This document shows, piece after piece, positions 1-64,000 of a DNA stretch of 64,000 bases (positions are counted from its first letter, which is position 1; each line of letters opens with the position of its first letter). Under the pieces are notes generated by a model. It was given only the letters and a program-made list of their open reading frames with translations. It was not told where the DNA came from and did no database searches. The DNA comes from Gimesia sp. (lineage in GTDB: Bacteria; Planctomycetota; Planctomycetia; Planctomycetales; Planctomycetaceae). Location of the stretch: assembly GCA_002706765.1 (NCBI GenBank), contig PAJV01000046.1:48358-112357 (forward strand), in the 5' to 3' direction. The translations under genes were made by a program, and so were the position numbers.

Positions 1-194
1 AGGCGCACGAGCTGGTGTCCAAACTCGAAATCAAGAAAAATGTGATGCTGGTGACGTTAAAGAGAGAAGTGAAAGACTACACCTTCATCCCCTCGCTGCT
101 GATCAGCCAGGGGTTCAAGCTCAGCCTGTTCCGCGAAGAAGAAATCAACCTGGAAACGGCATTCATGGAATTGACCAAAGGGCTTGTTCAATAA
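1..194 (+). CDS. ABC transporter ATP-binding protein, C-terminal fragment
   Basis: This is the last 63 codons of a gene that begins left of the window; the stop codon is at 192-194. The end of the protein has the pattern seen at the C-terminus of many ABC-transporter ATPases that carry a DUF4162-like tail: a short beta-strand region followed by a closing segment ending in ETAFMELTKGLVQ, comparable to the LEEVFLxLT ending of that family. No Walker motif is inside the window, so the assignment rests on the tail alone and the substrate cannot be inferred. The gene runs toward the convergent esterase gene. A copy of the dispersed palindromic repeat begins only a few bases after its stop codon. 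Confidence 0.55.
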   Translation, partial: AHELVSKLEIKKNVMLVTLKREVKDYTFIPSLLISQGFKLSLFREEEINLETAFMELTKGLVQ

Positions 195-200
195 CCCAGG

Positions 201-286
201 CTGTGTCCAGTTTTACTGTAGTATCTCCCGACCCATATGAATCCAGCATATTAGATCGAGAGACGCCAGGGTTAAATGGGATGGGT
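201..286 (-). repeat. Dispersed palindromic repeat, copy A
   Basis: Read on the minus strand, this copy has the shared left arm (CATCCCATTTAACC, then GCGTCTCTC), a variable centre, and the shared right arm (ACTACAGTAAAACTGGACAC). The same pattern occurs at 18538-18624, 49772-49859 and 60207-60275. Here the inner right-arm block reads GAGATAC where other copies have GAGACGC, so its inner stem is partly decayed. It fills the gap between two convergent genes. Confidence 0.75.
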
Positions 287-300
287 TTCCGCCAGTCAGT

Positions 301-1107
301 TTATTTTTTCTTGCCGGCAGTTGCCCGTTTTGCTTTACGGGCTGCTTTCTCTTTTTCTTCTGCCGCTTTCACTTCTGCCTCAGGTTTGCGCACCTGCTGT
401 AACAACCATTCATAGACTTCCGGGTTATCATAAGTCTCGGTCCAGGAATCATGGGCCGCTTCCGGATAAACGGTAAATTTCACATCAGACTTTTCTTTTT
501 TGAGAACATCCACCAGAGTCTGGGATCGCTCAAGTGGCACTGCTGTGTCTTTGGCTCCGTGAAATACCCAGATGGGAACGTGCTTGATTTTCTTGACCCA
601 GAATTTTTCGCCACCCCCACAAATGGGAACCAGCGCGGCAAAACGGTAGGGAGTATAAGCCGCCAGTGACCAAGTACCAAAGCCTCCCATACTTAAACCA
701 GTCACATAGATCCGGTCTTTGTCGACTTTATATTTCTTTTCAATGTCATTTAAGAGCGCCGTCAGTTCGACTGGCTGCCAGAGCTGGTCTTCGGGACATT
801 GTGGGGAAACAACAATAAACGGAAACTCTTTACCGTTTTTGATCAGCTTCGGTGGGCCATGAACTGTTACCAGATCGAGGTCCTCTCCCCGTTCTCCTGC
901 CCCGTGCAGAAACAGGATCAGAGGCCATTTTTCTTTTTCATCATAGTTCTCAGGCAGTGAGAGCAGATATTTCATCTTGACGGGTATCATCGTGTTCAAT
1001 TCCGCTGCAGACTGATTTCCGACTTGAACTTTCTCTGCCGCTTCACCGGAAACAGGCGTTACATACAAAGACAACAGGAAACAGACAGCGAGTATTTTTT
1101 GTAACAT
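301..1107 (-). CDS. Secreted alpha/beta-hydrolase (carboxylesterase / prolyl-oligopeptidase-like)
   Basis: A 268-residue predicted exported serine hydrolase. Residues 1-24 form a signal peptide (MLQKILAVCFLLSLY...). The fold signature is clear: an HGAG oxyanion motif at 68-71, the nucleophile elbow GLSMGG at 137-142 (Ser139), a likely acid at Asp187 in GAKDTAV, and a likely His219 in EAAHDSW. This arrangement matches the esterase/phospholipase and PHB-depolymerase-like group within the prolyl oligopeptidase clan; the substrate is unknown. The last 28 residues are a Lys/Ala/Glu-rich tail. The ATG at 1107 is chosen over an upstream in-frame GTG at 1137 because GGGAGAG lies about eight bases before it and the signal peptide starts there. 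It is transcribed away from the HEAT-repeat gene. Confidence 0.85.
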   Translation of the reverse strand: MLQKILAVCFLLSLYVTPVSGEAAEKVQVGNQSAAELNTMIPVKMKYLLSLPENYDEKEKWPLILFLHGAGERGEDLDLVTVHGPPKLIKNGKEFPFIVVSPQCPEDQLWQPVELTALLNDIEKKYKVDKDRIYVTGLSMGGFGTWSLAAYTPYRFAALVPICGGGEKFWVKKIKHVPIWVFHGAKDTAVPLERSQTLVDVLKKEKSDVKFTVYPEAAHDSWTETYDNPEVYEWLLQQVRKPEAEVKAAEEKEKAARKAKRATAGKKK

Positions 1108-1424
1108 CTGGATTTCTCTCCCGGTTATAAATGTCACCCCTGGTAATATAGACGACTTAGGACATGAGCATGACAGAGAGCCCTAAAGACTTCAAGCACA
1201 AAGGATTCTCGAAATTCAGGTCGTCTTCGTTTCTGACAGCCAGCTTTTGAAAAAACAGGAAGACTACACAGACTACAAGACCCAGCTTCAGCACTGTCAC
1301 CGCACCGTTTAGAGTGCCATAAATCCAGAATGCTCTTCTAATATAAACCGTATTCTGGTAGATTTCTGGCTCAACTCTCTCACTCCATCCCTTTCTGTCA
1401 TTTTATCTTAATCCCCTCTCACTC
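1108..1424. other. Divergent intergenic region
   Basis: About 317 bases separate two divergent genes, so both promoters should lie here. I see no convincing -35/-10 pair, hairpin or conserved repeat, and no small ORF with a good ribosome-binding site. Confidence 0.5.
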
Positions 1425-4280
1425 ATGAATTCTGCTCCCCCTTGCGGAAATCGAAATTTACACACATATTCTGATTTCAGACGTGTTTTCTGGAAACCGT
1501 TCTGGATTGGATTAGTATTATGCTGCGCAGGCATATCTGGCTGTCAGAAAAGCATGTTGCAAAATGTGAGTGAGACGCCGATTGCCGTCAGTTTAAAAGA
1601 TAAAGTAGCTCGAAAAGTACCGGAGGACCTGCAGGGATTACAGGTTTACCTGGATCAGGACCTGTGGATCAGAAATCATAACTGGTCTCCGGAACAGGAA
1701 TGGAAAACCTTCCAGAAAAACAAACCAGGACATCATCTCGCACCGATTGATGCGCAACGCTGGGTATTTGGATCCGCCGATCAGAAAACACTATTGAGTG
1801 ACGCCACCCCTCCGAAACCCGCAACTGACTCACGGCAAAAAGCATTAAAAGCGAAACCGGAATCAGAAGAAACGATGCCAGAAGAATTGCCGCCTGAAAA
1901 GACAGCTAATTCGAATTCGAGCGATCCAACGAAACAGCAGAAACCGGAAAGCTGGTCATTTAACGCATTGCAGGATTTTTTCTTCGACCAGAATTCTCCG
2001 AACACAATGCTCACGGAAAACCAGCATTCTGATAAACTTGATTCTCTTCAGGAACTGTCAACATGGGACAACCTGTCTGGCTGGAATGCAACAATCCTCT
2101 GGGCCACCCTATCACCAGCAACGGCCATTGAGGCTTTGCCTGTTCTCGAAAAAATCGCATTCGATCTCCCACGCAAGTCTCAGACCAATGCGAAAAATGA
2201 TTCCGGCACATCAGACCAGACTTCTGTCTCAGAATCAATGCAGTATGCAGCCTTGAATGCGATCTCTCTGGTACTGGCCCGGGCCGATGCCATTCCACTC
2301 GAAACACACAACCGGTTAACTCAACTCCTGCAGCGTCCTGACCTTTCCCTTTTGTTGAGAAGCGAACTTTATCTCTCCCTGTCACGCTTTATGTCCCCTG
2401 CTGGAATTCCCTCGCTGGAACAGTCGCTGGAACTCAGTGACAGTGGTATGCAGCCTCCCAAATCATTGCGACGGGCAGCCATGCAAGCCTGTATTCTGCA
2501 TGGGTTCTGGTTTCACTCTGAAGAGAATCGGCCTGACGCCCCTGGTTTGGCTCGCACTTTCCGCCCCGATGAATGGCCAGCCAATATCATGCAGGTTCGC
2601 TGGGACTCGGATGCATATATGCGTTGGAACTTCGGTTACTGGGCAGCGTTAACCGGTCATCCTGATGCGGAAACCATTCTCACCTCAGAACTGAGGGATG
2701 CAGATCAGGTTGTTCAGACCAAGGCCATCGAACACCTGGGAATGCTGAAGACCGAAACGGCACTTCAGATCCTGAAAGAATATGCGCAGCGCCCGTCAGA
2801 AACAATGCGGGTTGCCGCTGTCAAGGGTCTCAGTTCCTGGGGGCCAATGCATCTCATCCCCTTGAAAGAGGACACTTCTTCTGCTGTCAGAATTGAAGTC
2901 GCCTCAGGGCTGGGAAAAACTCCCACCGCCGAATCCGCTCTGCACCTTCGGACACTTATCAGTGATCGCAGCTCTCAGGCGCAACAGACAGTAATTCAAG
3001 CAATCTCTGACTGGCCAGATGATCTGGCCGTACCATTATTACTGGATGGAATACAGGAAGGGGTTTACAAAACGCGTCGTCAAAGTATTTTGCAACTGGT
3101 GAGCCGAACCGGACTGGGCGGTTCAATCTCCATCGAAGCTTCGCAAAAAGAACGAGTCGCAGCTGTCAATGAACTGGTTCAGAGTGGCCAGCTCCCAGGC
3201 GGTTTCTGGGGCCAACTCATGCAACAGGGGCTCAAGCCAGAACAGGAAGTCAACCAGGGACGCGCGGCCGAACTCCAGTCCTATTTTCAAAGCCTGTTGA
3301 ATCGGTCTCGGGAAGCACCTGAATACCAGCAGGCCTACCAGGAACTGGAAAACATCAGTCCAGCCGAGGTCAAGGTGCTGGAGAAACTGATCAGGGAAAC
3401 TTCTATTGAGATTCCCAGTGAAATCTATACCGACCTGCTGGCAGGCCTGACCCCGGAGTATGCTGCCTTAAAACAGCTGGCCAGTCCGCATATCACAGAT
3501 CGACGTGAAGCCGCACAACAGTTATTTATCAGTTCACAGAAGATTTCTCTGAACCCTGTCGTCGTAGCCCGAATGCGAAAGCTGATGTTACACGAACAGG
3601 ATCGCCTGGTCTGGCGTATCGTGATCTCCTCGGTTGAAAAAGATAATTATGATGAAGCGGCTCAACTGGCATTACTGGCGATCAATCATAACTGGCCTGA
3701 CATCAGAATTCTGGGTTGCGAATATTTTGGCACTCATGGATTACCACAGTACGCCAACTGGCTGCTTCCCCTGCTGGATGATAAGAACCACACAGTTCAG
3801 TTAGCAGCCATCAGGGCAATCGGACAATGCCATAACCCCATCGCGATTTCAGGCATTCAGAAAGCGGGTGAAAGCCAGCCGCCGACATCGTCGCTGCGTT
3901 CCCTGATGACTCACTCAAATCGTCGGGTCCGGTTCGAAACGGTAGTCGCTTTGAGCCGGCTGGGTGATTTTGCCGGCATGCAGGAACTGCTGCGGCTCTC
4001 GAATGACACTCAGATATCGATGCGCAAAGAAGCGGTGCAGGAAATGGGGCTGTCCGGACAGACACGTTTTGTTGAGCCCCTGGTCCAGATGGCCTGGACG
4101 GAACGAAACAATTCCACACTCAAAGAGATCCTGATCAGTCTGGATAAACTGGTACCCGACTCGGAACAACCAGCAGATCTGAACCCGCAGCGAGACCAGT
4201 CAGATCAGGCAAAAATCTGGATGAACTGGTGGCAGACGCAACACTCAGGACAGGCTTCCCGGCTGTTTACAGGTCGTTAA
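1425..4280 (+). CDS. HEAT-repeat lipoprotein
   Basis: A 951-residue predicted lipoprotein. The N-terminus has a hydrophobic stretch around residues 25-38 ending in a lipobox-like ISGC (Cys about residue 40), so it is probably anchored in a membrane by lipid. Residues about 130-175 are a charged, low-complexity linker. The remainder is alpha-helical with repeated 30-35-residue units such as 'VAAVKGLSSWG', 'VQLAAIRAIGQC' and 'RFETVVALSRLG', the look of HEAT/PBS-lyase-type repeats that serve as protein-binding scaffolds. No catalytic motif is visible. The start has no strong ribosome-binding site, but the lipobox position supports a start close to here. A role as an envelope scaffold is inferred. 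The STAS-domain gene follows 95 bases later on the same strand. Confidence 0.75.
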   Translation: MNSAPPCGNRNLHTYSDFRRVFWKPFWIGLVLCCAGISGCQKSMLQNVSETPIAVSLKDKVARKVPEDLQGLQVYLDQDLWIRNHNWSPEQEWKTFQKNKPGHHLAPIDAQRWVFGSADQKTLLSDATPPKPATDSRQKALKAKPESEETMPEELPPEKTANSNSSDPTKQQKPESWSFNALQDFFFDQNSPNTMLTENQHSDKLDSLQELSTWDNLSGWNATILWATLSPATAIEALPVLEKIAFDLPRKSQTNAKNDSGTSDQTSVSESMQYAALNAISLVLARADAIPLETHNRLTQLLQRPDLSLLLRSELYLSLSRFMSPAGIPSLEQSLELSDSGMQPPKSLRRAAMQACILHGFWFHSEENRPDAPGLARTFRPDEWPANIMQVRWDSDAYMRWNFGYWAALTGHPDAETILTSELRDADQVVQTKAIEHLGMLKTETALQILKEYAQRPSETMRVAAVKGLSSWGPMHLIPLKEDTSSAVRIEVASGLGKTPTAESALHLRTLISDRSSQAQQTVIQAISDWPDDLAVPLLLDGIQEGVYKTRRQSILQLVSRTGLGGSISIEASQKERVAAVNELVQSGQLPGGFWGQLMQQGLKPEQEVNQGRAAELQSYFQSLLNRSREAPEYQQAYQELENISPAEVKVLEKLIRETSIEIPSEIYTDLLAGLTPEYAALKQLASPHITDRREAAQQLFISSQKISLNPVVVARMRKLMLHEQDRLVWRIVISSVEKDNYDEAAQLALLAINHNWPDIRILGCEYFGTHGLPQYANWLLPLLDDKNHTVQLAAIRAIGQCHNPIAISGIQKAGESQPPTSSLRSLMTHSNRRVRFETVVALSRLGDFAGMQELLRLSNDTQISMRKEAVQEMGLSGQTRFVEPLVQMAWTERNNSTLKEILISLDKLVPDSEQPADLNPQRDQSDQAKIWMNWWQTQHSGQASRLFTGR

Positions 4281-4375
4281 GTATGAATTCTCGTTTTTGA
4301 GGCACTTGATGGCTGTTCTCCTCTCGGGGTTATCAGTATCATGGGAGCTAATAATTATATCTCACTCTCCAAAGA

Positions 4376-4768
4376 ATGTTTTCATCACTGCGGAATTACT
4401 ACATGGCTAACTACCACGACGACTTTCAACTGGAATGGCATGGAAACACTGTCGTAATCATTCCTGCGAGCAATGTCGAATCAATGAGCTGGGATCTGAT
4501 TGAACAGGCCGCTGATATCGTCATGGCACCGCTTCAGGAAGTTGAAATTCCGATGGTTGTTTTTGACCTGAGCGATGTCAGTTATTTCGGCTCCGTGTTC
4601 CTGGCACTCCTGTTGCGCTGCCACAAACACGTTCGCAGCCGCGGCGGAGAGTTGGTTCTCTGTGGAGCCAGCAAGATGGCCAACGAACTCCTGCGTATCA
4701 CTGCTCTGGACACACTCTGGGCGATCTATGAGACAAGGGATGAAGCCCTGGATGCCCTGATGGGCTGA
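4376..4768 (+). CDS. STAS-domain protein (anti-sigma-factor-antagonist-like)
   Basis: A 130-residue single-domain protein matching the STAS fold: an N-terminal strand (VVIIPASN), the central [19 protein letters not shown] segment and a C-terminal [22 protein letters not shown] helix. STAS proteins act in partner-switching regulation with anti-sigma factors or kinases. The usual DSSG phosphorylation loop is replaced by GSVF, which keeps one Ser; whether it is phosphorylated cannot be told. No anti-sigma kinase is adjacent. An alternative start at 4403 (MANYHDD) would remove nine residues and is equally plausible. The LOG-family gene follows after 57 bases, so the two may be co-transcribed. Confidence 0.8.
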
Positions 4769-4825
4769 CCGGGGATGATGTTCTCTATTCAGTCTCGACC
4801 CGCTATGTTAAAGGATTAATGGATC

Positions 4826-5896
4826 ATGTCGAGGAAATATCGCAAAACACGTCCCGGCGTTTCAGAGTCTGACGTATTACCAACAGAACACAGCTCAGAA
4901 CTTTATCCGCACCAGTCGATCGTTGCCAGTATCAAAGAGACGGCCGATAAACTTAAGCAGGACCAGGCTACCCGCGGCGACCTTAAAATTCTGGATCGTG
5001 CCCTCAAAGAACTGCGGTATGCTTTCAAGGTTTTCACTCCCTATCGAAAGCAGCGCAAAGTCACCGTCTTTGGTTCCGCCCGCACACTGCCCGATGACCC
5101 GGCCTACCAGCAGGCACTTCAGTTCGGTCGCAGAATGGCGGAGGAAAAATGGATGATCGTCACCGGCGCAGGCCCCGGAATCATGGAGGCGGCGCATGTG
5201 GGAGCCGGTACTGACATGTCCATGGGCGTCAACATCATGCTGCCCTTTGAACAGGAACCAAACTACGTCATTCACAAAGATGAAAAGCTGGTTAACTTAA
5301 ATTACTTTTTCACCCGCAAACTGCTGTTTGTCAAAGAAGTCCATGCCATCGTCTGCTGTGCCGGTGGATTTGGCACGCTTGACGAAGCATTTGAAACGCT
5401 GACGCTCGTTCAGACCGGAAAACGGGATCCCATGCCGATCGTCCTGCTGGATTCACCGGGCGGATCCTACTGGAAGGACTGGGAAGAATTCCTGAAAAAA
5501 AACCTGTTGAAACAGGAATGGATTTCAGAGGAAGACCTGTCCCTGTTTCATGTCACAGATGATATTGAAAATGCCGTCGATGAAGTGATCGGCTTTTACA
5601 GTGTCTATAACAGTATGCGATACGTTAAAGGACGACTCGTGCTTCGCCTGCATGTCGAACCCAGTAATGAATTCATTGAAAAACTCAATGATGAGTTCAA
5701 AGATATTCTCGACTCGGGGATTATCACAAAAGTCAACGCACACGAACTGGAAAAAGACGATGATCACCTGACCGATCTGCCTCGCATTTCACTGATGTTC
5801 AATCGCAAGAATCTCGGCCGACTCCGCCAGATGATCGATCGTATCAACTCAGAATTAGCTCCCCAGAGTTCTGAAGAGGAAGACGAGGAAGAATAA
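4826..5896 (+). CDS. LOG-family protein (Rossmann-like nucleotide-binding, TIGR00730 type)
   Basis: A 356-residue protein of the lysine-decarboxylase-like / LOG superfamily, whose characterised members hydrolyse nucleoside 5'-monophosphates to a base plus ribose-5-phosphate. The VTVFGSART strand starts the Rossmann-like domain (about residue 80), followed by [16 protein letters not shown] and [20 protein letters not shown]. The family motif is PGGxGTxxE; here Pro is Ala, but the GG, GT and Glu are present. The domain is flanked by an 80-residue N-terminal helical region and a C-terminal extension of about 110 residues ending in an acidic tail, so it is larger than minimal LOG enzymes of about 190 residues. 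No signal peptide is seen, so it is cytoplasmic. The exact substrate is not predictable. Confidence 0.85.
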
Positions 5897-5922
5897 TTTA
5901 TTGAAATTTGGTCAGAAACAAG

Positions 5923-6546
5923 TTATCCCAGCAGGCTTTTGAATTCATCTTCATGCTTCAGCAGTTCCTGTAGTTTGACCATACTCCGGCTGATCATCAC
6001 TCTGACGGCAACATCCGATTTATCAAGTTGTTCCGCGATCTCTTTTGTTGGCAGACCTTCCACATATTTCAGGCGGATTGCTTCCCGGCTCTCTTCTGGC
6101 AGACTCTCCAGCGCCATCAGCAGTTTCATTTCCTTTGCCCCCCGGGAAAACGCCTGACTGGGACTGGTGATACTGGCAACCAACAGATCCATAAATCCCT
6201 GGCCTGCCCCATCGACCGAGACGGGTTGGCGGGCTTCACGTCCGGCTGCCCGTTTCTGAGCCTGAAAATACTTTCGATGATTGTCTATAATCCGGCGTTC
6301 AGCAAGATGACATAACCAGTTGAATGGTGGTTTCTGCTCGAAATCCATGCTTTGAAACGAATCGACGGCATTCAACGAGACCTCCTGCAGGATATCCGCA
6401 GCCTCCACCCTGGACTTGAGGGCATCACTCATGTTTTTGTTGATGAATGACAGCAGCGGAGCACGATGCAGTTCCAGAAAAGCCAGTAAAGCCGACTCAC
6501 TCCCCTGTTTGATCTCTGCAATCAGTATCTCAATATCCGTCGACAT
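5923..6546 (-). CDS. RNA polymerase sigma-70 factor, ECF-like
   Basis: A 207-residue sigma factor with region 2 (ALKSRVEAADILQEVSLNAV, then FNWLCHLAERRIIDNHRKY) and region 4 (LESLPEESREAIRLKYVEGL followed by an IAEQLDKSDVAVRVMISRSM helix-turn-helix). It directs core RNA polymerase to a set of promoters. The variant spelling of region 2 resembles the group expanded in Planctomycetes. The ATG at 6546 is preferred over the upstream 6558 start because AGGAG sits five bases in front of it. No anti-sigma factor is adjacent, but the Ser/Thr kinase at 6741 is divergently transcribed 194 bases away. Sigma factors of this type are often found next to such kinases in Planctomycetes, so a regulatory link is plausible but inferred. 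Confidence 0.88.
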   Translation of the reverse strand: MSTDIEILIAEIKQGSESALLAFLELHRAPLLSFINKNMSDALKSRVEAADILQEVSLNAVDSFQSMDFEQKPPFNWLCHLAERRIIDNHRKYFQAQKRAAGREARQPVSVDGAGQGFMDLLVASITSPSQAFSRGAKEMKLLMALESLPEESREAIRLKYVEGLPTKEIAEQLDKSDVAVRVMISRSMVKLQELLKHEDEFKSLLG

Positions 6547-6740
6547 AAATCTCCTCATCCCCTGTTAATTCCAGCTGATCGATTCTAAAACGTGTTCTGC
6601 TTTCCTACCTGTTCATTATCGGTTATTATGCGAACTCAGGATATATGCCTGTCAGCGTTATACCATCAATAAAGCCAGTCATCCACTGAAACTTTCAGGA
6701 TAATCCTAGTTGGAACTTCATCCAGAAATTCGGGAGCTCA

Positions 6741-8981
6741 ATGTTGTCTGCTTCAGAGCCAAATCAGCAGGTTTCAGAAAGTCAAATTGCCATCGATGCA
6801 CTTACCGAAGTGCTGGGGCGGTTTGTCAGTGAGTGGGAAACCTGCCAGGCTCCCCCCGACTTGAAGGACTATATTTCAGCGACTGATTCTCATAACCGGT
6901 TTCTGCTGATTGAACTGATTAAAGTTGACCTGGAATTTCGCTGGCAGCAGTTCAATTTTCCCAGACGTATTCTTGAATATCTCGATGATTTCCCCATTCT
7001 GGAAGAGCCTGAAATCCCCGTCGACCTGCTCTATGAAGAATTCCACCTGCGCCGTCAGAATGGATTCGAGGTCGACCCTGCTGAATACATCGGCTTATGC
7101 CCCACAGCTAACCCTCAACTCAGACAGCTGTTTGATCTCGATCATGCTTACAGCACGACGAAGATGTTCCTTCATTCCCCAACGCAGACATACCAGCAGT
7201 TTCAGCCCGGGGATACCGTTGATGACTTCGAACTGTTGACGCTCTTGGGCAAAGGAGCTTTTGCCAGGGTTTTTCAGGCACGACAAAAATCGATGCAGCG
7301 AATTGTGGCATTGAAAATCTCCGAGGATTCCAGCGATGAACCACAGACCCTGGCTCAACTGGATCATGACAATATTATTCGCGTGTTTGACCAGCGATTG
7401 CTGACGGACCAGAAGATCAGATTGCTCTACATGCAATATCTGCCCGGGGGTACTTTGCAGGCGGTCGTAGCGATTGTTCGCAAAACGGCCCCTGATGAAC
7501 GCTCAGGCAGAATACTTGTGAATGCCGTTGATCAGTCTCTGGATCTGAGAGGCGAATCGAGACCTGCTGAATCGATCATCTACCAGAAGTTTCAAGCATT
7601 ATCCTGGTCAGAAACGATCTGTTGGCTGGGAATTCGGCTGGCACAGGCGCTGGACTATGCCCATTACAAGGGAGTGTTACACCGGGATATTAAACCAGCA
7701 AATGTTCTACTGACAGCAGAAGGGATTCCCAAACTGGCTGATTTCAATATCAGCTTCAGTTCGCATGTCAGTGGCACTACCCCGGCGGCTTATTTTGGAG
7801 GCAGCCTGGCGTACATGTCGCCTGAACAGCTCGAAGCCTATGATCCGACTGATGCAAGACTCCCTGAAAGCCTGGACGAACGCAGTGACCTGTATTCTCT
7901 GGGACTGATGCTGGCAGAACTGTTAACGGGAATTCGCCCCTTCCACGAGCCCTCAATTCAGTCCGGCTGGTCCGACCTGCTGAAGCAGATGATCCAACAG
8001 CGTAAAACAGGTATTTCGTTATCTGCCAGCCCTCAACACCTGCCTTCCGACTGTCCGGAGCACCTGGTTACAGTTCTGCAGAAATGCCTGGCCCCCGATC
8101 CTGCCCAGCGCTGGAGTTCAGGAGCAGCACTTGCTAACCAGCTGGAACTCTGCCTGAATCCCCGGGCGCAGCAGATTCTGTTTCCCGCATCGAAAAGCTG
8201 GTTCGCAAAACTCAAAGGCTGGGAAATTCCCATCGTCATTCTGATTGTGGCAATCCCGAATATACTGGCGGGACTGTTCAATTTCTTTCATAACCAGAAA
8301 CATATTATTGAACACTTAAAAAACTCGCAGGATGCTTTCTGGAATATCCAATCCACGATCAACCTGATTGCGTATCCCACAGGTCTCGGCCTGGTTGGCT
8401 GGTTGACCTGGCAGTTGCTGCGGTCTGCTGCCGACAGCAAAATCAGCTCAAAACCGGATCTGGAAAAAAATGTCCGCATGCAGAAACGCTGCCTGCGTCT
8501 GGGGCATTATGCCGCACTGATCTGTACGGCGGAGTGGATCATTGCCGGAATCGCATACCCGATCAGTATGCATTATGCGATTGGTACATTACCGGTGACT
8601 GCCTACATCCATTTTCTGGGTTCCCTGCTGCTGTGTGGACTGATCGCTGCCAGCTACCCTTTTTTTGGTGTTACCTATTTCAGTTTGCATTCGATCTATC
8701 CGCGTCTGATTCAGAACTCTGATTTCACTCAGCTGGCTCCCGATTCGTATCAGCAACTCAAACGCTTGAGCTGGGTTTATCTGATTATGGCATTTCTGGT
8801 ACCTATGCTGAGTATCGCTTCACTGGCGATGATCAACCTGGATGACAAAATTGCGATCGGAATTCTCACCGTGGCGGGGACTCTAGGAGCAGTCAGCATC
8901 TTTCGTATTTTTCAGACCCTGCAGGCAGATCTGGACGCTCTTGAGGAACTTTCACGCCGTGTCCAGAATTCTCCCCCCTAA
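6741..8981 (+). CDS. Membrane-anchored serine/threonine protein kinase (DFN variant)
   Basis: A 746-residue protein. Residues 1-150 are an N-terminal region found in many planctomycete kinases; 163-480 form the kinase domain; and about 495-725 hold six hydrophobic segments that anchor it in the membrane. Kinase landmarks are the glycine loop LLGKGAFARVFQA (168-180), the ATP-binding Lys192 in ALKIS, the catalytic loop HRDIKPANVLL (314-324), SPEQL (360-364) and DERSDLYSLG (379-388). The magnesium-binding DFG motif reads DFN (334-336): Asp is kept, but Gly is Asn. There is an insert of about 40 residues (250-290) before the catalytic loop. It probably phosphorylates proteins in response to an envelope or membrane signal. 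Divergent from the sigma-factor gene. Confidence 0.9.
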   Translation: MLSASEPNQQVSESQIAIDALTEVLGRFVSEWETCQAPPDLKDYISATDSHNRFLLIELIKVDLEFRWQQFNFPRRILEYLDDFPILEEPEIPVDLLYEEFHLRRQNGFEVDPAEYIGLCPTANPQLRQLFDLDHAYSTTKMFLHSPTQTYQQFQPGDTVDDFELLTLLGKGAFARVFQARQKSMQRIVALKISEDSSDEPQTLAQLDHDNIIRVFDQRLLTDQKIRLLYMQYLPGGTLQAVVAIVRKTAPDERSGRILVNAVDQSLDLRGESRPAESIIYQKFQALSWSETICWLGIRLAQALDYAHYKGVLHRDIKPANVLLTAEGIPKLADFNISFSSHVSGTTPAAYFGGSLAYMSPEQLEAYDPTDARLPESLDERSDLYSLGLMLAELLTGIRPFHEPSIQSGWSDLLKQMIQQRKTGISLSASPQHLPSDCPEHLVTVLQKCLAPDPAQRWSSGAALANQLELCLNPRAQQILFPASKSWFAKLKGWEIPIVILIVAIPNILAGLFNFFHNQKHIIEHLKNSQDAFWNIQSTINLIAYPTGLGLVGWLTWQLLRSAADSKISSKPDLEKNVRMQKRCLRLGHYAALICTAEWIIAGIAYPISMHYAIGTLPVTAYIHFLGSLLLCGLIAASYPFFGVTYFSLHSIYPRLIQNSDFTQLAPDSYQQLKRLSWVYLIMAFLVPMLSIASLAMINLDDKIAIGILTVAGTLGAVSIFRIFQTLQADLDALEELSRRVQNSPP

Positions 8982-9112
8982 TTAATCCTCACCAGGTGAT
9001 CTTCTTAAACCCTTTCATTTCAAGCAGTAACCCACGCCAGTAGACATGCACATTTCGTTTTTCTGTTTTTTATATAAAATTGCTGTAACAGATTTTCTTC
9101 GTTCCCGCATGG

Positions 9113-9138
9113 TTAAGTGTGAGACACACAACACTTAA
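9113..9138 (+). promoter_or_regulatory. Inverted repeat in the leader of the His-rich gene
   Basis: TTAAGTGT (9113-9120) and ACACTTAA (9131-9138) are perfect inverted repeats separated by ten bases, ending about eight bases before the Shine-Dalgarno of the next gene. This could be an operator or an RNA hairpin; the sequence alone does not decide. Confidence 0.4.
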
Positions 9139-9161
9139 TCAAAATAATGAGGAACGAAACG

Positions 9162-10136
9162 ATGAAAACGATCGCCACTTTGATCACTTGCTTTACAGTA
9201 TCCCTGATGTTGGGTTCAGGAAATGCTTCTGCTGGTAACAATCGTTTTTCAGGAAAATCGGGAAAGAGTTCTTCCAGCCGTTCCTTCAACCACCACGGTA
9301 ACCGAAACGGTAATTCCCGAAGTAACAACTTCAGCCATCGTCCCAGTAATTCGCAGCAGAATAAGCAATCATCAAACCAGCGTTTTTCTCAACTCAAGAA
9401 ATCTTCTACAGGACAAAACAACTACAAAACGTCTTTCAGCTCAAAGACAAACAATTATCATTTTAAACCCGCCCCCAAACAGAATGAATTCGATAAACCG
9501 AATCGGTTTGAGTCTAAAAAACAGAAGTTCTCACAGAACAAAGCAACCCGGCGTCCGATCATAACCCCACAAAAAACGATCAAACACAGCAAATTTCATG
9601 GCCATCACCACGGACACCATAACAATCACCATGGACATCATCACTGGCACCGTCCATGGATTCATATCAATACTCGCCCCTGGTGTCCCCCGGTCTGTCG
9701 CCCCTGGTACCCTGTTGCCTGTGCCGATCCAATTTTAACTCCCTGTGTGATCACTGCCTGTACTCCCATTTATTACAATGAAGCCGGTGAAACTGTTGTC
9801 GAGTCTGCTTCAGAAACTGAAACGGAAATCGCTACGGAACCCGTTGAGCAGGAACGGCTGGAACTGGTATCCGGAAAACTGTTTCAACTGTCAGCGGAAG
9901 GACTGGGAGCTGAACAAGGTATGGTTGTTCTGGAGATCAACGAAATGGGTTTACCAGCCAAAATTGAAACATGGGAAGACAATATTCTGGCTTTCCAGAC
10001 ACCTCAAATTGGACTGTCTAAAGCGACAGAAGCTAAAATTCATGTAATGAACAGCAAAGGACAGTTACTGGCAACTCTGGACATTAACCTGCAACCCGCA
10101 ACAGAAAAGATAACAGATCCTGTCGCTTCCAACTGA
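9162..10136 (+). CDS. Secreted His/Asn/Ser-rich protein of unknown function
   Basis: A 324-residue predicted exported protein. Residues 1-25 are a signal peptide (MKTIATLITCFTVSLM...). Residues about 26-135 are rich in Ser, Asn, Gln and Lys and look disordered. A dense histidine tract with alternating His-Gly and His-His (about 142-165) suggests metal binding. The central part has several Cys and Pro residues (WCPPVCRPWYPVACADP), then an acidic linker, and the last 100 residues look like a small beta-rich domain beginning LELVSGKLFQLSAEGLG. I do not recognise the family. The ATG at 9162 is preferred over 9147 because GAGG lies eight bases upstream and the signal peptide starts there. Transcription should end at the hairpin at 10156-10194. 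Confidence 0.7.
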   Translation: MKTIATLITCFTVSLMLGSGNASAGNNRFSGKSGKSSSSRSFNHHGNRNGNSRSNNFSHRPSNSQQNKQSSNQRFSQLKKSSTGQNNYKTSFSSKTNNYHFKPAPKQNEFDKPNRFESKKQKFSQNKATRRPIITPQKTIKHSKFHGHHHGHHNNHHGHHHWHRPWIHINTRPWCPPVCRPWYPVACADPILTPCVITACTPIYYNEAGETVVESASETETEIATEPVEQERLELVSGKLFQLSAEGLGAEQGMVVLEINEMGLPAKIETWEDNILAFQTPQIGLSKATEAKIHVMNSKGQLLATLDINLQPATEKITDPVASN

Positions 10137-10155
10137 ATTGAATTCAATGTAAATC

Positions 10156-10194
10156 AATAAAAGCGTCTTCGATGACATCGAAGACGCTTTTATT
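10156..10194. terminator. Bidirectional intrinsic terminator
   Basis: A 19-base perfect inverted repeat (AATAAAAGCGTCTTCGATG and its complement) with a one-base centre, so the real loop is slightly larger. It is flanked by A and T tracts and lies between convergent genes, so it can serve both the His-rich gene and the enolase-like gene. Confidence 0.85.
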
Positions 10195-10222
10195 TGTTGC
10201 ACTAGAAAGCCTGTTTGTGATC

Positions 10223-11593
10223 TTAGCTGGATCTCAAACTGGCAAATATTCCGCCGCCATGATACAGGGCTTTGTCAGAGAGAGCCTCTTCCAGCCGCAG
10301 CAGTTGATTATACTTGGCCAGCCGTTCGCTGCGTCCTACCGAACCGACTTTAAGCTGACCGGCTCCCGTTGCGACCACCAGATCGGCAATGGTCGTATCT
10401 TCCGTTTCTCCACTCCGGGCGGAGACTACTGGCCAGTAACCATGGTTAATGGACATCTTTAACGTTTCCAGGGTTTCGGTAAGAGTTCCAATCTGGTTTA
10501 ACTTAATCAGCACACTATTGGCCGTCTGGCTGTCGATGCCCTGCTGCAGGCGTTTCTGATTGGTCACAAACAGATCATCACCGATTAACTGAACCCGATG
10601 CCCCAGCCGCTCGGTCAGTTTCTTCCAGCCAGACCAGTCATCTTCCGCCAAACCGTCTTCAATACTGATGATGGGATAAGTGTCGACCCAGCGTTCCAGC
10701 ATATCAATGACGTCATCAGCCGATAACGCTTCGTCTCCTGTCGCATTCAGATGATACGTATCGGTTGCAGCATCGTAAAAGTGTGTACTGGCCACATCCA
10801 GGCCAATCGCCACATCCTCGCCGGGAATCAAGCCCGAAGCCTCTATTGCCGCAACGATGAACTTGACTGCTTCACTGTTACAACTTAATTTCGGTCCATA
10901 ACCACCTTCGTCACCGATGAGAGTTCCTTCGTGGCCGGTCTTGTTGAGAATCTGCCCCAGTCGGCGGTAGATGGTCACTATCCATTCAAAAGCCTGCCGA
11001 TAGGATGTGGCACCAACAGGCAGAATCAGGAAGTCCTGAAAATCGAGATTGCGCCCCGCGTGCAAGCCACCTGAAATCATATTGACCATTGGCAGCGGTA
11101 GCGACATGGAACGAGCCAGAAGATTCGTCCGCGTTGTCTGCTCAGTATCCTCTGCAAAGCCCGAACTGATATAATCTGACCAGATTTCAGCAAAACGCTC
11201 GACCGGGGTCTGCCCCTGTGACTCTGCGGCAGCATAGGCCGTTGCCAGTGAAGCTCCCAGAATTGCATTGGCTCCCAGACGAGACTTGTTCTCGGTCCCA
11301 TCCAGTTCACAGAGAATCGCATCAATGCCTTTCTGGTCTGAAGCATCCTGTCCGATTAACGCAGCAGCGATCTCCCGTCTTACATTTTCGACAGCCTGAG
11401 TTACTCCTAAACCATCGAATCGAGCTGCCTCCTTGTCCCGTAACTCAACGGCTTCAAATTTCCCAGTACTGGCACCACTGGGAACGATGGCCCGCCCGCA
11501 ACGTGAACCGGCACAGCAGATCTCGACTTCCACGGTGGGATTTCCACGACTGTCAAATACTTCGCGTGCATGGACATACTCAATTTGTGTCAT
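10223..11593 (-). CDS. Enolase-family protein with altered active-site residues
   Basis: A 456-residue member of the enolase family, slightly longer than the usual 425-435 because of an insert near residues 135-155. Enolase interconverts 2-phosphoglycerate and phosphoenolpyruvate. Conserved elements include DSRGNPTVE near the start, GGLHAGRN, GDEGGYGP, metal ligands in IGLDVAS, SIEDGLAEDDW and GDDLFVTN, the catalytic Lys in LIKLNQIGT, and RSERLAKYNQLLRLEEAL. Two active-site positions differ from the classical enzyme: QEFM reads QDFL (yeast Glu168 to Asp) and SHRSGETED reads SARSGETED (yeast His373 to Ala). It may therefore be a paralogue with reduced or different activity; I cannot see whether another enolase gene exists. 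It lies 115 bases downstream of the phosphotransferase gene on the same strand. Confidence 0.85.
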   Translation of the reverse strand: MTQIEYVHAREVFDSRGNPTVEVEICCAGSRCGRAIVPSGASTGKFEAVELRDKEAARFDGLGVTQAVENVRREIAAALIGQDASDQKGIDAILCELDGTENKSRLGANAILGASLATAYAAAESQGQTPVERFAEIWSDYISSGFAEDTEQTTRTNLLARSMSLPLPMVNMISGGLHAGRNLDFQDFLILPVGATSYRQAFEWIVTIYRRLGQILNKTGHEGTLIGDEGGYGPKLSCNSEAVKFIVAAIEASGLIPGEDVAIGLDVASTHFYDAATDTYHLNATGDEALSADDVIDMLERWVDTYPIISIEDGLAEDDWSGWKKLTERLGHRVQLIGDDLFVTNQKRLQQGIDSQTANSVLIKLNQIGTLTETLETLKMSINHGYWPVVSARSGETEDTTIADLVVATGAGQLKVGSVGRSERLAKYNQLLRLEEALSDKALYHGGGIFASLRSS

Positions 11594-11708
11594 TTCAGAT
11601 CACACTCCCCGCTGTGATTACCGGCAACATCATTTATTAACTACGATATACTTTAATATTATCATTCTATCATATCAGGAGAAAACGGAATCTTCACCCG
11701 TAGCTCAT

Positions 11709-12755
11709 TCAGGAATTCTGCATCTCATTCAATCTTAATGTCGATTGCTGTATCGTAGCAGGGGGATCAAGAATCAGAGAGAGCGCAAAAGAGCGTACCT
11801 GGTCCTGCATATCCGGTTCACTCAGATAATCAACCGTACTCTTGCCATCAACCCGAGACAACATACATGCTGCCAGATGGCGGATCGTCCGACGCTCCAG
11901 TTCCTGTTGTCCCATGGGAAAAGTATTTTTTTCCCCGGAAGCAGTGAGCGAGTGAATTTCTGCCAGATAATGTTCCCAGAAGCGCTCCACCAGTTGAATA
12001 CAATGCGTTCCACGTTCGCGAAAGAAAACTGCTTTCAATACCAGATGGCTCAGAAAGAAACCCAGATCGAATGCCGGATCGCCATAATGGGCTGTCTCAA
12101 AATCGACGAGATGAATCTGATCGCCAGAGATTAGAATGTTTTTGGGACTGAAATCTGCCAGAACAAGACAGATGCGATTGCCTTCCATTTCTGTAATCAG
12201 ATCATTCACCCAATCTTTAATTTCCGGATGGGCTTTGACGATGTACCGATAAAATGGATCAATGCGAAGCTGGTCAAAGATTTCCCAGTCCCCCCATCGC
12301 TCCTGAAACGACTGATTTCGAAAACTCAACCTGTGAATGGCCCCCAGATACCTCCCCAACCGTGAAGCAATGGAGAGATCAAATTTTCCATCCAGCAATT
12401 CCGCTTTCCAGACCTTGTGATCCTTATCGATTGCTTCCATCGCAAACAGATAATTATCGCGGTCCTCAAACAGAACGCGGGGAACCACTCCAGCCGGAAG
12501 CAGATTCTGCAATTCCTGCATCACTTCAAGCTCCCGCCAGATCCGTTCCAGCCGACTGAACCATTCTGCCTGAGTTCGCAGTTGCTTCCGTGACTGTTTG
12601 ATGACAAAATCATCTCCTGCCCGGCGATCTATACGGATGACTATATTCGAAACTCCCCAGGCAAGTGCTTCCGCTACTGCGTCTTCCTCAGGGGATAACT
12701 GCTCCATCTCTTTTAAGTAATCGATGGCATTCTGTGCTGTAATCTCCCGTACCAT
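11709..12755 (-). CDS. Phosphotransferase-family (APH-like) kinase
   Basis: A 348-residue protein with the aminoglycoside/choline-kinase-like phosphotransferase fold. The N-lobe contains VIRIDRRAGDDFVIKQS, with a likely ATP-binding Lys. The catalytic loop reads LADFSPKNILI, equivalent to HxDxxxxN with the His replaced by Leu, followed by the metal-binding HLVDFETAHYGDPAFDLG. These features indicate transfer of phosphate from ATP to a small hydroxylated molecule; the substrate is unknown and antibiotic resistance should not be assumed. The spacing to the enolase-like gene and the shared direction suggest co-transcription. No signal peptide is present, so it acts in the cytoplasm. Confidence 0.8.
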   Translation of the reverse strand: MVREITAQNAIDYLKEMEQLSPEEDAVAEALAWGVSNIVIRIDRRAGDDFVIKQSRKQLRTQAEWFSRLERIWRELEVMQELQNLLPAGVVPRVLFEDRDNYLFAMEAIDKDHKVWKAELLDGKFDLSIASRLGRYLGAIHRLSFRNQSFQERWGDWEIFDQLRIDPFYRYIVKAHPEIKDWVNDLITEMEGNRICLVLADFSPKNILISGDQIHLVDFETAHYGDPAFDLGFFLSHLVLKAVFFRERGTHCIQLVERFWEHYLAEIHSLTASGEKNTFPMGQQELERRTIRHLAACMLSRVDGKSTVDYLSEPDMQDQVRSFALSLILDPPATIQQSTLRLNEMQNS

Positions 12756-13014
12756 TATTAAATTCCCATAAGTTACTGGCTCAAAAGCATTAAAGGGTTA
12801 GATAAATCACTACATCAAAATTTGACTTCCCTCCACACTCTCATGTGAACAGCCTCGTATTTATTAGAAGTATGACGCTGCCCGACAGGTTCTGCCACCG
12901 TATTACTCCTCATAATCGGCATAAACTGATATGACTCACCGCTTACCTGACCGGTTCTATATTAAAAGCCGGTAGCCCGAGTTGTGAAAAAGTCGCTTTC
13001 GCGACAACTTTTTG

Positions 13015-13044
13015 TTGCCAGACCCGTTTAATATGCTGTAAGAT
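13015..13044 (+). promoter_or_regulatory. Candidate sigma-70-type promoter
   Basis: TTGCCA (13015-13020), an 18-base spacer and TAAGAT (13039-13044) resemble a housekeeping promoter. It would give a leader of about 100 bases before the gene at 13155. Confidence 0.35.
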
Positions 13045-13107
13045 GATAATATTGGGATAGTTGTAGTAAATAGCTATTTCAGATTGATGAGTGATTACTA
13101 ATCTCAC

Positions 13108-13123
13108 ACCACGTCAACGTGGT
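13108..13123 (+). promoter_or_regulatory. Palindrome in the leader of the Gly-rich gene
   Basis: ACCACGT CA ACGTGGT is a perfect 7-bp inverted repeat with a two-base centre, about 30 bases before the start codon. Its symmetry suits a dimeric regulator site better than an RNA hairpin, because the loop would be too small. Confidence 0.35.
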
Positions 13124-13154
13124 ATCCTTCGAGTGAACCACAGGAACATTTTCT

Positions 13155-14033
13155 ATGTTGTCCACAAACTCTGCTTCTCGTTTACTGATGTTTTTTTCTG
13201 TGACTTGTCTGGCACTCTGCCTGAGTACCACTCTGGAAGCAGCAAAAAAGCCGATCCCTCCACAGAAATATGATCCATCCGCTGAAAAGGCTGACGATCT
13301 GTTTGAAGCTATGGAAGCAGGACTGGTCGATGTCAAAATTATTGCCAAAAATTCGAAGGGCGGCAACGTTCTGATTTCCAACAATAATGAGAAACCACTC
13401 AATGTGAAACTGCCGGATACCTTCCTCGCAGTTCAGGTCCTGAAACAAGGTGCTCTCGGCGGTGGACTGGGTGGCGGACTTGGCGGTGGTGGACTGGGCG
13501 GTGGTCAAGGTGGTGGACAGGCACAGACAACCGGTGGCGGTGGCGGCGGAGGTCTGGGAGGCGGACTTGGCGGAATGGGAGCCGGAGGAGCTGGCGGGGC
13601 CGGCGGTGGTTTTTTCTCTATCCCTCCCGAAAAAACAGTTTCGGTTCCTTACACATCAGTCTGTCTGGAACATGGTAAAGCAGAGCCAGCACCGCGTATG
13701 GAATATCGCATGGTTCCAACAGAAGAAATGGTCAAAGATCCAGCACTTCAGGAACTGCTCCTTCTCGTTGCAACCGGTCGTGTCAATCAACAGGCAGGTC
13801 AGGCAGCAGCCTGGCATCTGGCAGATAAAATGAGCTGGCAGGAACTGGCTGCAAAGTCAGTCAAACATTTAGGTGGTGCCGCTCCCACTCCTTACTTCAA
13901 TCAGGCAGAACTGCAGTACGCTTCACAACTGGTAAGTATTGCTCATGCACGTGCCCGTAACAGAGAAGAAAGCACAGAGACAGCTTCCACAACTAAATCA
14001 CGTACAGAAACCGGACGCAGTTTTGAAAAATAA
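13155..14033 (+). CDS. Exported glycine-rich protein of unknown function
   Basis: A 292-residue protein with a signal peptide (residues 1-30, ending LSTTLEAA). The mature N-terminal domain (about 31-97) contains DVKIIAKNSKGGNVLISNN, a short beta-rich stretch. Residues about 99-152 are almost pure glycine with Leu, Ala and Gln, a flexible linker. After it comes a helical C-terminal domain with SVPYTSVCLEHGKAEP and GQAAAWHLADKMSWQELA, ending in a Ser/Thr-rich tail. The family is not one I can name. It is probably a periplasmic or surface protein. A terminator follows 42 bases after the stop codon, so it is likely a single-gene transcript. Confidence 0.75.
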   Translation: MLSTNSASRLLMFFSVTCLALCLSTTLEAAKKPIPPQKYDPSAEKADDLFEAMEAGLVDVKIIAKNSKGGNVLISNNNEKPLNVKLPDTFLAVQVLKQGALGGGLGGGLGGGGLGGGQGGGQAQTTGGGGGGGLGGGLGGMGAGGAGGAGGGFFSIPPEKTVSVPYTSVCLEHGKAEPAPRMEYRMVPTEEMVKDPALQELLLLVATGRVNQQAGQAAAWHLADKMSWQELAAKSVKHLGGAAPTPYFNQAELQYASQLVSIAHARARNREESTETASTTKSRTETGRSFEK

Positions 14034-14074
14034 TACATGATCAAACCGATCCGGTCTTAAAAGACTGCTTAATT

Positions 14075-14102
14075 AAGGCTCGCAATTGCGAGCCTTTTTT
14101 TT
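14075..14102 (+). terminator. Intrinsic terminator after the Gly-rich gene
   Basis: AAGGCTCGCAA paired with TTGCGAGCCTT, followed by a run of T. This is a strong rho-independent terminator on the plus strand. Confidence 0.9.
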
Positions 14103-14187
14103 GCGGCACACTTTCATCATCTCAACGTCTCAGGTATTTTAAATAAAAGTCCGTTGATTCATACCGAAATAACTGGAGCTGAATACC

Positions 14188-15132
14188 ATGAGGCCGAACC
14201 TGAGAAATATCATCTGCTCTACAATTTTAATGACACTCCCGCTGTTGTGTCATATCACATCTCTCCAGGCAGCTGAAGAAACCCCGTTACGCATTATCTG
14301 TTTCGGAGCTCATCCAGATGATGCAGAATATAAAAATGGCGGGACGGCTGCCCTGTGGGCTCAACAGGGGCATAAAGTAAAACTGGTTTCCGTGACAAAT
14401 GGAGACATTGGTCACTTTGAGATGGCAGGTGGCACATTAGCTCAACGAAGAGCCGCCGAAGCCAAAGCAGCAGCAAAAATTCTGGGAGTCGAATCGGAAG
14501 TCCTGGATATTCATGATGGGGAACTACTCCCGACTCTGGAGAACCGTAAGAAAATCGTAAAACTGATTCGGGAATGGAATGCCGATCTTGTTATTTCTCA
14601 TCGTCCCTGGGACTACCATCCAGACCACCGATATGTTGGCGTACTGGTTCAGGATGCCGCGTTTATGGTAACCGTCCCTTATTTCTGTCCTGATATCCCT
14701 CGCTTGAAGAAAAACCCGGTCTTCATGTACTCCAGCGATGGTTTCCAGAAGCCCTACCCCTTTCGACCTGATGTGGTGGTAGCCGTCGATAATGTTTTCG
14801 ATCAGAAACTGAAAGCTGTTGCACAACTCGTTTCGCAATCGCTCGAAGGAGGAGCTGGAGGCAGCCCGGAACGTGCTGCGAAAGTTCCCCCTGCAGATCC
14901 ACCGGAATTACGAATTGAATATCTGCGTCCTGCCTGGTCACGCCGTCAATCATCAGAAGCGAACAAATACCGTACAGAACTGATTAACATCTATGGAGAA
15001 GAAGTCGGCAAGCAGGTCAAATTCGCGGAATCATTTGAGCTTTGCGAATATGGTTCCCGGCCCAACAAAACCATGTTACTGAAACTGTTCCCCATCGAAG
15101 CTTCAATCCCGGTCGCTGATAAAAATAAATAG
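14188..15132 (+). CDS. Exported PIG-L/LmbE-family deacetylase
   Basis: A 314-residue protein with a signal peptide (residues 1-29, ending ITSLQAA) and a PIG-L domain. The zinc-binding motif AHPDDAE is at residues 41-47, and the second metal/catalytic motif HPDH is at 144-147. The family removes acetyl groups from N-acetylglucosamine-type substrates in various settings (GlcNAc-PI, mycothiol and bacillithiol precursors). Here the enzyme is exported, so it probably acts on an amino sugar in the periplasm or on imported glycan. Exported LmbE-like proteins are common in Planctomycetes. A promoter for the next gene lies in the 260-base gap downstream, so it is probably not co-transcribed with the DUF1549/DUF1553 gene. 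Confidence 0.85.
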   Translation: MRPNLRNIICSTILMTLPLLCHITSLQAAEETPLRIICFGAHPDDAEYKNGGTAALWAQQGHKVKLVSVTNGDIGHFEMAGGTLAQRRAAEAKAAAKILGVESEVLDIHDGELLPTLENRKKIVKLIREWNADLVISHRPWDYHPDHRYVGVLVQDAAFMVTVPYFCPDIPRLKKNPVFMYSSDGFQKPYPFRPDVVVAVDNVFDQKLKAVAQLVSQSLEGGAGGSPERAAKVPPADPPELRIEYLRPAWSRRQSSEANKYRTELINIYGEEVGKQVKFAESFELCEYGSRPNKTMLLKLFPIEASIPVADKNK

Positions 15133-15248
15133 CAGATTCAACCATTTTACAAGCAAGTGATCGCAATGGCCTCTTTCAACAGGTTGAACGACTGTAGTTG
15201 CGAATTACTGCTATCTTCTGCTTGAGAAGTGGATCACCGAATCATTAT

Positions 15249-15278
15249 TTGACATCCGCAGCTGTGACATAGTAATAT
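15249..15278 (+). promoter_or_regulatory. Candidate sigma-70-type promoter for the PSCyt1/DUF1549 gene
   Basis: A consensus TTGACA at 15249-15254, an 18-base spacer and TAATAT at 15273-15278. It would give a leader of about 110 bases before the gene at 15394. Confidence 0.5.
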
Positions 15279-15393
15279 AGTAGAACGATCACTCAGGGGA
15301 CTTACCTGTTCTCCCATGCTGCAATGGAGCAGTACTGGCCTTCCAGAGACGCACCCGGATCGTTGAATTGCCTGATAAAATGAGGGCAAGCAA

Positions 15394-18300
15394 ATGAACC
15401 GCCTCTTCTTTTGTTCAACTCTCTGGCTGTTGAGCCCGAGTTTACTGTTACTCCAGCCTCAATTTCTGCCTGCCGCAGAAGCTGTTGCAGAAAAAGATAA
15501 AATCGATTTTCTGAAACAGATCAAACCCCTGTTTCAGACCAAATGCTATTCCTGCCATGGTCGGGAAGTCCAGGAGGGTGGATTTCGCCTGGATCTGAAA
15601 AGTCGAGCCCTGGAAGGGGGAGACAGTGGCCGGGCAATTACTCCGGGCGACAGCCATAACAGCGAGCTCTATCATCGCATTTCCGGCACTGGGGATGGCG
15701 ACCAGATGCCCCCGGAAGGTGAAGGAACCCCCTTAAGTAAAGAGGAACTGGCATTGGTCCGGCGCTGGATCAAACAGGGAGCCAGTTGGCCCGAAGTGCC
15801 AGACTCAAATACAGGTCTGGCTGGTTCAGACCACTGGTCATTTCAGCCCATCAAGGAAGTTTCTTTACCCGAGGTACAGCAGACCGACTGGGTCAAAAAT
15901 GGTATCGATACATTTATCCTGCAGAAACTGGAACAGGAAAAAGTAAGCCCCTCGGAAGAAGCGGACCGCAGCACTCTGATTCGCCGCATCTATCTGGATT
16001 TGACCGGACTGCCTCCCTCTGTTGACGACTGGCAGAAATGGAACTCTGATCCCAACCCAAACTGGTATGAAAAACTGGTCGACCATCTGCTGGCCTCACC
16101 GCATTATGGGGAACGCTGGGCACGACACTGGCTTGACCTGGCCCGGTATGCAGACAGTGATGGCTACGAAAAGGACCGGAAGCGTCCCCATGCCTGGCGC
16201 TGGCGAACCTGGGTCATCAATGCATTGAATCAGGATCTTCCCTTCGATCAGTTTTCAAAGCAGCAGATCGCCGGCGATCTGTTTCCGGATCCTTCTCTGG
16301 ACGAACTGGTGGCTACTGGATTCCATCGCAATACCTTGATTAACACGGAAGGGGGAACCGATCCGGAGGAAGATCGCGTCAAACGGACTGTGGACCGTAC
16401 GAATACCCTGGGATCTATCTGGCTGGGTATTACTGTAGAATGTGCCCAGTGTCACACTCATAAATATGATCCCATCACACAGCGGGAATATTATCGCCTG
16501 TACTCTTTTTTCAATTCGCTCACAGAACCCGATATTGGAGCTCCCCTGCCTGCTGATCAGGCGAAATTCGATAAAGCCAACCAAGTCTATCAGGGTGCCC
16601 ATCAGCCCCTGGTACAGGCGATTCAGGATTATGAACAGAACGAGTTGGCATCAGCGCTGATGCAGTGGGAAAAACAGATACCAGAACAAAAACCCGTCTG
16701 GACGATCCTGAATCCGGAAACAGTGAATGCCAAACAGAAAACGACACTGAAAATCCTGCCGGATCGTAGCGTATTGGCAGAGGGTGAAAATCCAGGTCGC
16801 GCAGAAATTTATACAGTCACTTTTAAAACAAATCTGCAGAACATCAAAGGCATTCGACTCGAAGCACTCACCGACCCCAGTCTACCCAGGCAGGGTCCTG
16901 GCCGCAGTGCTACTGGCGATTTCGAATTGACCATGCTTACGCTTGAAACGGCGCCTGTGGAAACTCCTGAATCTGCCAGTGAAATTGCATTACAGAATGC
17001 AAAAGCCAGCTTTGAAATGGATGGTTACAAAGTTGATCGTGTCATCAACAACAGTCCTCATACCGGTTGGTCCATTGCTCCTCAGGAAGGAAAACAGCAG
17101 ATTGCTACGTTCGAGGCGAAAAAACCATTCGGTTTCGAAAAGGGGACGCTGGTCACCGTTTCGCTGCAGCAGTCCACTACGAAAAAAACATATCATAATC
17201 TGGGACGCTTTCGCATTTCACTTACGACGGCCGACACACCATTGCCTCTTACTGGTATGACAGACCTGATCGTCGAGACCTTGAAAACCCCGGCTGAGCA
17301 GAGAACTTCTGAACAACGACAGGAACTGCTGGAGTATTATAAAACCATCGATCCTCAGCTAAAGAAACTGAAAGCGCAAGAACTTGCCCATCGTAAAAAA
17401 GCGCCGCGTGATCCGGCTGAAACCACGAAAGCACAGGTTGTCGATCACCTGAAAGTACCACGCAAAACACACTTGCTGGTAAGAGGTGACTTCCTGAACC
17501 CTGCAGATGAAGTCAAAGCCAATACACCTGCGGTCCTGCCCCCCATCGGAACGACCAGCCCAGACCGTCTCGATCTGGCACGCTGGCTGTTCGAGTCCCG
17601 TCACCCATTAACAGCCCGAGTGACCGTGAACCGTATCTGGAGCCGTTACTTTGGTCGGGGAATCGTATTTACCGTCAATGATTTTGGCACGCAGGGAGAG
17701 CCCCCCTCACATCCGGAATTACTCGACTGGCTGGCGACTCAGTTTCGCAAGAATAACTGGAGTCTGAAGCAGCTTCACAAGCTGATCGTCACATCCGCAA
17801 CTTATCGCCAGTCTTCAACGAACCGTCCGGAACTTGCGGAACGCGATCCGTATAATACCTGGTTGTCTCACCAGAACCGCCTGCGGGTGGAAGCAGAAAT
17901 CATCCGCGATCAGGCATTGTCCGTCAGCGGATTGTTAAAGCATAAAGTAGGAGGCCCCAGCGTGAATCCTCCCCAGCCCGAAGGGATCGCGAACCTGGGT
18001 TATGCCAATTCGGTGAAATGGACAGCCAGTCAGGGAGATGACCGCTACCGGCGTGGACTATATACGTTCTTTCAACGTACCGTCCCTTATCCCATGCTGA
18101 TGACGTTTGACTCCCCCGATTCAAATCTGAGTTGTACCCGTAGGGAGCGCTCCAATACACCACTGCAGGCATTAACGATCTGGAATGACCCGGTCTTTTT
18201 TGAGTGTTCTCAAAAGCTGGGCACACGGATCGTGGATAGGACTCAGCAAAATAACCTTTCACTCGATGAGCGAATCAATTTTGCGTTTGAGCTCTGTCTG

Positions 18301-18507
18301 GCACGGCAGCCTTCAGCTCAGGAAATTCAAATTATCCGTCAGCTTCATGAGGAACAGACAAAACTACTGGAAGCAGATCAGACAGCAGTCAGCGATTTAA
18401 CGAATCAACTCCAGATCCCTGAAGGAAGTACACCGAAAGAAGTCGCAACCTGGATTATGATTGGACGGGTTTTAATGAATCTCGATGAATTTGTAACCCG
18501 CGGTTAA
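15394..18507 (+). CDS. PSCyt1 / DUF1549 / DUF1553 protein with c-type haem site
   Basis: A 1037-residue exported protein of a family strongly expanded in Planctomycetes. Residues 1-29 are a signal peptide. The cytochrome-like PSCyt1 domain follows, with one haem-binding motif CYSCH at 51-55 and a distal QMPPEG. The DUF1549 (PSCyt2) domain covers roughly 165-375 (including [21 protein letters not shown]), and DUF1553 (PSD1) the last third ([23 protein letters not shown], then [15 protein letters not shown]). The middle holds a carbohydrate-binding-like region. The biochemical role is not established; these genes almost always precede a DUF1501 gene, as here, and are thought to act in periplasmic degradation of complex substrates. 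One feature is odd: a palindromic repeat separates it from its partner gene. Confidence 0.92.
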
Positions 18508-18537
18508 CCTAAGAATGCCAACTTTCCCTGCGTGCTG

Positions 18538-18624
18538 GAGCGTATTACATTTAACCAAAGCGTCTCTCAACTAATAGACTCGACCCAAAGGGCATTGAAG
18601 ACGCTACAGCAAAACTCGACACAG
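18538..18624 (+). repeat. Dispersed palindromic repeat, copy B
   Basis: Left arm GAGCGTATTACATTTAACC then AGCGTCT; right arm AGACGCTACAGCAAAACTCG then ACACAG. The inner 7-bp arms pair perfectly. The copy lies inside the gap between the DUF1549/1553 gene and the DUF1501 gene, which are expected to be one operon, so it is probably transcribed. Confidence 0.8.
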
Positions 18625-18652
18625 ACTGGCATCTCTCTAACGGAACAATGCA

Positions 18653-20134
18653 ATGATGAACACCGAACCATTCAATCTGAATCTGGCACGACGTCGCTTC
18701 CTGATGAATTCATCCTGTAGTGTCGCCAGCTACGCTCTGGCTTCAATGCTGGAAAAAGAGGGATTAATTGCCTCGGAAAAGAATGCGACAAATCCCCTGT
18801 CTCCCAAAGATTCACATTTTCCCGGCACCGCGAAAAACTGCATTTTCATATTTCTGGCAGGAGGTCCCAGCCAGATTGACCTGTATGACCCTAAGCCCAA
18901 GTTACAGGAATTAAACGGTCAGCCTCTCCCCAAAGAGCTGACTGAGAAGGTGCGGTTCGCTTTCATTAATAAAGAGACCGCAACCCTGAGCGGCAGTCCG
19001 AGAAAATTCACGAAGTCGGGCGAATGCGGAACCGAATTTTCTGATTTACTCCCCAATATTGCTACCTGTGCGGACGACATCGCCTTGATCCGTTCGATGT
19101 ATACCGAACAGTTCAACCATCATCCGGCCCAGTTGATGATGAATACGGGTGTCGGACGTTTTGGCAGGCCCAGTGTTGGGTCATGGTTAACCTACGGGTT
19201 GGGTAGCCAGTCGAACAATCTGCCTGGATATGTTGTGTTGACCGCAGGACGGGGTGCCAGTGGGGGCGCTTCGCTCTGGTCCAGCGGCTCACTGCCCTCG
19301 ACATACGCTGGTGTATTATTCCGAAATCAGGGTGAGCCGGTATTAAATCTGAACAATCCTCCCGGCATCACTCCCACAATGCAGAGGTCTGGTCTGGAAG
19401 CGATTACGAAGCTGAACAACGAACAACTTGCTGCCACAGGCGATGATGAAATCGCGAGTCGGATCGCCAGCTATGAACTCGCTTTTCAAATGCAGTCTTC
19501 GGCGCCCGAACTCATTGAGTTATCCAGCGAGACGAAGGAAACACAGGAAGCCTATGGAGTGAACCGCAAAGGAGATGCCAAGACCGGTAAGCGTGGTGGC
19601 GGCGCCGATGCAGAAGCTGCTTTCGCACGGAATTGCCTGCTGGCTCGGCGAATGGTGGAACGCGGAGTCCGGTTCGTCAATCTTTATCACGCCTCCTGGG
19701 ACCACCACAGCGGTCTGGATGCCGGTATAAAACGAAACGCAGGAATCGTCGATCAGCCCGTAGCTGCACTCCTCAAAGACCTTAAACAGCGGGGTCTTCT
19801 TGACTCAACGCTGGTCGTGATGGCTGGTGAATTCGGACGGACACCATTGGGAGAAAACCGGACTGGCTCAAAAGCAGTCACTGGCCGAGACCATCATCCG
19901 GGCGCTTTCAGTCTGTGGATGGCAGGTGGGGGAGTCAAAGGCGGACAGGTCATCGGTAAAACGACGGAACTGGGTTGGTCAGTCGAAGAAGCCCCTGTTC
20001 ACATCAATGATTTTCATGCCACGCTGCTGCATTTGTTTGGCCTGAATCATCTGAAACTGGCTCAGAATTTTGGTGGTCTGGATATTCGACTGACGAACGT
20101 CGGCGGTAAAGTGGTCGATAAACTGATCGCATAA
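18653..20134 (+). CDS. DUF1501 family protein (sulfatase/phosphatase-fold-like, Tat-exported)
   Basis: A 493-residue protein that begins with a twin-arginine-type signal (ARRRFLMNSSCSVASYALAS), so it is probably exported folded through Tat. The body matches DUF1501: IFIFLAGGPSQIDLYDPKP near residue 63, SMYTEQFNHHPAQLMMNTG, NLYHASWDHHSGLDAG, and VMAGEFGRTPLGENR with GRDHHPGAFSLWMAGGGVKGG near the C-terminus. The conserved Asp, His and Gly clusters suggest a metal-dependent alkaline-phosphatase-like fold; the reaction is not established. It is the usual partner of the upstream PSCyt1/DUF1549/DUF1553 gene, here 145 bases away because a repeat is inserted between them. Confidence 0.92.
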   Translation: MMNTEPFNLNLARRRFLMNSSCSVASYALASMLEKEGLIASEKNATNPLSPKDSHFPGTAKNCIFIFLAGGPSQIDLYDPKPKLQELNGQPLPKELTEKVRFAFINKETATLSGSPRKFTKSGECGTEFSDLLPNIATCADDIALIRSMYTEQFNHHPAQLMMNTGVGRFGRPSVGSWLTYGLGSQSNNLPGYVVLTAGRGASGGASLWSSGSLPSTYAGVLFRNQGEPVLNLNNPPGITPTMQRSGLEAITKLNNEQLAATGDDEIASRIASYELAFQMQSSAPELIELSSETKETQEAYGVNRKGDAKTGKRGGGADAEAAFARNCLLARRMVERGVRFVNLYHASWDHHSGLDAGIKRNAGIVDQPVAALLKDLKQRGLLDSTLVVMAGEFGRTPLGENRTGSKAVTGRDHHPGAFSLWMAGGGVKGGQVIGKTTELGWSVEEAPVHINDFHATLLHLFGLNHLKLAQNFGGLDIRLTNVGGKVVDKLIA

Positions 20135-20161
20135 GCTGAGTCAGCATTGACACGCCATGTA

Positions 20162-21520
20162 TTATGGCCAGCTGAATTCTCCCCCTAAGACAAGACCATG
20201 GAGTTTGTATGTATCCGTACTGTCCTGGGCTTGAATTGAGACATCATTGGCAGCGAAAGAACCGTCCAGGTTGTAATAGGGAATTCCCCCTGCCCGGGCA
20301 ACGTGATTAGCCCACAGGAAGTTATAACCAACGTTGAAGGTGAAGTATTCACTTAGATGAAAGCGGGCATTGATACCAAATTCGAACGTCGGTGAAAAGC
20401 GCGTCTTGGATATCGAAGTATGATGATTCGGATCATCCGGTCCCAGGAATTGATCAGTCACAACATTGCCATTGTAGTGATTGACTCCGAAACCAACCTT
20501 TGGTTCAGCCGCAATCGTGAACCAGGGATGCACGAATTCCATTCGGATACCAGCCTGAGGAACATATAGCTTATTGTTCGTCTGGCTCCTGATTGTGGAC
20601 TGAAAAAACGGGAATGGTGGGTCCGTGTCTGCGCGCTCAAAGTCACCTTTCACCACCATCTCTTCACCGATTTTCAGATAACGAAAACCAGCCAGCGGAC
20701 GAATCTGAAATCCACCGTCTCCATAATAGGTCCGAAAAAACAGATTTTCCGTATTGAAGACATAATTACTTTCCACTCCCCACGCCTGCGTTTTATAGTC
20801 GACGCTAAATTTCTGATTGAAATTCCGCTGGGGAGAAGATACTTCCCCATTGAATAAGAGAGGAATTGAAATCATATCGGTCTCACCAAAGGAAGGACCG
20901 AGTAGATCATTCTGATCATAAGAAAAACCGCTGGCATCGGTCTTCATGCCGAAGAAGATAGCCTCTATGGTACCGCTTTCAAAATCAATACCAAAGGTGC
21001 CGCGAATACCGTTAGAGCCTTCGCTGCCAATAGAACTCAAATCGGCGGCTTTCGTCGAGAGAGTAGGGAATCCCAGAAAATCATTTGTAGTATACGGGTT
21101 GCGTGGATCATCACCTGAATCGTTTTGAGCACCAATCAGCATGTTTCCCGGAGGCGCTTTCCAAAGCAGGTATTCCACACGTATCCAGCTGTTATGGGCC
21201 AGTCGACTAAAATATCCATCCATTGGATGGTCGTAACCCCAGCCACGATCTTCTGGAAGAACCCGCATGACAGAATCGTCTTGAGGCATCCCTCCATAAT
21301 ATTCTGCGGGATACGCATCAACCGACTGATAGTATTCCGGAGATGGTTCATACATCATTTCAGGCTCGTGCCTGGGACGATAAGCAGCAGCCGCATTGTA
21401 ACTGACAGGCTGGATCATCGCTCCCATATCGGGAGAATATTGAGCCTGTGCAGAAAGTGTCTCTACCCCTGACAGGAGAACAACCATCCCAAGCAATAAT
21501 CGGTAGGCCGGATTTACCAT
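20162..21520 (-). CDS. BBP7-family outer-membrane beta-barrel protein
   Basis: A 452-residue protein with a signal peptide (residues 1-26, ending ETLSAQA) and a region rich in Tyr, Pro and Glu up to about 100. The motif SWIRVEYLLWKAPPG begins the barrel, a hallmark of the planctomycete BBP7 family. Alternating-residue strands follow, such as GFRYLKIGEEMVVKGDF, IRMEFVHPWFTIAAEPKVGFG and YFTFNVGYNFLWANHVARAG, and the protein ends LVLGGEFSWP, in line with an outer-membrane C-terminal strand. It is thought to sit in the outer membrane; any channel or binding activity is unknown. It converges with the DUF1501 gene, with 27 bases between their stop codons. Confidence 0.85.
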   Translation of the reverse strand: MVNPAYRLLLGMVVLLSGVETLSAQAQYSPDMGAMIQPVSYNAAAAYRPRHEPEMMYEPSPEYYQSVDAYPAEYYGGMPQDDSVMRVLPEDRGWGYDHPMDGYFSRLAHNSWIRVEYLLWKAPPGNMLIGAQNDSGDDPRNPYTTNDFLGFPTLSTKAADLSSIGSEGSNGIRGTFGIDFESGTIEAIFFGMKTDASGFSYDQNDLLGPSFGETDMISIPLLFNGEVSSPQRNFNQKFSVDYKTQAWGVESNYVFNTENLFFRTYYGDGGFQIRPLAGFRYLKIGEEMVVKGDFERADTDPPFPFFQSTIRSQTNNKLYVPQAGIRMEFVHPWFTIAAEPKVGFGVNHYNGNVVTDQFLGPDDPNHHTSISKTRFSPTFEFGINARFHLSEYFTFNVGYNFLWANHVARAGGIPYYNLDGSFAANDVSIQAQDSTDTYKLHGLVLGGEFSWP

Positions 21521-21586
21521 GTTCTACTTCAATCTCATGTTAAAGAAGTCTACAAGCCGGTGGCTCAACGAAACTGCCTAAAACCT

Positions 21587-21633
21587 CAGGCAGACCCTGA
21601 ATATTCCCTCTTCAGCGCAGGAATATCTGCCTG
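21587..21633 (-). promoter_or_regulatory. Two-part hairpin upstream of the BBP7 gene
   Basis: CAGGCAG (21587-21593) pairs with CTGCCTG (21627-21633), and ATATTCC (21601-21607) with GGAATAT (21620-21626), with a seven-base bulge on one side. It lies 65-115 bases before the barrel gene start and may be part of its leader RNA or of the promoter. Confidence 0.35.
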
Positions 21634-21818
21634 GAGAGTATTAGATATATCAAAGGTATCGGTTATACGGGTTATTCGACTTGTAGGAATCCTGAGATCT
21701 CAGGCAGAAAGTTGGGAACCAGATCAACGAGGAACAACAACACCGGCAACCTGGAAAAGGCAGGTAAGACCTTTCAGGTTTGCATCTTTTACATTTTTTA
21801 TCCGGAGCCTGAATAGCA

Positions 21819-22376
21819 TCAGGCATTTCGGAGGGCATGTCTTAACCGGGCTCGTCTGCCGGAACGATAGAGAATGAATAGTGGTACGATCCCCGAGATC
21901 AGTAACACCGCGCCAAATACAGGTCGCGCTACCATCCAGACAGCTGAGAGGAGAACCAGTGTCAGACTGCAGGAACTCAGCAAAGCAAAGACTGTGATTC
22001 CACGGCCTACAAAATTCCAGAGGAAAGGGATCTTATCAACGAGTACAACAAGCGGTTTGAACAGTGTTGCTAATCCCAGAAATACAATAATCCATCCGGC
22101 AAACCGCAGCCCCCAGTTGAAAAGAGTTGTAGATTCTAAATTACGACTCTCCGTATTTGTCTGCCCCTGCTGCGCGGAGGCCTCATCCTGATTCTCGGAC
22201 AAGACAGACTCGGCCTGGGAAATTCTGAGTTCCCGCTCGAGGATTTCAGTCTCGTTATGCCAGAGCAAAAACAACCCCGCCATCAGGAAAATAATTCCGA
22301 TTCCCAGATTCTTCAAAGCGGTTTGAAAACGCTTACCGAAGGATGGTTCTACATGATCTTCCGTCTTCTGATTCAC
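21819..22376 (-). CDS. Short TMEM43-like membrane protein
   Basis: A 185-residue membrane protein. The first segment (residues 23-41, LGIGIIFLMAGLFLLWHNE) resembles the first membrane helix of TMEM43-family proteins, which typically ends FWNE. The C-terminal half (about 88-175) resembles the family's terminal membrane helices, with FAGWIIVFLGLATLFKPLVV and DKIPFLWNFVGRG. The large soluble loop that normally separates them (over 150 residues) is reduced here to about 45. The start is GTG at 22376, supported by GGAGGAGG six bases upstream. The family's molecular function in bacteria is not established. It lies downstream of the nucleoside hydrolase gene on the same strand. Confidence 0.65.
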   Translation of the reverse strand: MNQKTEDHVEPSFGKRFQTALKNLGIGIIFLMAGLFLLWHNETEILERELRISQAESVLSENQDEASAQQGQTNTESRNLESTTLFNWGLRFAGWIIVFLGLATLFKPLVVLVDKIPFLWNFVGRGITVFALLSSCSLTLVLLSAVWMVARPVFGAVLLISGIVPLFILYRSGRRARLRHALRNA

Positions 22377-22419
22377 AGGAATCCTCCTCCAGGAGAAAAA
22401 ATGAGAGGTTAAATTTGTT

Positions 22420-23451
22420 CTACTTCGCAGGTGGTTGACTGGAGAGATTTTCCAGAACTTCCTGTACCCTGATTATCTGATCCGGAGTCAAAGTAAGATA
22501 TTGCTGGTTTCCGTCAGGTTTGACAGTGTGTTCCAGCTTTCCGAGTTTGTTGATCTTAAACTGACCTGGCTTCGACAGTCCAAAGTAACCACGACCGGGC
22601 CTGATTGCATACAGCACACTTGTTAAATCATAGGTGGGGCGATCATAAGGCATTTCATGCCAATATTCGTATCCCATTTTTACCGGATGATATTTCACAT
22701 AATCATAATCGTTCTGGATACTACTGGCTCGATTCTGTATCGCACGCCCCACCTCCCAGCCGCTAACGACAATGGGAATTTCAGCAGGCCACAATTTATA
22801 AACCGTTTTTGCAGCAGGAACATCCAGTTTAACATTATACTCATGGAAGTCAGCAGGTTTATCCCGGTCAAAGCGTCCTATCATCTGAGAAAGCAGTTTC
22901 ACTTTTCGGGACACAAGTTCCAGTCCCGTCAGTGGACTGATCTGATCGCCGGGTGACTGAAGCAGTCTCGCGATATTCGTTGAAAAACCGACGACAACAA
23001 GAACCACTGAATGATCGGGCTGTGCTGCCAGCGTAGACCTCAGGACGGAAACCGCATCCGGAATCTGTTCTGCATTTTGAAAACGGCGTGCAAATACAGG
23101 CTGCCCCTTCTCAGACGTTTCCACCACTTTACGAGTATAGGAGCCCTCAAGGTTTGTCACTCCCTTGCTGACTGTGCCCAGGGGGATACCAGGGCGGCCA
23201 TAAAATGAATTTACGACATCACAGTACATAATCGACCAGGGATTATCTTTACTGCTGGTGACTGCCAGTAGTTCACATTCTCCCCTGCTCTGTAAAGCAT
23301 GGATGACAGCTAGTGCCAATGCATCATCAATGTCATTACCCATGTCCGTATCGAAAATCAGTTTTACAGGCGGAGCGGCAGGAGATTCCGACTGAAATAT
23401 CGAAAAACACAGGAAAACCGCCAGGAGTTTCAGTTTCATCGCATCTTTCAT
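22420..23451 (-). CDS. Exported inosine/uridine-preferring nucleoside hydrolase family protein
   Basis: A protein of about 343 residues that, after a signal peptide (MKDAMKLKLLAVFLCFSIFQ), carries the calcium-binding motif DTDMGNDIDDALAL typical of nucleoside hydrolases (DTDxGxDDxxA). These enzymes cleave the N-glycosidic bond of ribonucleosides. Further family-like segments are VVVGFSTNIARLL and PIVVSGWEVGRAI. The ORF extends upstream to 23577, but the signal peptide begins at 23451 or 23439, so the longer version is rejected. Export suggests a role in nucleoside scavenging in the periplasm, or action on another ribosyl compound. The rhamnulokinase gene is divergent 235 bases away. Confidence 0.85.
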   Translation of the reverse strand: MKDAMKLKLLAVFLCFSIFQSESPAAPPVKLIFDTDMGNDIDDALALAVIHALQSRGECELLAVTSSKDNPWSIMYCDVVNSFYGRPGIPLGTVSKGVTNLEGSYTRKVVETSEKGQPVFARRFQNAEQIPDAVSVLRSTLAAQPDHSVVLVVVGFSTNIARLLQSPGDQISPLTGLELVSRKVKLLSQMIGRFDRDKPADFHEYNVKLDVPAAKTVYKLWPAEIPIVVSGWEVGRAIQNRASSIQNDYDYVKYHPVKMGYEYWHEMPYDRPTYDLTSVLYAIRPGRGYFGLSKPGQFKINKLGKLEHTVKPDGNQQYLTLTPDQIIRVQEVLENLSSQPPAK

Positions 23452-23686
23452 CTCAAATAGTTGCCGGTTTAAGTGAAATAAATGATATGGTTTTTCTTCA
23501 GGATAGAGTCTGATTTCCAAAACCACAATCATCTCATAATAAGAATCCATGATCTGATATTCTTTATTGAGCGACAACCGGTATCCAATGAATTTAAAGT
23601 GAAGTTATTGTATGATAGGGGGCTGAAACCTACATACCATTCTTCATATCAACCAGAAGACTTTATTGAGATAAAAAGGACTATCC

Positions 23687-25189
23687 ATGCCGGCGCAGTG
23701 TTTTTTAGGTATTGATCTGGGAGCAGAAAGTGGACGTGTTCTCGCAGGCATCCTGAATGAAAACAAAATCCAGTTGGAAGAGATTTATCGTTTCAGTAAT
23801 GGCCCTGTCCCCCTCGCAGGTACACGACGCTGGAACGTAACCGGCCTCTGGGCTTCCATTCTGAAAGGGCTCTCTCTGGCCGCACAAAAATATGGTAACC
23901 AGATTATTTCCGTCGGCGTTGATACATGGGGAGTCGACTATGTTCTGCTATCCGAAAAACAGGAAATGCTGGGGCAACCATATCACTATCGAGATCCCCG
24001 CACTGAGGGAATGCTGAATCTTGCCACTTCGCGAGTCCCTCAACAGGAAATATTTGACGCTACCGGTCTCCAGTTTATGGAAATTAACACTTTGTACCAG
24101 CTGTTAGCGATGCAGCAGACTGACCCTGAATTCCTTGATCAGGCGAAAACATTTCTGATGATACCTGACTTCTTTCACTGGTTACTCTCCGGCAGCCAGG
24201 TCGTGGAATTCACCAATGCAACGACGACGCAATGTCTGAATCCCGTGACGGGAGACTGGGCATATGAATTGCTCCGAAAACTGGAGATCCCCACCGCCAT
24301 GCTTCCCAAACTGGTCTCACCGGGGACGAAACTGGGAACGTTGCGTGAAGACATCATGCAGATCACGGGGCTCGGTAAAATTGATGTCATCGCTCCTGCG
24401 ACACATGACACGGCTTCTGCTGTCGCCGCCATTCCGACGACTCAAACTGGTAATCCAAACTGGGCTTACATCAGTTCTGGTACATGGTCACTCATGGGTG
24501 TCGAAGTCAATTCCGCGGTATTAGGCAAACGAGCCTTCGAATTGAACTTCACAAACGAAGGGGGCATAGATGGCACTTATCGATTACTCAAAAATATCAT
24601 GGGACTCTGGCTCGTGCAGGAATGCAAGCGCGCTTTTGAACGCCAGGGCCAAACTATGGAGTATTCTGAACTGGCGGAAGCTGCAGCTTCTGCAGAAGCG
24701 TTTCGTTCGCTTGTTGACCCGGATGATTCACGATTCTTAAGCCCTCCTGACATGTTGGAAGCGATTACACAGTACTGCACAGAAACCAGTCAGCCTGTCC
24801 CGGAAACTCCCGGACAATATATTCGTTGTGCTCTGGAAAGCCTGGCCTTGAAATACCAGAAAGTCGCTGGCTGGCTGGAAGAATTAACAGGAACTCCTCT
24901 GGAAGTCATTCACATAGTCGGGGGAGGAACCAAAAACGAACTCCTGAATCAATTGACTGCGAATGCCTGCCAGATACCTGTCATTATCGGTCCGGTCGAA
25001 GCCACAGGACTTGGTAATGTATTAGTTCAGGCAAGAGCTGCTGGAGCGGTCAGATCCCTGTCCGAAATTAGGGAGATCGTGCTGAATTCAGTTGAGACCA
25101 GTCGTTATGAACCTCAGGAAAAGTCCGTCTGGGAAGAGGCAATTCAACGATTTAACAACTTAATCAACAATGCCACAGTAGATTTTTAA
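23687..25189 (+). CDS. rhaB: Rhamnulokinase (FGGY-family carbohydrate kinase)
   Basis: A 500-residue kinase close in length to E. coli RhaB (489). It begins [16 protein letters not shown], the phosphate-1 motif of the FGGY/hexokinase fold, and has the RhaB-typical [24 protein letters not shown] and [12 protein letters not shown]; the adenosine region is near [19 protein letters not shown]. It should phosphorylate L-rhamnulose to L-rhamnulose-1-phosphate in rhamnose catabolism. AAAGGA before the ATG supports the start. No rhamnose isomerase or aldolase is adjacent, so the pathway genes are presumably elsewhere. ftsY follows on the same strand after 129 bases, probably as a separate unit. Confidence 0.9.
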
Positions 25190-25318
25190 ATAGATATCAG
25201 AAAAGCAGATACTTGCTGTCTGACGCCCGACACTATATTATCCCCGTCTGACATTCTGGTATTTCCTGGTATTTCAGAACATATTTCAATCAGCTGCCTG
25301 CAAAAAGAGAGAATTAAA

Positions 25319-26266
25319 ATGGGTCTGTTTGACCGATTAAAACGTGGTTTAGAAAAAACAAAAGAAGTATTGAGAACCGACGTTCGCGATTTATTCAAAG
25401 CGGGCGAAATCCTGGATGACCAGAAAATTGAACAGTTTGAAGCCCGTTTGATCAAAACGGACATGGGGGTTACTGCCTCTTCAGCCATCTGCGAGGAAAT
25501 CCGTAAAAAACATGGCGGACGTACTGTCATTCTCGATGAAATCGAAGAGACAGTAAAAGAGAAAATCCGTACGCTTCTCGAAGGGGAGGGAGATACAAAA
25601 TGGGATATCACAGACCCATTATCTCCTTTAAATCAGAATTCAGACGGCGTCACTGTTATTCTGGTGGCAGGAGTGAATGGTGTCGGAAAAACCACTTCGA
25701 TTGCAAAGCTGGCAAATCTGATCCTGAAACAGAACAAAACGGTATTATTAGCAGCCGGAGATACATTCCGGGCCGCTGCAGTTGAACAGCTCACGATGTG
25801 GGCAAATCGATTAGGTTGTGAAATCGTCACCAGACCTGATGGTACAGATCCTGCCAGCGTGGCCTATTCAGGTTGCGAAAGAGCCCTGGAAACCGGCGTA
25901 GATTACCTGATTATCGACACAGCAGGACGCCTTCAAACTCACACAAACCTGATGGAGGAACTGGAAAAAATCAAACGGGTTGTCGGCAAAAAAATCCCGA
26001 ATGCACCTCACGAAAGTTTATTAGTCCTGGACGCTACCACTGGACAAAATGGAATCAGCCAGGCAGAACATTTTTCGAAATCTATCGAATGTTCTGGATT
26101 AATTTTAGCAAAATTAGATGGTACAGCCCGGGGGGGAGTTACCGTTGCCATCCGTCAGAAGATGGGAATACCCGTGAAATACGTCGGTGTCGGTGAGCAA
26201 ATTGATGACCTGGAGCTGTTTAACTCACAGGGATTCGTCGACGCACTGTTTGCAAGTGCCACATAA
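25319..26266 (+). CDS. ftsY: Signal recognition particle receptor FtsY
   Basis: A 315-residue SRP-GTPase. The N domain (residues 1-100) is followed by the G domain: G1 GVNGVGKT (118-125), the DTFRAAAVEQL motif (148-158), G3 DTAGRLQTH (200-208) and G4 AKLDGTARGG (264-273), where the usual TKxD Thr is Ala. FtsY docks the ribosome-SRP complex at the membrane to deliver inner-membrane proteins. The long acidic A domain of E. coli FtsY is absent; instead the protein begins MGLFDRLKRGLEKTKE, an amphipathic helix that could bind the membrane directly, as in other short FtsY proteins. It is an essential housekeeping gene and a good chromosomal marker. Confidence 0.96.
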   Translation: MGLFDRLKRGLEKTKEVLRTDVRDLFKAGEILDDQKIEQFEARLIKTDMGVTASSAICEEIRKKHGGRTVILDEIEETVKEKIRTLLEGEGDTKWDITDPLSPLNQNSDGVTVILVAGVNGVGKTTSIAKLANLILKQNKTVLLAAGDTFRAAAVEQLTMWANRLGCEIVTRPDGTDPASVAYSGCERALETGVDYLIIDTAGRLQTHTNLMEELEKIKRVVGKKIPNAPHESLLVLDATTGQNGISQAEHFSKSIECSGLILAKLDGTARGGVTVAIRQKMGIPVKYVGVGEQIDDLELFNSQGFVDALFASAT

Positions 26267-26497
26267 TTACTCTCCCGATAAAGTCTTATACTTAAGCCTC
26301 AATTCTGGATTGAGCCTAAACTCGCATACCGGACTGCTTATTCTTCGCGCAAGTTTAACATAATTTACTATCTGTTAAGCTTTAACGCTTCCGGTATCTG
26401 GCCGAACGAGTCAGACCTTCCTGATCAGTCAGGTTATTCTTGACGTATCTCTTTTCATCAAAGTGACTACGGAGAATTCCGATATTCCGTATTAGAG

Positions 26498-26633
26498 CCA
26501 TCGTTATGTAAGCGCTCAATTTATCGGACCTCGCAGGTCATCTGATTGTAACGATGGTATTTTGATTAGACCGTCAGTATGGCTTCACCCAATTCATTAT
26601 TTTGGAAAGCATATACGCCTCTCTTCTGACGGT
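26498..26633 (+). ncRNA. Candidate structured leader RNA of the porin gene
   Basis: The 409-base gap before the porin gene contains two long-range perfect stems: CCATCGTTA (26498-26506) with TAACGATGG (26549-26557), and ACCGTCAG (26570-26577) with CTGACGGT (26626-26633). A small hairpin, GACCT CGC AGGTC (26527-26539), is nested in the first. The structures end about 40 bases before the start codon. This could be a cis-regulatory leader, a stabilising 5' end or an sRNA target. It matches no riboswitch class that I recognise. Earlier in the gap are CTCAAT TCTGG ATTGAG and CCTGATCAGTCAGG, both small hairpins without a T run. Confidence 0.4.
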
Positions 26634-26675
26634 ATGGAGACCAAGCACCTTTAGCGTGTACTCAGGAGTTTAAAT

Positions 26676-28118
26676 ATGCGAAAACTGAATGAACTGAAAA
26701 GAAAAGCCAGACTGACTGGGCTCCTCTTAAGTGGGCTGGGTCTCATGGCTGTATCACCTGCATTTGGTGGTGATGCTGGTTGTGCCCCTTCTTGCACACC
26801 AGATCAACCCAATGCCTGCTGCACGAAAGTGTATGAGGATGCTGGTACAAAGTTAGCTGCAGAACTCGATCGGTTAACAGCAGAATGCTGTGCACCGAAG
26901 ACTTGTGCTCCAACCTGTACCAATCCTGATACCTGTTGTGGCGAAGAAGCTGGTGATGATGGAGACTGCTGCAGTGGCCGCCTGACTCGTCTGTTCGACG
27001 ATTGCGATGGCTGTGGAAATTTCCTCGAAGATAACGGCTGGAAACTCAGTGGTTGGCTGGAATTCGGTATTACCTTCAATGGTAACCGTCCTGCGAACGA
27101 CTTGAACACTCCCGGTGTAGGATTTAACCAGGCTGACAGCCAGTTCATGATGAACCAGCTGTATTTCGCTCTGGAAAAAGACGCTGCAGCCAACGAAGAC
27201 TGCTTTGGCTGGGGTGGTCGTGTCGATCTGTTAGTCGGTTCTGACGCCGCTGACACTGCCGTATTCGGTGGTCCAAACAATACCCCGAACTTCGACGGAA
27301 CCTGGTCAGACAACGACAACGCTACTGCCAACCAGATTGGACTGGCGATGCCACAGTTGTACGCTTCATTTTATGCTCCCATCGGAAACGGTGTGACCAT
27401 CAATGCCGGTCACTTCTATACACTGATTGGATATGAAGTTGTGCCTGCCACCGGAAACTTCTTCTACTCACATTCTTATACAATGCAGTATGATGAGCCG
27501 TTTACTCATACCGGTGTGTTAGCCAGCACTGATCTGAGTGACAACGTTGCTGTGTCCGGTGGTATCACCACAGGCTGGGACGATTTTGAAAATCAGAATA
27601 ATGAGTGGAGCTTCCTGGGTTCTATCGGCTGGACCAGCGACAGTGAAGATACCTCACTGATCTTTGCCATCAGCTCTGGTGGTGAAAATGACGCATTGGG
27701 TGGAACTTCCAACCTGACCGTCTTCAGTATCGTAGCTCAGCAGAAACTGTCAGATAAATTGTCTTATGTCTTCCAGCACGACCATATGTTCTTCATGAAT
27801 GGTGATGCTGCAGATCCAGGAGACGATGCTGAAGCCTACGGCATCAACCAGTATCTGTTCTACGACATGTGCGACTCAACGCGTGCCGGTATGCGAGTTG
27901 AATGGTGGCGTGATCACAATGGTACTCAGCTGGGTAATCCTGGTACGAACTACTACGAAATCACTGCAGGTATCAACCACAAGATCAATTCCTGCATTCA
28001 GGTTCGTCCTGAAATTCGCTGGGACTGGGCTGATGGAGCAGATCCCTGGACCACATCTGACGGTGGTACCAAAGACAGCCAGTTTACTGTTGGTACAGAC
28101 GTGATTCTCGTCTTCTAA
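26676..28118 (+). CDS. Outer-membrane beta-barrel porin with Cys-rich N-terminus
   Basis: A 480-residue protein with a signal peptide (residues 1-31) and a strong AGGAG ribosome-binding site. Residues 36-113 contain 14 cysteines, often in CC pairs, interspersed with Pro, Thr and Asp; this could be a disulphide-linked surface or periplasmic segment. From about 120 the sequence is barrel-like: WKLSGWLEFGITFNGNRP, FMMNQLYFALEKD, LYASFYAPIGNGVTINAGHF and repeated strands, ending SQFTVGTDVILVF, a C-terminal outer-membrane strand. It resembles the putative beta-barrel porin 2 (BBP2) family of Planctomycetes. It probably forms an outer-membrane channel; specificity is unknown. The long leader and strong terminator suggest an abundant, regulated single-gene transcript. 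Confidence 0.85.
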   Translation: MRKLNELKRKARLTGLLLSGLGLMAVSPAFGGDAGCAPSCTPDQPNACCTKVYEDAGTKLAAELDRLTAECCAPKTCAPTCTNPDTCCGEEAGDDGDCCSGRLTRLFDDCDGCGNFLEDNGWKLSGWLEFGITFNGNRPANDLNTPGVGFNQADSQFMMNQLYFALEKDAAANEDCFGWGGRVDLLVGSDAADTAVFGGPNNTPNFDGTWSDNDNATANQIGLAMPQLYASFYAPIGNGVTINAGHFYTLIGYEVVPATGNFFYSHSYTMQYDEPFTHTGVLASTDLSDNVAVSGGITTGWDDFENQNNEWSFLGSIGWTSDSEDTSLIFAISSGGENDALGGTSNLTVFSIVAQQKLSDKLSYVFQHDHMFFMNGDAADPGDDAEAYGINQYLFYDMCDSTRAGMRVEWWRDHNGTQLGNPGTNYYEITAGINHKINSCIQVRPEIRWDWADGADPWTTSDGGTKDSQFTVGTDVILVF

Positions 28119-28181
28119 AGCCAAGGGATAATTCAATTATCCAAACGCATTCGGAACCATCCGAATCAATAAGCCATAACG

Positions 28182-28218
28182 AAAGGAGCCTTCTTCTCTG
28201 AAGAAGGCTCCTTTAATT
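28182..28218 (+). terminator. Intrinsic terminator after the porin gene
   Basis: AAAGGAGCCTTCTTC (28182-28196) pairs perfectly with GAAGAAGGCTCCTTT (28200-28214), a 15-bp stem with a three-base loop. The A and T flanks allow it to work mainly on the plus strand. Confidence 0.85.
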
Positions 28219-28366
28219 TCATCTGTTCTATAAAATTGTCATTCCTCAAACAGCGTCAATATCACTATGCTTATCGAGGTTCCTCAACTCTACCTTCATA
28301 TCACTCGTCAACTGTAACAAATGCCTTACTGACAAGTCAGGAGTGATAAAGAGAGCTGAGACCTTC

Positions 28367-29944
28367 TTAGTGTTTGAAATGCCGCCGGCCGGTAAAGATC
28401 ATCGCAATACCATGCTCATTACAGGCATTGATCACTTCCTCATCTTTTACTGATCCACCTGGTTGAATAATGGCAGTTACACCAGCTTTGGCAGCTTCAT
28501 CAACTCCATCTCGAAACGGGAAGAACGCATCAGATGCCACGACGGCTCCCTGGCTCCGCTCCCCGGCTTTATAAGCGGCTATATAGGAAGAGTCCAGACG
28601 GCTCATCTGACCTGCCCCTGCTCCCAGCAGCATTTCATCCTTTGCCAACACGATCGCGTTTGATTTTACATGCTTACAGACAATCCAGCCAAATGCCAGA
28701 TCGTTCATTTCCTGAAGCGATGGTTCGCGACTGGTTACGACTTTCCAATCAGCGGAATCATCACGTAGTTCATCTTTTTCCTGAACAAGCAGGCCTCCGG
28801 AGACTCTACGATAATCAAGCGAGGCAACCTCAGGTGCTTTCATCATAGGGCATTTCATGAGTCTGACATTTTTTTTCCACTTGGGTTTCGTCGTCAGCAA
28901 CTCAAAAGCCTCTGGTTCATAATCAGGTGCAATAATCGCTTCAATAAAGCGGTTGGGTTCACATAATTTTTCCGCAGTTGCTTTGTCCAGAGAACGATTG
29001 AAACTGATGATCGATCCAAAGGCGCTGATCGGGTCTCCTGCATAAGCTTTTTCAAAGGCTTCCACCAGTGAATCCGCGGTAGCACAACCGCAAGGATTGG
29101 TATGCTTAATCACGACCGCGGCAGGTTTATCAAAATCGCCAGCAATCTGCAGAGCCGCATCCAGATCGAGATAGTTGTTGTAGGAAAGTTCTTTTCCGTT
29201 TAACTGCTCTGCCTGTGCCACACTTGCTGCCGGCGGTTGTTTCTCAACATAGAATGCTGCGCTTTGATGGGGGTTTTCACCATATCGCAACTGATCGCGG
29301 CGAACCAGGTTGATACTGATCTGTTGGTCAAATCGTGTGGAGTCACTGCCTGGCAGAACGGATGCCATGTAATTAGCAACGGCACGATCATAGCACGCCG
29401 TCATCTCAAAGGCAGCTGCCGAAAGCTGCAGACGTAACTCTGCGGTCAGTGGGCCTGACTGTAAGGCTTCCAGTACATGAGAGTACTGAGTCTGCGAAGT
29501 CACAATTCCCACATAAGCATGATTCTTGGCAGCTGACCTTACCATGCTGGGACCGCCGATATCGATCTGTTCAATCGCCTCTGAGAGAGAGACTTCTGGT
29601 TTGGCAATCGTTTCTTCAAATGGATAAAGATTACAGACCACCAGTTCAAAGGGAACAATCTCAAATTCCTGAATGGAAGCCGCATCACTGGCCAGATCGG
29701 GACGCCCCAGAATTGCGCCGTGGACCTTGGGATGTAATGTCTTTACACGCCCGTCCATTATCTCAGGAAATCCCGTGTATTCTGAGATATCGATGACTTG
29801 GACTCCCTGCTCTTCAAGATAGCGGCGCGTGCCACCTGTAGAGATAAATTCAAAACCCAGTTCTGCCAGGCCTTTTACAAATCCATCAAGTCCCGTTTTA
29901 TCACTGACACTTACTAGTGCACGACGTGGATGCGAATTACTCAT
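28367..29944 (-). CDS. purH: Bifunctional AICAR formyltransferase / IMP cyclohydrolase
   Basis: A protein of about 525 residues with the full PurH architecture. The N-terminal MGS-like IMP cyclohydrolase domain has RALVSVSDKTGL, FISTGGTRRYLEEQG and EIMDGRVKTLHPKVHGAILGR. The AICAR formyltransferase domain has LRYGENPHQSAAFY, VVIKHTNPCGCA, GAGQMSRLDS and VTAIIQPGGSVKDEEVI. Together they catalyse the last two steps of IMP synthesis, using 10-formyltetrahydrofolate. The ATG at 29944 gives the usual start position; a TTG at 29959 preceded by AGGTGA is a possible alternative adding five residues. It is a single gene here, not in a purine operon. Confidence 0.96.
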   Translation of the reverse strand: MSNSHPRRALVSVSDKTGLDGFVKGLAELGFEFISTGGTRRYLEEQGVQVIDISEYTGFPEIMDGRVKTLHPKVHGAILGRPDLASDAASIQEFEIVPFELVVCNLYPFEETIAKPEVSLSEAIEQIDIGGPSMVRSAAKNHAYVGIVTSQTQYSHVLEALQSGPLTAELRLQLSAAAFEMTACYDRAVANYMASVLPGSDSTRFDQQISINLVRRDQLRYGENPHQSAAFYVEKQPPAASVAQAEQLNGKELSYNNYLDLDAALQIAGDFDKPAAVVIKHTNPCGCATADSLVEAFEKAYAGDPISAFGSIISFNRSLDKATAEKLCEPNRFIEAIIAPDYEPEAFELLTTKPKWKKNVRLMKCPMMKAPEVASLDYRRVSGGLLVQEKDELRDDSADWKVVTSREPSLQEMNDLAFGWIVCKHVKSNAIVLAKDEMLLGAGAGQMSRLDSSYIAAYKAGERSQGAVVASDAFFPFRDGVDEAAKAGVTAIIQPGGSVKDEEVINACNEHGIAMIFTGRRHFKH

Positions 29945-30253
29945 TTGTTTTTTCGTCAATCACCTGAGAATACAGAAGAAACAAAGTCCCTCTGTCGTTT
30001 TAAGAAGTTCCCCGTGCCTGATATAAACAGACTTCCAGCTGCAGAGTATGCCAGAGTCGTTCCATGCACAACACGGACTCAGTTTAGCCAGTAGGCGTTC
30101 AGAAAACAAATGAGAGCTGAGTAGCAGGAGAGGCACGAAATGCAGATTCAGTGCTTTGTCAAGCTGGAAATTGAAGGTTGGTTGTGTTGTTTACGTGCTC
30201 CGTTATCGCACTCTCGTGGTATCTATCAACCCCAAATTTAAAATGACACTCCA
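29945..30253. other. Intergenic region upstream of purH
   Basis: About 309 bases between two minus-strand genes. It must contain the purH promoter. I see no PurR-like palindrome, riboswitch motif or small gene. Confidence 0.4.
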
Positions 30254-31534
30254 CTAGTTATCGGCGTTTTCACTATCGGCAGGAGTCTCTGCCTGCGGAT
30301 CCTTAACGGCAGATTCTGGCACCACCTCGGGAAGAATCGGATACTTATCCTGATTTTTAAATCGGATCGGAAATGGCAGATCCTTCTGTTTCAGACACAA
30401 AATAATCCCAGATTCTGAAGCGCAGAAGATCCGATCCGTCTGCTCATTCATGAGTTTAACCTGAAATTTACGAAGAGGAACAGCCGAAAGAACTGCACCG
30501 TCGGTGCGGGACAGCACCAGTAAATTTCCAAGTTCATCTGTCGCATAGACACGAGTCGGCGACATTGAGATAAATCGTGAGCCCAGAGGTTGCCACCATT
30601 GCTCCTGACCTGACAGAGCTGAAAGCTGAAACAGACCGTTTTTCTTTGAGGAAATATAGACTTCATTCTCCAGGACAGAAACAGGCATGACTAATGGAAA
30701 TGAGGTTCGAATCCTCCAGCGCACAATACCATTCAATATATTCAGACAATACAGATTCTGGTCTTCAGAGGCCAGAAAAATGCTTTTATCATCTTCAGCG
30801 AGATTGGCGGAAATCGGTGCGTCAGTCTCGAACTGAAATGCAAGTTGCCGCTCCTGAAGTGTTACTGAATAAAGTGATCCATCCTGACTGGCAAACAGTA
30901 AAGTCCGATTTGTAACCAGGGCAGGAGTGTTGATCGCATCACCTGTCTGATAGGTCCATCGAATTGCTCTTTCCCGCCAAGCCGGCAGTCTGGACTCATT
31001 ACTTAATTCGTCCAGTTTTTCCAAATCCCATGCATACACCCGACCACTCAATGTGCCCACAAAAATTGTATCTTCATCTACTGTGAGGCTGGTTGAAGGG
31101 GAGCCCGGCAGTTGCAGTTCCCAGTCGATTTCGCCATTCAAACGCTCAATCGCGTACAATTTTGTACCTACTGTGATGTAAACATATTTGGAATTGGATA
31201 CCGGGGGATAACTGATATTGTTTCCACGCCCTAACTGAGTCGACCACAGTTTTTTGCCAGTTTCATTATTGAATGCAGTGATAATGCCGGCTGTGGAAAG
31301 GGCATAGAGATTGATTTCATCAATGGTCAGATGCACGATCCGGTCCCGTTGTGGATCCACCGTCGCCTGGCCCCACCAGACACGTTCGAGATCGTATTGT
31401 CCCAATTGCCGCTGTGTCGGTATCGTGATACCTACCGAAGATTCATTTAATCGCTGAGCCATCAGGCAATCAGTTCCGGAAACTGAAAGCACTAATGTCA
31501 GCAAAGCAGTCGTCAATTTCTTCCAAACAGGCAT
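30254..31534 (-). CDS. Exported PQQ-type beta-propeller repeat protein
   Basis: A 426-residue protein with a signal peptide (residues 1-26, ending GTDCLMA). The mature part contains repeated PQQ-like blade motifs: GIITAFNNETGKKLWSTQLG, KLYAIERLNGEIDWELQLPG, NLYCLNILNGIVRWRIRTS and GLFQLSALSGQEQWWQPLG. These fold into a beta-propeller of the kind used for protein binding, as in BamB, or for enzyme scaffolding. The complete set of metal/PQQ ligands of a quinoprotein dehydrogenase is not seen, so a structural role is more likely. The C-terminal 35 residues are Pro/Asp/Glu-rich. It is probably periplasmic. Its neighbour purH is unrelated. Confidence 0.8.
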   Translation of the reverse strand: MPVWKKLTTALLTLVLSVSGTDCLMAQRLNESSVGITIPTQRQLGQYDLERVWWGQATVDPQRDRIVHLTIDEINLYALSTAGIITAFNNETGKKLWSTQLGRGNNISYPPVSNSKYVYITVGTKLYAIERLNGEIDWELQLPGSPSTSLTVDEDTIFVGTLSGRVYAWDLEKLDELSNESRLPAWRERAIRWTYQTGDAINTPALVTNRTLLFASQDGSLYSVTLQERQLAFQFETDAPISANLAEDDKSIFLASEDQNLYCLNILNGIVRWRIRTSFPLVMPVSVLENEVYISSKKNGLFQLSALSGQEQWWQPLGSRFISMSPTRVYATDELGNLLVLSRTDGAVLSAVPLRKFQVKLMNEQTDRIFCASESGIILCLKQKDLPFPIRFKNQDKYPILPEVVPESAVKDPQAETPADSENADN

Positions 31535-32048
31535 AGCACAATCTTTTTCAAGATGAGTTTTAGAACAGCGTTCTTTTCAGAACAAAAAATGTTCCGGACC
31601 AGAGAGACCAGACAGTAGTTGCACACTCCAAGTCTACAATACAGACTGCCATAGACCGAAATCGGTCTGAAAAAAGCAACTCCATCGCAGGATTTTCGGC
31701 ATGCACCCTGGCTAACACATCCTATTCTACCCACTCTCCCAAACGAGAATCCAGCTTTGTTATCACATCATTTTAAGAATTTCCACCAATACCACTGAAC
31801 ATTCCCCTACAATCTTGGTCCATGAGCCGTCGAAGATAAAACTGGCACTGACTTGAGAACACTTTTGCCCTTCTGACTCGTTTCATTTTTATTTTTTCAT
31901 CAGTGGCGATGTTTTAAAACAGTCATCTCACAGAAAGTTCCTGTCCCGCTTTTACACGATATGATAAAATGATTGAACAGTCGACTGAGCTTCAGTCAGG
32001 TACTCTGACAAATAAAATATCTTAATACGGACATGAGAAAACAGCATC
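31535..32048. other. Divergent intergenic region
   Basis: About 514 bases between divergent genes. The only structure noted is the hairpin GACTGA GCT TCAGTC at 31983-31997, 52 bases before the gene at 32049. Several short ORFs occur, but none has a ribosome-binding site or protein-like composition. Confidence 0.45.
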
Positions 32049-33365
32049 ATGTTTACTGAATTTTATTTCCGGTCATCATCCTCTACGACATTCCTGGTCT
32101 GCCTGTTGTTTTCGATTACTGCTTTTCAGGTACCAGGGAATTGCGACCTGATTAAATTGAAGGCAGGGGGAGAAATACGCGGCAAACTGCAAAGACATGA
32201 CTCGGACACAGAGGAAATTCGAATCATTGAAACTTTGAGTGGCAGCAGAATTGCGGTCGCTGCCCGGCAGATCGAATTTGTTACCAATCGTCCGCTGTCT
32301 GTGGAGGAATATGAAACCCGTGCCAGGCAAATCTCGGATACTGTTCAAGAACATCTGGAACTGGCTGAGTGGTGCTCTGAAAATCATCTGATTTCGCAAC
32401 GTCACGAAGAACTGGAAAAAGTTTTATTACTGGACCCGGATCACGCGAAAGCACGTGCGGCACTGGGTTATACAAACAGAGATGGAGAGTGGATGACCCG
32501 CGATGATGTCATGCGGAAAAATGGTTACATCAAATATAAAGGGCGATACGTCTCTACGGCAGAACTTGAACTTCTGGAAAAGAATGAAGCAGAAATTGCT
32601 GAAGAGCGAAAATGGTTTAAGAAAATCAAGCTCTGGCTGACACTAATGAATAGTAACGATGTCCAGTCACAGCAGGATGGTTTAAAAAACATCCAGTCTA
32701 TCAACGACCCGTTCGCAGTAGCAGCCCTGGCGCGGCTGATGGGAAAACATGAAAATTACCTGGTGCGTTCGCTGCTCGTCACGACTCTGTCACAGATTAC
32801 GGGTGACAAGCCTCTCAGACCACTGGCAGAGCTGGCATTGTCAGATCCCCTGCAGGCAATTCGCGAATCAGCACTGCAGGCACTTTCCCGAAGGGATGCA
32901 TCTCAAGCGATCGTCTACTTTATTGAAGCTTTGAAAAACAGATCCAACCTGATTGTCCGGAGAGCTGGTGAAGGTCTGGAAGTCATCGGAGACGAATCCG
33001 TAGTACCGGAACTGATCTCTGCACTGGTCACCAGCCATACTTACCGTGTCCGAGTTCCCGATACCAGTTCAACATACAGCTTCGGTGCAAATGGAACGTT
33101 TGGAAATACAGGCGTGGTTTTACCGCCTGAGATTGAAGCGGGACTGCTGGCAGGTCGGTATCCAAATGGAGTGATCGTACTCCCCTCACAACAACCCAGA
33201 GTGCGTATGCGAACTGTCTCAGTCAAACATAACCATCAAAATGAAGCCGTACTGTCCGCCCTGCAGGAGATCACACAACAGAACTTTGGATACAATCAGA
33301 GACTCTGGCAGCTCTGGTGGTCTTCCACTCAAAACAAAACAGGAATTGTTCCCGTAGTCCAGTAA
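32049..33365 (+). CDS. Exported HEAT-repeat protein
   Basis: A 438-residue protein with a signal peptide (residues 1-33). The mature protein begins with a small beta-rich domain (CDLIKLKAGGEIRGKLQRHD, then IAVAARQIEFVTNRPLS), similar in style to the SH3-like segments found in planctomycete envelope proteins. A TPR-like pair of helices (about 95-140, LEKVLLLDPDHAKARAALGY) and the segment NRDGEWMTRDDVMRKNGYIKYKGRYVS follow. From about 200 come HEAT-type repeats (FAVAALARLMGKHENYLVRS, LQAIRESALQALSRRDASQA, LIVRRAGEGLEVIGD). The last 90 residues contain a Gly/Pro-rich loop and a conserved WQLWWSS end. Its function is unknown; a scaffold in the cell envelope is inferred. Confidence 0.75.
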   Translation: MFTEFYFRSSSSTTFLVCLLFSITAFQVPGNCDLIKLKAGGEIRGKLQRHDSDTEEIRIIETLSGSRIAVAARQIEFVTNRPLSVEEYETRARQISDTVQEHLELAEWCSENHLISQRHEELEKVLLLDPDHAKARAALGYTNRDGEWMTRDDVMRKNGYIKYKGRYVSTAELELLEKNEAEIAEERKWFKKIKLWLTLMNSNDVQSQQDGLKNIQSINDPFAVAALARLMGKHENYLVRSLLVTTLSQITGDKPLRPLAELALSDPLQAIRESALQALSRRDASQAIVYFIEALKNRSNLIVRRAGEGLEVIGDESVVPELISALVTSHTYRVRVPDTSSTYSFGANGTFGNTGVVLPPEIEAGLLAGRYPNGVIVLPSQQPRVRMRTVSVKHNHQNEAVLSALQEITQQNFGYNQRLWQLWWSSTQNKTGIVPVVQ

Positions 33366-33382
33366 TGATAATCTGCCTTGCT

Positions 33383-34738
33383 TCAGTTCAGACTTTGGGA
33401 CGTACCCGTCAAAGCCTCTCGGAGTGGATCAAGATATTGATCATAATTCTTCCAGCGATCCAGGCCGGACCTGTTCATCGGCCTGCGCACCTGCCAGTTA
33501 CTCGCCGTTGTCACAGGTCGTGAATTGTCTTCAAACGAAAGACAGGCATCATCCCAGGCCATCCCCGTCCATTCAATCAGTTTCCGGGAGACGTCTTCCT
33601 GCTGGTTCACCAGATCAGTATAATGCAGATCAAAAGGAGTTGTTGGCAATACTTCCAGCCAGTGTTGCATCAGGCGTTCGTACTCTCGAAAGTAAAGCCC
33701 AACGTGAGTTAACTCAAACGAATACTCATGACCACGTCGAAAACGCTGAAAATAACAGGAAAGACAGGTATCAAGTGGGTGTCTGCGACAGTGAATCACT
33801 TTGGCGTGAGGAAACATGATTGCCAGCAGGCCAAGGTGTAAAAAATTTCCCGGCATCTTATCTACAATTCGCGCAGCCGACTGGTCGAACGTTCGCAGAC
33901 GACGCAGATAGGCATCCGCGAAACCGGAAAATACTTTTTCCGGCAGATAAGGTACACATTCCGGATAGTCCATTTTTTGCGATGCATGCTGTGACATCGT
34001 ACCTGAAATACTGGAAATATCGGGAAGTTCTCCCGCTCCATGAATTTCAGGATGACTCGACAGGATCTGTTCAACCAGAGTCGTACCAGTGCGGGGCATA
34101 CCGACGATAAATACAGGAACCCTGCTCTGATGACCGCAGGCAGCCAGTTCTCTGATACGCTCGGCTGTAAAAACGGTAATGATGCGGTCGATATCTTGTC
34201 GAAAACGGTCGATATCAAATGTGGCACCTTTGTAACGATTGCCCATCTCGTAAAAGGCAAAAGCCTTATCGTATTCTTGAGCATCATTGAAGATTTTACC
34301 GGCTGCAAAGCCCAGGAAACAGCGATCCTGATCAGACAAATCGGTCCTGGCTGACTGTTGCTCAAGCTCAGCCAGAATGGGTTCATCCGATTTAAATTTT
34401 CTGGTTGCTGAATAGTTAAAATATGCTTCTGCATAATCGGGTTTTAATTTCAGAGCGGTCAGATAATGTTCTTCTGAAAGCTCAAATTCTCCCACCAGCC
34501 GATAGATGGCTGCAAGGTTGTGATGATACTCGGCGATTTTCGGATGGAGAGAAATCGCTTTTTTCAGAAGATCGATTCCCAGTGAGTGCTCTCCAGACTG
34601 GGAATTCGCTAATGCATACAGGTGGAGAAACTGAGAATTATTGACGTTGGCTGGATAGTAAGGCCGCATCAGGGCTTCAGCTTTAATCGCCTGATTTGCC
34701 TGCAATAACTTGACAGCTTCGGAAATGATATTGCTCAT
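33383..34738 (-). CDS. Tetratricopeptide-repeat sulfotransferase
   Basis: A 451-residue protein. Residues 1-190 are TPR repeats (HSLGIDLLKKAISLHPKIAE, ELSEEHYLTALKLKPDYAEA) and 205-440 form a sulfotransferase domain. The PAPS 5'-phosphosulfate loop is VGMPRTGTTLVEQILSSHP (PRTGTT at 215-220), and the 3'-phosphate region is near KVIHCRRHPLDTCLSCYFQ. The enzyme transfers sulfate from PAPS to a hydroxyl on protein, sugar or another acceptor; the domain resembles the tyrosylprotein-sulfotransferase-like group. GGAG before the ATG supports the start. It lies only 54 bases downstream of the PqqD-M50-HlyD gene and is probably in the same operon, so the acceptor may be the molecule exported by that cluster. 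Confidence 0.88.
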   Translation of the reverse strand: MSNIISEAVKLLQANQAIKAEALMRPYYPANVNNSQFLHLYALANSQSGEHSLGIDLLKKAISLHPKIAEYHHNLAAIYRLVGEFELSEEHYLTALKLKPDYAEAYFNYSATRKFKSDEPILAELEQQSARTDLSDQDRCFLGFAAGKIFNDAQEYDKAFAFYEMGNRYKGATFDIDRFRQDIDRIITVFTAERIRELAACGHQSRVPVFIVGMPRTGTTLVEQILSSHPEIHGAGELPDISSISGTMSQHASQKMDYPECVPYLPEKVFSGFADAYLRRLRTFDQSAARIVDKMPGNFLHLGLLAIMFPHAKVIHCRRHPLDTCLSCYFQRFRRGHEYSFELTHVGLYFREYERLMQHWLEVLPTTPFDLHYTDLVNQQEDVSRKLIEWTGMAWDDACLSFEDNSRPVTTASNWQVRRPMNRSGLDRWKNYDQYLDPLREALTGTSQSLN

Positions 34739-34792
34739 AATAACTCCGATTCAAGATTGAGATGCTTCTCGTAAGCCGCTGCAATCGTTGAC

Positions 34793-37015
34793 TCAGAGTC
34801 GAAAATGAAACGTTTTGCGAAAGTAGCGCCAGAGCCATTGTCCGGTTGTCAGTTCGCTCACCAGAAACCGTGCCTTACCTCTCATGTTCGAACGAAAAAG
34901 AGTCACGTCTACATCCAGTGGAACAATAGCCTGATAGGCGGTACTGGTCAGTTTTTCCCGCCCGTCTTTATCCGTTACCGTAGGCAACTCACCTCCCATT
35001 TTATTGGAGAGAGTCGGAGGCACATAATCCAGGTGCCCCTGCGCTACTCGCTCTATTTTTGAAGTGTAAATCTTTTCGGGAAGATGTTCCAGTTTTAATT
35101 CAACTTCCTGATCCTGGTTAAAGTCGTTCCGATACTCCTGATCGATAAACAGAACTGCCTGGTACCGAGGTTCAGGCGCAATACTCAGCATGTGAGTGCG
35201 CTCTTCAAGATAACAATTGGCATTTTTGGGATCGAGCGGGGATCCGAACCAGCGGGATAGCTGTTTCTTGGAATCTGACAACTTTGGCTCGGGTTGACTG
35301 GCGGGAGCAATAACCACTCCGCTGACAGGAGCGACCACTTCAAGGTTTTTGATTTGCTCTTTTAGATCTTCAATCCGTTCCTGGATATTTGCCAGCTTTT
35401 CTTCAGAGACCCTGAGACCTGCCAGATCATCCAGGGCACGATATTTTGCAATCTCATCCATCTGAATGTCACGATCCGTATTTAACTGCCGCAATTCATC
35501 CAGCTTTTCGATATTCACGATATTCGCGAGTTTCTGACCTTTGACTACGTGTTGACCCGGTTCGACATAGACCTCTTCAAGTCGCCCACTGCCGGTCGTA
35601 TAAACGTGCTTTACATTGTAACCTTCTACAATAAAGGGTGCTTCAAAATGCATGGGAACGGGAATCAGAAGAATTCCAAGAATCACGGCGGCGGTGACAG
35701 TCAGCGTCGCTGAGACTTTGAAGTAATTCATGGGTTCAGCCCTCGGAGCAGCAATAATTTTGTAAATGTTAAAGACAATACCACCTAAAAATGAAGCGAT
35801 CGATATCACAGCCAGTGTAATTCCAATACTCTGTAAATCGTAAGGCTTCAGCACGGTGTACAGGAACAACGTAATCCCGAACATAATGAACCAGCGATAG
35901 AGTGCGGCGGAAATCGCATAGACGATAAACCAGAACTTGCCCGTTTCCGGCATGAACGGATCACGTTGAGACTCAATTCCCAGGCAATACCAGGCAAACG
36001 TGTCACGCAAATGTTTATCAGCTTTCTGCCTGAGATTGGGAATTTCCAGAAAATCGCTCATCATGTAATAACCGTCGAATCGCATCAACGGGTTGGCATT
36101 GAAGATCACAGTTGTCACAGTCGAAACAAAGAACAGGTTTAATGCCAGGTGATTCAGCAGTCCGGGTTTGGTAAACCACCAGATCCAGACAGCAATCGCT
36201 GACATGATCACCTCGATATACATCCCGGCTCCGCCGATAATAATTCGCTGCCACTTATTTCTCAGCATCCAGGAGTCGGAAACGTCGCAGTAAAGACAGG
36301 GGCTGAATACCAGGAACATGATCCCCATCCCGTGACACTCACCGCCATAATGTTTACATGACAGTCCATGGCCAAATTCGTGGATGACCTTCGCCGCTCC
36401 CAGCACAAACCACATATAAATCAGGTTCGGCCAGCCAAAGAACTGCTGAAACTCCGGAAGACGACTGCGGAAGGCTTCAAACTGTACCCCGATCAGGATC
36501 CAGGAAGAGACAATCAGCAGGGCGAACATCAGCGCCGCCCAGGGTTCCCACATCCATTTGACATAGGGATAAAGTCTTTGAAGACTTGTTTCCGGATCCC
36601 AGCCCGGGAGTCTGAGATAGAGGACATTCTTAAGTGTCGTGGTTAATTTCTTCTTATGTTCTTCCCGACGTTGTTTGATCAGCGTCACCCCCTGACCGGG
36701 TCGTCCACTGGTCAGCAGTCCTTTCCGGTACAGGTCTGAGATCAATTGTTGAATTTCAGAAATGGAAAGCAGCAATGTGGGGTACTGTCGATGTACTTCA
36801 TCTTTGATTTCTTCCGGACAGCGCGCTCCGTTCAATAGATTCAGGATGTAATACTGTTCGGGATGGAGACGGGTATACTTAAGCGAAACGGGATCTTTAA
36901 TGACCCAGTATCCGAGTCCTTTATAATGAATCCACTTACTGATTAAATCATCGCGCACACTTAACGGAATGGGTCGTTCCGTTGAGGATGTCATTGATTC
37001 ACTTAATGTGCTCAT
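34793..37015 (-). CDS. PqqD-like / M50 site-2-protease-like / HlyD fusion protein
   Basis: A 740-residue membrane protein with three parts. Residues 20-105 form a PqqD-like winged-helix domain (YWVIKDPVSLKYTRLHPEQY), a fold used to recognise RiPP precursor leaders. Residues 150-455 hold a multi-pass M50-like region with the metalloprotease motif HEFGH at 212-216 and the second ligand motif NPLMRFDGYY at 308-317. Residues 460-740 form a HlyD-type adaptor with GRLEEVYVEPGQHVVKGQKL, a coiled-coil hairpin (500-575) and a beta-barrel tail. The known homologues of each part suggest binding, intramembrane cleavage and export, but the combined activity is unproven. The downstream partner gene encodes a sulfotransferase and the upstream one a second HlyD protein. 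Confidence 0.88.
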   Translation of the reverse strand: MSTLSESMTSSTERPIPLSVRDDLISKWIHYKGLGYWVIKDPVSLKYTRLHPEQYYILNLLNGARCPEEIKDEVHRQYPTLLLSISEIQQLISDLYRKGLLTSGRPGQGVTLIKQRREEHKKKLTTTLKNVLYLRLPGWDPETSLQRLYPYVKWMWEPWAALMFALLIVSSWILIGVQFEAFRSRLPEFQQFFGWPNLIYMWFVLGAAKVIHEFGHGLSCKHYGGECHGMGIMFLVFSPCLYCDVSDSWMLRNKWQRIIIGGAGMYIEVIMSAIAVWIWWFTKPGLLNHLALNLFFVSTVTTVIFNANPLMRFDGYYMMSDFLEIPNLRQKADKHLRDTFAWYCLGIESQRDPFMPETGKFWFIVYAISAALYRWFIMFGITLFLYTVLKPYDLQSIGITLAVISIASFLGGIVFNIYKIIAAPRAEPMNYFKVSATLTVTAAVILGILLIPVPMHFEAPFIVEGYNVKHVYTTGSGRLEEVYVEPGQHVVKGQKLANIVNIEKLDELRQLNTDRDIQMDEIAKYRALDDLAGLRVSEEKLANIQERIEDLKEQIKNLEVVAPVSGVVIAPASQPEPKLSDSKKQLSRWFGSPLDPKNANCYLEERTHMLSIAPEPRYQAVLFIDQEYRNDFNQDQEVELKLEHLPEKIYTSKIERVAQGHLDYVPPTLSNKMGGELPTVTDKDGREKLTSTAYQAIVPLDVDVTLFRSNMRGKARFLVSELTTGQWLWRYFRKTFHFRL

Positions 37016-37084
37016 AAGCCCGTTCTGAAATCAATCAGTAAAAGAATGTGATTTAAATCTGTCTGCTTCTGCCGGATGCTGAGA

Positions 37085-38029
37085 TTATTTGGCATCACTC
37101 TTCTGGGCGACCTTGCTCTCTGGCTTATCAGTCATAATCTTCATCGTCGCCATGTAACCAGCTTTCAGATCATCATCCAAATTTTCGACTTCCGCCCAGA
37201 CCCGTATCGATTTTCCGTGAATCGGTTCTACTTCGACATCAACAAAAATGATCTTACCTGGATACGATTTATCTTCGATCGGCAGACGCACACCGGGAAT
37301 ATCCAACTGGACTTCTACCGGAGTTCCGATCTGAAACTTCCAGGTATCATCGATATTAACATAGCTTTCGACTTTGACCCGTTTAGTGCTGACAAGTTCC
37401 AGAACTTCGTCTCCATGCCGGACAACTTCTCCCGTCGATCGAAACTTTTTGGTAACGATGCCATCAAAGGGAGCAATGATTTTAGTCTCCTCAATTTGCG
37501 CATCGATTTCATCCAGCTGTAATTTATTCATTTCGAATTCCAACTCCGCCTGTTCAATCTGCAGATCACTTTTTTCCGCGTTCAAAGTCAGGCGTTTGAT
37601 ATCCAGCTTTGTAACGGCGTTCGGAACACGCTTATTAATATCCAGGTTAATTTCGAGTTCGACATAAGCGGTATCTCTTGCTTTTTGAGAATAGCGAATT
37701 TCAATATCATTGGTCGCTTTTTTCTTTGCCGTTGCCTTTGCTGCCTGTAAGGCATCACTTTTTAAAGCGGCAATCACCTGGCCTTTTTTGACCAGCTCAC
37801 CTTCATTAGGTTCAACGTACTCAAGTACTCCCGGCCGATCGCTACCCAGGATCACTCGGTCAATCAATTTAATGCGGCAGTTATTGACGGTGATCGATGA
37901 CTTGGAACTGACAGTTGAGTCATCTGCTGGCTGCTTGTCGTCTGCACAGAGAAGGTCTTCACCCGGAACCAGGCAGAGTCCCCACGCCAGCATCGAGTAG
38001 ATCAAAGTATTCTTCAAAGTTAAATTCAT
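37085..38029 (-). CDS. HlyD-family periplasmic adaptor protein
   Basis: A 314-residue exported adaptor with a signal peptide (residues 1-29, ending DLLCA). The biotinyl-lipoyl half motif RPGVLEYVEPNEGELVKKGQ leads into a long alpha-helical hairpin (about 85-180), then the second half EETKIIAPFDGIVTKKFRST and a beta-barrel domain. Such proteins bridge an inner-membrane pump and an outer-membrane channel in RND or ABC systems, but no pump or channel gene is adjacent. GGAA eight bases before the ATG supports the start. It lies 69 bases upstream of the PqqD-M50-HlyD gene on the same strand, and the sulfotransferase follows, so all three probably form one operon. Confidence 0.9.
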   Translation of the reverse strand: MNLTLKNTLIYSMLAWGLCLVPGEDLLCADDKQPADDSTVSSKSSITVNNCRIKLIDRVILGSDRPGVLEYVEPNEGELVKKGQVIAALKSDALQAAKATAKKKATNDIEIRYSQKARDTAYVELEINLDINKRVPNAVTKLDIKRLTLNAEKSDLQIEQAELEFEMNKLQLDEIDAQIEETKIIAPFDGIVTKKFRSTGEVVRHGDEVLELVSTKRVKVESYVNIDDTWKFQIGTPVEVQLDIPGVRLPIEDKSYPGKIIFVDVEVEPIHGKSIRVWAEVENLDDDLKAGYMATMKIMTDKPESKVAQKSDAK

Positions 38030-38704
38030 GAATTTGTTCCAGATCAGATTCGCGGATAGTTGTGAGAATATTGTATCTTGCAGTGCCAGAGTCAGACAAA
38101 ATACCCGGACATATAAATATAGACACTTCTGTGCCTAATATCTAACGCCTCACTCCCCCCCATGACAAGCGTTTTCTCACACACCCGATGTTAATTTTAC
38201 AGGACAGAACGGACCATAACGATGCGCTGCCGGACGACACCTCAGCCATAAATCCCTTACACATATCCCGATCGCTCTATTTTAACATCCAGCAGTTTGA
38301 CGACCGCAGAAGGCACTAAACCTTATTTTTTGTAAGTCGCTGACATGATTTAGATTATATCAGGTAACCATGATACGTATGTTATACTATGAATATTTGA
38401 GCGTCTTTTAATGTGAAGGCCATTTATAGGATTATTTGCTGATAGAGGGGTTAGGTAAATCTTCCGTTTCTTTTACGCAACATGAGTAAAAAATTACATT
38501 TACAGCAAAATGGAATTTTGCAATTGCCCTGCTGCTCCCATAAAATTTCAAAATGTAAGGCTGTCCAGATCATAATTCTGCAACGCGCCTGCAGCAAAAA
38601 ACCAGTATCTATCACAAACATACCGTATAATTAGTGGAAGTCACTCAGCTTCCGCCAATCAGGTACCGGAATTACTCGAACGACATAACAGGTAACCTAT
38701 CTCT
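38030..38704. other. Long divergent intergenic region of the HlyD cluster
   Basis: A 675-base gap separates the divergent HlyD and GAF-HlyD genes, unusually long for this window. TATACT near 38380 could be a -10 element. The only ORF of interest is a 50-codon Cys-containing frame at 38482-38634, listed separately. No repeat is seen. Confidence 0.5.
38482..38634 (+). CDS. Candidate small Cys-rich peptide
   Basis: A 50-residue ORF starting MSKKLHLQQNGILQLPCCSH and ending SITNIPYN, with four cysteines (a CC pair plus two single) and several Lys. There is no clear Shine-Dalgarno sequence. It is reported because it lies between two gene groups that include a PqqD domain, an M50 protease and a sulfotransferase, which in other systems act on small peptides. 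The single Tyr two residues from its end could in principle be sulfated. This may well be a chance ORF. Confidence 0.2.
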   Translation: MSKKLHLQQNGILQLPCCSHKISKCKAVQIIILQRACSKKPVSITNIPYN

Positions 38705-40732
38705 ATGACAAGCACTCAATCACCGACACCGGCTCAGACGCGGGAACGTGTCATTCGTATCGCGCGGGAGATCGAAGAGTTCGCTCATTCCAATGTGGCT
38801 GCAGAGACCTTTTTTCGAGAATTTCTCAGACGTGTGGTTGCTGGACTGGGAGCGACCGCAGGAGCCGCCTGGCTCATTGACGAAAGCGGTCGGCTGGCAG
38901 TGAAAAGTGAACTGAATCTGGCTGATACCGGATTCTATGAAGAGCCGGAAGCCATTCTCAAAAACCAGCGTCTGTTATCCGATGTCTTATCAACAGCCGA
39001 AGCACGCATCTTTTCAGCCGATGCGGAAAACGATGTCCACCTGCCAACGGACAACCTGATTGTTGTTGCAGCACTCACGATTCGAAAGAAACCGGTTGGT
39101 GTCATTGAAATTTTCCAACGTTCCAATGCCCCCAAACAGGCTCATTCCGGCTATCTGCAGTTTGTTGAGCAAATGTCCGGTTATGCCTCCCATTATCTGG
39201 CCGAACGGGAGAAAGCCAGCCAGACAGATTCTTCGCTGGAAGCATGGGAAGAAGTCGACCAGTTCGTGCAGCAGATTCATCGCAGTCTTGATCTGACAGA
39301 AGTAGGGGCGACCGTTGTCAATGACGGCCGACAACTATTGAATGCAGATCGTGTCAGTCTGGCAATGCAATACGGCAAGAAGACTGTGATTCAAGCGATC
39401 AATGGCCAGGACAAGGTCAACAAACGGGCCAACACAGTACGTCTACTTTCGAAACTGGCAAACAAAACTCTGGCCATGCGGGATACCTTTCTGTACTCGG
39501 GCTCGAATGATGCGATTCCTCCCCAAATTGAGGAGCCACTGGCCGACTACCTGCAGGAAAGCGGGTCGCGGATGATTCTGATCGTCCCGCTCTTCGAACC
39601 AGACAAGGTCATCAAATCAGACGAAGAAGCACTGGGGCGTATGAAGGATACCCCCAGAAAACTGATTGGCGGCTTGATCGTAGAGCAGATTACCGACAGC
39701 CAGCCCCGCCCTCACCTGGAGAGCCGAGCGGAGCTTCTGTCTGGTCATATCGCCAGCGGCATTGCTAACTCACGCAATTACGAAAGCATCTTTATGATGC
39801 CACTCTGGAGATTTATCGGTCGCTGCTTCGCTGCATTGCGGGGCAAAACACTGGTAAAAACCCTGGTAATTATTGCCTTGATTGCCGCTGCGGGTGTCGC
39901 TCTGGCACTGATCCCCTATGATTATCGCGTTAGCTGTGACGGACGGCTCATGCCAACAGTTCAGCGCGAAGTCTTTACCAACTGGGAAGGGGAAGTGGTC
40001 GCAATTCACGTTGAAAGTGGTCAACGTGTGAAAAAGGGAGACCTCCTGGTTGAAATTCGAAATGAAGATCTCAAAGCACAGGTACTGGAAACAGAAAACA
40101 AGCTGAATGAACTCCGACTGATGCGGTTAACTTTAAATGCGCAGTTGCAGTCAGGAAATAACAACAAACGCCCCGTTGATGAAATTACGAAACTGCGTGG
40201 TCAGTTAAACGAGACGGAGACCCAGATTTCTGGAGTGATAAAACATCTGGAAATCTTGAAAGACCGGCTGGACAAATTGAATGTCAAAGCCCCCATTGAT
40301 GGAGTTGTTACCACGTTCCAGATTGAACAGCTTCTGATCAATCGTCCCGTTCAGCGTGGTGAATTATTGCTGGAAATCATGGATCCCAATGGTCCCTGGC
40401 AGCTGGAACTGGGCGTGGAAGAAAAACGTATGGGACATATCCTGCGTGCCACCGAAAGAAAGGGAGATATCGGACTGCCAGTGGAATTCATCCTGGCAAC
40501 ATCTAATGAACTGTCTTATGAAGGCGAAGTCACTGAAATTTCCACTCGGACCAACTCATCTGAAGAAAGTGGCAGTATCGTGGAAACCTATGCTACCTTC
40601 GACAAGGAAAAACTTCCCCTGCTTCGCATCGGGGCCGAAGTCAGCGCCAAGATTGACTGTGGCGAACGCAGCCTGTTTTATGTCCTGTTTGGAGATGTGG
40701 TCGAAACCTGTCGTCGGTACTTCTGGTTTTAA
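38705..40732 (+). CDS. GAF-domain / HlyD fusion protein
   Basis: A 675-residue protein that joins a cytoplasmic sensory part to a periplasmic adaptor. Residues 15-165 and 180-360 are two GAF-like regions (for example TAGAAWLIDESGRLAVKSEL), which bind small ligands in other proteins. One membrane helix follows at about 385-405 (LVIIALIAAAGVALALIPY). The rest is HlyD-like: FTNWEGEVVAIHVESGQRVK, a coiled-coil hairpin (about 445-525) and NVKAPIDGVVTTFQIEQLLI, ending in a barrel domain. It is divergent from the HlyD and PqqD-M50-HlyD genes. A complete terminator follows. It probably couples an intracellular signal to assembly of the export apparatus, which is an inference. Confidence 0.88.
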   Translation: MTSTQSPTPAQTRERVIRIAREIEEFAHSNVAAETFFREFLRRVVAGLGATAGAAWLIDESGRLAVKSELNLADTGFYEEPEAILKNQRLLSDVLSTAEARIFSADAENDVHLPTDNLIVVAALTIRKKPVGVIEIFQRSNAPKQAHSGYLQFVEQMSGYASHYLAEREKASQTDSSLEAWEEVDQFVQQIHRSLDLTEVGATVVNDGRQLLNADRVSLAMQYGKKTVIQAINGQDKVNKRANTVRLLSKLANKTLAMRDTFLYSGSNDAIPPQIEEPLADYLQESGSRMILIVPLFEPDKVIKSDEEALGRMKDTPRKLIGGLIVEQITDSQPRPHLESRAELLSGHIASGIANSRNYESIFMMPLWRFIGRCFAALRGKTLVKTLVIIALIAAAGVALALIPYDYRVSCDGRLMPTVQREVFTNWEGEVVAIHVESGQRVKKGDLLVEIRNEDLKAQVLETENKLNELRLMRLTLNAQLQSGNNNKRPVDEITKLRGQLNETETQISGVIKHLEILKDRLDKLNVKAPIDGVVTTFQIEQLLINRPVQRGELLLEIMDPNGPWQLELGVEEKRMGHILRATERKGDIGLPVEFILATSNELSYEGEVTEISTRTNSSEESGSIVETYATFDKEKLPLLRIGAEVSAKIDCGERSLFYVLFGDVVETCRRYFWF

Positions 40733-40765
40733 TGCAGTTTCCATGACTGGTAACTACGATTAAAT

Positions 40766-40803
40766 AAAAAACTCCCCTGTTCGCAAAAACAGGGGAGTTT
40801 TTT
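40766..40803. terminator. Bidirectional intrinsic terminator
   Basis: AAAAAACTCCCCTGTT (40766-40781) pairs perfectly with AACAGGGGAGTTTTTT (40788-40803), giving a 16-bp stem with A and T tracts on both sides. It lies between convergent genes. Confidence 0.92.
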
Positions 40804-40829
40804 TAATGGCCACGATTCGTGAAGTAATA

Positions 40830-41453
40830 CTATTCCACTTTCGGTTTGGCTTCTTCTTCAGCAGGGGCAGCTTTCTCAGCTTCTGGCTTTTTCGACTCTG
40901 CCTTTTCATGGTCATGTGCATGTTCAGCATGATCGTGTCCTTCATGCTCGCCATGCTTCAGATCAACATGAAAATGATTTTCACCGATATCCAGATGGAA
41001 GTGACCATTCAGATCTGCTTCTTTTTTAATCGAATCGGGAATGGCTTTTCCTTCAGCAACAAAGCGTGAAGATTTCCCATCTTTTTCTCCCTCCAGAGGT
41101 TTGGCAGCCAGGGGGATCTCGTGTTCTTTGTCACCGATTTCCATATCAAAATCGATTGTTTCTCCGGCAATGGGGAATGCCGTTTTGGCATCGGGTCCCA
41201 GAATATAAGCTGTCAGTGTGCGGCCGGCTTCATCAAAGACCACTTCCACATGATACTGTTCTTCTCCTACTTCCAGTATATGCCCGCCATTAGGTCCATG
41301 TTCGTGTTCATGCTCATGCGCATGCTCGCCTTCCGCTGATGCTGCAGAGTCTTTATCGTCAAAAGTACGTGTGTCACTCTGTGCAGAACAACCAGCGAAT
41401 AACGCCAGCCCGAAGCTACATACTGCCACTTGAAATGTTTGTGAGAAACGCAT
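40830..41453 (-). CDS. His-rich lipoprotein
   Basis: A 207-residue predicted lipoprotein: signal peptide MRFSQTFQVAVCSFGLALFA, then the lipobox FAGC with Cys near residue 21. A His/Glu cluster (EHAHEHEHEHGPNGGH) follows. The central domain is beta-rich (YHVEVVFDEAGRTLTAYIL), and a second His-rich stretch (GEHEGHDHAEHAHDHEKAE) precedes an Ala/Glu/Lys tail. The histidine clusters point to divalent-metal binding, such as zinc or copper. The start at 41453 is preferred over the longer frame (41528) because AAGGAA is seven bases upstream and the lipoprotein signal starts there. It converges with the GAF-HlyD gene across a terminator, and its upstream neighbour on the same strand is the POT transporter gene. 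Confidence 0.8.
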   Translation of the reverse strand: MRFSQTFQVAVCSFGLALFAGCSAQSDTRTFDDKDSAASAEGEHAHEHEHEHGPNGGHILEVGEEQYHVEVVFDEAGRTLTAYILGPDAKTAFPIAGETIDFDMEIGDKEHEIPLAAKPLEGEKDGKSSRFVAEGKAIPDSIKKEADLNGHFHLDIGENHFHVDLKHGEHEGHDHAEHAHDHEKAESKKPEAEKAAPAEEEAKPKVE

Positions 41454-41583
41454 TTCTAATTCCTTAATCAATGTAGTAAAAGTATATTGGAGTTCTCTGT
41501 CTGCCGAGTTGCCCAGTCGACTGAACAAATCATAACAGTATCAGATAGAATTAAAAGCAGCCCGCGATGAATTTCAAGCCGAC

Positions 41584-42984
41584 TTATTGAATCCCTTCCT
41601 CTTCGGCCTGAGCAGTGTCGACCTCATCATCCTGGATATAGGTCTTACCTTTGTAGAACCTGGCAACAAAAACAAATAGGACCGCGGCTACAAACATCAA
41701 ACCGGAAAAGAACCAGAAATAACTGGCTCCTTCCAGTTTTGAAGTTGTTTCATCGATCATGATGAATTTATTGACCTCTGCTGTCATCAGGTTTCCGACT
41801 GTCATCGAAAGAAAATACAAAGACATGATGAATGATTTCATCGATTTGGGTGCCTGTGTATACGAAAATTCGAGACAGGTAATGGAAACCATCACCTCCC
41901 CTGCTGTCAGAACAAAATACGGAACCGCCTGCCAGAGAATAGAGGGAGGACTGCCGGTTGAGGCGTCAATGCGGATTTGAATCAAGGCAGTGATGGCAAA
42001 CGAAGCAGCCGCCAGAAAAAATCCGATCGATATCTTTCGCAATGGAGTCAGCGGAAATACTTTGTCAATCAACGGGTAAATCACATATGAGAATGTGGGA
42101 ATCAGAATCAGAATAAACAGGGGGTTAAACGCCTGCACTTCCGCAGCCCCCAGTTTAATTTCCCCAAAAGGGGTCATCAGATCCTGATCCATTTTGACTC
42201 CCTGCAGTACCCAGGAAGAGCCGGTTTGATCAAAGAGTGACCAGAAAATGGGAAGAAATACATAATACAATACTGAAAGATTCAATAACGCCTGCAGACC
42301 TTCCTTCCCAAACGTCTCTGTACGGAATTTTTTCCAGCCTGAAGGTGGGATATGTACAAACTTGTTACGACCGAGCCAAAACAGTATTGTGGCCAGCAAC
42401 ATTAATATCCCGGGAATCCCAAATGCATAATGCGGACCATAATACTCAAGCACCTTGGGAATCATGATTGAAGAAATAAACGCCCCCAGGTTGATGGCGA
42501 GATAAAACCAGCCAAATACTTTACTGAGCAGATGCTGATTCTTATTCCCGAACTGGTCCCCCACATGCGCAGAGACACAGGGCTTAATCCCCCCTGCCCC
42601 GATAGCAATGAGAGAAAGGCCAATGAATAGCCCGACTCGTGTTTCATCAATGGCAAGCGCCAGATGACCCAGGCAGTAAACAACAGAAAGTATGAGAATT
42701 GTTTTATACTTTCCCCAGAACACATCCGAGAGAATCGACCCTAACAAGGGGAAAAAATAGACAGCAGCGACAAACTGGTGAAAATAAGCGATCGCCTTCT
42801 CGTCCGACATATGGTCCGGTTCACCACTGGCATTCAACATGTACTGTGTCATGAATACAACCAGTATTCCGCGCATGCCATAAAAGCTGAACCGCTCTGC
42901 TGCTTCGTTCCCGACAATATAGGGAATCCCTGAGGGCATTTTTTCAGTGGGAACGGGTGCGGTTTTATATTTCGCCTGTGCCAT
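41584..42984 (-). CDS. POT/PTR2-family proton-coupled transporter
   Basis: A 466-residue membrane protein with about 12-14 hydrophobic segments. It has family signatures EAAERFSFYGMRGILVVFM, the canonical ExxERFxYYG of peptide transporters, LGSILSDVFWGKYKTILILS and FYLAINLGAFISS. The family imports di- and tripeptides with protons in the best-known cases, though some members carry nitrate or other small molecules. It begins 26 bases after the end of the split-Rad50 operon and may be co-transcribed with it, but a functional link is not evident. The C-terminus ends with an acidic cytoplasmic tail (DDEVDTAQAEEEG). Confidence 0.88.
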   Translation of the reverse strand: MAQAKYKTAPVPTEKMPSGIPYIVGNEAAERFSFYGMRGILVVFMTQYMLNASGEPDHMSDEKAIAYFHQFVAAVYFFPLLGSILSDVFWGKYKTILILSVVYCLGHLALAIDETRVGLFIGLSLIAIGAGGIKPCVSAHVGDQFGNKNQHLLSKVFGWFYLAINLGAFISSIMIPKVLEYYGPHYAFGIPGILMLLATILFWLGRNKFVHIPPSGWKKFRTETFGKEGLQALLNLSVLYYVFLPIFWSLFDQTGSSWVLQGVKMDQDLMTPFGEIKLGAAEVQAFNPLFILILIPTFSYVIYPLIDKVFPLTPLRKISIGFFLAAASFAITALIQIRIDASTGSPPSILWQAVPYFVLTAGEVMVSITCLEFSYTQAPKSMKSFIMSLYFLSMTVGNLMTAEVNKFIMIDETTSKLEGASYFWFFSGLMFVAAVLFVFVARFYKGKTYIQDDEVDTAQAEEEGIQ

Positions 42985-43010
42985 AAATGAACCAAATCCT
43001 TTGATAAAAA

Positions 43011-43724
43011 TCAGCGCTCGTAATGTGTGGTATTGTGGTCCTGCCAGTCCGTGTCAATTTTCTGTACCTGAACGCCTTCTTTCGACGGACTAAATTGATA
43101 AATGCAATCAGCATAGCGTTCGAACATGCTGGAGTCGTGATGGCTGATCATGATAATCTGAAAGCCGAGCGCTTGCCCGGCTTCATGAATGATTTTCACG
43201 AGTCGAGGGACCAGATCGGGCCGCAACCAGCAATCCTGTTCATCCAGAACCAGGACGCGGCGGTGTTCTTTCTCATCGAGTGTCATCAGGGCAAACATCC
43301 GTAAGCCGACCGAAAGCACGTTGGCAACCGAACCTCCCTGCCCGCGCATGATGTCTTCTGTGTTTCCCTCACGTTCAATCTGGAATTCAACGCTGGCAGA
43401 ATTATGTTTCCACTCGGCATTGGCTATGAGTTTCAAGGGCTGCTCCAGAACCTCCTGCAGCGCAATCGTCAACTTTTCCTGTATCAGTTGCAGTTCCTGT
43501 TCAAACAACTGCCCACTGAGGGTTTCCAGAGCTTCGGTCACCTGTCCAGATATTGCGATATACTGTTCTGTTAACTGTATCTGTTCGGTCAGTGTGATTT
43601 TTTCTTTGATTTTCTGCTTCCGAACCGCCGACAGTTCCCAGCATTTACGCTGCAACGGGAGAGGCGATCGCAATTCTTCCGTAGCAAAATCCGGGTGATC
43701 AGAGGAAGGCGGTTTATTCATCAT
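43011..43724 (-). CDS. C-terminal half of a split Rad50/SbcC-like ATPase
   Basis: A 237-residue protein that resembles the C-terminal lobe of Rad50/SbcC. Residues 30-95 form an alpha-helical, coiled-coil-like arm. The ABC-signature region is GQGGSVANVLSVGLRMF (128-144), corresponding to LSGGE...SLALR of SbcC. The Walker B motif is VLVLDEQD (157-164), followed by a D-loop region (CWLRPDL). A histidine-loop motif follows (IIMISHHD, 190-197). No Walker A motif is present, so it cannot form a complete ATPase alone. The complementary half is encoded by the first gene of the operon (46329). It starts 29 bases after the coiled-coil gene. Its role is likely in DNA double-strand break or hairpin processing together with the metallophosphoesterase. 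Confidence 0.72.
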   Translation of the reverse strand: MMNKPPSSDHPDFATEELRSPLPLQRKCWELSAVRKQKIKEKITLTEQIQLTEQYIAISGQVTEALETLSGQLFEQELQLIQEKLTIALQEVLEQPLKLIANAEWKHNSASVEFQIEREGNTEDIMRGQGGSVANVLSVGLRMFALMTLDEKEHRRVLVLDEQDCWLRPDLVPRLVKIIHEAGQALGFQIIMISHHDSSMFERYADCIYQFSPSKEGVQVQKIDTDWQDHNTTHYER

Positions 43725-43753
43725 CTGTATTCTTAATCCACTGCTTTCAGAGT

Positions 43754-44059
43754 TCAGGTCGCGTCAGAAGCGTGATGTTCGGTTTCAATTTTCTGCAGTT
43801 CTGCTTCAATTTGAGTCAGACTCTGATGATATTCCGCACGTTTGCGTGAATTCTCGGCTTTCATCTGCTCCAGCTTTTCTTTTAATGCATCCAGCTCATC
43901 GGTGCCATATTCTTCCCGTGCCTGCTGTTTCAGTTCGTTCAGATTCTGTTCTGCATTGACCAGATCGCGTTCCGATTCAATCTTACGTTTATTCAGTTTC
44001 TGAAACTGTTCGGTTAACACCTCTATTTCGGGCACTGCTCCTGGTTGATCAGTCGTCAT
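43754..44059 (-). CDS. Small coiled-coil protein of the split-Rad50 operon
   Basis: A 101-residue, almost entirely helical, charged protein rich in Gln, Glu, Lys and Leu with heptad-like spacing (EVLTEQFQKLNKRKIESERD, ELDALKEKLEQMKAENSRK). It contains no catalytic motif. Its start ATG overlaps the end of the metallophosphoesterase gene by 11 bases, and GAGG lies nine bases before it, so translation is probably coupled. It could supply part of the returning coiled-coil arm missing from the C-terminal ATPase half, or link the complex parts. This is inference; the protein is not one I recognise. Confidence 0.7.
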   Translation of the reverse strand: MTTDQPGAVPEIEVLTEQFQKLNKRKIESERDLVNAEQNLNELKQQAREEYGTDELDALKEKLEQMKAENSRKRAEYHQSLTQIEAELQKIETEHHASDAT

Positions 44060-44996
44060 GGTTCGAAACCTCATTTGCTAATTTTTGTACTTCATCCGCA
44101 ACCGCGGGCTGAAACTGCGTTAAATTTTTTTCCAGAAATAATTTCAGGCCGGCACCACTGTCTGTGCGACGTGTCTGTAATTCTGCCAGCCCTGAAATGA
44201 AAGCTGAAGGGAGCCCCTGCTCTGTATCATCCTGTACCTCAGCGTGAAAGATTTCGTCGAAGGGCTGATGGGGCACTTCGACCACGGATCGCTGCCAGCC
44301 TTCAGTCGTAACTTCCAGCTTCAGTACTGAAGGCACGTGAGCCCGAGAGGCATCGCTGCGAGAACGGCGGACTATGTTGCCGGGAGTCACCCAGGTGGTC
44401 TGTCCTTTTATGACATCTTCCAGCCTGCGATGGATATGACCGTTTATTACGTAGTCAACGCCTTCAATTTCATAGGGTTTAAAATGGCCCTGTTCCTCGT
44501 AGCCGGGAACGATCAGATCATGATGAGTCACCCAGATCACCAGTGGCGGGTCTTCTCCGGGAGCAATTTCAATCGCTCCAGGCAGCTTTCTTCCCCAGGA
44601 TGTCCCGCCAATCAAAACCGAACGCCCCTGCATTTTCCCCCGCCAGGGTGTTTCGGCTGAGAGTAAATGATACTTTCCTGCCTGAATGAGAATACTGAGA
44701 GTATCGTGTTCATTCAGTTGATTTTCCCGACAATCATGATTGCCGTATATCCCGTAAACCGGAGGCTCAAACAAGGAGAGCAACTGACATAACAGCCAGT
44801 TCTGATTATCCCGGGGAACATGGAACAGGTCCCCCAGCAGAACAGGCAACAGGTTTTGCTCGCGAGCAGTCTGCAGACACCAGCGTAATTTTTCCAGCAC
44901 GATTTGAGGATAGTCATCTTTGCGAAATCCAGGGACGCGGCCTTCTACATGTGGATCGCCGATCAACAACACGCCAGAGTATTCTTCATGTACCAT
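44049..44996 (-). CDS. Mre11/SbcD-like metallophosphoesterase
   Basis: A 315-residue calcineurin-like phosphoesterase with motifs in the order expected for Mre11/SbcD nucleases: GDPH (13-16), GDLF (55-58), GNHD (85-88), THHD (157-160) and GHIH (186-189). These coordinate two metal ions, usually manganese, for DNA cleavage. The protein is shorter than E. coli SbcD (about 400) and its C-terminal cap region is small. The ATG overlaps the stop of the Rad50-like N-half gene by 11 bases (ATGGTACATGA), and the next gene overlaps similarly, so the three are probably translated in coupling. Function in DNA-end processing is inferred from family and context. Confidence 0.85.
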   Translation of the reverse strand: MVHEEYSGVLLIGDPHVEGRVPGFRKDDYPQIVLEKLRWCLQTAREQNLLPVLLGDLFHVPRDNQNWLLCQLLSLFEPPVYGIYGNHDCRENQLNEHDTLSILIQAGKYHLLSAETPWRGKMQGRSVLIGGTSWGRKLPGAIEIAPGEDPPLVIWVTHHDLIVPGYEEQGHFKPYEIEGVDYVINGHIHRRLEDVIKGQTTWVTPGNIVRRSRSDASRAHVPSVLKLEVTTEGWQRSVVEVPHQPFDEIFHAEVQDDTEQGLPSAFISGLAELQTRRTDSGAGLKLFLEKNLTQFQPAVADEVQKLANEVSNHDD

Positions 44997-46329
44997 GTGA
45001 GTGCCCCTGTAACCCCGTTTCCGCAGTTCTGATAAACTGGTCGGGCTCTAATTCTGCACCGCAGGTCGGGCAACTGGGATTTTCCTCAACCCACTTCAAC
45101 AACTGAATGCGGACAGACTCGTATTCGGACTCGCATTTCGCATGAAGGGAACATTGTGCGTTGAATTGATCAGCAGCCTGCTCCCATTGCTGACAGAGTT
45201 GTTCCATTTTCTGCAGATCGATCAGTTCGGGCGGAGGCTGACAGGACTCCAGTACTCTTGATTCTTGCCTGTCGATACGAGTGCGTTCTTCAGACACCGC
45301 AAGTTTTTGAATCATTTTTTGTAGAGACTCTGTTTCTGCCAGATGCGGAGGTTCATTTAATTGTTTCAGACAATCCCCCGTCGCGGATGCAGATTTAGCG
45401 ACCTGTTCCAGACTGAGTATCTCTCGGATCATTTTTTCGAGTTGATCTGTCTCTTGCAGGGAAGGTGGAACCGTCAGGGTCTGAAGTGCCGAAATCTGCA
45501 ATTGCTTCACCCTGGTTTTATATTCAATTGCCACAAATCGCTGCGTCAGTACAGCGAGCGGTTGCTCATTTTCCTGCTGCAGCGATTCAGGCAATATATT
45601 TAATGTTGCTACCGTATCTGACAGCCGCGACACTCGCTGCTCTGCCTGTTGAAATTCCTGAATGAATGCTTCAAGATTTCGAATCTGCTGCTGTTCTTTC
45701 TGCAGAGATTCATAGCTTAGATTGAGCAATTCCAGCTTGTTTTCCAGGTCAGGGATGGGTTTCAGCAATTCGAGTGCGATTTCGGCCTGTTTTAATTCGT
45801 TCTGCTGTCGCTGATATTCCTGTTGTGCCGTTTTCACTTTGCTGCGATGCAGTTTCTGCATCTCGATCAGAACCGACGCGTCTGAGGAGGAAGCAAAGAA
45901 TCGTGCCGCGCGACTGCCGCGGTCCCCCAGCAGAAAGATGGGTGACTTCTGTTCGCCGAAATGAACATCGAATTCATCTGCGTCGCCCGCTTTGACTTTG
46001 GATAATTTCAATATTTCATGTAGCTGATCGGGGACGCTGTTCCGCAAGCGATGGAAATCCACTCCATCGATATTGTAACTGACCGTTTTCTTTTTACGTT
46101 TCCATTCAATCATGTGTCCGTCGTCTGTTTCGACGATGACGCGACACTCTTTTTCCCCATGCCTGACCATGAAATCGCCGGACGTATTGTCTGCCAGAAT
46201 CTGAAGCGCGGAGACAAAAGCAGACTTGCCGCAATTATTGGGTCCGGTCAGCACCGTCAAGCCGGGCGACAGATCAATCACGGTGTGTGAGTGGCTCATA
46301 AAATTATGTAATGTAATCCGTTTTAACAT
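44986..46329 (-). CDS. N-terminal half of a split Rad50/SbcC-like ATPase with terminal zinc hook
   Basis: A 447-residue protein that resembles the N-terminal lobe and outgoing arm of Rad50/SbcC. It begins MLKRITLHNFMSHSHTVIDL, the usual RecF/SbcC start, with Walker A GPNNCGKSA at 29-37 and a Q-loop-like FGEQKSPIFLLGD (124-136). Residues 160-415 are a long coiled-coil arm with four approximate 40-residue repeats. The zinc-hook motif SCPTCG (CxxC at 420-423) lies only 24 residues from the C-terminus. No signature or Walker B motif follows. In ordinary Rad50 the hook is central and the same chain returns to a second ATPase lobe; here that lobe is encoded separately at 43011-43724. The ORF continues upstream to 46539, but residue 1 is placed at ATG 46329, where the conserved N-terminus begins. 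Confidence 0.8.
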   Translation of the reverse strand: MLKRITLHNFMSHSHTVIDLSPGLTVLTGPNNCGKSAFVSALQILADNTSGDFMVRHGEKECRVIVETDDGHMIEWKRKKKTVSYNIDGVDFHRLRNSVPDQLHEILKLSKVKAGDADEFDVHFGEQKSPIFLLGDRGSRAARFFASSSDASVLIEMQKLHRSKVKTAQQEYQRQQNELKQAEIALELLKPIPDLENKLELLNLSYESLQKEQQQIRNLEAFIQEFQQAEQRVSRLSDTVATLNILPESLQQENEQPLAVLTQRFVAIEYKTRVKQLQISALQTLTVPPSLQETDQLEKMIREILSLEQVAKSASATGDCLKQLNEPPHLAETESLQKMIQKLAVSEERTRIDRQESRVLESCQPPPELIDLQKMEQLCQQWEQAADQFNAQCSLHAKCESEYESVRIQLLKWVEENPSCPTCGAELEPDQFIRTAETGLQGHSHGT

Positions 46330-46524
46330 GCCTGAAAGTATAATCTCCCTTGTCGATAAATCACAGGACAGGCACACCCGGTATTTCAGATCCTGGGAGA
46401 ATCTGACCATTGCGTTTCGTAGTGCGTTTATGTCAAATAATCTGAGACAGGTATTTCTGGCTGGATCAGGCCAGCTCCGTTCTTTTCCGTATTTCAACTC
46501 TCCTGTTCGATGTAAGGACAGTCC

Positions 46525-47706
46525 ATGTTTTCGTCGCATCCATTCCTGACAGCCACTCTGTTACTGCTCCCGATAATCGGTTCTATATTCGTTTCTCCCC
46601 CGAGATCTGCTGCAGCTGAATATCGGGTGTATGTGGGCACCTATACTCGTGGGAGTGACAGCCAGGGTATTTATCAACTCAGCATGGACTCTCAGACAGG
46701 GAAGCTCTCTCTGGTGGGCGTCACGGAAAATGTGGAGAACCCCTCGTTTCTCGCGATTCACCCCAACCAGAAATTTCTGTACGCCGTCAACGAAACTCGT
46801 GATTTCCAGGGGCAAAAATCGGGAGCCGTCAGCGCTTTTACCATTGATCCTCAGACGGGAAATCTGACGTTTCTCAATCAGCAGTCTACCCGCGGAGGCG
46901 ATCCCTGCCACCTGGTTGTTGATGCTACTGGTAAATATGTCCTCGTAGCGAATTACGGCGGAGGTAATATCTGTTCGCTGCCTTTGTTGAAAAATGGATC
47001 GCTGAAAGAAATCACCTCATTTGTGCAGCACTCCGGCTTCAGCGTCAATCCTGCTCGCCAGAAAGCCCCACACGCACACTCCATCAATCTTGATCCCCAA
47101 AATCAGCATGCGATAGTCGCAGACCTGGGGATCGATCAACTGCGGATCTACCAGTTTAATGCGGAAGATGGATCACTGGCACCAAATCCTGTCCCCGGTT
47201 TCAAACTGCCCCCCGGAGCGGGACCGCGCCACTTCACTTTTCACCCCACGGGTAAATGGGGCTATGTCATCAATGAATTGAATCTGACCGTCACCGCCAT
47301 GAACTATAATGCGATCACAGGCACCTTTGAGGAAATCCAGACGATCACCACGGTTCCTCCGGGAACAGATTTCAAAGGCAACTCCACCGCGGAAGTTCAA
47401 GTGCATCCCTCGGGGAAGTTTTTGTACGGTTCGAACCGGGGGCCGAATACACTGGCCATGTACCGGATTGATGAGCAGAGCGGCAAACTGACTTCTATCG
47501 GTTTCCAGCCTACTGGCGGCGCAATGCCACGCAATTTCAAGATCGATCCATCAGGATCGTTTCTGCTTGCAGCAAATCAGAATACAAACAACATTATGGT
47601 ATTCCGCATTGACCAGAAAACCGGATTACTGCAACCAACGGGGCATGAGATCCAGGTTCCCAAACCAGTCTGTATCAAATTCATCCCGATCACTGCTACC
47701 CCTTGA
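46525..47706 (+). CDS. Exported lactonase-family (6-phosphogluconolactonase-like) beta-propeller
   Basis: A 393-residue protein with a signal peptide (residues 1-31) and a seven-bladed-propeller lactonase domain: RVYVGTYTRGSDSQGIYQLS, NPSFLAIHPNQKFLYAVNE, VSAFTIDPQTGNLTFLN, HAHSINLDPQNQHAIVADLG, GPRHFTFHPTGKWGYVINE and QVHPSGKFLYGSNRGPNTLA. The family includes Pgl of E. coli, but these exported proteins are often misannotated; export speaks against a role in the pentose phosphate pathway, so it more likely acts on another lactone or serves as a binding propeller. AAGGA before the ATG supports the start. It is divergent from the split-Rad50 operon. Confidence 0.85.
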   Translation: MFSSHPFLTATLLLLPIIGSIFVSPPRSAAAEYRVYVGTYTRGSDSQGIYQLSMDSQTGKLSLVGVTENVENPSFLAIHPNQKFLYAVNETRDFQGQKSGAVSAFTIDPQTGNLTFLNQQSTRGGDPCHLVVDATGKYVLVANYGGGNICSLPLLKNGSLKEITSFVQHSGFSVNPARQKAPHAHSINLDPQNQHAIVADLGIDQLRIYQFNAEDGSLAPNPVPGFKLPPGAGPRHFTFHPTGKWGYVINELNLTVTAMNYNAITGTFEEIQTITTVPPGTDFKGNSTAEVQVHPSGKFLYGSNRGPNTLAMYRIDEQSGKLTSIGFQPTGGAMPRNFKIDPSGSFLLAANQNTNNIMVFRIDQKTGLLQPTGHEIQVPKPVCIKFIPITATP

Positions 47707-47782
47707 GTCACGTACAGACTATAATTCACTTTTGATGAAACCTTTATTGGAAGCTGACTGCCCCCTCAACAAGTGAAGTAAG

Positions 47783-48439
47783 ATGTGGATTAAAATCTGT
47801 GGCATACAAGATCCCGAGACAGCGTGTACCGTTGCCGATCTGGGCGCTACTGCCCTGGGACTGAATTTTTACTCACCATCCCCCCGTTTCATCGATCTTG
47901 CCACTGCCAGAGAGATCCAGTCAGCAATTGGCTCCCGCGAGATCACGCTGGTGGGATTATTTGTCAATCACTCATTGTCAGATGTAATCACAACCTGTAA
48001 AGCCCTCTCCTTAAGTATAATCCAGCTGCATGGCGAGGAGCCACCTGAATTTCTGGCAGAACTGGCTCAACAGTTTCCCACCCTTACCATCATCAAGGCG
48101 ATTCGCACCAGTGAACCAGATCTCTCATTTCTGGAGTCGTATCTGAAGGCCTGTGACCAAACCGGAAAACGCCCTGACCATATACTCATAGACGCCTATT
48201 CACCCATATCCTATGGTGGCACAGGTCATCTTGCTCCCTGGGAAATGATTCGCAGGGAATACCGGTATAGTGACTGGCCTGCGCTGATTTTGGCAGGAGG
48301 ACTGACGCCAGAGAATGTGAGTGAAGCCATCACCGCTGTTCAGCCTTTTGGCGTCGATACTGCCAGTGGGGTCGAAGATCAACCGGGAGTCAAAAACCGG
48401 GATCGAGTTGCAGCATTCATAAATCAGGCGAAAAAGTGA
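47783..48439 (+). CDS. trpF: Phosphoribosylanthranilate isomerase
   Basis: A 218-residue TIM-barrel enzyme of the tryptophan pathway, about the usual length. It starts MWIKICGIQDPETAC, the conserved KICG motif with the catalytic Cys, and continues with ALGLNFYSPSPRFI, IIQLHGEEPPEFLAEL and the phosphate-binding ending LAGGLTPENVSEAI and GVDTASGVEDQPGVKN. It converts N-(5'-phosphoribosyl)anthranilate to CdRP. It is not next to other trp genes; the preceding gene ends 76 bases upstream, so they could share a transcript. Confidence 0.95.
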   Translation: MWIKICGIQDPETACTVADLGATALGLNFYSPSPRFIDLATAREIQSAIGSREITLVGLFVNHSLSDVITTCKALSLSIIQLHGEEPPEFLAELAQQFPTLTIIKAIRTSEPDLSFLESYLKACDQTGKRPDHILIDAYSPISYGGTGHLAPWEMIRREYRYSDWPALILAGGLTPENVSEAITAVQPFGVDTASGVEDQPGVKNRDRVAAFINQAKK

Positions 48440-48648
48440 AGAAACACCTTCCCTAAAGCCGCTACAACAGGTCTCAGAGATCATCTGAAAATTGAAGATT
48501 CATGACAGTTTTCTATAACTGCCTTGAGAATCGGTTGATAGAGGCATACCATATACGCAGGGCAGGTGTGTCCCGAGGATGTGACGCCGGGTCACTTTAA
48601 TTCAGGAGTCGCGAGAAACTACTGGTTTCTCCAGGGAATTTAAAAACC

Positions 48649-49077
48649 ATGTCAACCGATTATACGATTTTATTGATCGAAGATGACCGCGAAATTTCAA
48701 GTACGCTGAGCGGTGTCATCAAGTCAGCTGGTTACAATATCATTGTTGCCCCCAATGGCCTGGAAGGGCAGAAGCTGGCACAATCTGAGAACCCGGATCT
48801 GGTCATTACTGATATGATGATGCCTAAAATGGGTGGATTCCCGGTACTGGAGACTCTGAAATCACTCCCCTCACCTCCCAAGGTCATCATGATTACCGCC
48901 AACGAAGGGGGGCGTCATAAAGCTTACGCTGAAATGCTGGGTGTGGATGATTACCTGCGAAAGCCCTTCGCGATGGATACGTTTCTTGATGCAATTGCAC
49001 GCGTCCTTGCTAAAGACAGCGGCGACGATGAGAAGCCAGCCAAAGGACCTGTAACCCGCTCACGCAAAAAGTCCTGA
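48649..49077 (+). CDS. Receiver-only response regulator
   Basis: A 142-residue protein consisting of one CheY-like receiver domain: acidic pair EDD (residues 10-12), phospho-acceptor Asp in [14 protein letters not shown], the conserved Thr in MITANEGG, and the Lys in YLRKPF. No DNA-binding output domain is present; the last 20 residues are a Lys/Arg-rich tail. It probably relays phosphate between a histidine kinase and a partner, or regulates by protein contact. No kinase is adjacent. AGGGA before the ATG supports the start. The 209-base leader contains only minor hairpins. Confidence 0.9.
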
Positions 49078-49094
49078 GCACTGAAATCAGACTT

Positions 49095-49589
49095 TCAACT
49101 GCTGACCATAAATGCGACATAGTACCAGTACAGGCCGGTTATCGATGTCAGCGTGATATCAATCGTTGAAATCCAACCCAGCTTTTTGTGCAGACTGCTG
49201 TGCGCACAGGGTACAGGAGGATCGGGGATTCGTTTCAAAGCCAGAAACAGCGTGGCAGCCCAGAAGAATGGTGTGCTGACAGCAAAAATCAGATGGACAT
49301 ACAGCACATTACGAACATAATGAAATTGTTCGGGAGTGAGTGGTGTGGTGCGCTGTTTGACGATATTCTGCCATCCCCCATGCATGAGTTGCACATCAAC
49401 TTCAAAAGCGGTCACCGCAACAAGCAGTACGGCACCCAGTAAGATCTGCAGTTTTTTGTGCAGGGAATAATTTCGTTTGATTTTGACTGTATAGAGGCTG
49501 AACAGCAATAAAGGCACGATCAGGACGAGTGCCGAGACAACAAAATCCAACATGAATGTTGAGCGATAGCCTAAAAATCCATGCTCCAT
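49095..49589 (-). CDS. DUF420-like four-helix membrane protein
   Basis: A 164-residue protein with four to five hydrophobic segments and conserved His residues at the helix ends: SLHKKLQILLGAVLL, YVRNVLYVHLIFAVSTPFFW, SLHKKLGWISTIDITLTSIT and GLYWYYVAFMV. This is the layout of DUF420, a family often associated with haem-copper oxidase assembly or respiratory membranes, though the function is unproven. AGGA eight bases before the ATG supports the start. It converges with the response regulator gene, with a gap of only 17 bases. No oxidase genes are near. Confidence 0.7.
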   Translation of the reverse strand: MEHGFLGYRSTFMLDFVVSALVLIVPLLLFSLYTVKIKRNYSLHKKLQILLGAVLLVAVTAFEVDVQLMHGGWQNIVKQRTTPLTPEQFHYVRNVLYVHLIFAVSTPFFWAATLFLALKRIPDPPVPCAHSSLHKKLGWISTIDITLTSITGLYWYYVAFMVSS

Positions 49590-49771
49590 CTGAAAATCCT
49601 GTCTGGGAATATAGGGGGGCTAATTTTACCGTCACGCACCATATCAGAACATCAGATCTCATCCAATAGCAGCCTGTCAGCCTCCTCACAGACTTCCTGT
49701 CATTAAAGACATAGATTTACTGGTGCCCCACTTGATGTCTCGTACAATCGGTTGATAAATTGACGGAACGA

Positions 49772-49859
49772 GAGCGCATCCCATTTGACCTCAGCGTCCG
49801 TCAATCGATTCCAGTCGGTTCCAATGCCCCTGGAGACGCTACAGTAAAACTGGACACAG
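49772..49859 (+). repeat. Dispersed palindromic repeat, copy C
   Basis: Left arm GAGCGCATCCCATTTGACC then AGCGTC; right arm GGAGACGCTACAGTAAAACT then GGACACAG. The inner AGCGTC and GACGCT arms pair. The copy ends about 55 bases before the kdsB start codon and may be part of its leader transcript. Confidence 0.8.
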
Positions 49860-49913
49860 TCCAGAAGTCGTTTCAATCAGGGCCATCCAACAGAAAACAC
49901 AGGAGGTGTTCGT

Positions 49914-50666
49914 ATGCAAATTTGTGGTGTCATTCCAGCCAGACTGCAATCGACTCGGTTACCCGGGAAACTATTGCTGAACGAAACAGGTAAAACGTTA
50001 ATTCAGCATACCTGGGAAGCTGCCGCCAGTTCCGATAAACTGGACCGGTTAATTGTCGCTACCGACAGTCTGGAAATCATGGAATGCGTACATGGATTTG
50101 GCGGGAAAGCCTGTCTGACAGGTGAGCATCCCAGCGGCACCGACAGAATTGCAGAAGTGGCAAAGAACGAACTGTTCGATGCTGAAATCCTGGTTAATAT
50201 TCAGGGAGACGAACCTGAGATTTCGCCTGAATTTATTGATCAACTGATTGACGTTTTGATTCAGTCTCCGTCAGCAGATATGGCGACACTGGCCACTCCC
50301 ATTCGTGATATTGAGCAGTTACAGGACACCTCCTGCACGAAAGTCATCTGTCGCACAGATGGTTCTGCCATGTACTTTAGTCGCCTGCCCATCCCTTTTA
50401 CACGAGACCGGAAACCAGAATCATTCCTGCCAGATCAGAGCCCCTGGCTGCTCCATCTCGGCATCTATGCATACCGCCGGCCCTTTCTGTTGAATCTGAC
50501 CCAGATTCCACCGACTCCGCTGGAGCAACTGGAAAAACTGGAACAGTTACGGGCTCTGGAATCAGGTGCCACCATCCAGGTCGCTCAAGTCACCCACCCG
50601 TCTGTGGGTATTGATACTCCCGAAGATTACGCACAATTTGTCGCACGTACACAACGGAACAAATGA
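49914..50666 (+). CDS. kdsB: 3-deoxy-manno-octulosonate cytidylyltransferase
   Basis: A 250-residue enzyme close to E. coli KdsB (248). It begins MQICGVIPARLQSTRLPGK, the nucleotide-binding motif of the family, with NIQGDEPEISPEFID and the C-terminal VGIDTPEDYAQFVAR. It activates KDO to CMP-KDO for lipopolysaccharide inner-core synthesis, which indicates an LPS-type outer membrane. AGGAGGT seven bases before the ATG is one of the best ribosome-binding sites in the window. pyrG, which makes the CTP this enzyme uses, follows; kdsB-pyrG order is seen in several other bacteria. Confidence 0.95.
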   Translation: MQICGVIPARLQSTRLPGKLLLNETGKTLIQHTWEAAASSDKLDRLIVATDSLEIMECVHGFGGKACLTGEHPSGTDRIAEVAKNELFDAEILVNIQGDEPEISPEFIDQLIDVLIQSPSADMATLATPIRDIEQLQDTSCTKVICRTDGSAMYFSRLPIPFTRDRKPESFLPDQSPWLLHLGIYAYRRPFLLNLTQIPPTPLEQLEKLEQLRALESGATIQVAQVTHPSVGIDTPEDYAQFVARTQRNK

Positions 50667-50804
50667 GAAACCATAGCGAAATACAGACGAAACACTTGAC
50701 CTAAGCATTTGTTAACACTCACCTTATTTCTACACCCCAGGTTCATCATTGACTGACGTTCGATTATTCTTACCGATATCCGGCTGAGGTTTTCCTGATT
50801 TTGA

Positions 50805-52511
<1,707 letters not shown>

Positions 52512-52568
52512 TTACAAGACAGAACGTACTCATTGCTGTCCCACCAGAAACAATGGGCACATTCTCCG

Positions 52569-53504
52569 ATGAGTTCCAAAAAATCGGACGCAGACCTGAA
52601 GATTTCAGGTCTGCTGAATATCAATAAACCACCAGACCTGACCTCCCGCCAGGTGGTCAACCAGATCCAGAAGCTGGTAAAGCCAGCCCGGGTCGGTCAT
52701 GCAGGAACCCTGGATCCCCTGGCGACGGGGGTGCTGGTACTGTGTACTGGTTCAAACACTCGCCTGATTCGCTTTGTCCAGCAGCAACCCAAAGAATATA
52801 TCGGTGAATTCGTTCTGGGAAAACGCAGTGATACCGATGACATTACAGGCGAAATCAGTGAGACTCCGGACTGTCGAACAGTAACACGGCAGGAACTGGA
52901 GTCATGCCTGCCCGCATTTCAGGGGAGGATCGAACAAATCCCGCCTCAGTATTCCGCAGTTCATATTGATGGACGTCGTGCCTACGATCTGGCGCGGCTT
53001 GGTAAGTCATTTGAAATTCAGCCACGCGAAGTGGATGTCTACGAGATAGAACTCCTGGACTTTTCCTTTCCCCGCTTTCAACTTCGTATTGTCTGTGGTT
53101 CCGGAACTTATATCCGTTCGCTGGGCCGCGATCTGGGCGAACAACTGGGAGTGGGTGCGATCATGACAGCACTGGTGCGCACCCGTATCGGCCCCTTCAG
53201 TCTGGATTCAGCACTGGATCTGAACGAGGAACTTTCACTCGATCAGGTCACCGGGAATTTGCAACCGGCGATTCTCGCAGTGGATCAAGTGCCGCAATAT
53301 CATTGTGATGAAAAAGAACTCCTCTCACTCAGCCAGGGACAGAAGTTACAATGTGCGTCTGAGCGATTTCCCGCAACCCAGGTGAATATCGAAGTGGCTG
53401 TCATCAGCCCCAAAGGTGAACTGGTGGCAATTGCAGAATGGGAGCCGGCAGAACATCAACTGTCCCCACGACAGGTTTTCTATCCCGCACCCAATAATAA
53501 TTAA
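52569..53504 (+). CDS. truB: tRNA pseudouridine-55 synthase
   Basis: A protein of about 311 residues with the TruB signature GHAGTLDPLATGVL, whose catalytic Asp is residue 49 in this start version, plus IPPQYSAVHIDGRRAYDLAR and GSGTYIRSLGRDLGEQLG. It makes pseudouridine at position 55 in the T-loop of tRNAs. The ORF begins at TTG 52533, but the ATG at 52569 is more plausible given the family's N-terminal length. The gap to pyrG is about 57 bases and to maf 50 bases; all run on the same strand. Confidence 0.94.
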   Translation: MSSKKSDADLKISGLLNINKPPDLTSRQVVNQIQKLVKPARVGHAGTLDPLATGVLVLCTGSNTRLIRFVQQQPKEYIGEFVLGKRSDTDDITGEISETPDCRTVTRQELESCLPAFQGRIEQIPPQYSAVHIDGRRAYDLARLGKSFEIQPREVDVYEIELLDFSFPRFQLRIVCGSGTYIRSLGRDLGEQLGVGAIMTALVRTRIGPFSLDSALDLNEELSLDQVTGNLQPAILAVDQVPQYHCDEKELLSLSQGQKLQCASERFPATQVNIEVAVISPKGELVAIAEWEPAEHQLSPRQVFYPAPNNN

Positions 53505-53554
53505 ATCTACTCAAGCTGTAACGGCTAAGTAGATAACCGCTGAGAGAACGCAAC

Positions 53555-54130
53555 ATGAAACTCATTCTGGCCAGCACGTCTCCCTATCGCGCTCAACAAT
53601 TGAATCGAATCGGCTTGGAATTTGAGACGTGTGACCCCAAAGTAGATGAGGACCTGTTCAAGCAGGCCGGATTTACTCCGGAAACTCTGGCTGAAGTTCT
53701 GGCCCTCGAAAAAGCCAAAGCAGTAGCTCAGCAGAACCCACAGGCTGTGGTCATTGGAGGTGACCAGCTGGTCTCTTTCGGCAACAGGATCTTGGGGAAG
53801 CCTGGCACCGAAGAACTTGCGATTGAACAGCTACAGTCAATGCAGGGACAAACCCACCTGTTGATCACAGCAATTGCGGTACTCGGACCAGACTTTTTAG
53901 AGACCCACATTAATCAGACTACGCTGAAAATGAGGGAGCTCAGTAAATCTGCCATCGAACGCTATGTTCGCTTTGATCAACCGCTGAACTGTGCAGGAGC
54001 CTACAAACTTGAAAGCCAGGGAATCACATTGTTTGAGGAGATCCAGTCAACAGATCATTCTGCAATCACAGGCATCCCGCTGATCGCCTTGACTTCACTG
54101 CTGATGAAAGCGGGAATCTCGATCCCCTGA
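53555..54130 (+). CDS. Maf-family nucleotide pyrophosphatase (YceF-type)
   Basis: A 191-residue protein with the Maf signatures LILASTSPYRAQQL at the N-terminus, VVIGGDQLV (Asp70), LGKPGT and a C-terminal EIQSTDHSAITGIPL. Maf/YceF enzymes hydrolyse non-canonical nucleoside triphosphates such as m7GTP; DQLV instead of DTVV points to the YceF subgroup. The start is preceded by GAGAG. It is the last gene of the kdsB-pyrG-truB-maf group; a terminator follows 37 bases after its stop codon. Confidence 0.92.
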   Translation: MKLILASTSPYRAQQLNRIGLEFETCDPKVDEDLFKQAGFTPETLAEVLALEKAKAVAQQNPQAVVIGGDQLVSFGNRILGKPGTEELAIEQLQSMQGQTHLLITAIAVLGPDFLETHINQTTLKMRELSKSAIERYVRFDQPLNCAGAYKLESQGITLFEEIQSTDHSAITGIPLIALTSLLMKAGISIP

Positions 54131-54167
54131 CGGCAATTGAAATCTCAAATAACAATCCTTAAATAAT

Positions 54168-54204
54168 AAAACGCCTGCAGAAGTTTCCCTCTACAGGCGT
54201 TTTT
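54168..54204. terminator. Intrinsic terminator between maf and the sigma-factor gene
   Basis: AAAACGCCTG (54168-54177) pairs with CAGGCGTTTT (54194-54203) around a 16-base loop with extra near-pairing (AG/CT). A and T flanks suggest activity in both directions, suitable for the convergent genes on either side. Confidence 0.85.
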
Positions 54205-54225
54205 CAGGTTACAGGTCATCAGCAT

Positions 54226-54777
54226 TCAAACGGACTGCAGGTCCAGCAAAGCTTCCCGCAGCCGATTTCGGGCAGTGTGCAGTCGCCGTTTGATCGTTCC
54301 AATCGGGCGATCAAATTCGTTGCTCATCTCCTTCAGGGACTGACCTTTGAAGTAGAATGAGATCAGCGTTTGCCGGTCAACTTCACCCAGCTGTTCCAGC
54401 CCACCTCGCAATTCAGCAGCCCGTTCAATTTCCAGCAGTTTGTCCAATGGACTTTCTGGTTCATCGTCCAGGACGATGATCGTATCCGGGCTCTGAATGC
54501 ATTCGTTAGGCCGACGCACAGCTCGATTGATTGACATCCGGACGGCAATCTGCCGCAACCAGCCACCAAAACGCTCCGGTGCATTCAACTGAGACAGTTT
54601 TCGCATTGCCTGGATGAACACATCCTGTGTCACTTCGCTGGCCTCTGCATGATTCCGTAATCGCTTCATGACAATCGCAAAGACAGTGGATTCAAACTGA
54701 ACCACCAGTGAACCAAAAGCTTCTCGATCACCATTCTGAGCAGCAGTAACTAATTCAATTAAGGTCTGATCTTCCAT
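54226..54777 (-). CDS. RNA polymerase sigma-70 factor, ECF family
   Basis: A 183-residue ECF sigma factor. Region 2 is NHAEASEVTQDVFIQAMRKL with FGGWLRQIAVRMSINRAVR; region 4 is LEQLGEVDRQTLISFYFKGQ with the helix-turn-helix EMSNEFDRPIGTIKRRLHTA. ECF factors direct RNA polymerase to stress or envelope-related promoters, usually controlled by an anti-sigma factor; none is adjacent. The ORF extends to 54906, but the ATG at 54777 matches the family start. Its upstream region on the same strand includes the small gene at 55042-55326, 264 bases away. Confidence 0.92.
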   Translation of the reverse strand: MEDQTLIELVTAAQNGDREAFGSLVVQFESTVFAIVMKRLRNHAEASEVTQDVFIQAMRKLSQLNAPERFGGWLRQIAVRMSINRAVRRPNECIQSPDTIIVLDDEPESPLDKLLEIERAAELRGGLEQLGEVDRQTLISFYFKGQSLKEMSNEFDRPIGTIKRRLHTARNRLREALLDLQSV

Positions 54778-55041
54778 TGTAATATCTCTTCTCTGTCCCT
54801 GAAAAAGGACTTTTATCCAAGGAGTATCAAAGTGGGCATGACATGCAGTTTCGATGTGAGAACAGAACAGCATCAGGGTCAGTCGAGTGCAGGAAAAAGA
54901 ACGCATCTTTCGCCTGCAGGACAGACACCCAAGGTGTTGCTCACGCCATCGAACATGGCACGGTCAGTTCAACCCGGTTTGGGTTAAACCAACCACTTTG
55001 AGGAACGATTTTCTGCTGAAAAGCAGGGAACAGGAGGCTGC

Positions 55042-55326
55042 CTACGAAGCAGTTCCGGTCACAGTGGTCTGGGTACCCGTTATCCGCGTATATCTTTGAT
55101 ATAGCGAATGCATTGATGGTTGATGTTGACAACAATGCCAACCCATCGGGGGGGTCCCCGGCATACCACCGGATTCCGACAATCGTTCTCCACTTAGAGG
55201 GCTTAACGAATCCAGACGGAGGGCGGCACAGACGACATCGATGGCTTTCACGACAGCTGCTTTGACAAACGCGCTGTTGTTAATTGCTTTGACGACGAAA
55301 CGACGATTCTGTTTATTGAAAATCAT
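55042..55326 (-). CDS. Small protein of unknown function
   Basis: A 94-residue protein not recognised as any known family. It starts MIFNKQNRRFVVKAINNSAF with a near-repeat of FVVKAI and FVKAAVVKAIDVV, ending in a Pro/Cys/Thr-rich part (GGMPGTPPMGWHCCQHQ). The composition is somewhat basic. The main support is a very good ribosome-binding site: AGGAGGT seven bases before the ATG. The leader on the same strand contains three hairpins, two with U-tracts. The ECF sigma gene follows 264 bases downstream, so co-regulation is possible. Protein-coding status is likely, but function is unknown. Confidence 0.6.
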   Translation of the reverse strand: MIFNKQNRRFVVKAINNSAFVKAAVVKAIDVVCAALRLDSLSPLSGERLSESGGMPGTPPMGWHCCQHQPSMHSLYQRYTRITGTQTTVTGTAS

Positions 55327-55669
55327 CAGTGCACCTCCTGCGTTAAACCGCAGAGAAAGAGACTAAAAAAACGAGGTTGCTACCTCGAAAGAAAAAACGG
55401 AACAATTCCGTTCACAAATAAATACAGAAAATCCCCAACTCATAAATCAGGAATTCTCCCACACCAGCTAGACAAAGTCTGCAAGGCAAAGGTTCTCGTA
55501 TTTTTGACAGTTTTCGGTAAATTGTCGAATCTTTCAAGAGAAGATTTGCAAAATCCGTTCTGATTCTACAACCGCCAAGGCATCAATCAGAGCCTGACAA
55601 AATCGTATCTCATTAAAACAGTACACTTTACGAAACCAGAAACAGTCCTGAACCTGTTGTAACAAATTT
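55327..55669. other. Intergenic region with hairpins
   Basis: A 343-base gap between two minus-strand genes. Apart from the hairpin cluster listed separately (55338-55412), it is AT-rich and shows no further repeat or ORF of note. Confidence 0.5.
55338..55412 (-). promoter_or_regulatory. Three-hairpin region upstream of the small gene (terminator/attenuator-like)
   Basis: On the minus strand, in order: AACGGAA TTG TTCCGTT (55412-55396) followed by a T tract; CGAGGT AGCA ACCTCG (55387-55372) followed by TTTTTTT (55371-55365); and CTGCG GTTTAA CGCAG (55353-55338), which touches the AGGAGGT ribosome-binding site. The first two look like intrinsic terminators, and may simply end transcripts of the gene at 55670-57430; the third could influence ribosome access. 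Either tandem termination or attenuation of the small gene is possible. Confidence 0.5.
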
Positions 55670-57430
55670 TCAGTTATTTTTCTGTTTTTCAGACTGCTGG
55701 GAGAATTTTTGACTGGAAATGATCGTAAACACCTTGAATCCGCCCTGCAACGTCTTAACTGGCAGATAGGTTTTTGTGACCATGGCCTGTTTGCGCATTC
55801 CCAGACTGAAAGAAAGATACGAAGCAGTAATCCCCTGCTTTTTCAGGAGTTCATCAGAAAAGAGCCCCTCTTGTCGACGGCTTTCCGATAACACATTATG
55901 GATTCTGGCAACTGTGACAGGTACATCGACCAAAGCCAGAATATTGGCTTCTTTGAGCCCCTGTTTTCGTGCTTCCTGAAAAGCGGGTTGATTTTTTGCA
56001 ATCTCCGATGAGCTGTCGGGTGCATTCAAGGCATCCAGGAGCTTTTTCATCGACGCCGTTCCTCCCATTGCCTGCAGGACTTTGCCCTCAGGATAAGCCA
56101 TCCTGTTTGTGATTCCCTCAGGTCCGTACAGAATTTCCAGCATACGTTTCTGAACCTGAAGTGGATCTGAGCCAAGATCAACCTCCTGTTTGATGACAGT
56201 CAGGTCTACTGTTTCATCGCCGATTTTTTCAGCGTCTGGAGTATACTTGATTTCCTGCTTGACGCCGGGGAGCGACATATTTTTCATCATGGCCATCATT
56301 TGACGCGTATATTTTCGCATTTCGGCCGAAGGAGAGACTTCTGAAACCGTGTAGGCATTCAATACACCTTCCGACAGTCTGCCTAATTCGAATGAGAAAT
56401 AATAACTCCCAAACTTCAAACTGCGAATCGCTTTCACAATTGAGTCAAACTTCTGACGAGCCTCCTGATTCTCAGCGGTTTCATCAAACATCTGTGCCGT
56501 AAAATTCATCCCCCAGGTAATCAGGGCATCTGTATTACCGGCACCTGCAAAATATGCCAGCTGCCCCGCAGGAAATTGCCCCAGTTGTTCAAATTTTTGA
56601 GGTGGGTTTTTCTGAAACAGCTGATCAGTCTGCGAGTCTGATTTCACTTCAAACAGACTCTCCAGCCCGATGCCTCCCTGCTCGACTGTAAGTGCCGTTG
56701 TATAACTATGGGAATCCTGAACAGCCTGTAAAGCCCCTTTACCGAGTGTGGAATAAAGGGATAGAATCGGTTTTGTATTCACACCGGGTGTGGTCTTTAC
56801 CGTTTTCGAAATCCGATTCAAAGCCTGCTCAAGCTGCTGCCCCGCCAGTTCCAGTTGGGACTGGTATACTGTGACCAGCTTTTCTGAATTGACATAAACA
56901 GACATATCTCCTGACGCAAACAAAGCCTTTGCTTCTTCACTCATCTGCGTCTGAAAATTGAGTATCGGATCTTTCGTCACCTCAAGTGCCACATCGACGA
57001 GGCTCTGATCTTCACTGTAAAGGATCCACTTATCCTGGATTACAGTTTTTTTATATTTCTCATTGAGCTCCGCTGCGAACGCCGGTCCATCATTCACCGG
57101 GATCACATACAATAGACCGGGGCGTTTTGTCTCACTCAGAAAAACCCCCACACACATGTCGCGAGTATTATCGACACCAGCCATTGTCGGGTTAGAAATG
57201 GCACGTCCCAGAAACGTCCGCAGATTCCCCTGCAGAATTGTGCTCAGAGATTCATCCACCTGATTCATGATGGAAGTCAATTTCTGCCGGGTTTCACCAG
57301 GCTGCTTCAGACGGATCACAATCCCGGCATGTGTGGAAATGGCCTTTTGAGGAAACTCGTCAGCGAAACCGACTGCACAAGACGAAAAAAACAGACTGAG
57401 AACCAGCAGGTTCTTCCAGTTATCAAACAT
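55670..57430 (-). CDS. Exported protein of unknown function
   Basis: A 586-residue protein with a signal peptide (residues 1-23, MFDNWKNLLVLSLFFSSCAV...). The mature part alternates beta-rich segments (HAGIVIRLKQPGET, DMCVGVFLSETKRPGLLYVI, GPAFAAELNEKYKKTV) with helical stretches (VYQSQLELAGQQLEQALNRI). The pattern hints at two related domains of about 250 residues. No catalytic motif is recognised. Similar long exported proteins are common in Planctomycetes and mostly uncharacterised; a periplasmic or surface location is inferred. The neighbouring genes give no functional clue. Confidence 0.7.
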   Translation of the reverse strand: MFDNWKNLLVLSLFFSSCAVGFADEFPQKAISTHAGIVIRLKQPGETRQKLTSIMNQVDESLSTILQGNLRTFLGRAISNPTMAGVDNTRDMCVGVFLSETKRPGLLYVIPVNDGPAFAAELNEKYKKTVIQDKWILYSEDQSLVDVALEVTKDPILNFQTQMSEEAKALFASGDMSVYVNSEKLVTVYQSQLELAGQQLEQALNRISKTVKTTPGVNTKPILSLYSTLGKGALQAVQDSHSYTTALTVEQGGIGLESLFEVKSDSQTDQLFQKNPPQKFEQLGQFPAGQLAYFAGAGNTDALITWGMNFTAQMFDETAENQEARQKFDSIVKAIRSLKFGSYYFSFELGRLSEGVLNAYTVSEVSPSAEMRKYTRQMMAMMKNMSLPGVKQEIKYTPDAEKIGDETVDLTVIKQEVDLGSDPLQVQKRMLEILYGPEGITNRMAYPEGKVLQAMGGTASMKKLLDALNAPDSSSEIAKNQPAFQEARKQGLKEANILALVDVPVTVARIHNVLSESRRQEGLFSDELLKKQGITASYLSFSLGMRKQAMVTKTYLPVKTLQGGFKVFTIISSQKFSQQSEKQKNN

Positions 57431-57924
57431 AATAGAAACACTCCATCCATTGAATTACGCGAAGTTGGGGTAGCTTGAAGCCTTATTATATACTTTGCAG
57501 AACAGGGTGAGCACTGCTCCAGCTCGATAAACAATAACTATTCTTAAACCGTTCATAAACATAAGGTTATCTGTTCTTTTCCGGTGTTTTTTTTGAGAGT
57601 GACAGATCATATCAAAACAGGGCCATTTAATCTGGGAATCATGGGGCAGCTGAGACACATTTGACCGTCAGTCAAACAATAGCGATAAAAAAACATAAAT
57701 CTCATACAGCAACCTGAACCATTAAATCAGACCCCAAATCCTAATCGACTCTCTTCTCTAAGCTTAAATTCTTCCGATAAAAGTAATGTCTTTCTTTTCT
57801 GGATGAGAAAATCAGCGAGTGGCAGCCCGAGGATCGTGGCCCATTCTGAAATGATTTCTCAACCGTTCTACCGTTTTCTCAATAAGACGACAAAGATCTC
57901 GTTGAAGGATCACAAAGAGAATCA
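57431..57924. other. Divergent intergenic region
   Basis: About 494 bases between divergent genes. The palindrome TTTGAC CGTCA GTCAAA at 57660-57676 is the clearest structure and could be a dyad operator. The rest is AT-rich without recognisable promoters or coding. Confidence 0.45.
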
Positions 57925-59229
57925 ATGTCTACTGGATTTGCCGGCTCTCGTTCCATGGATGAACGCCGACGTCGCAGACTGGCGTCGGAATCTTCTGAGT
58001 CTTTAGAAGACTCGAACGAGGATACCATATCTCAGAATATCGCCCGAACCCATCGTTTCGCGGCTGGCCAGTATCCGTTGCGGACTCTCATTTTCCCCCG
58101 ACGCTGGAAACTGTCTGTCTATTATCTTCCCGTGCTCCTGTGTCTGGCTGCGATCGTTGCTGCTGACCTGTATCGACCGGAATTGACGAAGCCGGACTCC
58201 GCCCTGGCGGGTTACCTGTCTTTGAAATCCAGTCCACTTGCACAAGTTCTGAGTGGCGCATTACTGTTGATTTCGGGGCAACTGGCTCTGCTCATCGCCT
58301 CTTTACGAACGCAGAGTCTGCATGACTTTTCAGGCAGATACCGTCTCTGGAAATGGGTGGCCTGTGGTCTCTTTCTATTCGCCCTCTGCACAACGACCAG
58401 TCTGCACCAGGTCTGGTCGACTACCGTCATTGAATTAAACCTGTTTGACTGGGGCCCCCATACCCAACTGTTAGCCTGGATCGTGCCCACACTGGTACTG
58501 GGTTCCAGTGGCGCCTTGATGACTTATCTTGAATTACGCGGAGACCGTGCGGGATTGAATATGACAATCATCGCGATCGCTTCCTACGTTGGGTATTTAA
58601 CATTCCAGTTCACTGACAACCTGATTCCGGGAGCCGCCTTTCATTATTTAATTGGTTCCGGCTTATTGATGTTCGCACACTGGTGTTTCTTCACCAGTCT
58701 GCTCCTGCATACACATCACCTGCTGTACCAGTCTGTCGATCTGCCCGAAAAGGTCCCGTCACGATTCACAAAATTTGGAGGCGAGTACCTGCGTCGTCGA
58801 CGCATCAGACAAAAAGCAAAGCAAGTCGCCAAAGCAGGCCAGCGTAAAAAGCAGCTGGAAGCAACCCGACTGCAACAGGAAGCGGCTGAGAAAGATCGTC
58901 AGGAAGAACAGGCAACCCAGAAACAGAATCAATCAGAAACTCCTGCTGCCCCAAAAGAGCCGAAGCCTGCCCCAGCAGCGGTGGAGAAAAAAACCGTTTC
59001 GAAAAAGACGAAGGCTGCCGAACCAGCAAAAGCTGAGCCCCCACCAGAAACCGCAAAACCTGCTCCGCAGCAGAAGACCGGTTCGACAAAAAAGAACGTG
59101 CGTGTCGATCAGTCACACGACCCGGAACAGCTTAAAGGTTTGAGCAAACGGGAACGCCGCAAACTGCAGAAACAATGGCGTGAAGCAGAACGCCAGAACG
59201 CCACTGAGGACGAATCAGACTGGTCATAA
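57925..59229 (+). CDS. Six-helix membrane protein with charged C-terminal tail
   Basis: A 434-residue membrane protein of unknown function. Residues 1-60 are a charged N-terminus with MDERRRRRLASESSESLEDS. About six hydrophobic segments follow between 64 and 268 (LSVYYLPVLLCLAAIVAADL, VLSGALLLISGQLALLIASL, WKWVACGLFLFALCTTTSL, LLAWIVPTLVLGSSGALMTY, MTIIAIASYVGYLTF and HYLIGSGLLMFAHWCFFTSL). Residues 280-434 are a long hydrophilic tail very rich in Lys, Glu, Ala, Gln and Pro, with coiled-coil-like and disordered character, ending RRKLQKQWREAERQNATE. The tail may bind RNA, DNA or a cytoplasmic partner. The following gene is on the same strand, 157 bases away. Confidence 0.75.
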   Translation: MSTGFAGSRSMDERRRRRLASESSESLEDSNEDTISQNIARTHRFAAGQYPLRTLIFPRRWKLSVYYLPVLLCLAAIVAADLYRPELTKPDSALAGYLSLKSSPLAQVLSGALLLISGQLALLIASLRTQSLHDFSGRYRLWKWVACGLFLFALCTTTSLHQVWSTTVIELNLFDWGPHTQLLAWIVPTLVLGSSGALMTYLELRGDRAGLNMTIIAIASYVGYLTFQFTDNLIPGAAFHYLIGSGLLMFAHWCFFTSLLLHTHHLLYQSVDLPEKVPSRFTKFGGEYLRRRRIRQKAKQVAKAGQRKKQLEATRLQQEAAEKDRQEEQATQKQNQSETPAAPKEPKPAPAAVEKKTVSKKTKAAEPAKAEPPPETAKPAPQQKTGSTKKNVRVDQSHDPEQLKGLSKRERRKLQKQWREAERQNATEDESDWS

Positions 59230-59386
59230 TTCTCATTTTTTTATGATCCGGTTTTAGATTACGCTCGTTTCTCTACTCCATTCTGTATAGACTCTCTCTG
59301 TGTGGAAGCGGGGCGTTTTCCACTCATACTTCCCAACCCGCAGTTGAAACTACATCGACCTGAAGATTCAAAAAGGTATCACTCCC

Positions 59387-60154
59387 ATGTCTGACGACAA
59401 TTTTTATTCTGAAGATAACGATTTTCCACCTGAGTCTTCTTCACAGCCTAAACCGGGAATGAGTACCGGCGTGAAAGTCCTGCTGGCCCTCCTCGGCTTT
59501 GGTGGGATCTGCATGCTGCTGTGCTGTGGCGGGCTGTATTATTTTGCGCAGCAGGTGGGAATGGAGTTTACACAGAATAAAGCGCGGGTCAGAGAAGTTC
59601 AGAAGGAAATCACGGATATTACGATCCCTGACTCCTTTGAACCGCAGGCCGCCATGACCATGAAAGTCATGAATATGCGCATGGCGATTTATGAACATGA
59701 TCCCAGGCCCGGCGAATTATTTTTACTGAGCATGGGAATTGCCGACGATGGTATGCTAGATATGGATAAAGAATTCCAGAGAAGCATGAAAAATCAAAAC
59801 CAGCAGCAGCGAGAGCTGAATATCACCAAAGAAGAACAACGGGAATTCAACATCGATGGTGAGAAAATCAAGTTCAACTTCGCTGAAGGTACTGACAAAA
59901 GCGGTAAAGAATTTCATCAGGTCTCGGGAGTCTTCCCTGGTAAACTGGGAGCAGCCTTCCTGTTTTTACAGATCGCAAGTGAGAACTATAACGAAGAGGA
60001 AATCGTTCAGATGATCGAATCCATCAGGCTCCCCTCAAAAGAACCTGCTGAGAACATCGAACCCGAAGCCCCCCAACCCGACACCAAACCAGAACCTGCC
60101 GTGGAAGATGCGAAGCCTGCTGATGACCAGAAACCTGAGACTGATTCAGAATAA
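59387..60154 (+). CDS. Single-pass membrane protein of unknown function
   Basis: A 255-residue protein with a short acidic N-terminus (residues 1-24), one membrane helix at about 28-48 (VLLALLGFGGICMLLCCGGL), then a periplasmic-type domain (50-215) and an acidic Pro-rich tail. The domain includes EITDITIPDSFEPQAAMTMK, AIYEHDPRPGELFLLSMGIA and KSGKEFHQVSGVFPGKLGAA, with a mixed alpha/beta pattern. The family is not recognised. A start ATG follows AAAGG by about nine bases. It converges with the PmoA-like gene across repeat copy D. Confidence 0.75.
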   Translation: MSDDNFYSEDNDFPPESSSQPKPGMSTGVKVLLALLGFGGICMLLCCGGLYYFAQQVGMEFTQNKARVREVQKEITDITIPDSFEPQAAMTMKVMNMRMAIYEHDPRPGELFLLSMGIADDGMLDMDKEFQRSMKNQNQQQRELNITKEEQREFNIDGEKIKFNFAEGTDKSGKEFHQVSGVFPGKLGAAFLFLQIASENYNEEEIVQMIESIRLPSKEPAENIEPEAPQPDTKPEPAVEDAKPADDQKPETDSE

Positions 60155-60206
60155 ACAGCGATTCAAAATAAACAGCATGCACGTTTATCAACTGGTTTCA
60201 AGGCTC

Positions 60207-60275
60207 GAGCGTATCCGATTTAACCAGAGCGTCTCCCCATCTCTTTCAGGAGACGCTACAGTAAAACGGACACAG
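60207..60275 (+). repeat. Dispersed palindromic repeat, copy D
   Basis: The shortest copy: left arm GAGCGTATCCGATTTAACC then AGCGTCTCC (60228-60236); right arm GGAGACGCT (60249-60257) then ACAGTAAAACGGACACAG. The inner stem is nine perfect base pairs with a 12-base loop, so it should fold well as RNA. It fills the gap between convergent genes, one base from the stop codon of the PmoA-like gene. Confidence 0.85.
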
Positions 60276-60276
60276 T

Positions 60277-61527
60277 CTAAGGAGCCGAGATGATCTTCAC
60301 TTGTGGCGGATGTGCATAATCTTCCCACAACCGTTGGTCCCGCTCCGCATCTGGCTTGCCGTCATGTACATAGAAACGATAGCGTGACTCGAACGTCTTT
60401 CCAGGTTCAATGATGAACGGGTCCAGAGAAGCGACCGCAAAACAGAAGTAAGGCATCGTCGGATGCAGTCTGACCGGTTGCGGAAACCGGAAATTTCCGG
60501 GATGACCCAGAATCGCCACTCCCGCTGTCTCCTCCCCCAGTCGTCCATACATCTCAACCCATGCGGGGCGCGACTGATTGCCTGTCAGCTTATCTTTCCC
60601 TTCACTGGTCAGATAATTATAGGCATCCGCACCATGCCAGTCGGCGTGACCACGTACGGTCATGCCTCCATAATGGATCTTATCAATCGTGACCGGCTTG
60701 TCAGTAGCACACTTCTGGATCGACCTGATATCGAACAGAAACTCTTCCTCCAGTGCATACACCCTCACCTGCCAGGTCTCTTTGAGCATCGTTACGGGAC
60801 CGGATTTTTTGGTCAGATCAATATGATCAATCGTGGTCGCAAATGATCCAAAAACGGGTCCACCAGAATACGAATTGACCTGGTTGTGCTCCACCTTCCC
60901 CAGCTGTGATTTCTGATCCCAGCCATTATTCTCACGACCTTCAAACAGGATTTTCCGCCACGATAACATGATTCCATGCTGATGCGGATGATCGGGATTG
61001 AAATCGTCAGAGATCACTTTTCCGGAAGGCGTGTAGAGCGGATGTATGTAACCACTTTTGTCATAATAAGCCTCATCCCGCTGGGGTGCTTTGACGATCG
61101 CATGGTTATACGTCAGAACCGGTTTATCAGCGACTTTGACATTCAAGTGTTCGCCGTCATCGCTGACGGTGACCTGCTCCTTCTGCTTTGTCCCGGCTCC
61201 CCCGGTCAAAATCTGGTATTTCCTGGTCGAACCGGCAGGCAATAGCTCCTTTACAATCCAGACCAGTTCTTGCTGTTCACCGACCTGGCTGATCTGAACC
61301 GGAATTTCCTGCTTATTATCCAGACGAAACAGGGTCAGATGTTTCTGATTCCTGAACTGTTCCGGCAGTGGAATGCTGACCACACAATTTTGCCGCGCCT
61401 GTCTGCCCGCATTCACTTCCAGGAATAAACCGGGGCCAGCTTCAGAAACAGCGAGGCTTCCCCATTGAATCAACATCAGTAAAGCGAAGCTGTAAATCAG
61501 AAAATGTTTGAGTGTTCGATTTTTCAT
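60277..61527 (-). CDS. Exported PmoA-like (DUF6807) protein
   Basis: A protein of about 416 residues with a signal peptide (MKNRTLKHFLIYSFALLMLI...). The body matches the PmoA/DUF6807 family frequently annotated 'methane oxygenase PmoA', a misleading name: it contains the DHPHQHGIMLSWRK segment, HYGGMTVRGHADWHGADAYN, GVAILGHPGNFRFPQPVRLH and a C-terminal GKTFESRYRFYVHDG. It is a beta-rich protein thought to act in carbohydrate metabolism. The ATG at 61527 lies two bases after the stop codon of the Gfo/Idh/MocA gene, indicating coupled translation; the longer start at 61542 is rejected. Its neighbour, an oxidoreductase of the Gfo/Idh/MocA family, is a common partner. Confidence 0.82.
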   Translation of the reverse strand: MKNRTLKHFLIYSFALLMLIQWGSLAVSEAGPGLFLEVNAGRQARQNCVVSIPLPEQFRNQKHLTLFRLDNKQEIPVQISQVGEQQELVWIVKELLPAGSTRKYQILTGGAGTKQKEQVTVSDDGEHLNVKVADKPVLTYNHAIVKAPQRDEAYYDKSGYIHPLYTPSGKVISDDFNPDHPHQHGIMLSWRKILFEGRENNGWDQKSQLGKVEHNQVNSYSGGPVFGSFATTIDHIDLTKKSGPVTMLKETWQVRVYALEEEFLFDIRSIQKCATDKPVTIDKIHYGGMTVRGHADWHGADAYNYLTSEGKDKLTGNQSRPAWVEMYGRLGEETAGVAILGHPGNFRFPQPVRLHPTMPYFCFAVASLDPFIIEPGKTFESRYRFYVHDGKPDAERDQRLWEDYAHPPQVKIISAP

Positions 61528-61529
61528 GA

Positions 61530-62852
61530 TCAGAGAATCCATCCTGAGCGATATTCGCGCTGTAAGTATTTTGCTGCTTCGGGAACGTTAACGACCTGCA
61601 TGTTTTCCGCATCCCATTCCACTTTTTTACCAGCCCGAAAAGCCAGATTTCCCAGCAGAATGGTTTCGGTCAGAGGCGCGGCATAATCAAAGTGACATAA
61701 CGTGTTCCCATTGCCTTTACAGGCTTCATACCATTCCATGCGATGATTGCCAATCGCATCCGGAATTGTTTTTTCGGGTGGTTTGAAACCGACATATTTT
61801 TCCTCAGGCATTAAGACCCGCTTATTGTAATCGGCAGCGAGCATCCCCGATTCACCCACAAACAGAATCCCGGCCGCCCACTCAGGTCCCCCCAGATCAA
61901 GTACAGCCTGCGGAGTATTTCGGCCGTGATACCAGATGACTTCTACCGGAGGCATCGATTCCCGGGCGGGGAACTGCCAGTGACAGTCGAGCCAGAACGG
62001 AGTCGAATCAGGATGCAACTCAGGGCCCTTTGTTTCCACTGTAGTGGGATACTGCAGGTTCAGGGACCAGAAGATCAGATCCATGTAGTGGCAGCCCATA
62101 TTTCCCAATGTTCCATTGCCGAAATCCCACCAGTAGTGCCAGTCATGGGGATGATAGCAGGGATGAAAGTTCTGCATGGGAGCAGGTCCGACCCACAGAT
62201 CCCAGTTCAATGTGGGGGGAATCGGCTGGGGACTCGTGGGACGGTCGACGACACGCTGATAGCGTCTCCAGCCACCGGGTTTTCCAAACCAGACATGCAC
62301 CTGTTTGACATCGCCAATCGCGCCTGACTGGATGAGTTCGACCGTTCTGCGGTAATTCTCTCCCGCGTGATTCTGCGTCCCCATCTGTGTGACCACTTTA
62401 TGTTCTTTCGCGACCCGTTGCATTTCACGAACTTCATGGATCGAGTGTGCCAGTGGTTTTTCACAATAGCAGTGTTTTCCACGACGCATCGCTTCATTGG
62501 CAATCGTCGCATGTGAATGATTCGGCGTGGTCACAACGACGGCATCGATCGCTTGATCGAGTTGATCCAGCATCACACGAAAATCGGCAAAGGTTTTCGC
62601 TTTGGGATATTTTGCTGCATATTTCGCCGTGCGCGCGGAATCGACATCACACAGGCCGACGATGTTCTGACTGGAGACCAGTCCCAGATTTGCATTCCCC
62701 TGGTTCCCCAGGCCGATACAGGCGATGTTGAGTTTCTCATTGGGGGACTTGCTTTCCGCGGACAGCACACTTCCGCCAACCCAGAGCCCGGCACTTCCCA
62801 GCACCGCATCTCGTAACATTTTTCTACGCGTGATTCCTGAATCTAATGGCAT
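61530..62852 (-). CDS. Tat-exported Gfo/Idh/MocA-family oxidoreductase
   Basis: A 440-residue protein starting with a twin-arginine-type signal (ITRRKMLRDAVLGSAGLWVG), so it is probably exported folded, with cofactor. The NAD(P)-binding Rossmann motif is IACIGLGNQGNANLG (GxGxxG at 47-52), and the conserved EKP of the family is at 131-133 in YCEKPLAHS. Substrate-binding features include HPHDWHYWWDFGNGTLGNMG and GCHYMDLIFW. Such proteins in Planctomycetes occur in large numbers and probably oxidise or reduce sugar derivatives in the periplasm; the substrate is not predictable. It forms a pair with the PmoA-like gene downstream. Confidence 0.92.
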   Translation of the reverse strand: MPLDSGITRRKMLRDAVLGSAGLWVGGSVLSAESKSPNEKLNIACIGLGNQGNANLGLVSSQNIVGLCDVDSARTAKYAAKYPKAKTFADFRVMLDQLDQAIDAVVVTTPNHSHATIANEAMRRGKHCYCEKPLAHSIHEVREMQRVAKEHKVVTQMGTQNHAGENYRRTVELIQSGAIGDVKQVHVWFGKPGGWRRYQRVVDRPTSPQPIPPTLNWDLWVGPAPMQNFHPCYHPHDWHYWWDFGNGTLGNMGCHYMDLIFWSLNLQYPTTVETKGPELHPDSTPFWLDCHWQFPARESMPPVEVIWYHGRNTPQAVLDLGGPEWAAGILFVGESGMLAADYNKRVLMPEEKYVGFKPPEKTIPDAIGNHRMEWYEACKGNGNTLCHFDYAAPLTETILLGNLAFRAGKKVEWDAENMQVVNVPEAAKYLQREYRSGWIL

Positions 62853-62904
62853 TACTTTACAGCCTCTCTTCTTTCAGTTTTTAAGCTCGGAGACATCAAC
62901 CATT

Positions 62905-63333
62905 CTACATGGATTTCAATGCAAAATGAAATTCGTTTTCCGTGTCCGGGCTGACTTTTTCCAGGAGCTCTGTCTCCGTGTTGTATTTCGCCGGTATATA
63001 GGATTCCATAATATCCTCACCAAAGTCTTTTCCCTTTTTTCCTGTCTTTCGCGCCGCTGAGATGATTACTTTTTTTGTCCCCACGGGGCATTGCAGTTCA
63101 AATTTGCCCTCCCGGATCTGACCGGCTGCTGCCGGCCCTGCCCCATCGGCGGGTTCAAAAATAATATCCCCCACAGGAATGCTGTCTCCGTCCAGTGAAA
63201 CAGTGCCCTTAACTGCTGCGATTTCAGGTCCCGCACTCCCCTGGTTCCCGCATCCGGTAAATATTGGCAGAAACAGCAGAAACAAAAACACAGGATAAAA
63301 TTGAATCATTCGTAATTTGAAAATGGTTGACAC
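62905..63333 (-). CDS. Small lipoprotein with a transthyretin-like fold
   Basis: A 142-residue predicted lipoprotein: signal peptide with a lipobox FTGC around residue 28, then a beta-sandwich-like domain (VKGTVSLDGDSIPVGDIIFE, FELQCPVGTKKVIISAARK, SYIPAKYNTETELLEKVSPD). This resembles carboxypeptidase-regulatory-like/transthyretin-like modules that are frequent in planctomycete exported proteins. The start is GTG 63333, giving a positively charged n-region (MSTIFKLR) that the alternative ATG 63309 would lack. Function is unknown. It precedes the Gfo/Idh/MocA gene by 52 bases on the same strand. Confidence 0.78.
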   Translation of the reverse strand: MSTIFKLRMIQFYPVFLFLLFLPIFTGCGNQGSAGPEIAAVKGTVSLDGDSIPVGDIIFEPADGAGPAAAGQIREGKFELQCPVGTKKVIISAARKTGKKGKDFGEDIMESYIPAKYNTETELLEKVSPDTENEFHFALKSM

Positions 63334-63878
63334 CTCGATCCGTTTTTAGAAATTTGATGAGAATACGTCTGCGAAACAAGGAACTTCAGATCTCATATTC
63401 TCTCCACACTTCACTACACGTTCCTGTGCTCTTCTGAAAACTGCTACACATCCGTTGTACATCAACACTCCATTGAAAATAAATACTGAATAAATTCGAC
63501 TTGACTCCCCCCCGCGTCGAAACAAAATAAGCACCTAACTGAGTCGCGCGCGTGTCCAGTTTACAGTGCACTGAAACACGCGCCAGTTGTTCTGGCTCTT
63601 CACTGCAAATGAGCCTGTTTTTTCCAGATTTGCACTGCCTGAAACCACACCGGTTCGTGATGGTAGCCTGCGGGTCGTCGCACATCGCAGCTCTTCGCCC
63701 CGGGACCGCCCCGGCATCGCCCAACATCGATCCTCTGTCAACCCGTATCGCCACATGTTTTATTGAACTCCTCTTGACCCACACACGCCCATCCCGAAAA
63801 TAATCCACCATGCAAAGAACCACTGATCCCAGCCAACAGATTGATCAGCAGATGAAACCCCACAAAAATAACAAACAC
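63334..63878. other. Intergenic region near the right edge
   Basis: About 545 bases between two minus-strand genes. It probably contains the promoter of the lipoprotein gene. A 145-codon minus-strand frame at 63386-63823 is present, but its composition and lack of ribosome-binding site argue against coding. Confidence 0.5.
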
Positions 63879-64000
63879 TCAATGTCCTCTCCCCCGTGCG
63901 GGTGCCACTGTCGGCTTGCCCCAATACTGTTCGGCACGGAATTTGCGCACTGTCTCAGGTAAGTGTAGAATACTGCCAAAACGACAGGGGTTACCATGGC
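63879..64000 (-). CDS. C-terminal fragment of an unidentified protein
   Basis: The last 39 codons of a gene that enters from the right edge, stop codon TGA at 63881-63879. The reading frame is open to the edge, and the translated end has normal protein character (HGNPCRFGSILHLPETVRKF, then RAEQYWGKPTVAPARGRGH). No family is recognised from this short part. The alternative frames contain more stops or less protein-like sequence. Downstream on the same strand comes the lipoprotein gene, after 545 bases. Confidence 0.5.
   Translation of the reverse strand, partial: HGNPCRFGSILHLPETVRKFRAEQYWGKPTVAPARGRGH

Follow-up and report, generated by a model that had tools for sequence, protein, structure and literature searches.

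Rad50 and other SMC-type ATPases are understood to be built from a single chain turning back at a hinge or hook, and in canonical Rad50/SbcC both ATPase lobes are carried on one chain with the hook mid-chain. The Mre11-Rad50 (MR) complex, machinery for repairing DNA breaks, pairs a long single-chain ATPase with a nuclease in other organisms. Mre11-Rad50 fusion proteins (PMC3175470) show that viruses and mobile elements can rearrange their MR genes; there Mre11 is joined to Rad50, the opposite of the rearrangement considered here, and the available part of that paper describes no split Rad50. SbcCD has been called practically universal in jumbo phages (PMC7824862), and the available part of this second paper reports that subunits of DNA polymerase III and RNA polymerase are split and describes no such split of SbcC. 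Nor did we find a description of a split Rad50 in the open-access papers searched.

We report four genes of a Gimesia sp. that are best explained as encoding an Mre11-Rad50-type complex with its Rad50 in two obligate pieces, a reading to which we give a probability of roughly 0.8. Gene 1 encodes an N-lobe with a hook-ended arm, gene 4 a C-lobe that follows a long helix, and gene 2 an Mre11-like metallophosphoesterase that keeps the metal-binding residues; from their sequences we infer that the products very likely form a split Rad50-Mre11 complex. The genes occupy positions 43011-46329 of the window (the whole stretch of 64,000 nucleotides that was analyzed), all on the minus strand. A sequence-only reading of the same DNA had given their ends, the motifs and the 101-residue size of the coiled-coil protein, and every detail was confirmed from the window sequence, as were the overlaps it had noted among the first three genes: genes 1 and 2 and genes 2 and 3 each overlap by 11 bases, and a 29-base gap separates genes 3 and 4. 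The features are the following:

46329-44986, minus strand: gene 1, putative split-Rad50 N chain, 447 aa, with N-lobe (Walker A, Q-loop), helical-repeat arm and C-terminal zinc-hook CxxC
46222..46245, minus strand: Walker A GPNNCGKS, aa 29-36; G29, N31, N32, G34, K35 and S36 invariant in 29 rows
45940..45960, minus strand: presumed Q-loop FGEQKSP (Q127), so labeled from the ABC-ATPase fold; Q127 invariant in 29 rows
45763..45879, minus strand: N-chain neck helix, aa 151-189, from AlphaFold2 secondary structure
45235..45591, minus strand: three arm repeats, aa 247-365, spaced 41, 39 and 39, the first degenerate, from repeat-spacing analysis
45061..45072, minus strand: zinc-hook CPTC, aa 420-423, 24 residues before the N-chain C-terminus
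44989..45057, minus strand: tail after the hook, ending GHSHGT; HxH in 26 of 39 rows
44996-44049, minus strand: gene 2, Mre11/SbcD-like nuclease, 315 aa; Pfam Metallophos 8.7e-9
44064..44222, minus strand: C-terminal part of gene 2 conserved in 26 rows, aa 259-311; candidate Rad50-binding helices
44059-43754, minus strand: gene 3, coiled-coil protein, 101 aa, probably a helical hairpin (30-row alignment)
43724-43011, minus strand: gene 4, 237 aa, C chain of the putative split Rad50, with a long helix (aa 22-93) ahead of the C-lobe
43320..43343, minus strand: ABC signature GQGGSVAN, aa 128-135; G128, G130, G131, S132, V133 and N135 invariant in 49 rows
43239..43256, minus strand: Walker B VLVLDE, aa 157-162; D161 and E162 invariant in 49 rows
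43134..43148, minus strand: H-loop ISHHD, aa 193-197; H195 and H196 invariant in 49 rows

Gene 4 carries GQGGSVANVLSVG, VLVLDE and ISHHD (signature, Walker B and H-loop), and its C-lobe has the Rad50 fold; the best solved matches of its AlphaFold2 model (pLDDT 82.8) are Rad50 C-halves. Gene 1 matches AAA_15 (1.6e-15) and AAA_23 (1.5e-10) of Pfam, and in a profile search its N-lobe found Rad50 N-lobe structures best (1.3e-7), followed by SMC6 (1.3e-6), but by fold the N-lobes of RecF and SMC outscore Rad50, so that the N-lobe by itself does not tell Rad50 apart from them. The profile of the N-chain hook also matches solved Rad50 hooks (6zff, 1.5e-4, positions 372-431; 1l8d, 3.4e-4, 374-431). 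A CxxC hook lies within the last 60 residues of 32 of 34 census N chains (8 of these front-cut), the remaining two being hookless, and C420 and C423 are invariant in the 29 N-chain rows, from which two hookless chains (L101, L107) had been left out beforehand. That alignment (A10) further omits chains cut by contig ends and five with a Walker A outside the pattern used (L084, L089, L093, L095, L122). An HxH in the tail is also seen with 15 of the 32 census hooks.

The arm between N-lobe and hook ranges from 311 to 630 residues across relatives, growing by 39-residue tandem repeats (period 39.5), and self-comparison of gene 1 gives peaks at lags 39 and 78. Its length matches that of no partner chain, and the AlphaFold2 model of the N chain is weak (pTM 0.32; arm unreliable). 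We consider it probable that the arm is a self-contained repeat arm.

The nuclease shows the motifs GDPH, GD, GNHD, THHD and NGHIH, and D14, H16, D56, N86, H158, H159, H187 and H189 do not vary among 26 rows (25 relatives plus the window). Searched as a single sequence, gene 2 found Mre11 alone among solved structures below E 0.1 (best 0.0056), and its family profile found none at 0.01. Among PHROG families a generic metallo-phosphoesterase outscores the SbcD-like one, and against TIGR00619, the curated model for SbcD, gene 2 gave no hit up to E 1. By analogy with canonical Mre11, the conserved C-terminal region is a candidate for the helix-loop-helix role.

The same gene order was found in 15 of 15 relatives inspected (14 of the same genus and one from a different genus; a contig end cuts gene 1 in one of the 15), and of 12 gene pairs the nine with computable dS have dN/dS values of 0.05-0.14; together these show that the four-gene set is beyond chance. 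More widely among planctomycetes, the set was recovered in 14 of 16 same-genus relatives, and the phylum sample added four other genera that have it. In a scan of species genomes with two peptide patterns, which makes its 44 loci a lower bound, 34 loci hold the set and none is fused (no ORF with both lobes). That the split could be a sequencing or assembly artifact, or a programmed frameshift joining the halves, is suggested by gene adjacency alone and is refuted by the recurrence in 15 of 15 relatives and many species, by the whole genes lying between the halves, and by three metagenome-assembled genomes in which the C-lobe gene is not on the contig that carries the other three. Within the Gimesia genome itself, 31 P-loop look-alikes were matched, ten with loci, of which seven were inspected; L004 is gene 1, and no second split Rad50 was present among the other six. 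By eye we take these to be an SMC (L062), a YhaN-like protein next to a probable metallophosphoesterase (L063), a Wadjet-like protein (L066), a P-loop protein with CPLC (L065) and AAA ATPases beside HNH-like genes (L003, L005). In a separate search, a match in G037 (3.3e-4, 449-aa ORF) was taken as an unrelated ATPase and dropped.

We suggest that the N and C chains would fold together into one ABC head, and that, as in canonical Rad50, helix aa 151-189 of the N chain and the helix running from aa 22 of the C chain would form the neck. Two heads would close on ATP, the site combining Walker A and Q-loop of one N chain with the signature of the other head's C chain, and the nuclease dimer would dock at the necks via its C-terminal helices to trim or nick DNA ends and hairpins. 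Beyond the neck we would expect a rod of 39-residue helical units made by the N chain only, with the hook at its tip, and gene 3 would brace the neck or the elbow, of which the neck is more likely. Such a complex is probably an ATP-gated DNA-end nuclease in place of SbcCD; judged from sequence, we lean towards an SbcCD-like role.

The case for a stand-in is that nothing in the genome reaches a curated cut-off for SbcC or SbcD, which bears on whether an intact sbcCD pair is also present; the best match, to TIGR00619, reaches 20.8 bits against 77.65 and lies elsewhere than gene 2. These cut-offs are strict and make a weak test, above all for SbcC, passed in 1 of 14 control genomes (SbcD in 8 of 14). 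Across the 392 genomes of the phylum sample, SbcD exceeds its cut-off in 44 and the split set occurs in 16, with an overlap of zero where 1.8 would be expected (P 0.14; not significant), and one genome (G008) has the split set together with a sub-threshold SbcD-type match of 59 bits. Whole-chain profiles of the split family gave no positive score for six planctomycete SbcC proteins or E. coli SbcC, and 2-7 bits for T4 gp46; correction for coiled-coil bias partly makes the canonical scores negative, so that the distance is overstated. The planctomycete controls came from 12 SbcD loci, with SbcC recognized by pattern in six.

Phages carry the same parts and keep both halves. The best PHROG matches are phrog_16465 ('exonuclease'; 1.4e-19) for gene 1 and phrog_15167 ('ATPase'; 8.9e-8) for gene 4, which are annotated as separate functions and whose records draw no split-Rad50 link; likewise, the N and C chains of Bacillus phage vB_BboS-125 (NC_048735) are annotated 'exonuclease' and 'ATPase'. 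A viral scan with the bacterial C-lobe alignment gave 16 stretches and no relatives, and in Magritte the nuclease and coiled-coil genes were not found in the 25 kb covered. Gene 3 of bacteria and phages aligns at an hhalign probability of 52% (E 1.5e-4, 42 columns), a weak match, as coiled coils align by chance. The arm repeat period is not common to bacteria and phages, since it is 39 in bacteria, 38 in Tunturi_5, 44 in LR745208 and 47 as the top lag in 9 of 9 vB_BboS-125-type chains tested (two of these have a second lag within 0.2 of the top one); self-comparison gave no period for the Microcystis phage and Magritte. The phage signatures read RGGG, FGGA and HGHG, against QGGS in the window. 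In a tree of the C-lobe the split chains are united at 98/90, with a long-branch warning; in the N-lobe tree of 37 rows they are not united, a single clade not being rejected (p-AU 0.37), and they unite at 99/98 only after post hoc removal of two long rows (Microcystis phage and YhaN).

It is possible, and we put it forward tentatively, that these sets represent a separate lineage of the MR machine spread over several bacterial phyla and diverse phages. Here Rad50 would be obligately tripartite (N chain, C chain and hairpin protein) and the arm a modular rod of equal units gained or lost singly with no change in the partners, and the zinc tip may be completed in cis by its own HxH tail, so that it need not be a dimerization hook. 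If the modular-rod reading is true, arm length, tip and head could evolve independently, which is, to our knowledge, unlike the SMC-type proteins known so far.

Alternatively, the genes could encode an anti-phage defense system like other pairs of ABC ATPase and nuclease, and not a repair complex. PADLOC defense-ATPase models do match the N chain (best AriA, 3.8e-16), but the nuclease has no PADLOC match at E up to 1, the genes are under the strong constraint noted above, and the site is fixed within the genus: a POT-type transporter gene is present at 14 of 14 loci, and 12 of these also have a lactonase-type gene, the two without it ending at contig edges. Neither gene was found in the six loci of other genera. 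As the Tunturi_5 copy moreover lies near UvsX-, RuvC- and SSB-type genes, we regard a defense role as unlikely.

The sequence-only reading had the 101-residue protein completing the return arm; in full, this model would run it alongside the N-chain arm from hook to C-lobe, so that three pieces make up a canonical antiparallel coiled coil. Gene 3 is encoded between the halves and accompanies the N and C chains at each of the 34 loci where both occur, which would fit; however, its length is 90-113 aa (about 100) while the arm varies in 39-residue steps over the range given above, the two lengths are uncorrelated (Spearman -0.03 over 39 rows, 24 after collapsing), and the hook is at the chain end. 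As the full return arm gene 3 is rejected on these unmatched lengths, and the three-piece coil seems to us distinctly unlikely. Its 30-row alignment has no internal indels and a YGTD turn conserved mid-sequence, so we think that it is probably a helical hairpin of fixed length. The earlier interpretation is partly supported: the split Rad50 very likely stands, and the return arm falls.

That the halves are not partners, gene 4 being half of an ABC-type regulatory ATPase and gene 1 forming its own homodimer, is very unlikely. Neither half passes a curated Rad50 model (NCBIfam best 32 bits, cut-off 1000), and the C-lobe can sit at another locus or, as in G430, be present with no N chain found; on the other hand, each chain is without motifs carried by the other, the 16 genomes (of 392) with the C-lobe are also the 16 with the nuclease, among four genomes whose C-lobe stands alone three carry the remaining three genes at another place, and phages retain both halves.

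A natural and widespread chain that ends at the hook, with its other half separate, would raise the question of what purpose the returning helix serves. The two-piece Rad50 would offer a ready-made system for altering head, arm length and tip independently of one another, and could explain how lineages with no recognizable SbcCD may keep an MR complex. Annotation misses the split complex because its parts have only generic names, and the phage copies ('exonuclease', 'ATPase', 'hypothetical protein') suggest the same machine in phage recombination gene sets.

In conclusion, the two-piece Rad50 resembles the canonical MR complex in its ABC head of N- and C-lobe, its CxxC hook and a neighboring Mre11-like nuclease whose metal-binding motifs are the same, and Rad50 is the best solved match of the C chain and, by sequence, also of the N chain. 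It differs in having two chains, the hook at a chain end, an arm of 39-residue tandem units and an additional protein; a polypeptide with both lobes was found neither in the window nor in the 15 relatives or 44 loci, and the hook is not followed by a returning helix. The signature is GQGGS, without the E of the Rad50/SbcC SGGE (SGGE in E. coli SbcC). In the Rad50cd construct (1f2t, 1f2u), which we take to be Pyrococcus furiosus Rad50 and active, N- and C-lobes likewise form one head as two polypeptides, but that construct is laboratory-made and is without long arm or hook, whereas here two polypeptides would be the natural state.

The four genes of the set, all on the minus strand, were found exactly where the sequence-only reading had placed them and with the motifs that it had noted:

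46329-44986, minus strand: gene 1, the N chain, 447 aa; Walker A occupies aa 29-36 and CPTC aa 420-423
44996-44049, minus strand: gene 2, a metallophosphoesterase, 315 aa
44059-43754, minus strand: gene 3, a coiled-coil protein, 101 aa
43724-43011, minus strand: gene 4, the C chain, 237 aa, carrying signature, Walker B and H-loop motifs

The 11-base overlaps of genes 1/2 and of genes 2/3 that it reported also hold, and 29 bases separate genes 3 and 4. Pfam places gene 1 in AAA_15, AAA_23 and AAA_27 and gene 2 in Metallophos; genes 3 and 4 pass none of the curated Pfam cut-offs, and none of the four reaches any NCBIfam cut-off.

We find that the four-gene set is real and constrained. Gene 4 is present in 14 of the 16 same-genus relatives searched, the other two being genomes that are 74-76% complete, and the complete set occurs in the same order in those 14 and in G020, a genome of another genus, with gene 1 cut by a contig end in one. 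Comparison of the window with three relatives gives dN/dS values of 0.05-0.14 (computable in 9 of 12 gene pairs). Next to the set, all 14 same-genus loci carry a POT-type transporter gene and 12 carry one of lactonase type, the remaining two loci stopping at contig edges; the set therefore occupies a fixed chromosomal site within the genus. Neither flanking gene was found in six loci of other genera.

Within the phylum, the C-lobe profile matches 16 of 392 genomes and the nuclease profile the identical 16. These belong to five genera, of which four are members of the window's family and the fifth is a member of a different one. Scanning a species-genome collection with patterns from the C-lobe alignment gave 44 loci, a lower bound, labelled as planctomycete (29), Desulfobacterales or Desulfobacteraceae (eight), 'Proteobacteria' (two), and Poribacteria, Sumerlaeia, Spirochaetes, Nitrospira and an unnamed bacterium (one each); as nearly all come from metagenome-assembled genomes, individual labels may be wrong. 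The gene order that was to be sought in planctomycete genomes thus recurs both in relatives and in 34 of the 44 scan loci, where all four genes lie on one strand and run N chain, nuclease, coil, C chain. Six further loci are truncated by a contig end, four hold a C chain alone, and no open frame with both lobes was found in the 44.

For the four loci with a lone C chain, the remainder of each genome was searched. In three of these metagenome-assembled genomes, where contig membership rests on binning, the other three genes of the set lie on another contig (the coil gene cut at the contig end in one); in the fourth, G430, none of the three was found. The two halves therefore tend to stay together in a genome even once their genes are unlinked. 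This co-retention rules out a programmed frameshift behind the split and also a frameshift-type sequencing error, the possibility raised earlier against it. In three of the four loci (L113, L115 and L117, from Pirellulaceae-labelled MAGs) the lone C-chain gene lies directly upstream of a gene that we take, from its sequence, to be accD-like.

The evidence speaks against the proposal that the gene 3 coiled coil completes the return arm from hook to C-lobe. Past aa 245 the N chain consists of 39-residue units starting PPxLxD, and in nine chosen bacterial N chains the two strongest self-similarity peaks fall at lags 39 and 78, a pair absent from seven canonical SbcC arms. The spacing between Walker A and the hook clusters at 311, ~351, 391, 430, 469, 507 and 628 (24 loci collapsed from 39 aligned rows), with a period of 39.5 (R 0.96, reached by 0 of 5000 random sets). 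The arm thus varies in steps of about 39 residues, while the coil protein measures 90-113 aa and its length shows no correlation with that of the arm. A helix that ran back along the arm as its partner would need to lengthen or shorten with it; beyond the neck, the arm is therefore probably self-contained. The N-chain structure model has a pTM of 0.32, too low to rely on for the shape of the arm. The C-chain helix (aa 22-93) has the length needed for pairing with the first helix of the N chain (aa 151-189), and the two would then make up a neck; gene 3, given its fixed length and YGTD turn, is most simply read as a brace of the neck or elbow.

From CxxC to the chain end there are 17-24 residues in bacterial rows and 5-16 in 13 phage chains of the vB_BboS-125 type. 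This tail contains HxH in 26 of 39 rows, 15 of 32 hooks in our census of bacterial loci and, by eye, 6 of the 13 phage chains. We conjecture that HxH could complete a zinc site in cis, in which case the tip would be something other than a dimerisation hook. The hook is absent from two bacterial N chains (L101 and L107), whose helical tail lacks CxxC, differs from that of the other chains and is similar between the two.

Split parts also occur in phages, where coil genes were assigned from position and weak scores. Bacillus phage vB_BboS-125 encodes a C chain and a 78-aa coil protein alongside an N chain in which CPLC starts 13 residues before the terminus; its nuclease is an Mre11-like ORF in a region that lacks annotation (L029:11100-12218). 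When IMG/VR was searched with the C chain of this phage, all 27 loci recovered had the order N chain, coil, C chain, nuclease; they include the phage itself and many close relatives. In Microcystis phage Mvi-JY20 the genes overlap and follow the bacterial order. LR745208 has all four parts, and between its coil-protein and C-chain ORFs lies one that looks, by eye, like a sliding clamp (L075:10076-11257). In Tunturiibacter phage Tunturi_5 the N-chain, coil and nuclease genes are close together and the C chain is 107 kb off; in Magritte a long distance separates the N- and C-chain genes, and the portion of the genome examined yielded neither a nuclease nor a coil gene.

The alignment of bacterial with phage N chains spans 438 columns, the hook among them (E 5e-33), and the C chains align at E 5e-13. 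With profiles built from the bacterial chains, the five phage N chains score 53-106 bits, four phage C chains 23-61 and that of Tunturi_5 35, as against at most 7 bits for E. coli SbcC, T4 gp46 and six planctomycete SbcC. All split chains group together in the C-lobe tree (support 98/90, flagged for long branches); the N-lobe tree gives no clear answer on the grouping. Arm repeats appear in three of the five phage types, with periods of 38, 44 and 47. The C-chain model was also compared with a viral structure library, where its three best matches are stand-alone proteins 193-219 aa long, two of which are labelled phage. The BFVD match Q0E500, a 153-aa ascovirus 'Rad50-like protein', resembles a stand-alone C-lobe, judged from its listing entry.

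Taken together, the ABC head, the nuclease with intact metal-binding residues and the strong constraint make an SbcCD-like role, opening and trimming DNA ends, the likeliest prediction for the split complex. The Tunturi_5 genes lie near UvsX-, RuvC- and SSB-type genes, a neighbourhood compatible with a role in recombination. Regarding an intact sbcCD pair, neither SbcC nor SbcD scores over curated cut-offs in the host genome, these being strict (passed by SbcC in 1 and SbcD in 8 of 14 control genomes); SbcD exceeds its cut-off in 0 of the 16 split-set genomes, a zero overlap that is not significant (P 0.14). The host genome also encodes a P-loop protein of 807 aa whose CPLC lies at aa 324 (ORF 2436-4859 of L065, G000:C23:9000-19000), perhaps another small Rad50-like ATPase, as well as pairs of AAA ATPase and HNH-like genes and, separately, a Wadjet-like cluster (L064, G000:C7:37000-52000; L066, G000:C59), likely host defence genes.

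We found no description of a split Rad50 or split SbcC in the open-access literature searched, and by term search the words SbcC and Rad50 are absent from the main text of one paper on vB_BboS-125 (PMC6375668) and one on Magritte (PMC11663251). Part of PMC7824862 presents SbcCD as a core function of jumbo phages and describes splits of other enzymes. The reverse rearrangement, Mre11-Rad50 fusion, is described in part of PMC3175470; those fusions join nuclease and ATPase, whereas the set here splits the ATPase. Rad50/SbcC is one chain with a central hook and SGGE that passes curated cut-offs; the split set has none of these features and is therefore not a member of Rad50/SbcC as defined, although it is predicted to work like Mre11-Rad50. 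For these reasons we take it as a new variant, without an earlier description found in that literature and related to the known Mre11-Rad50.
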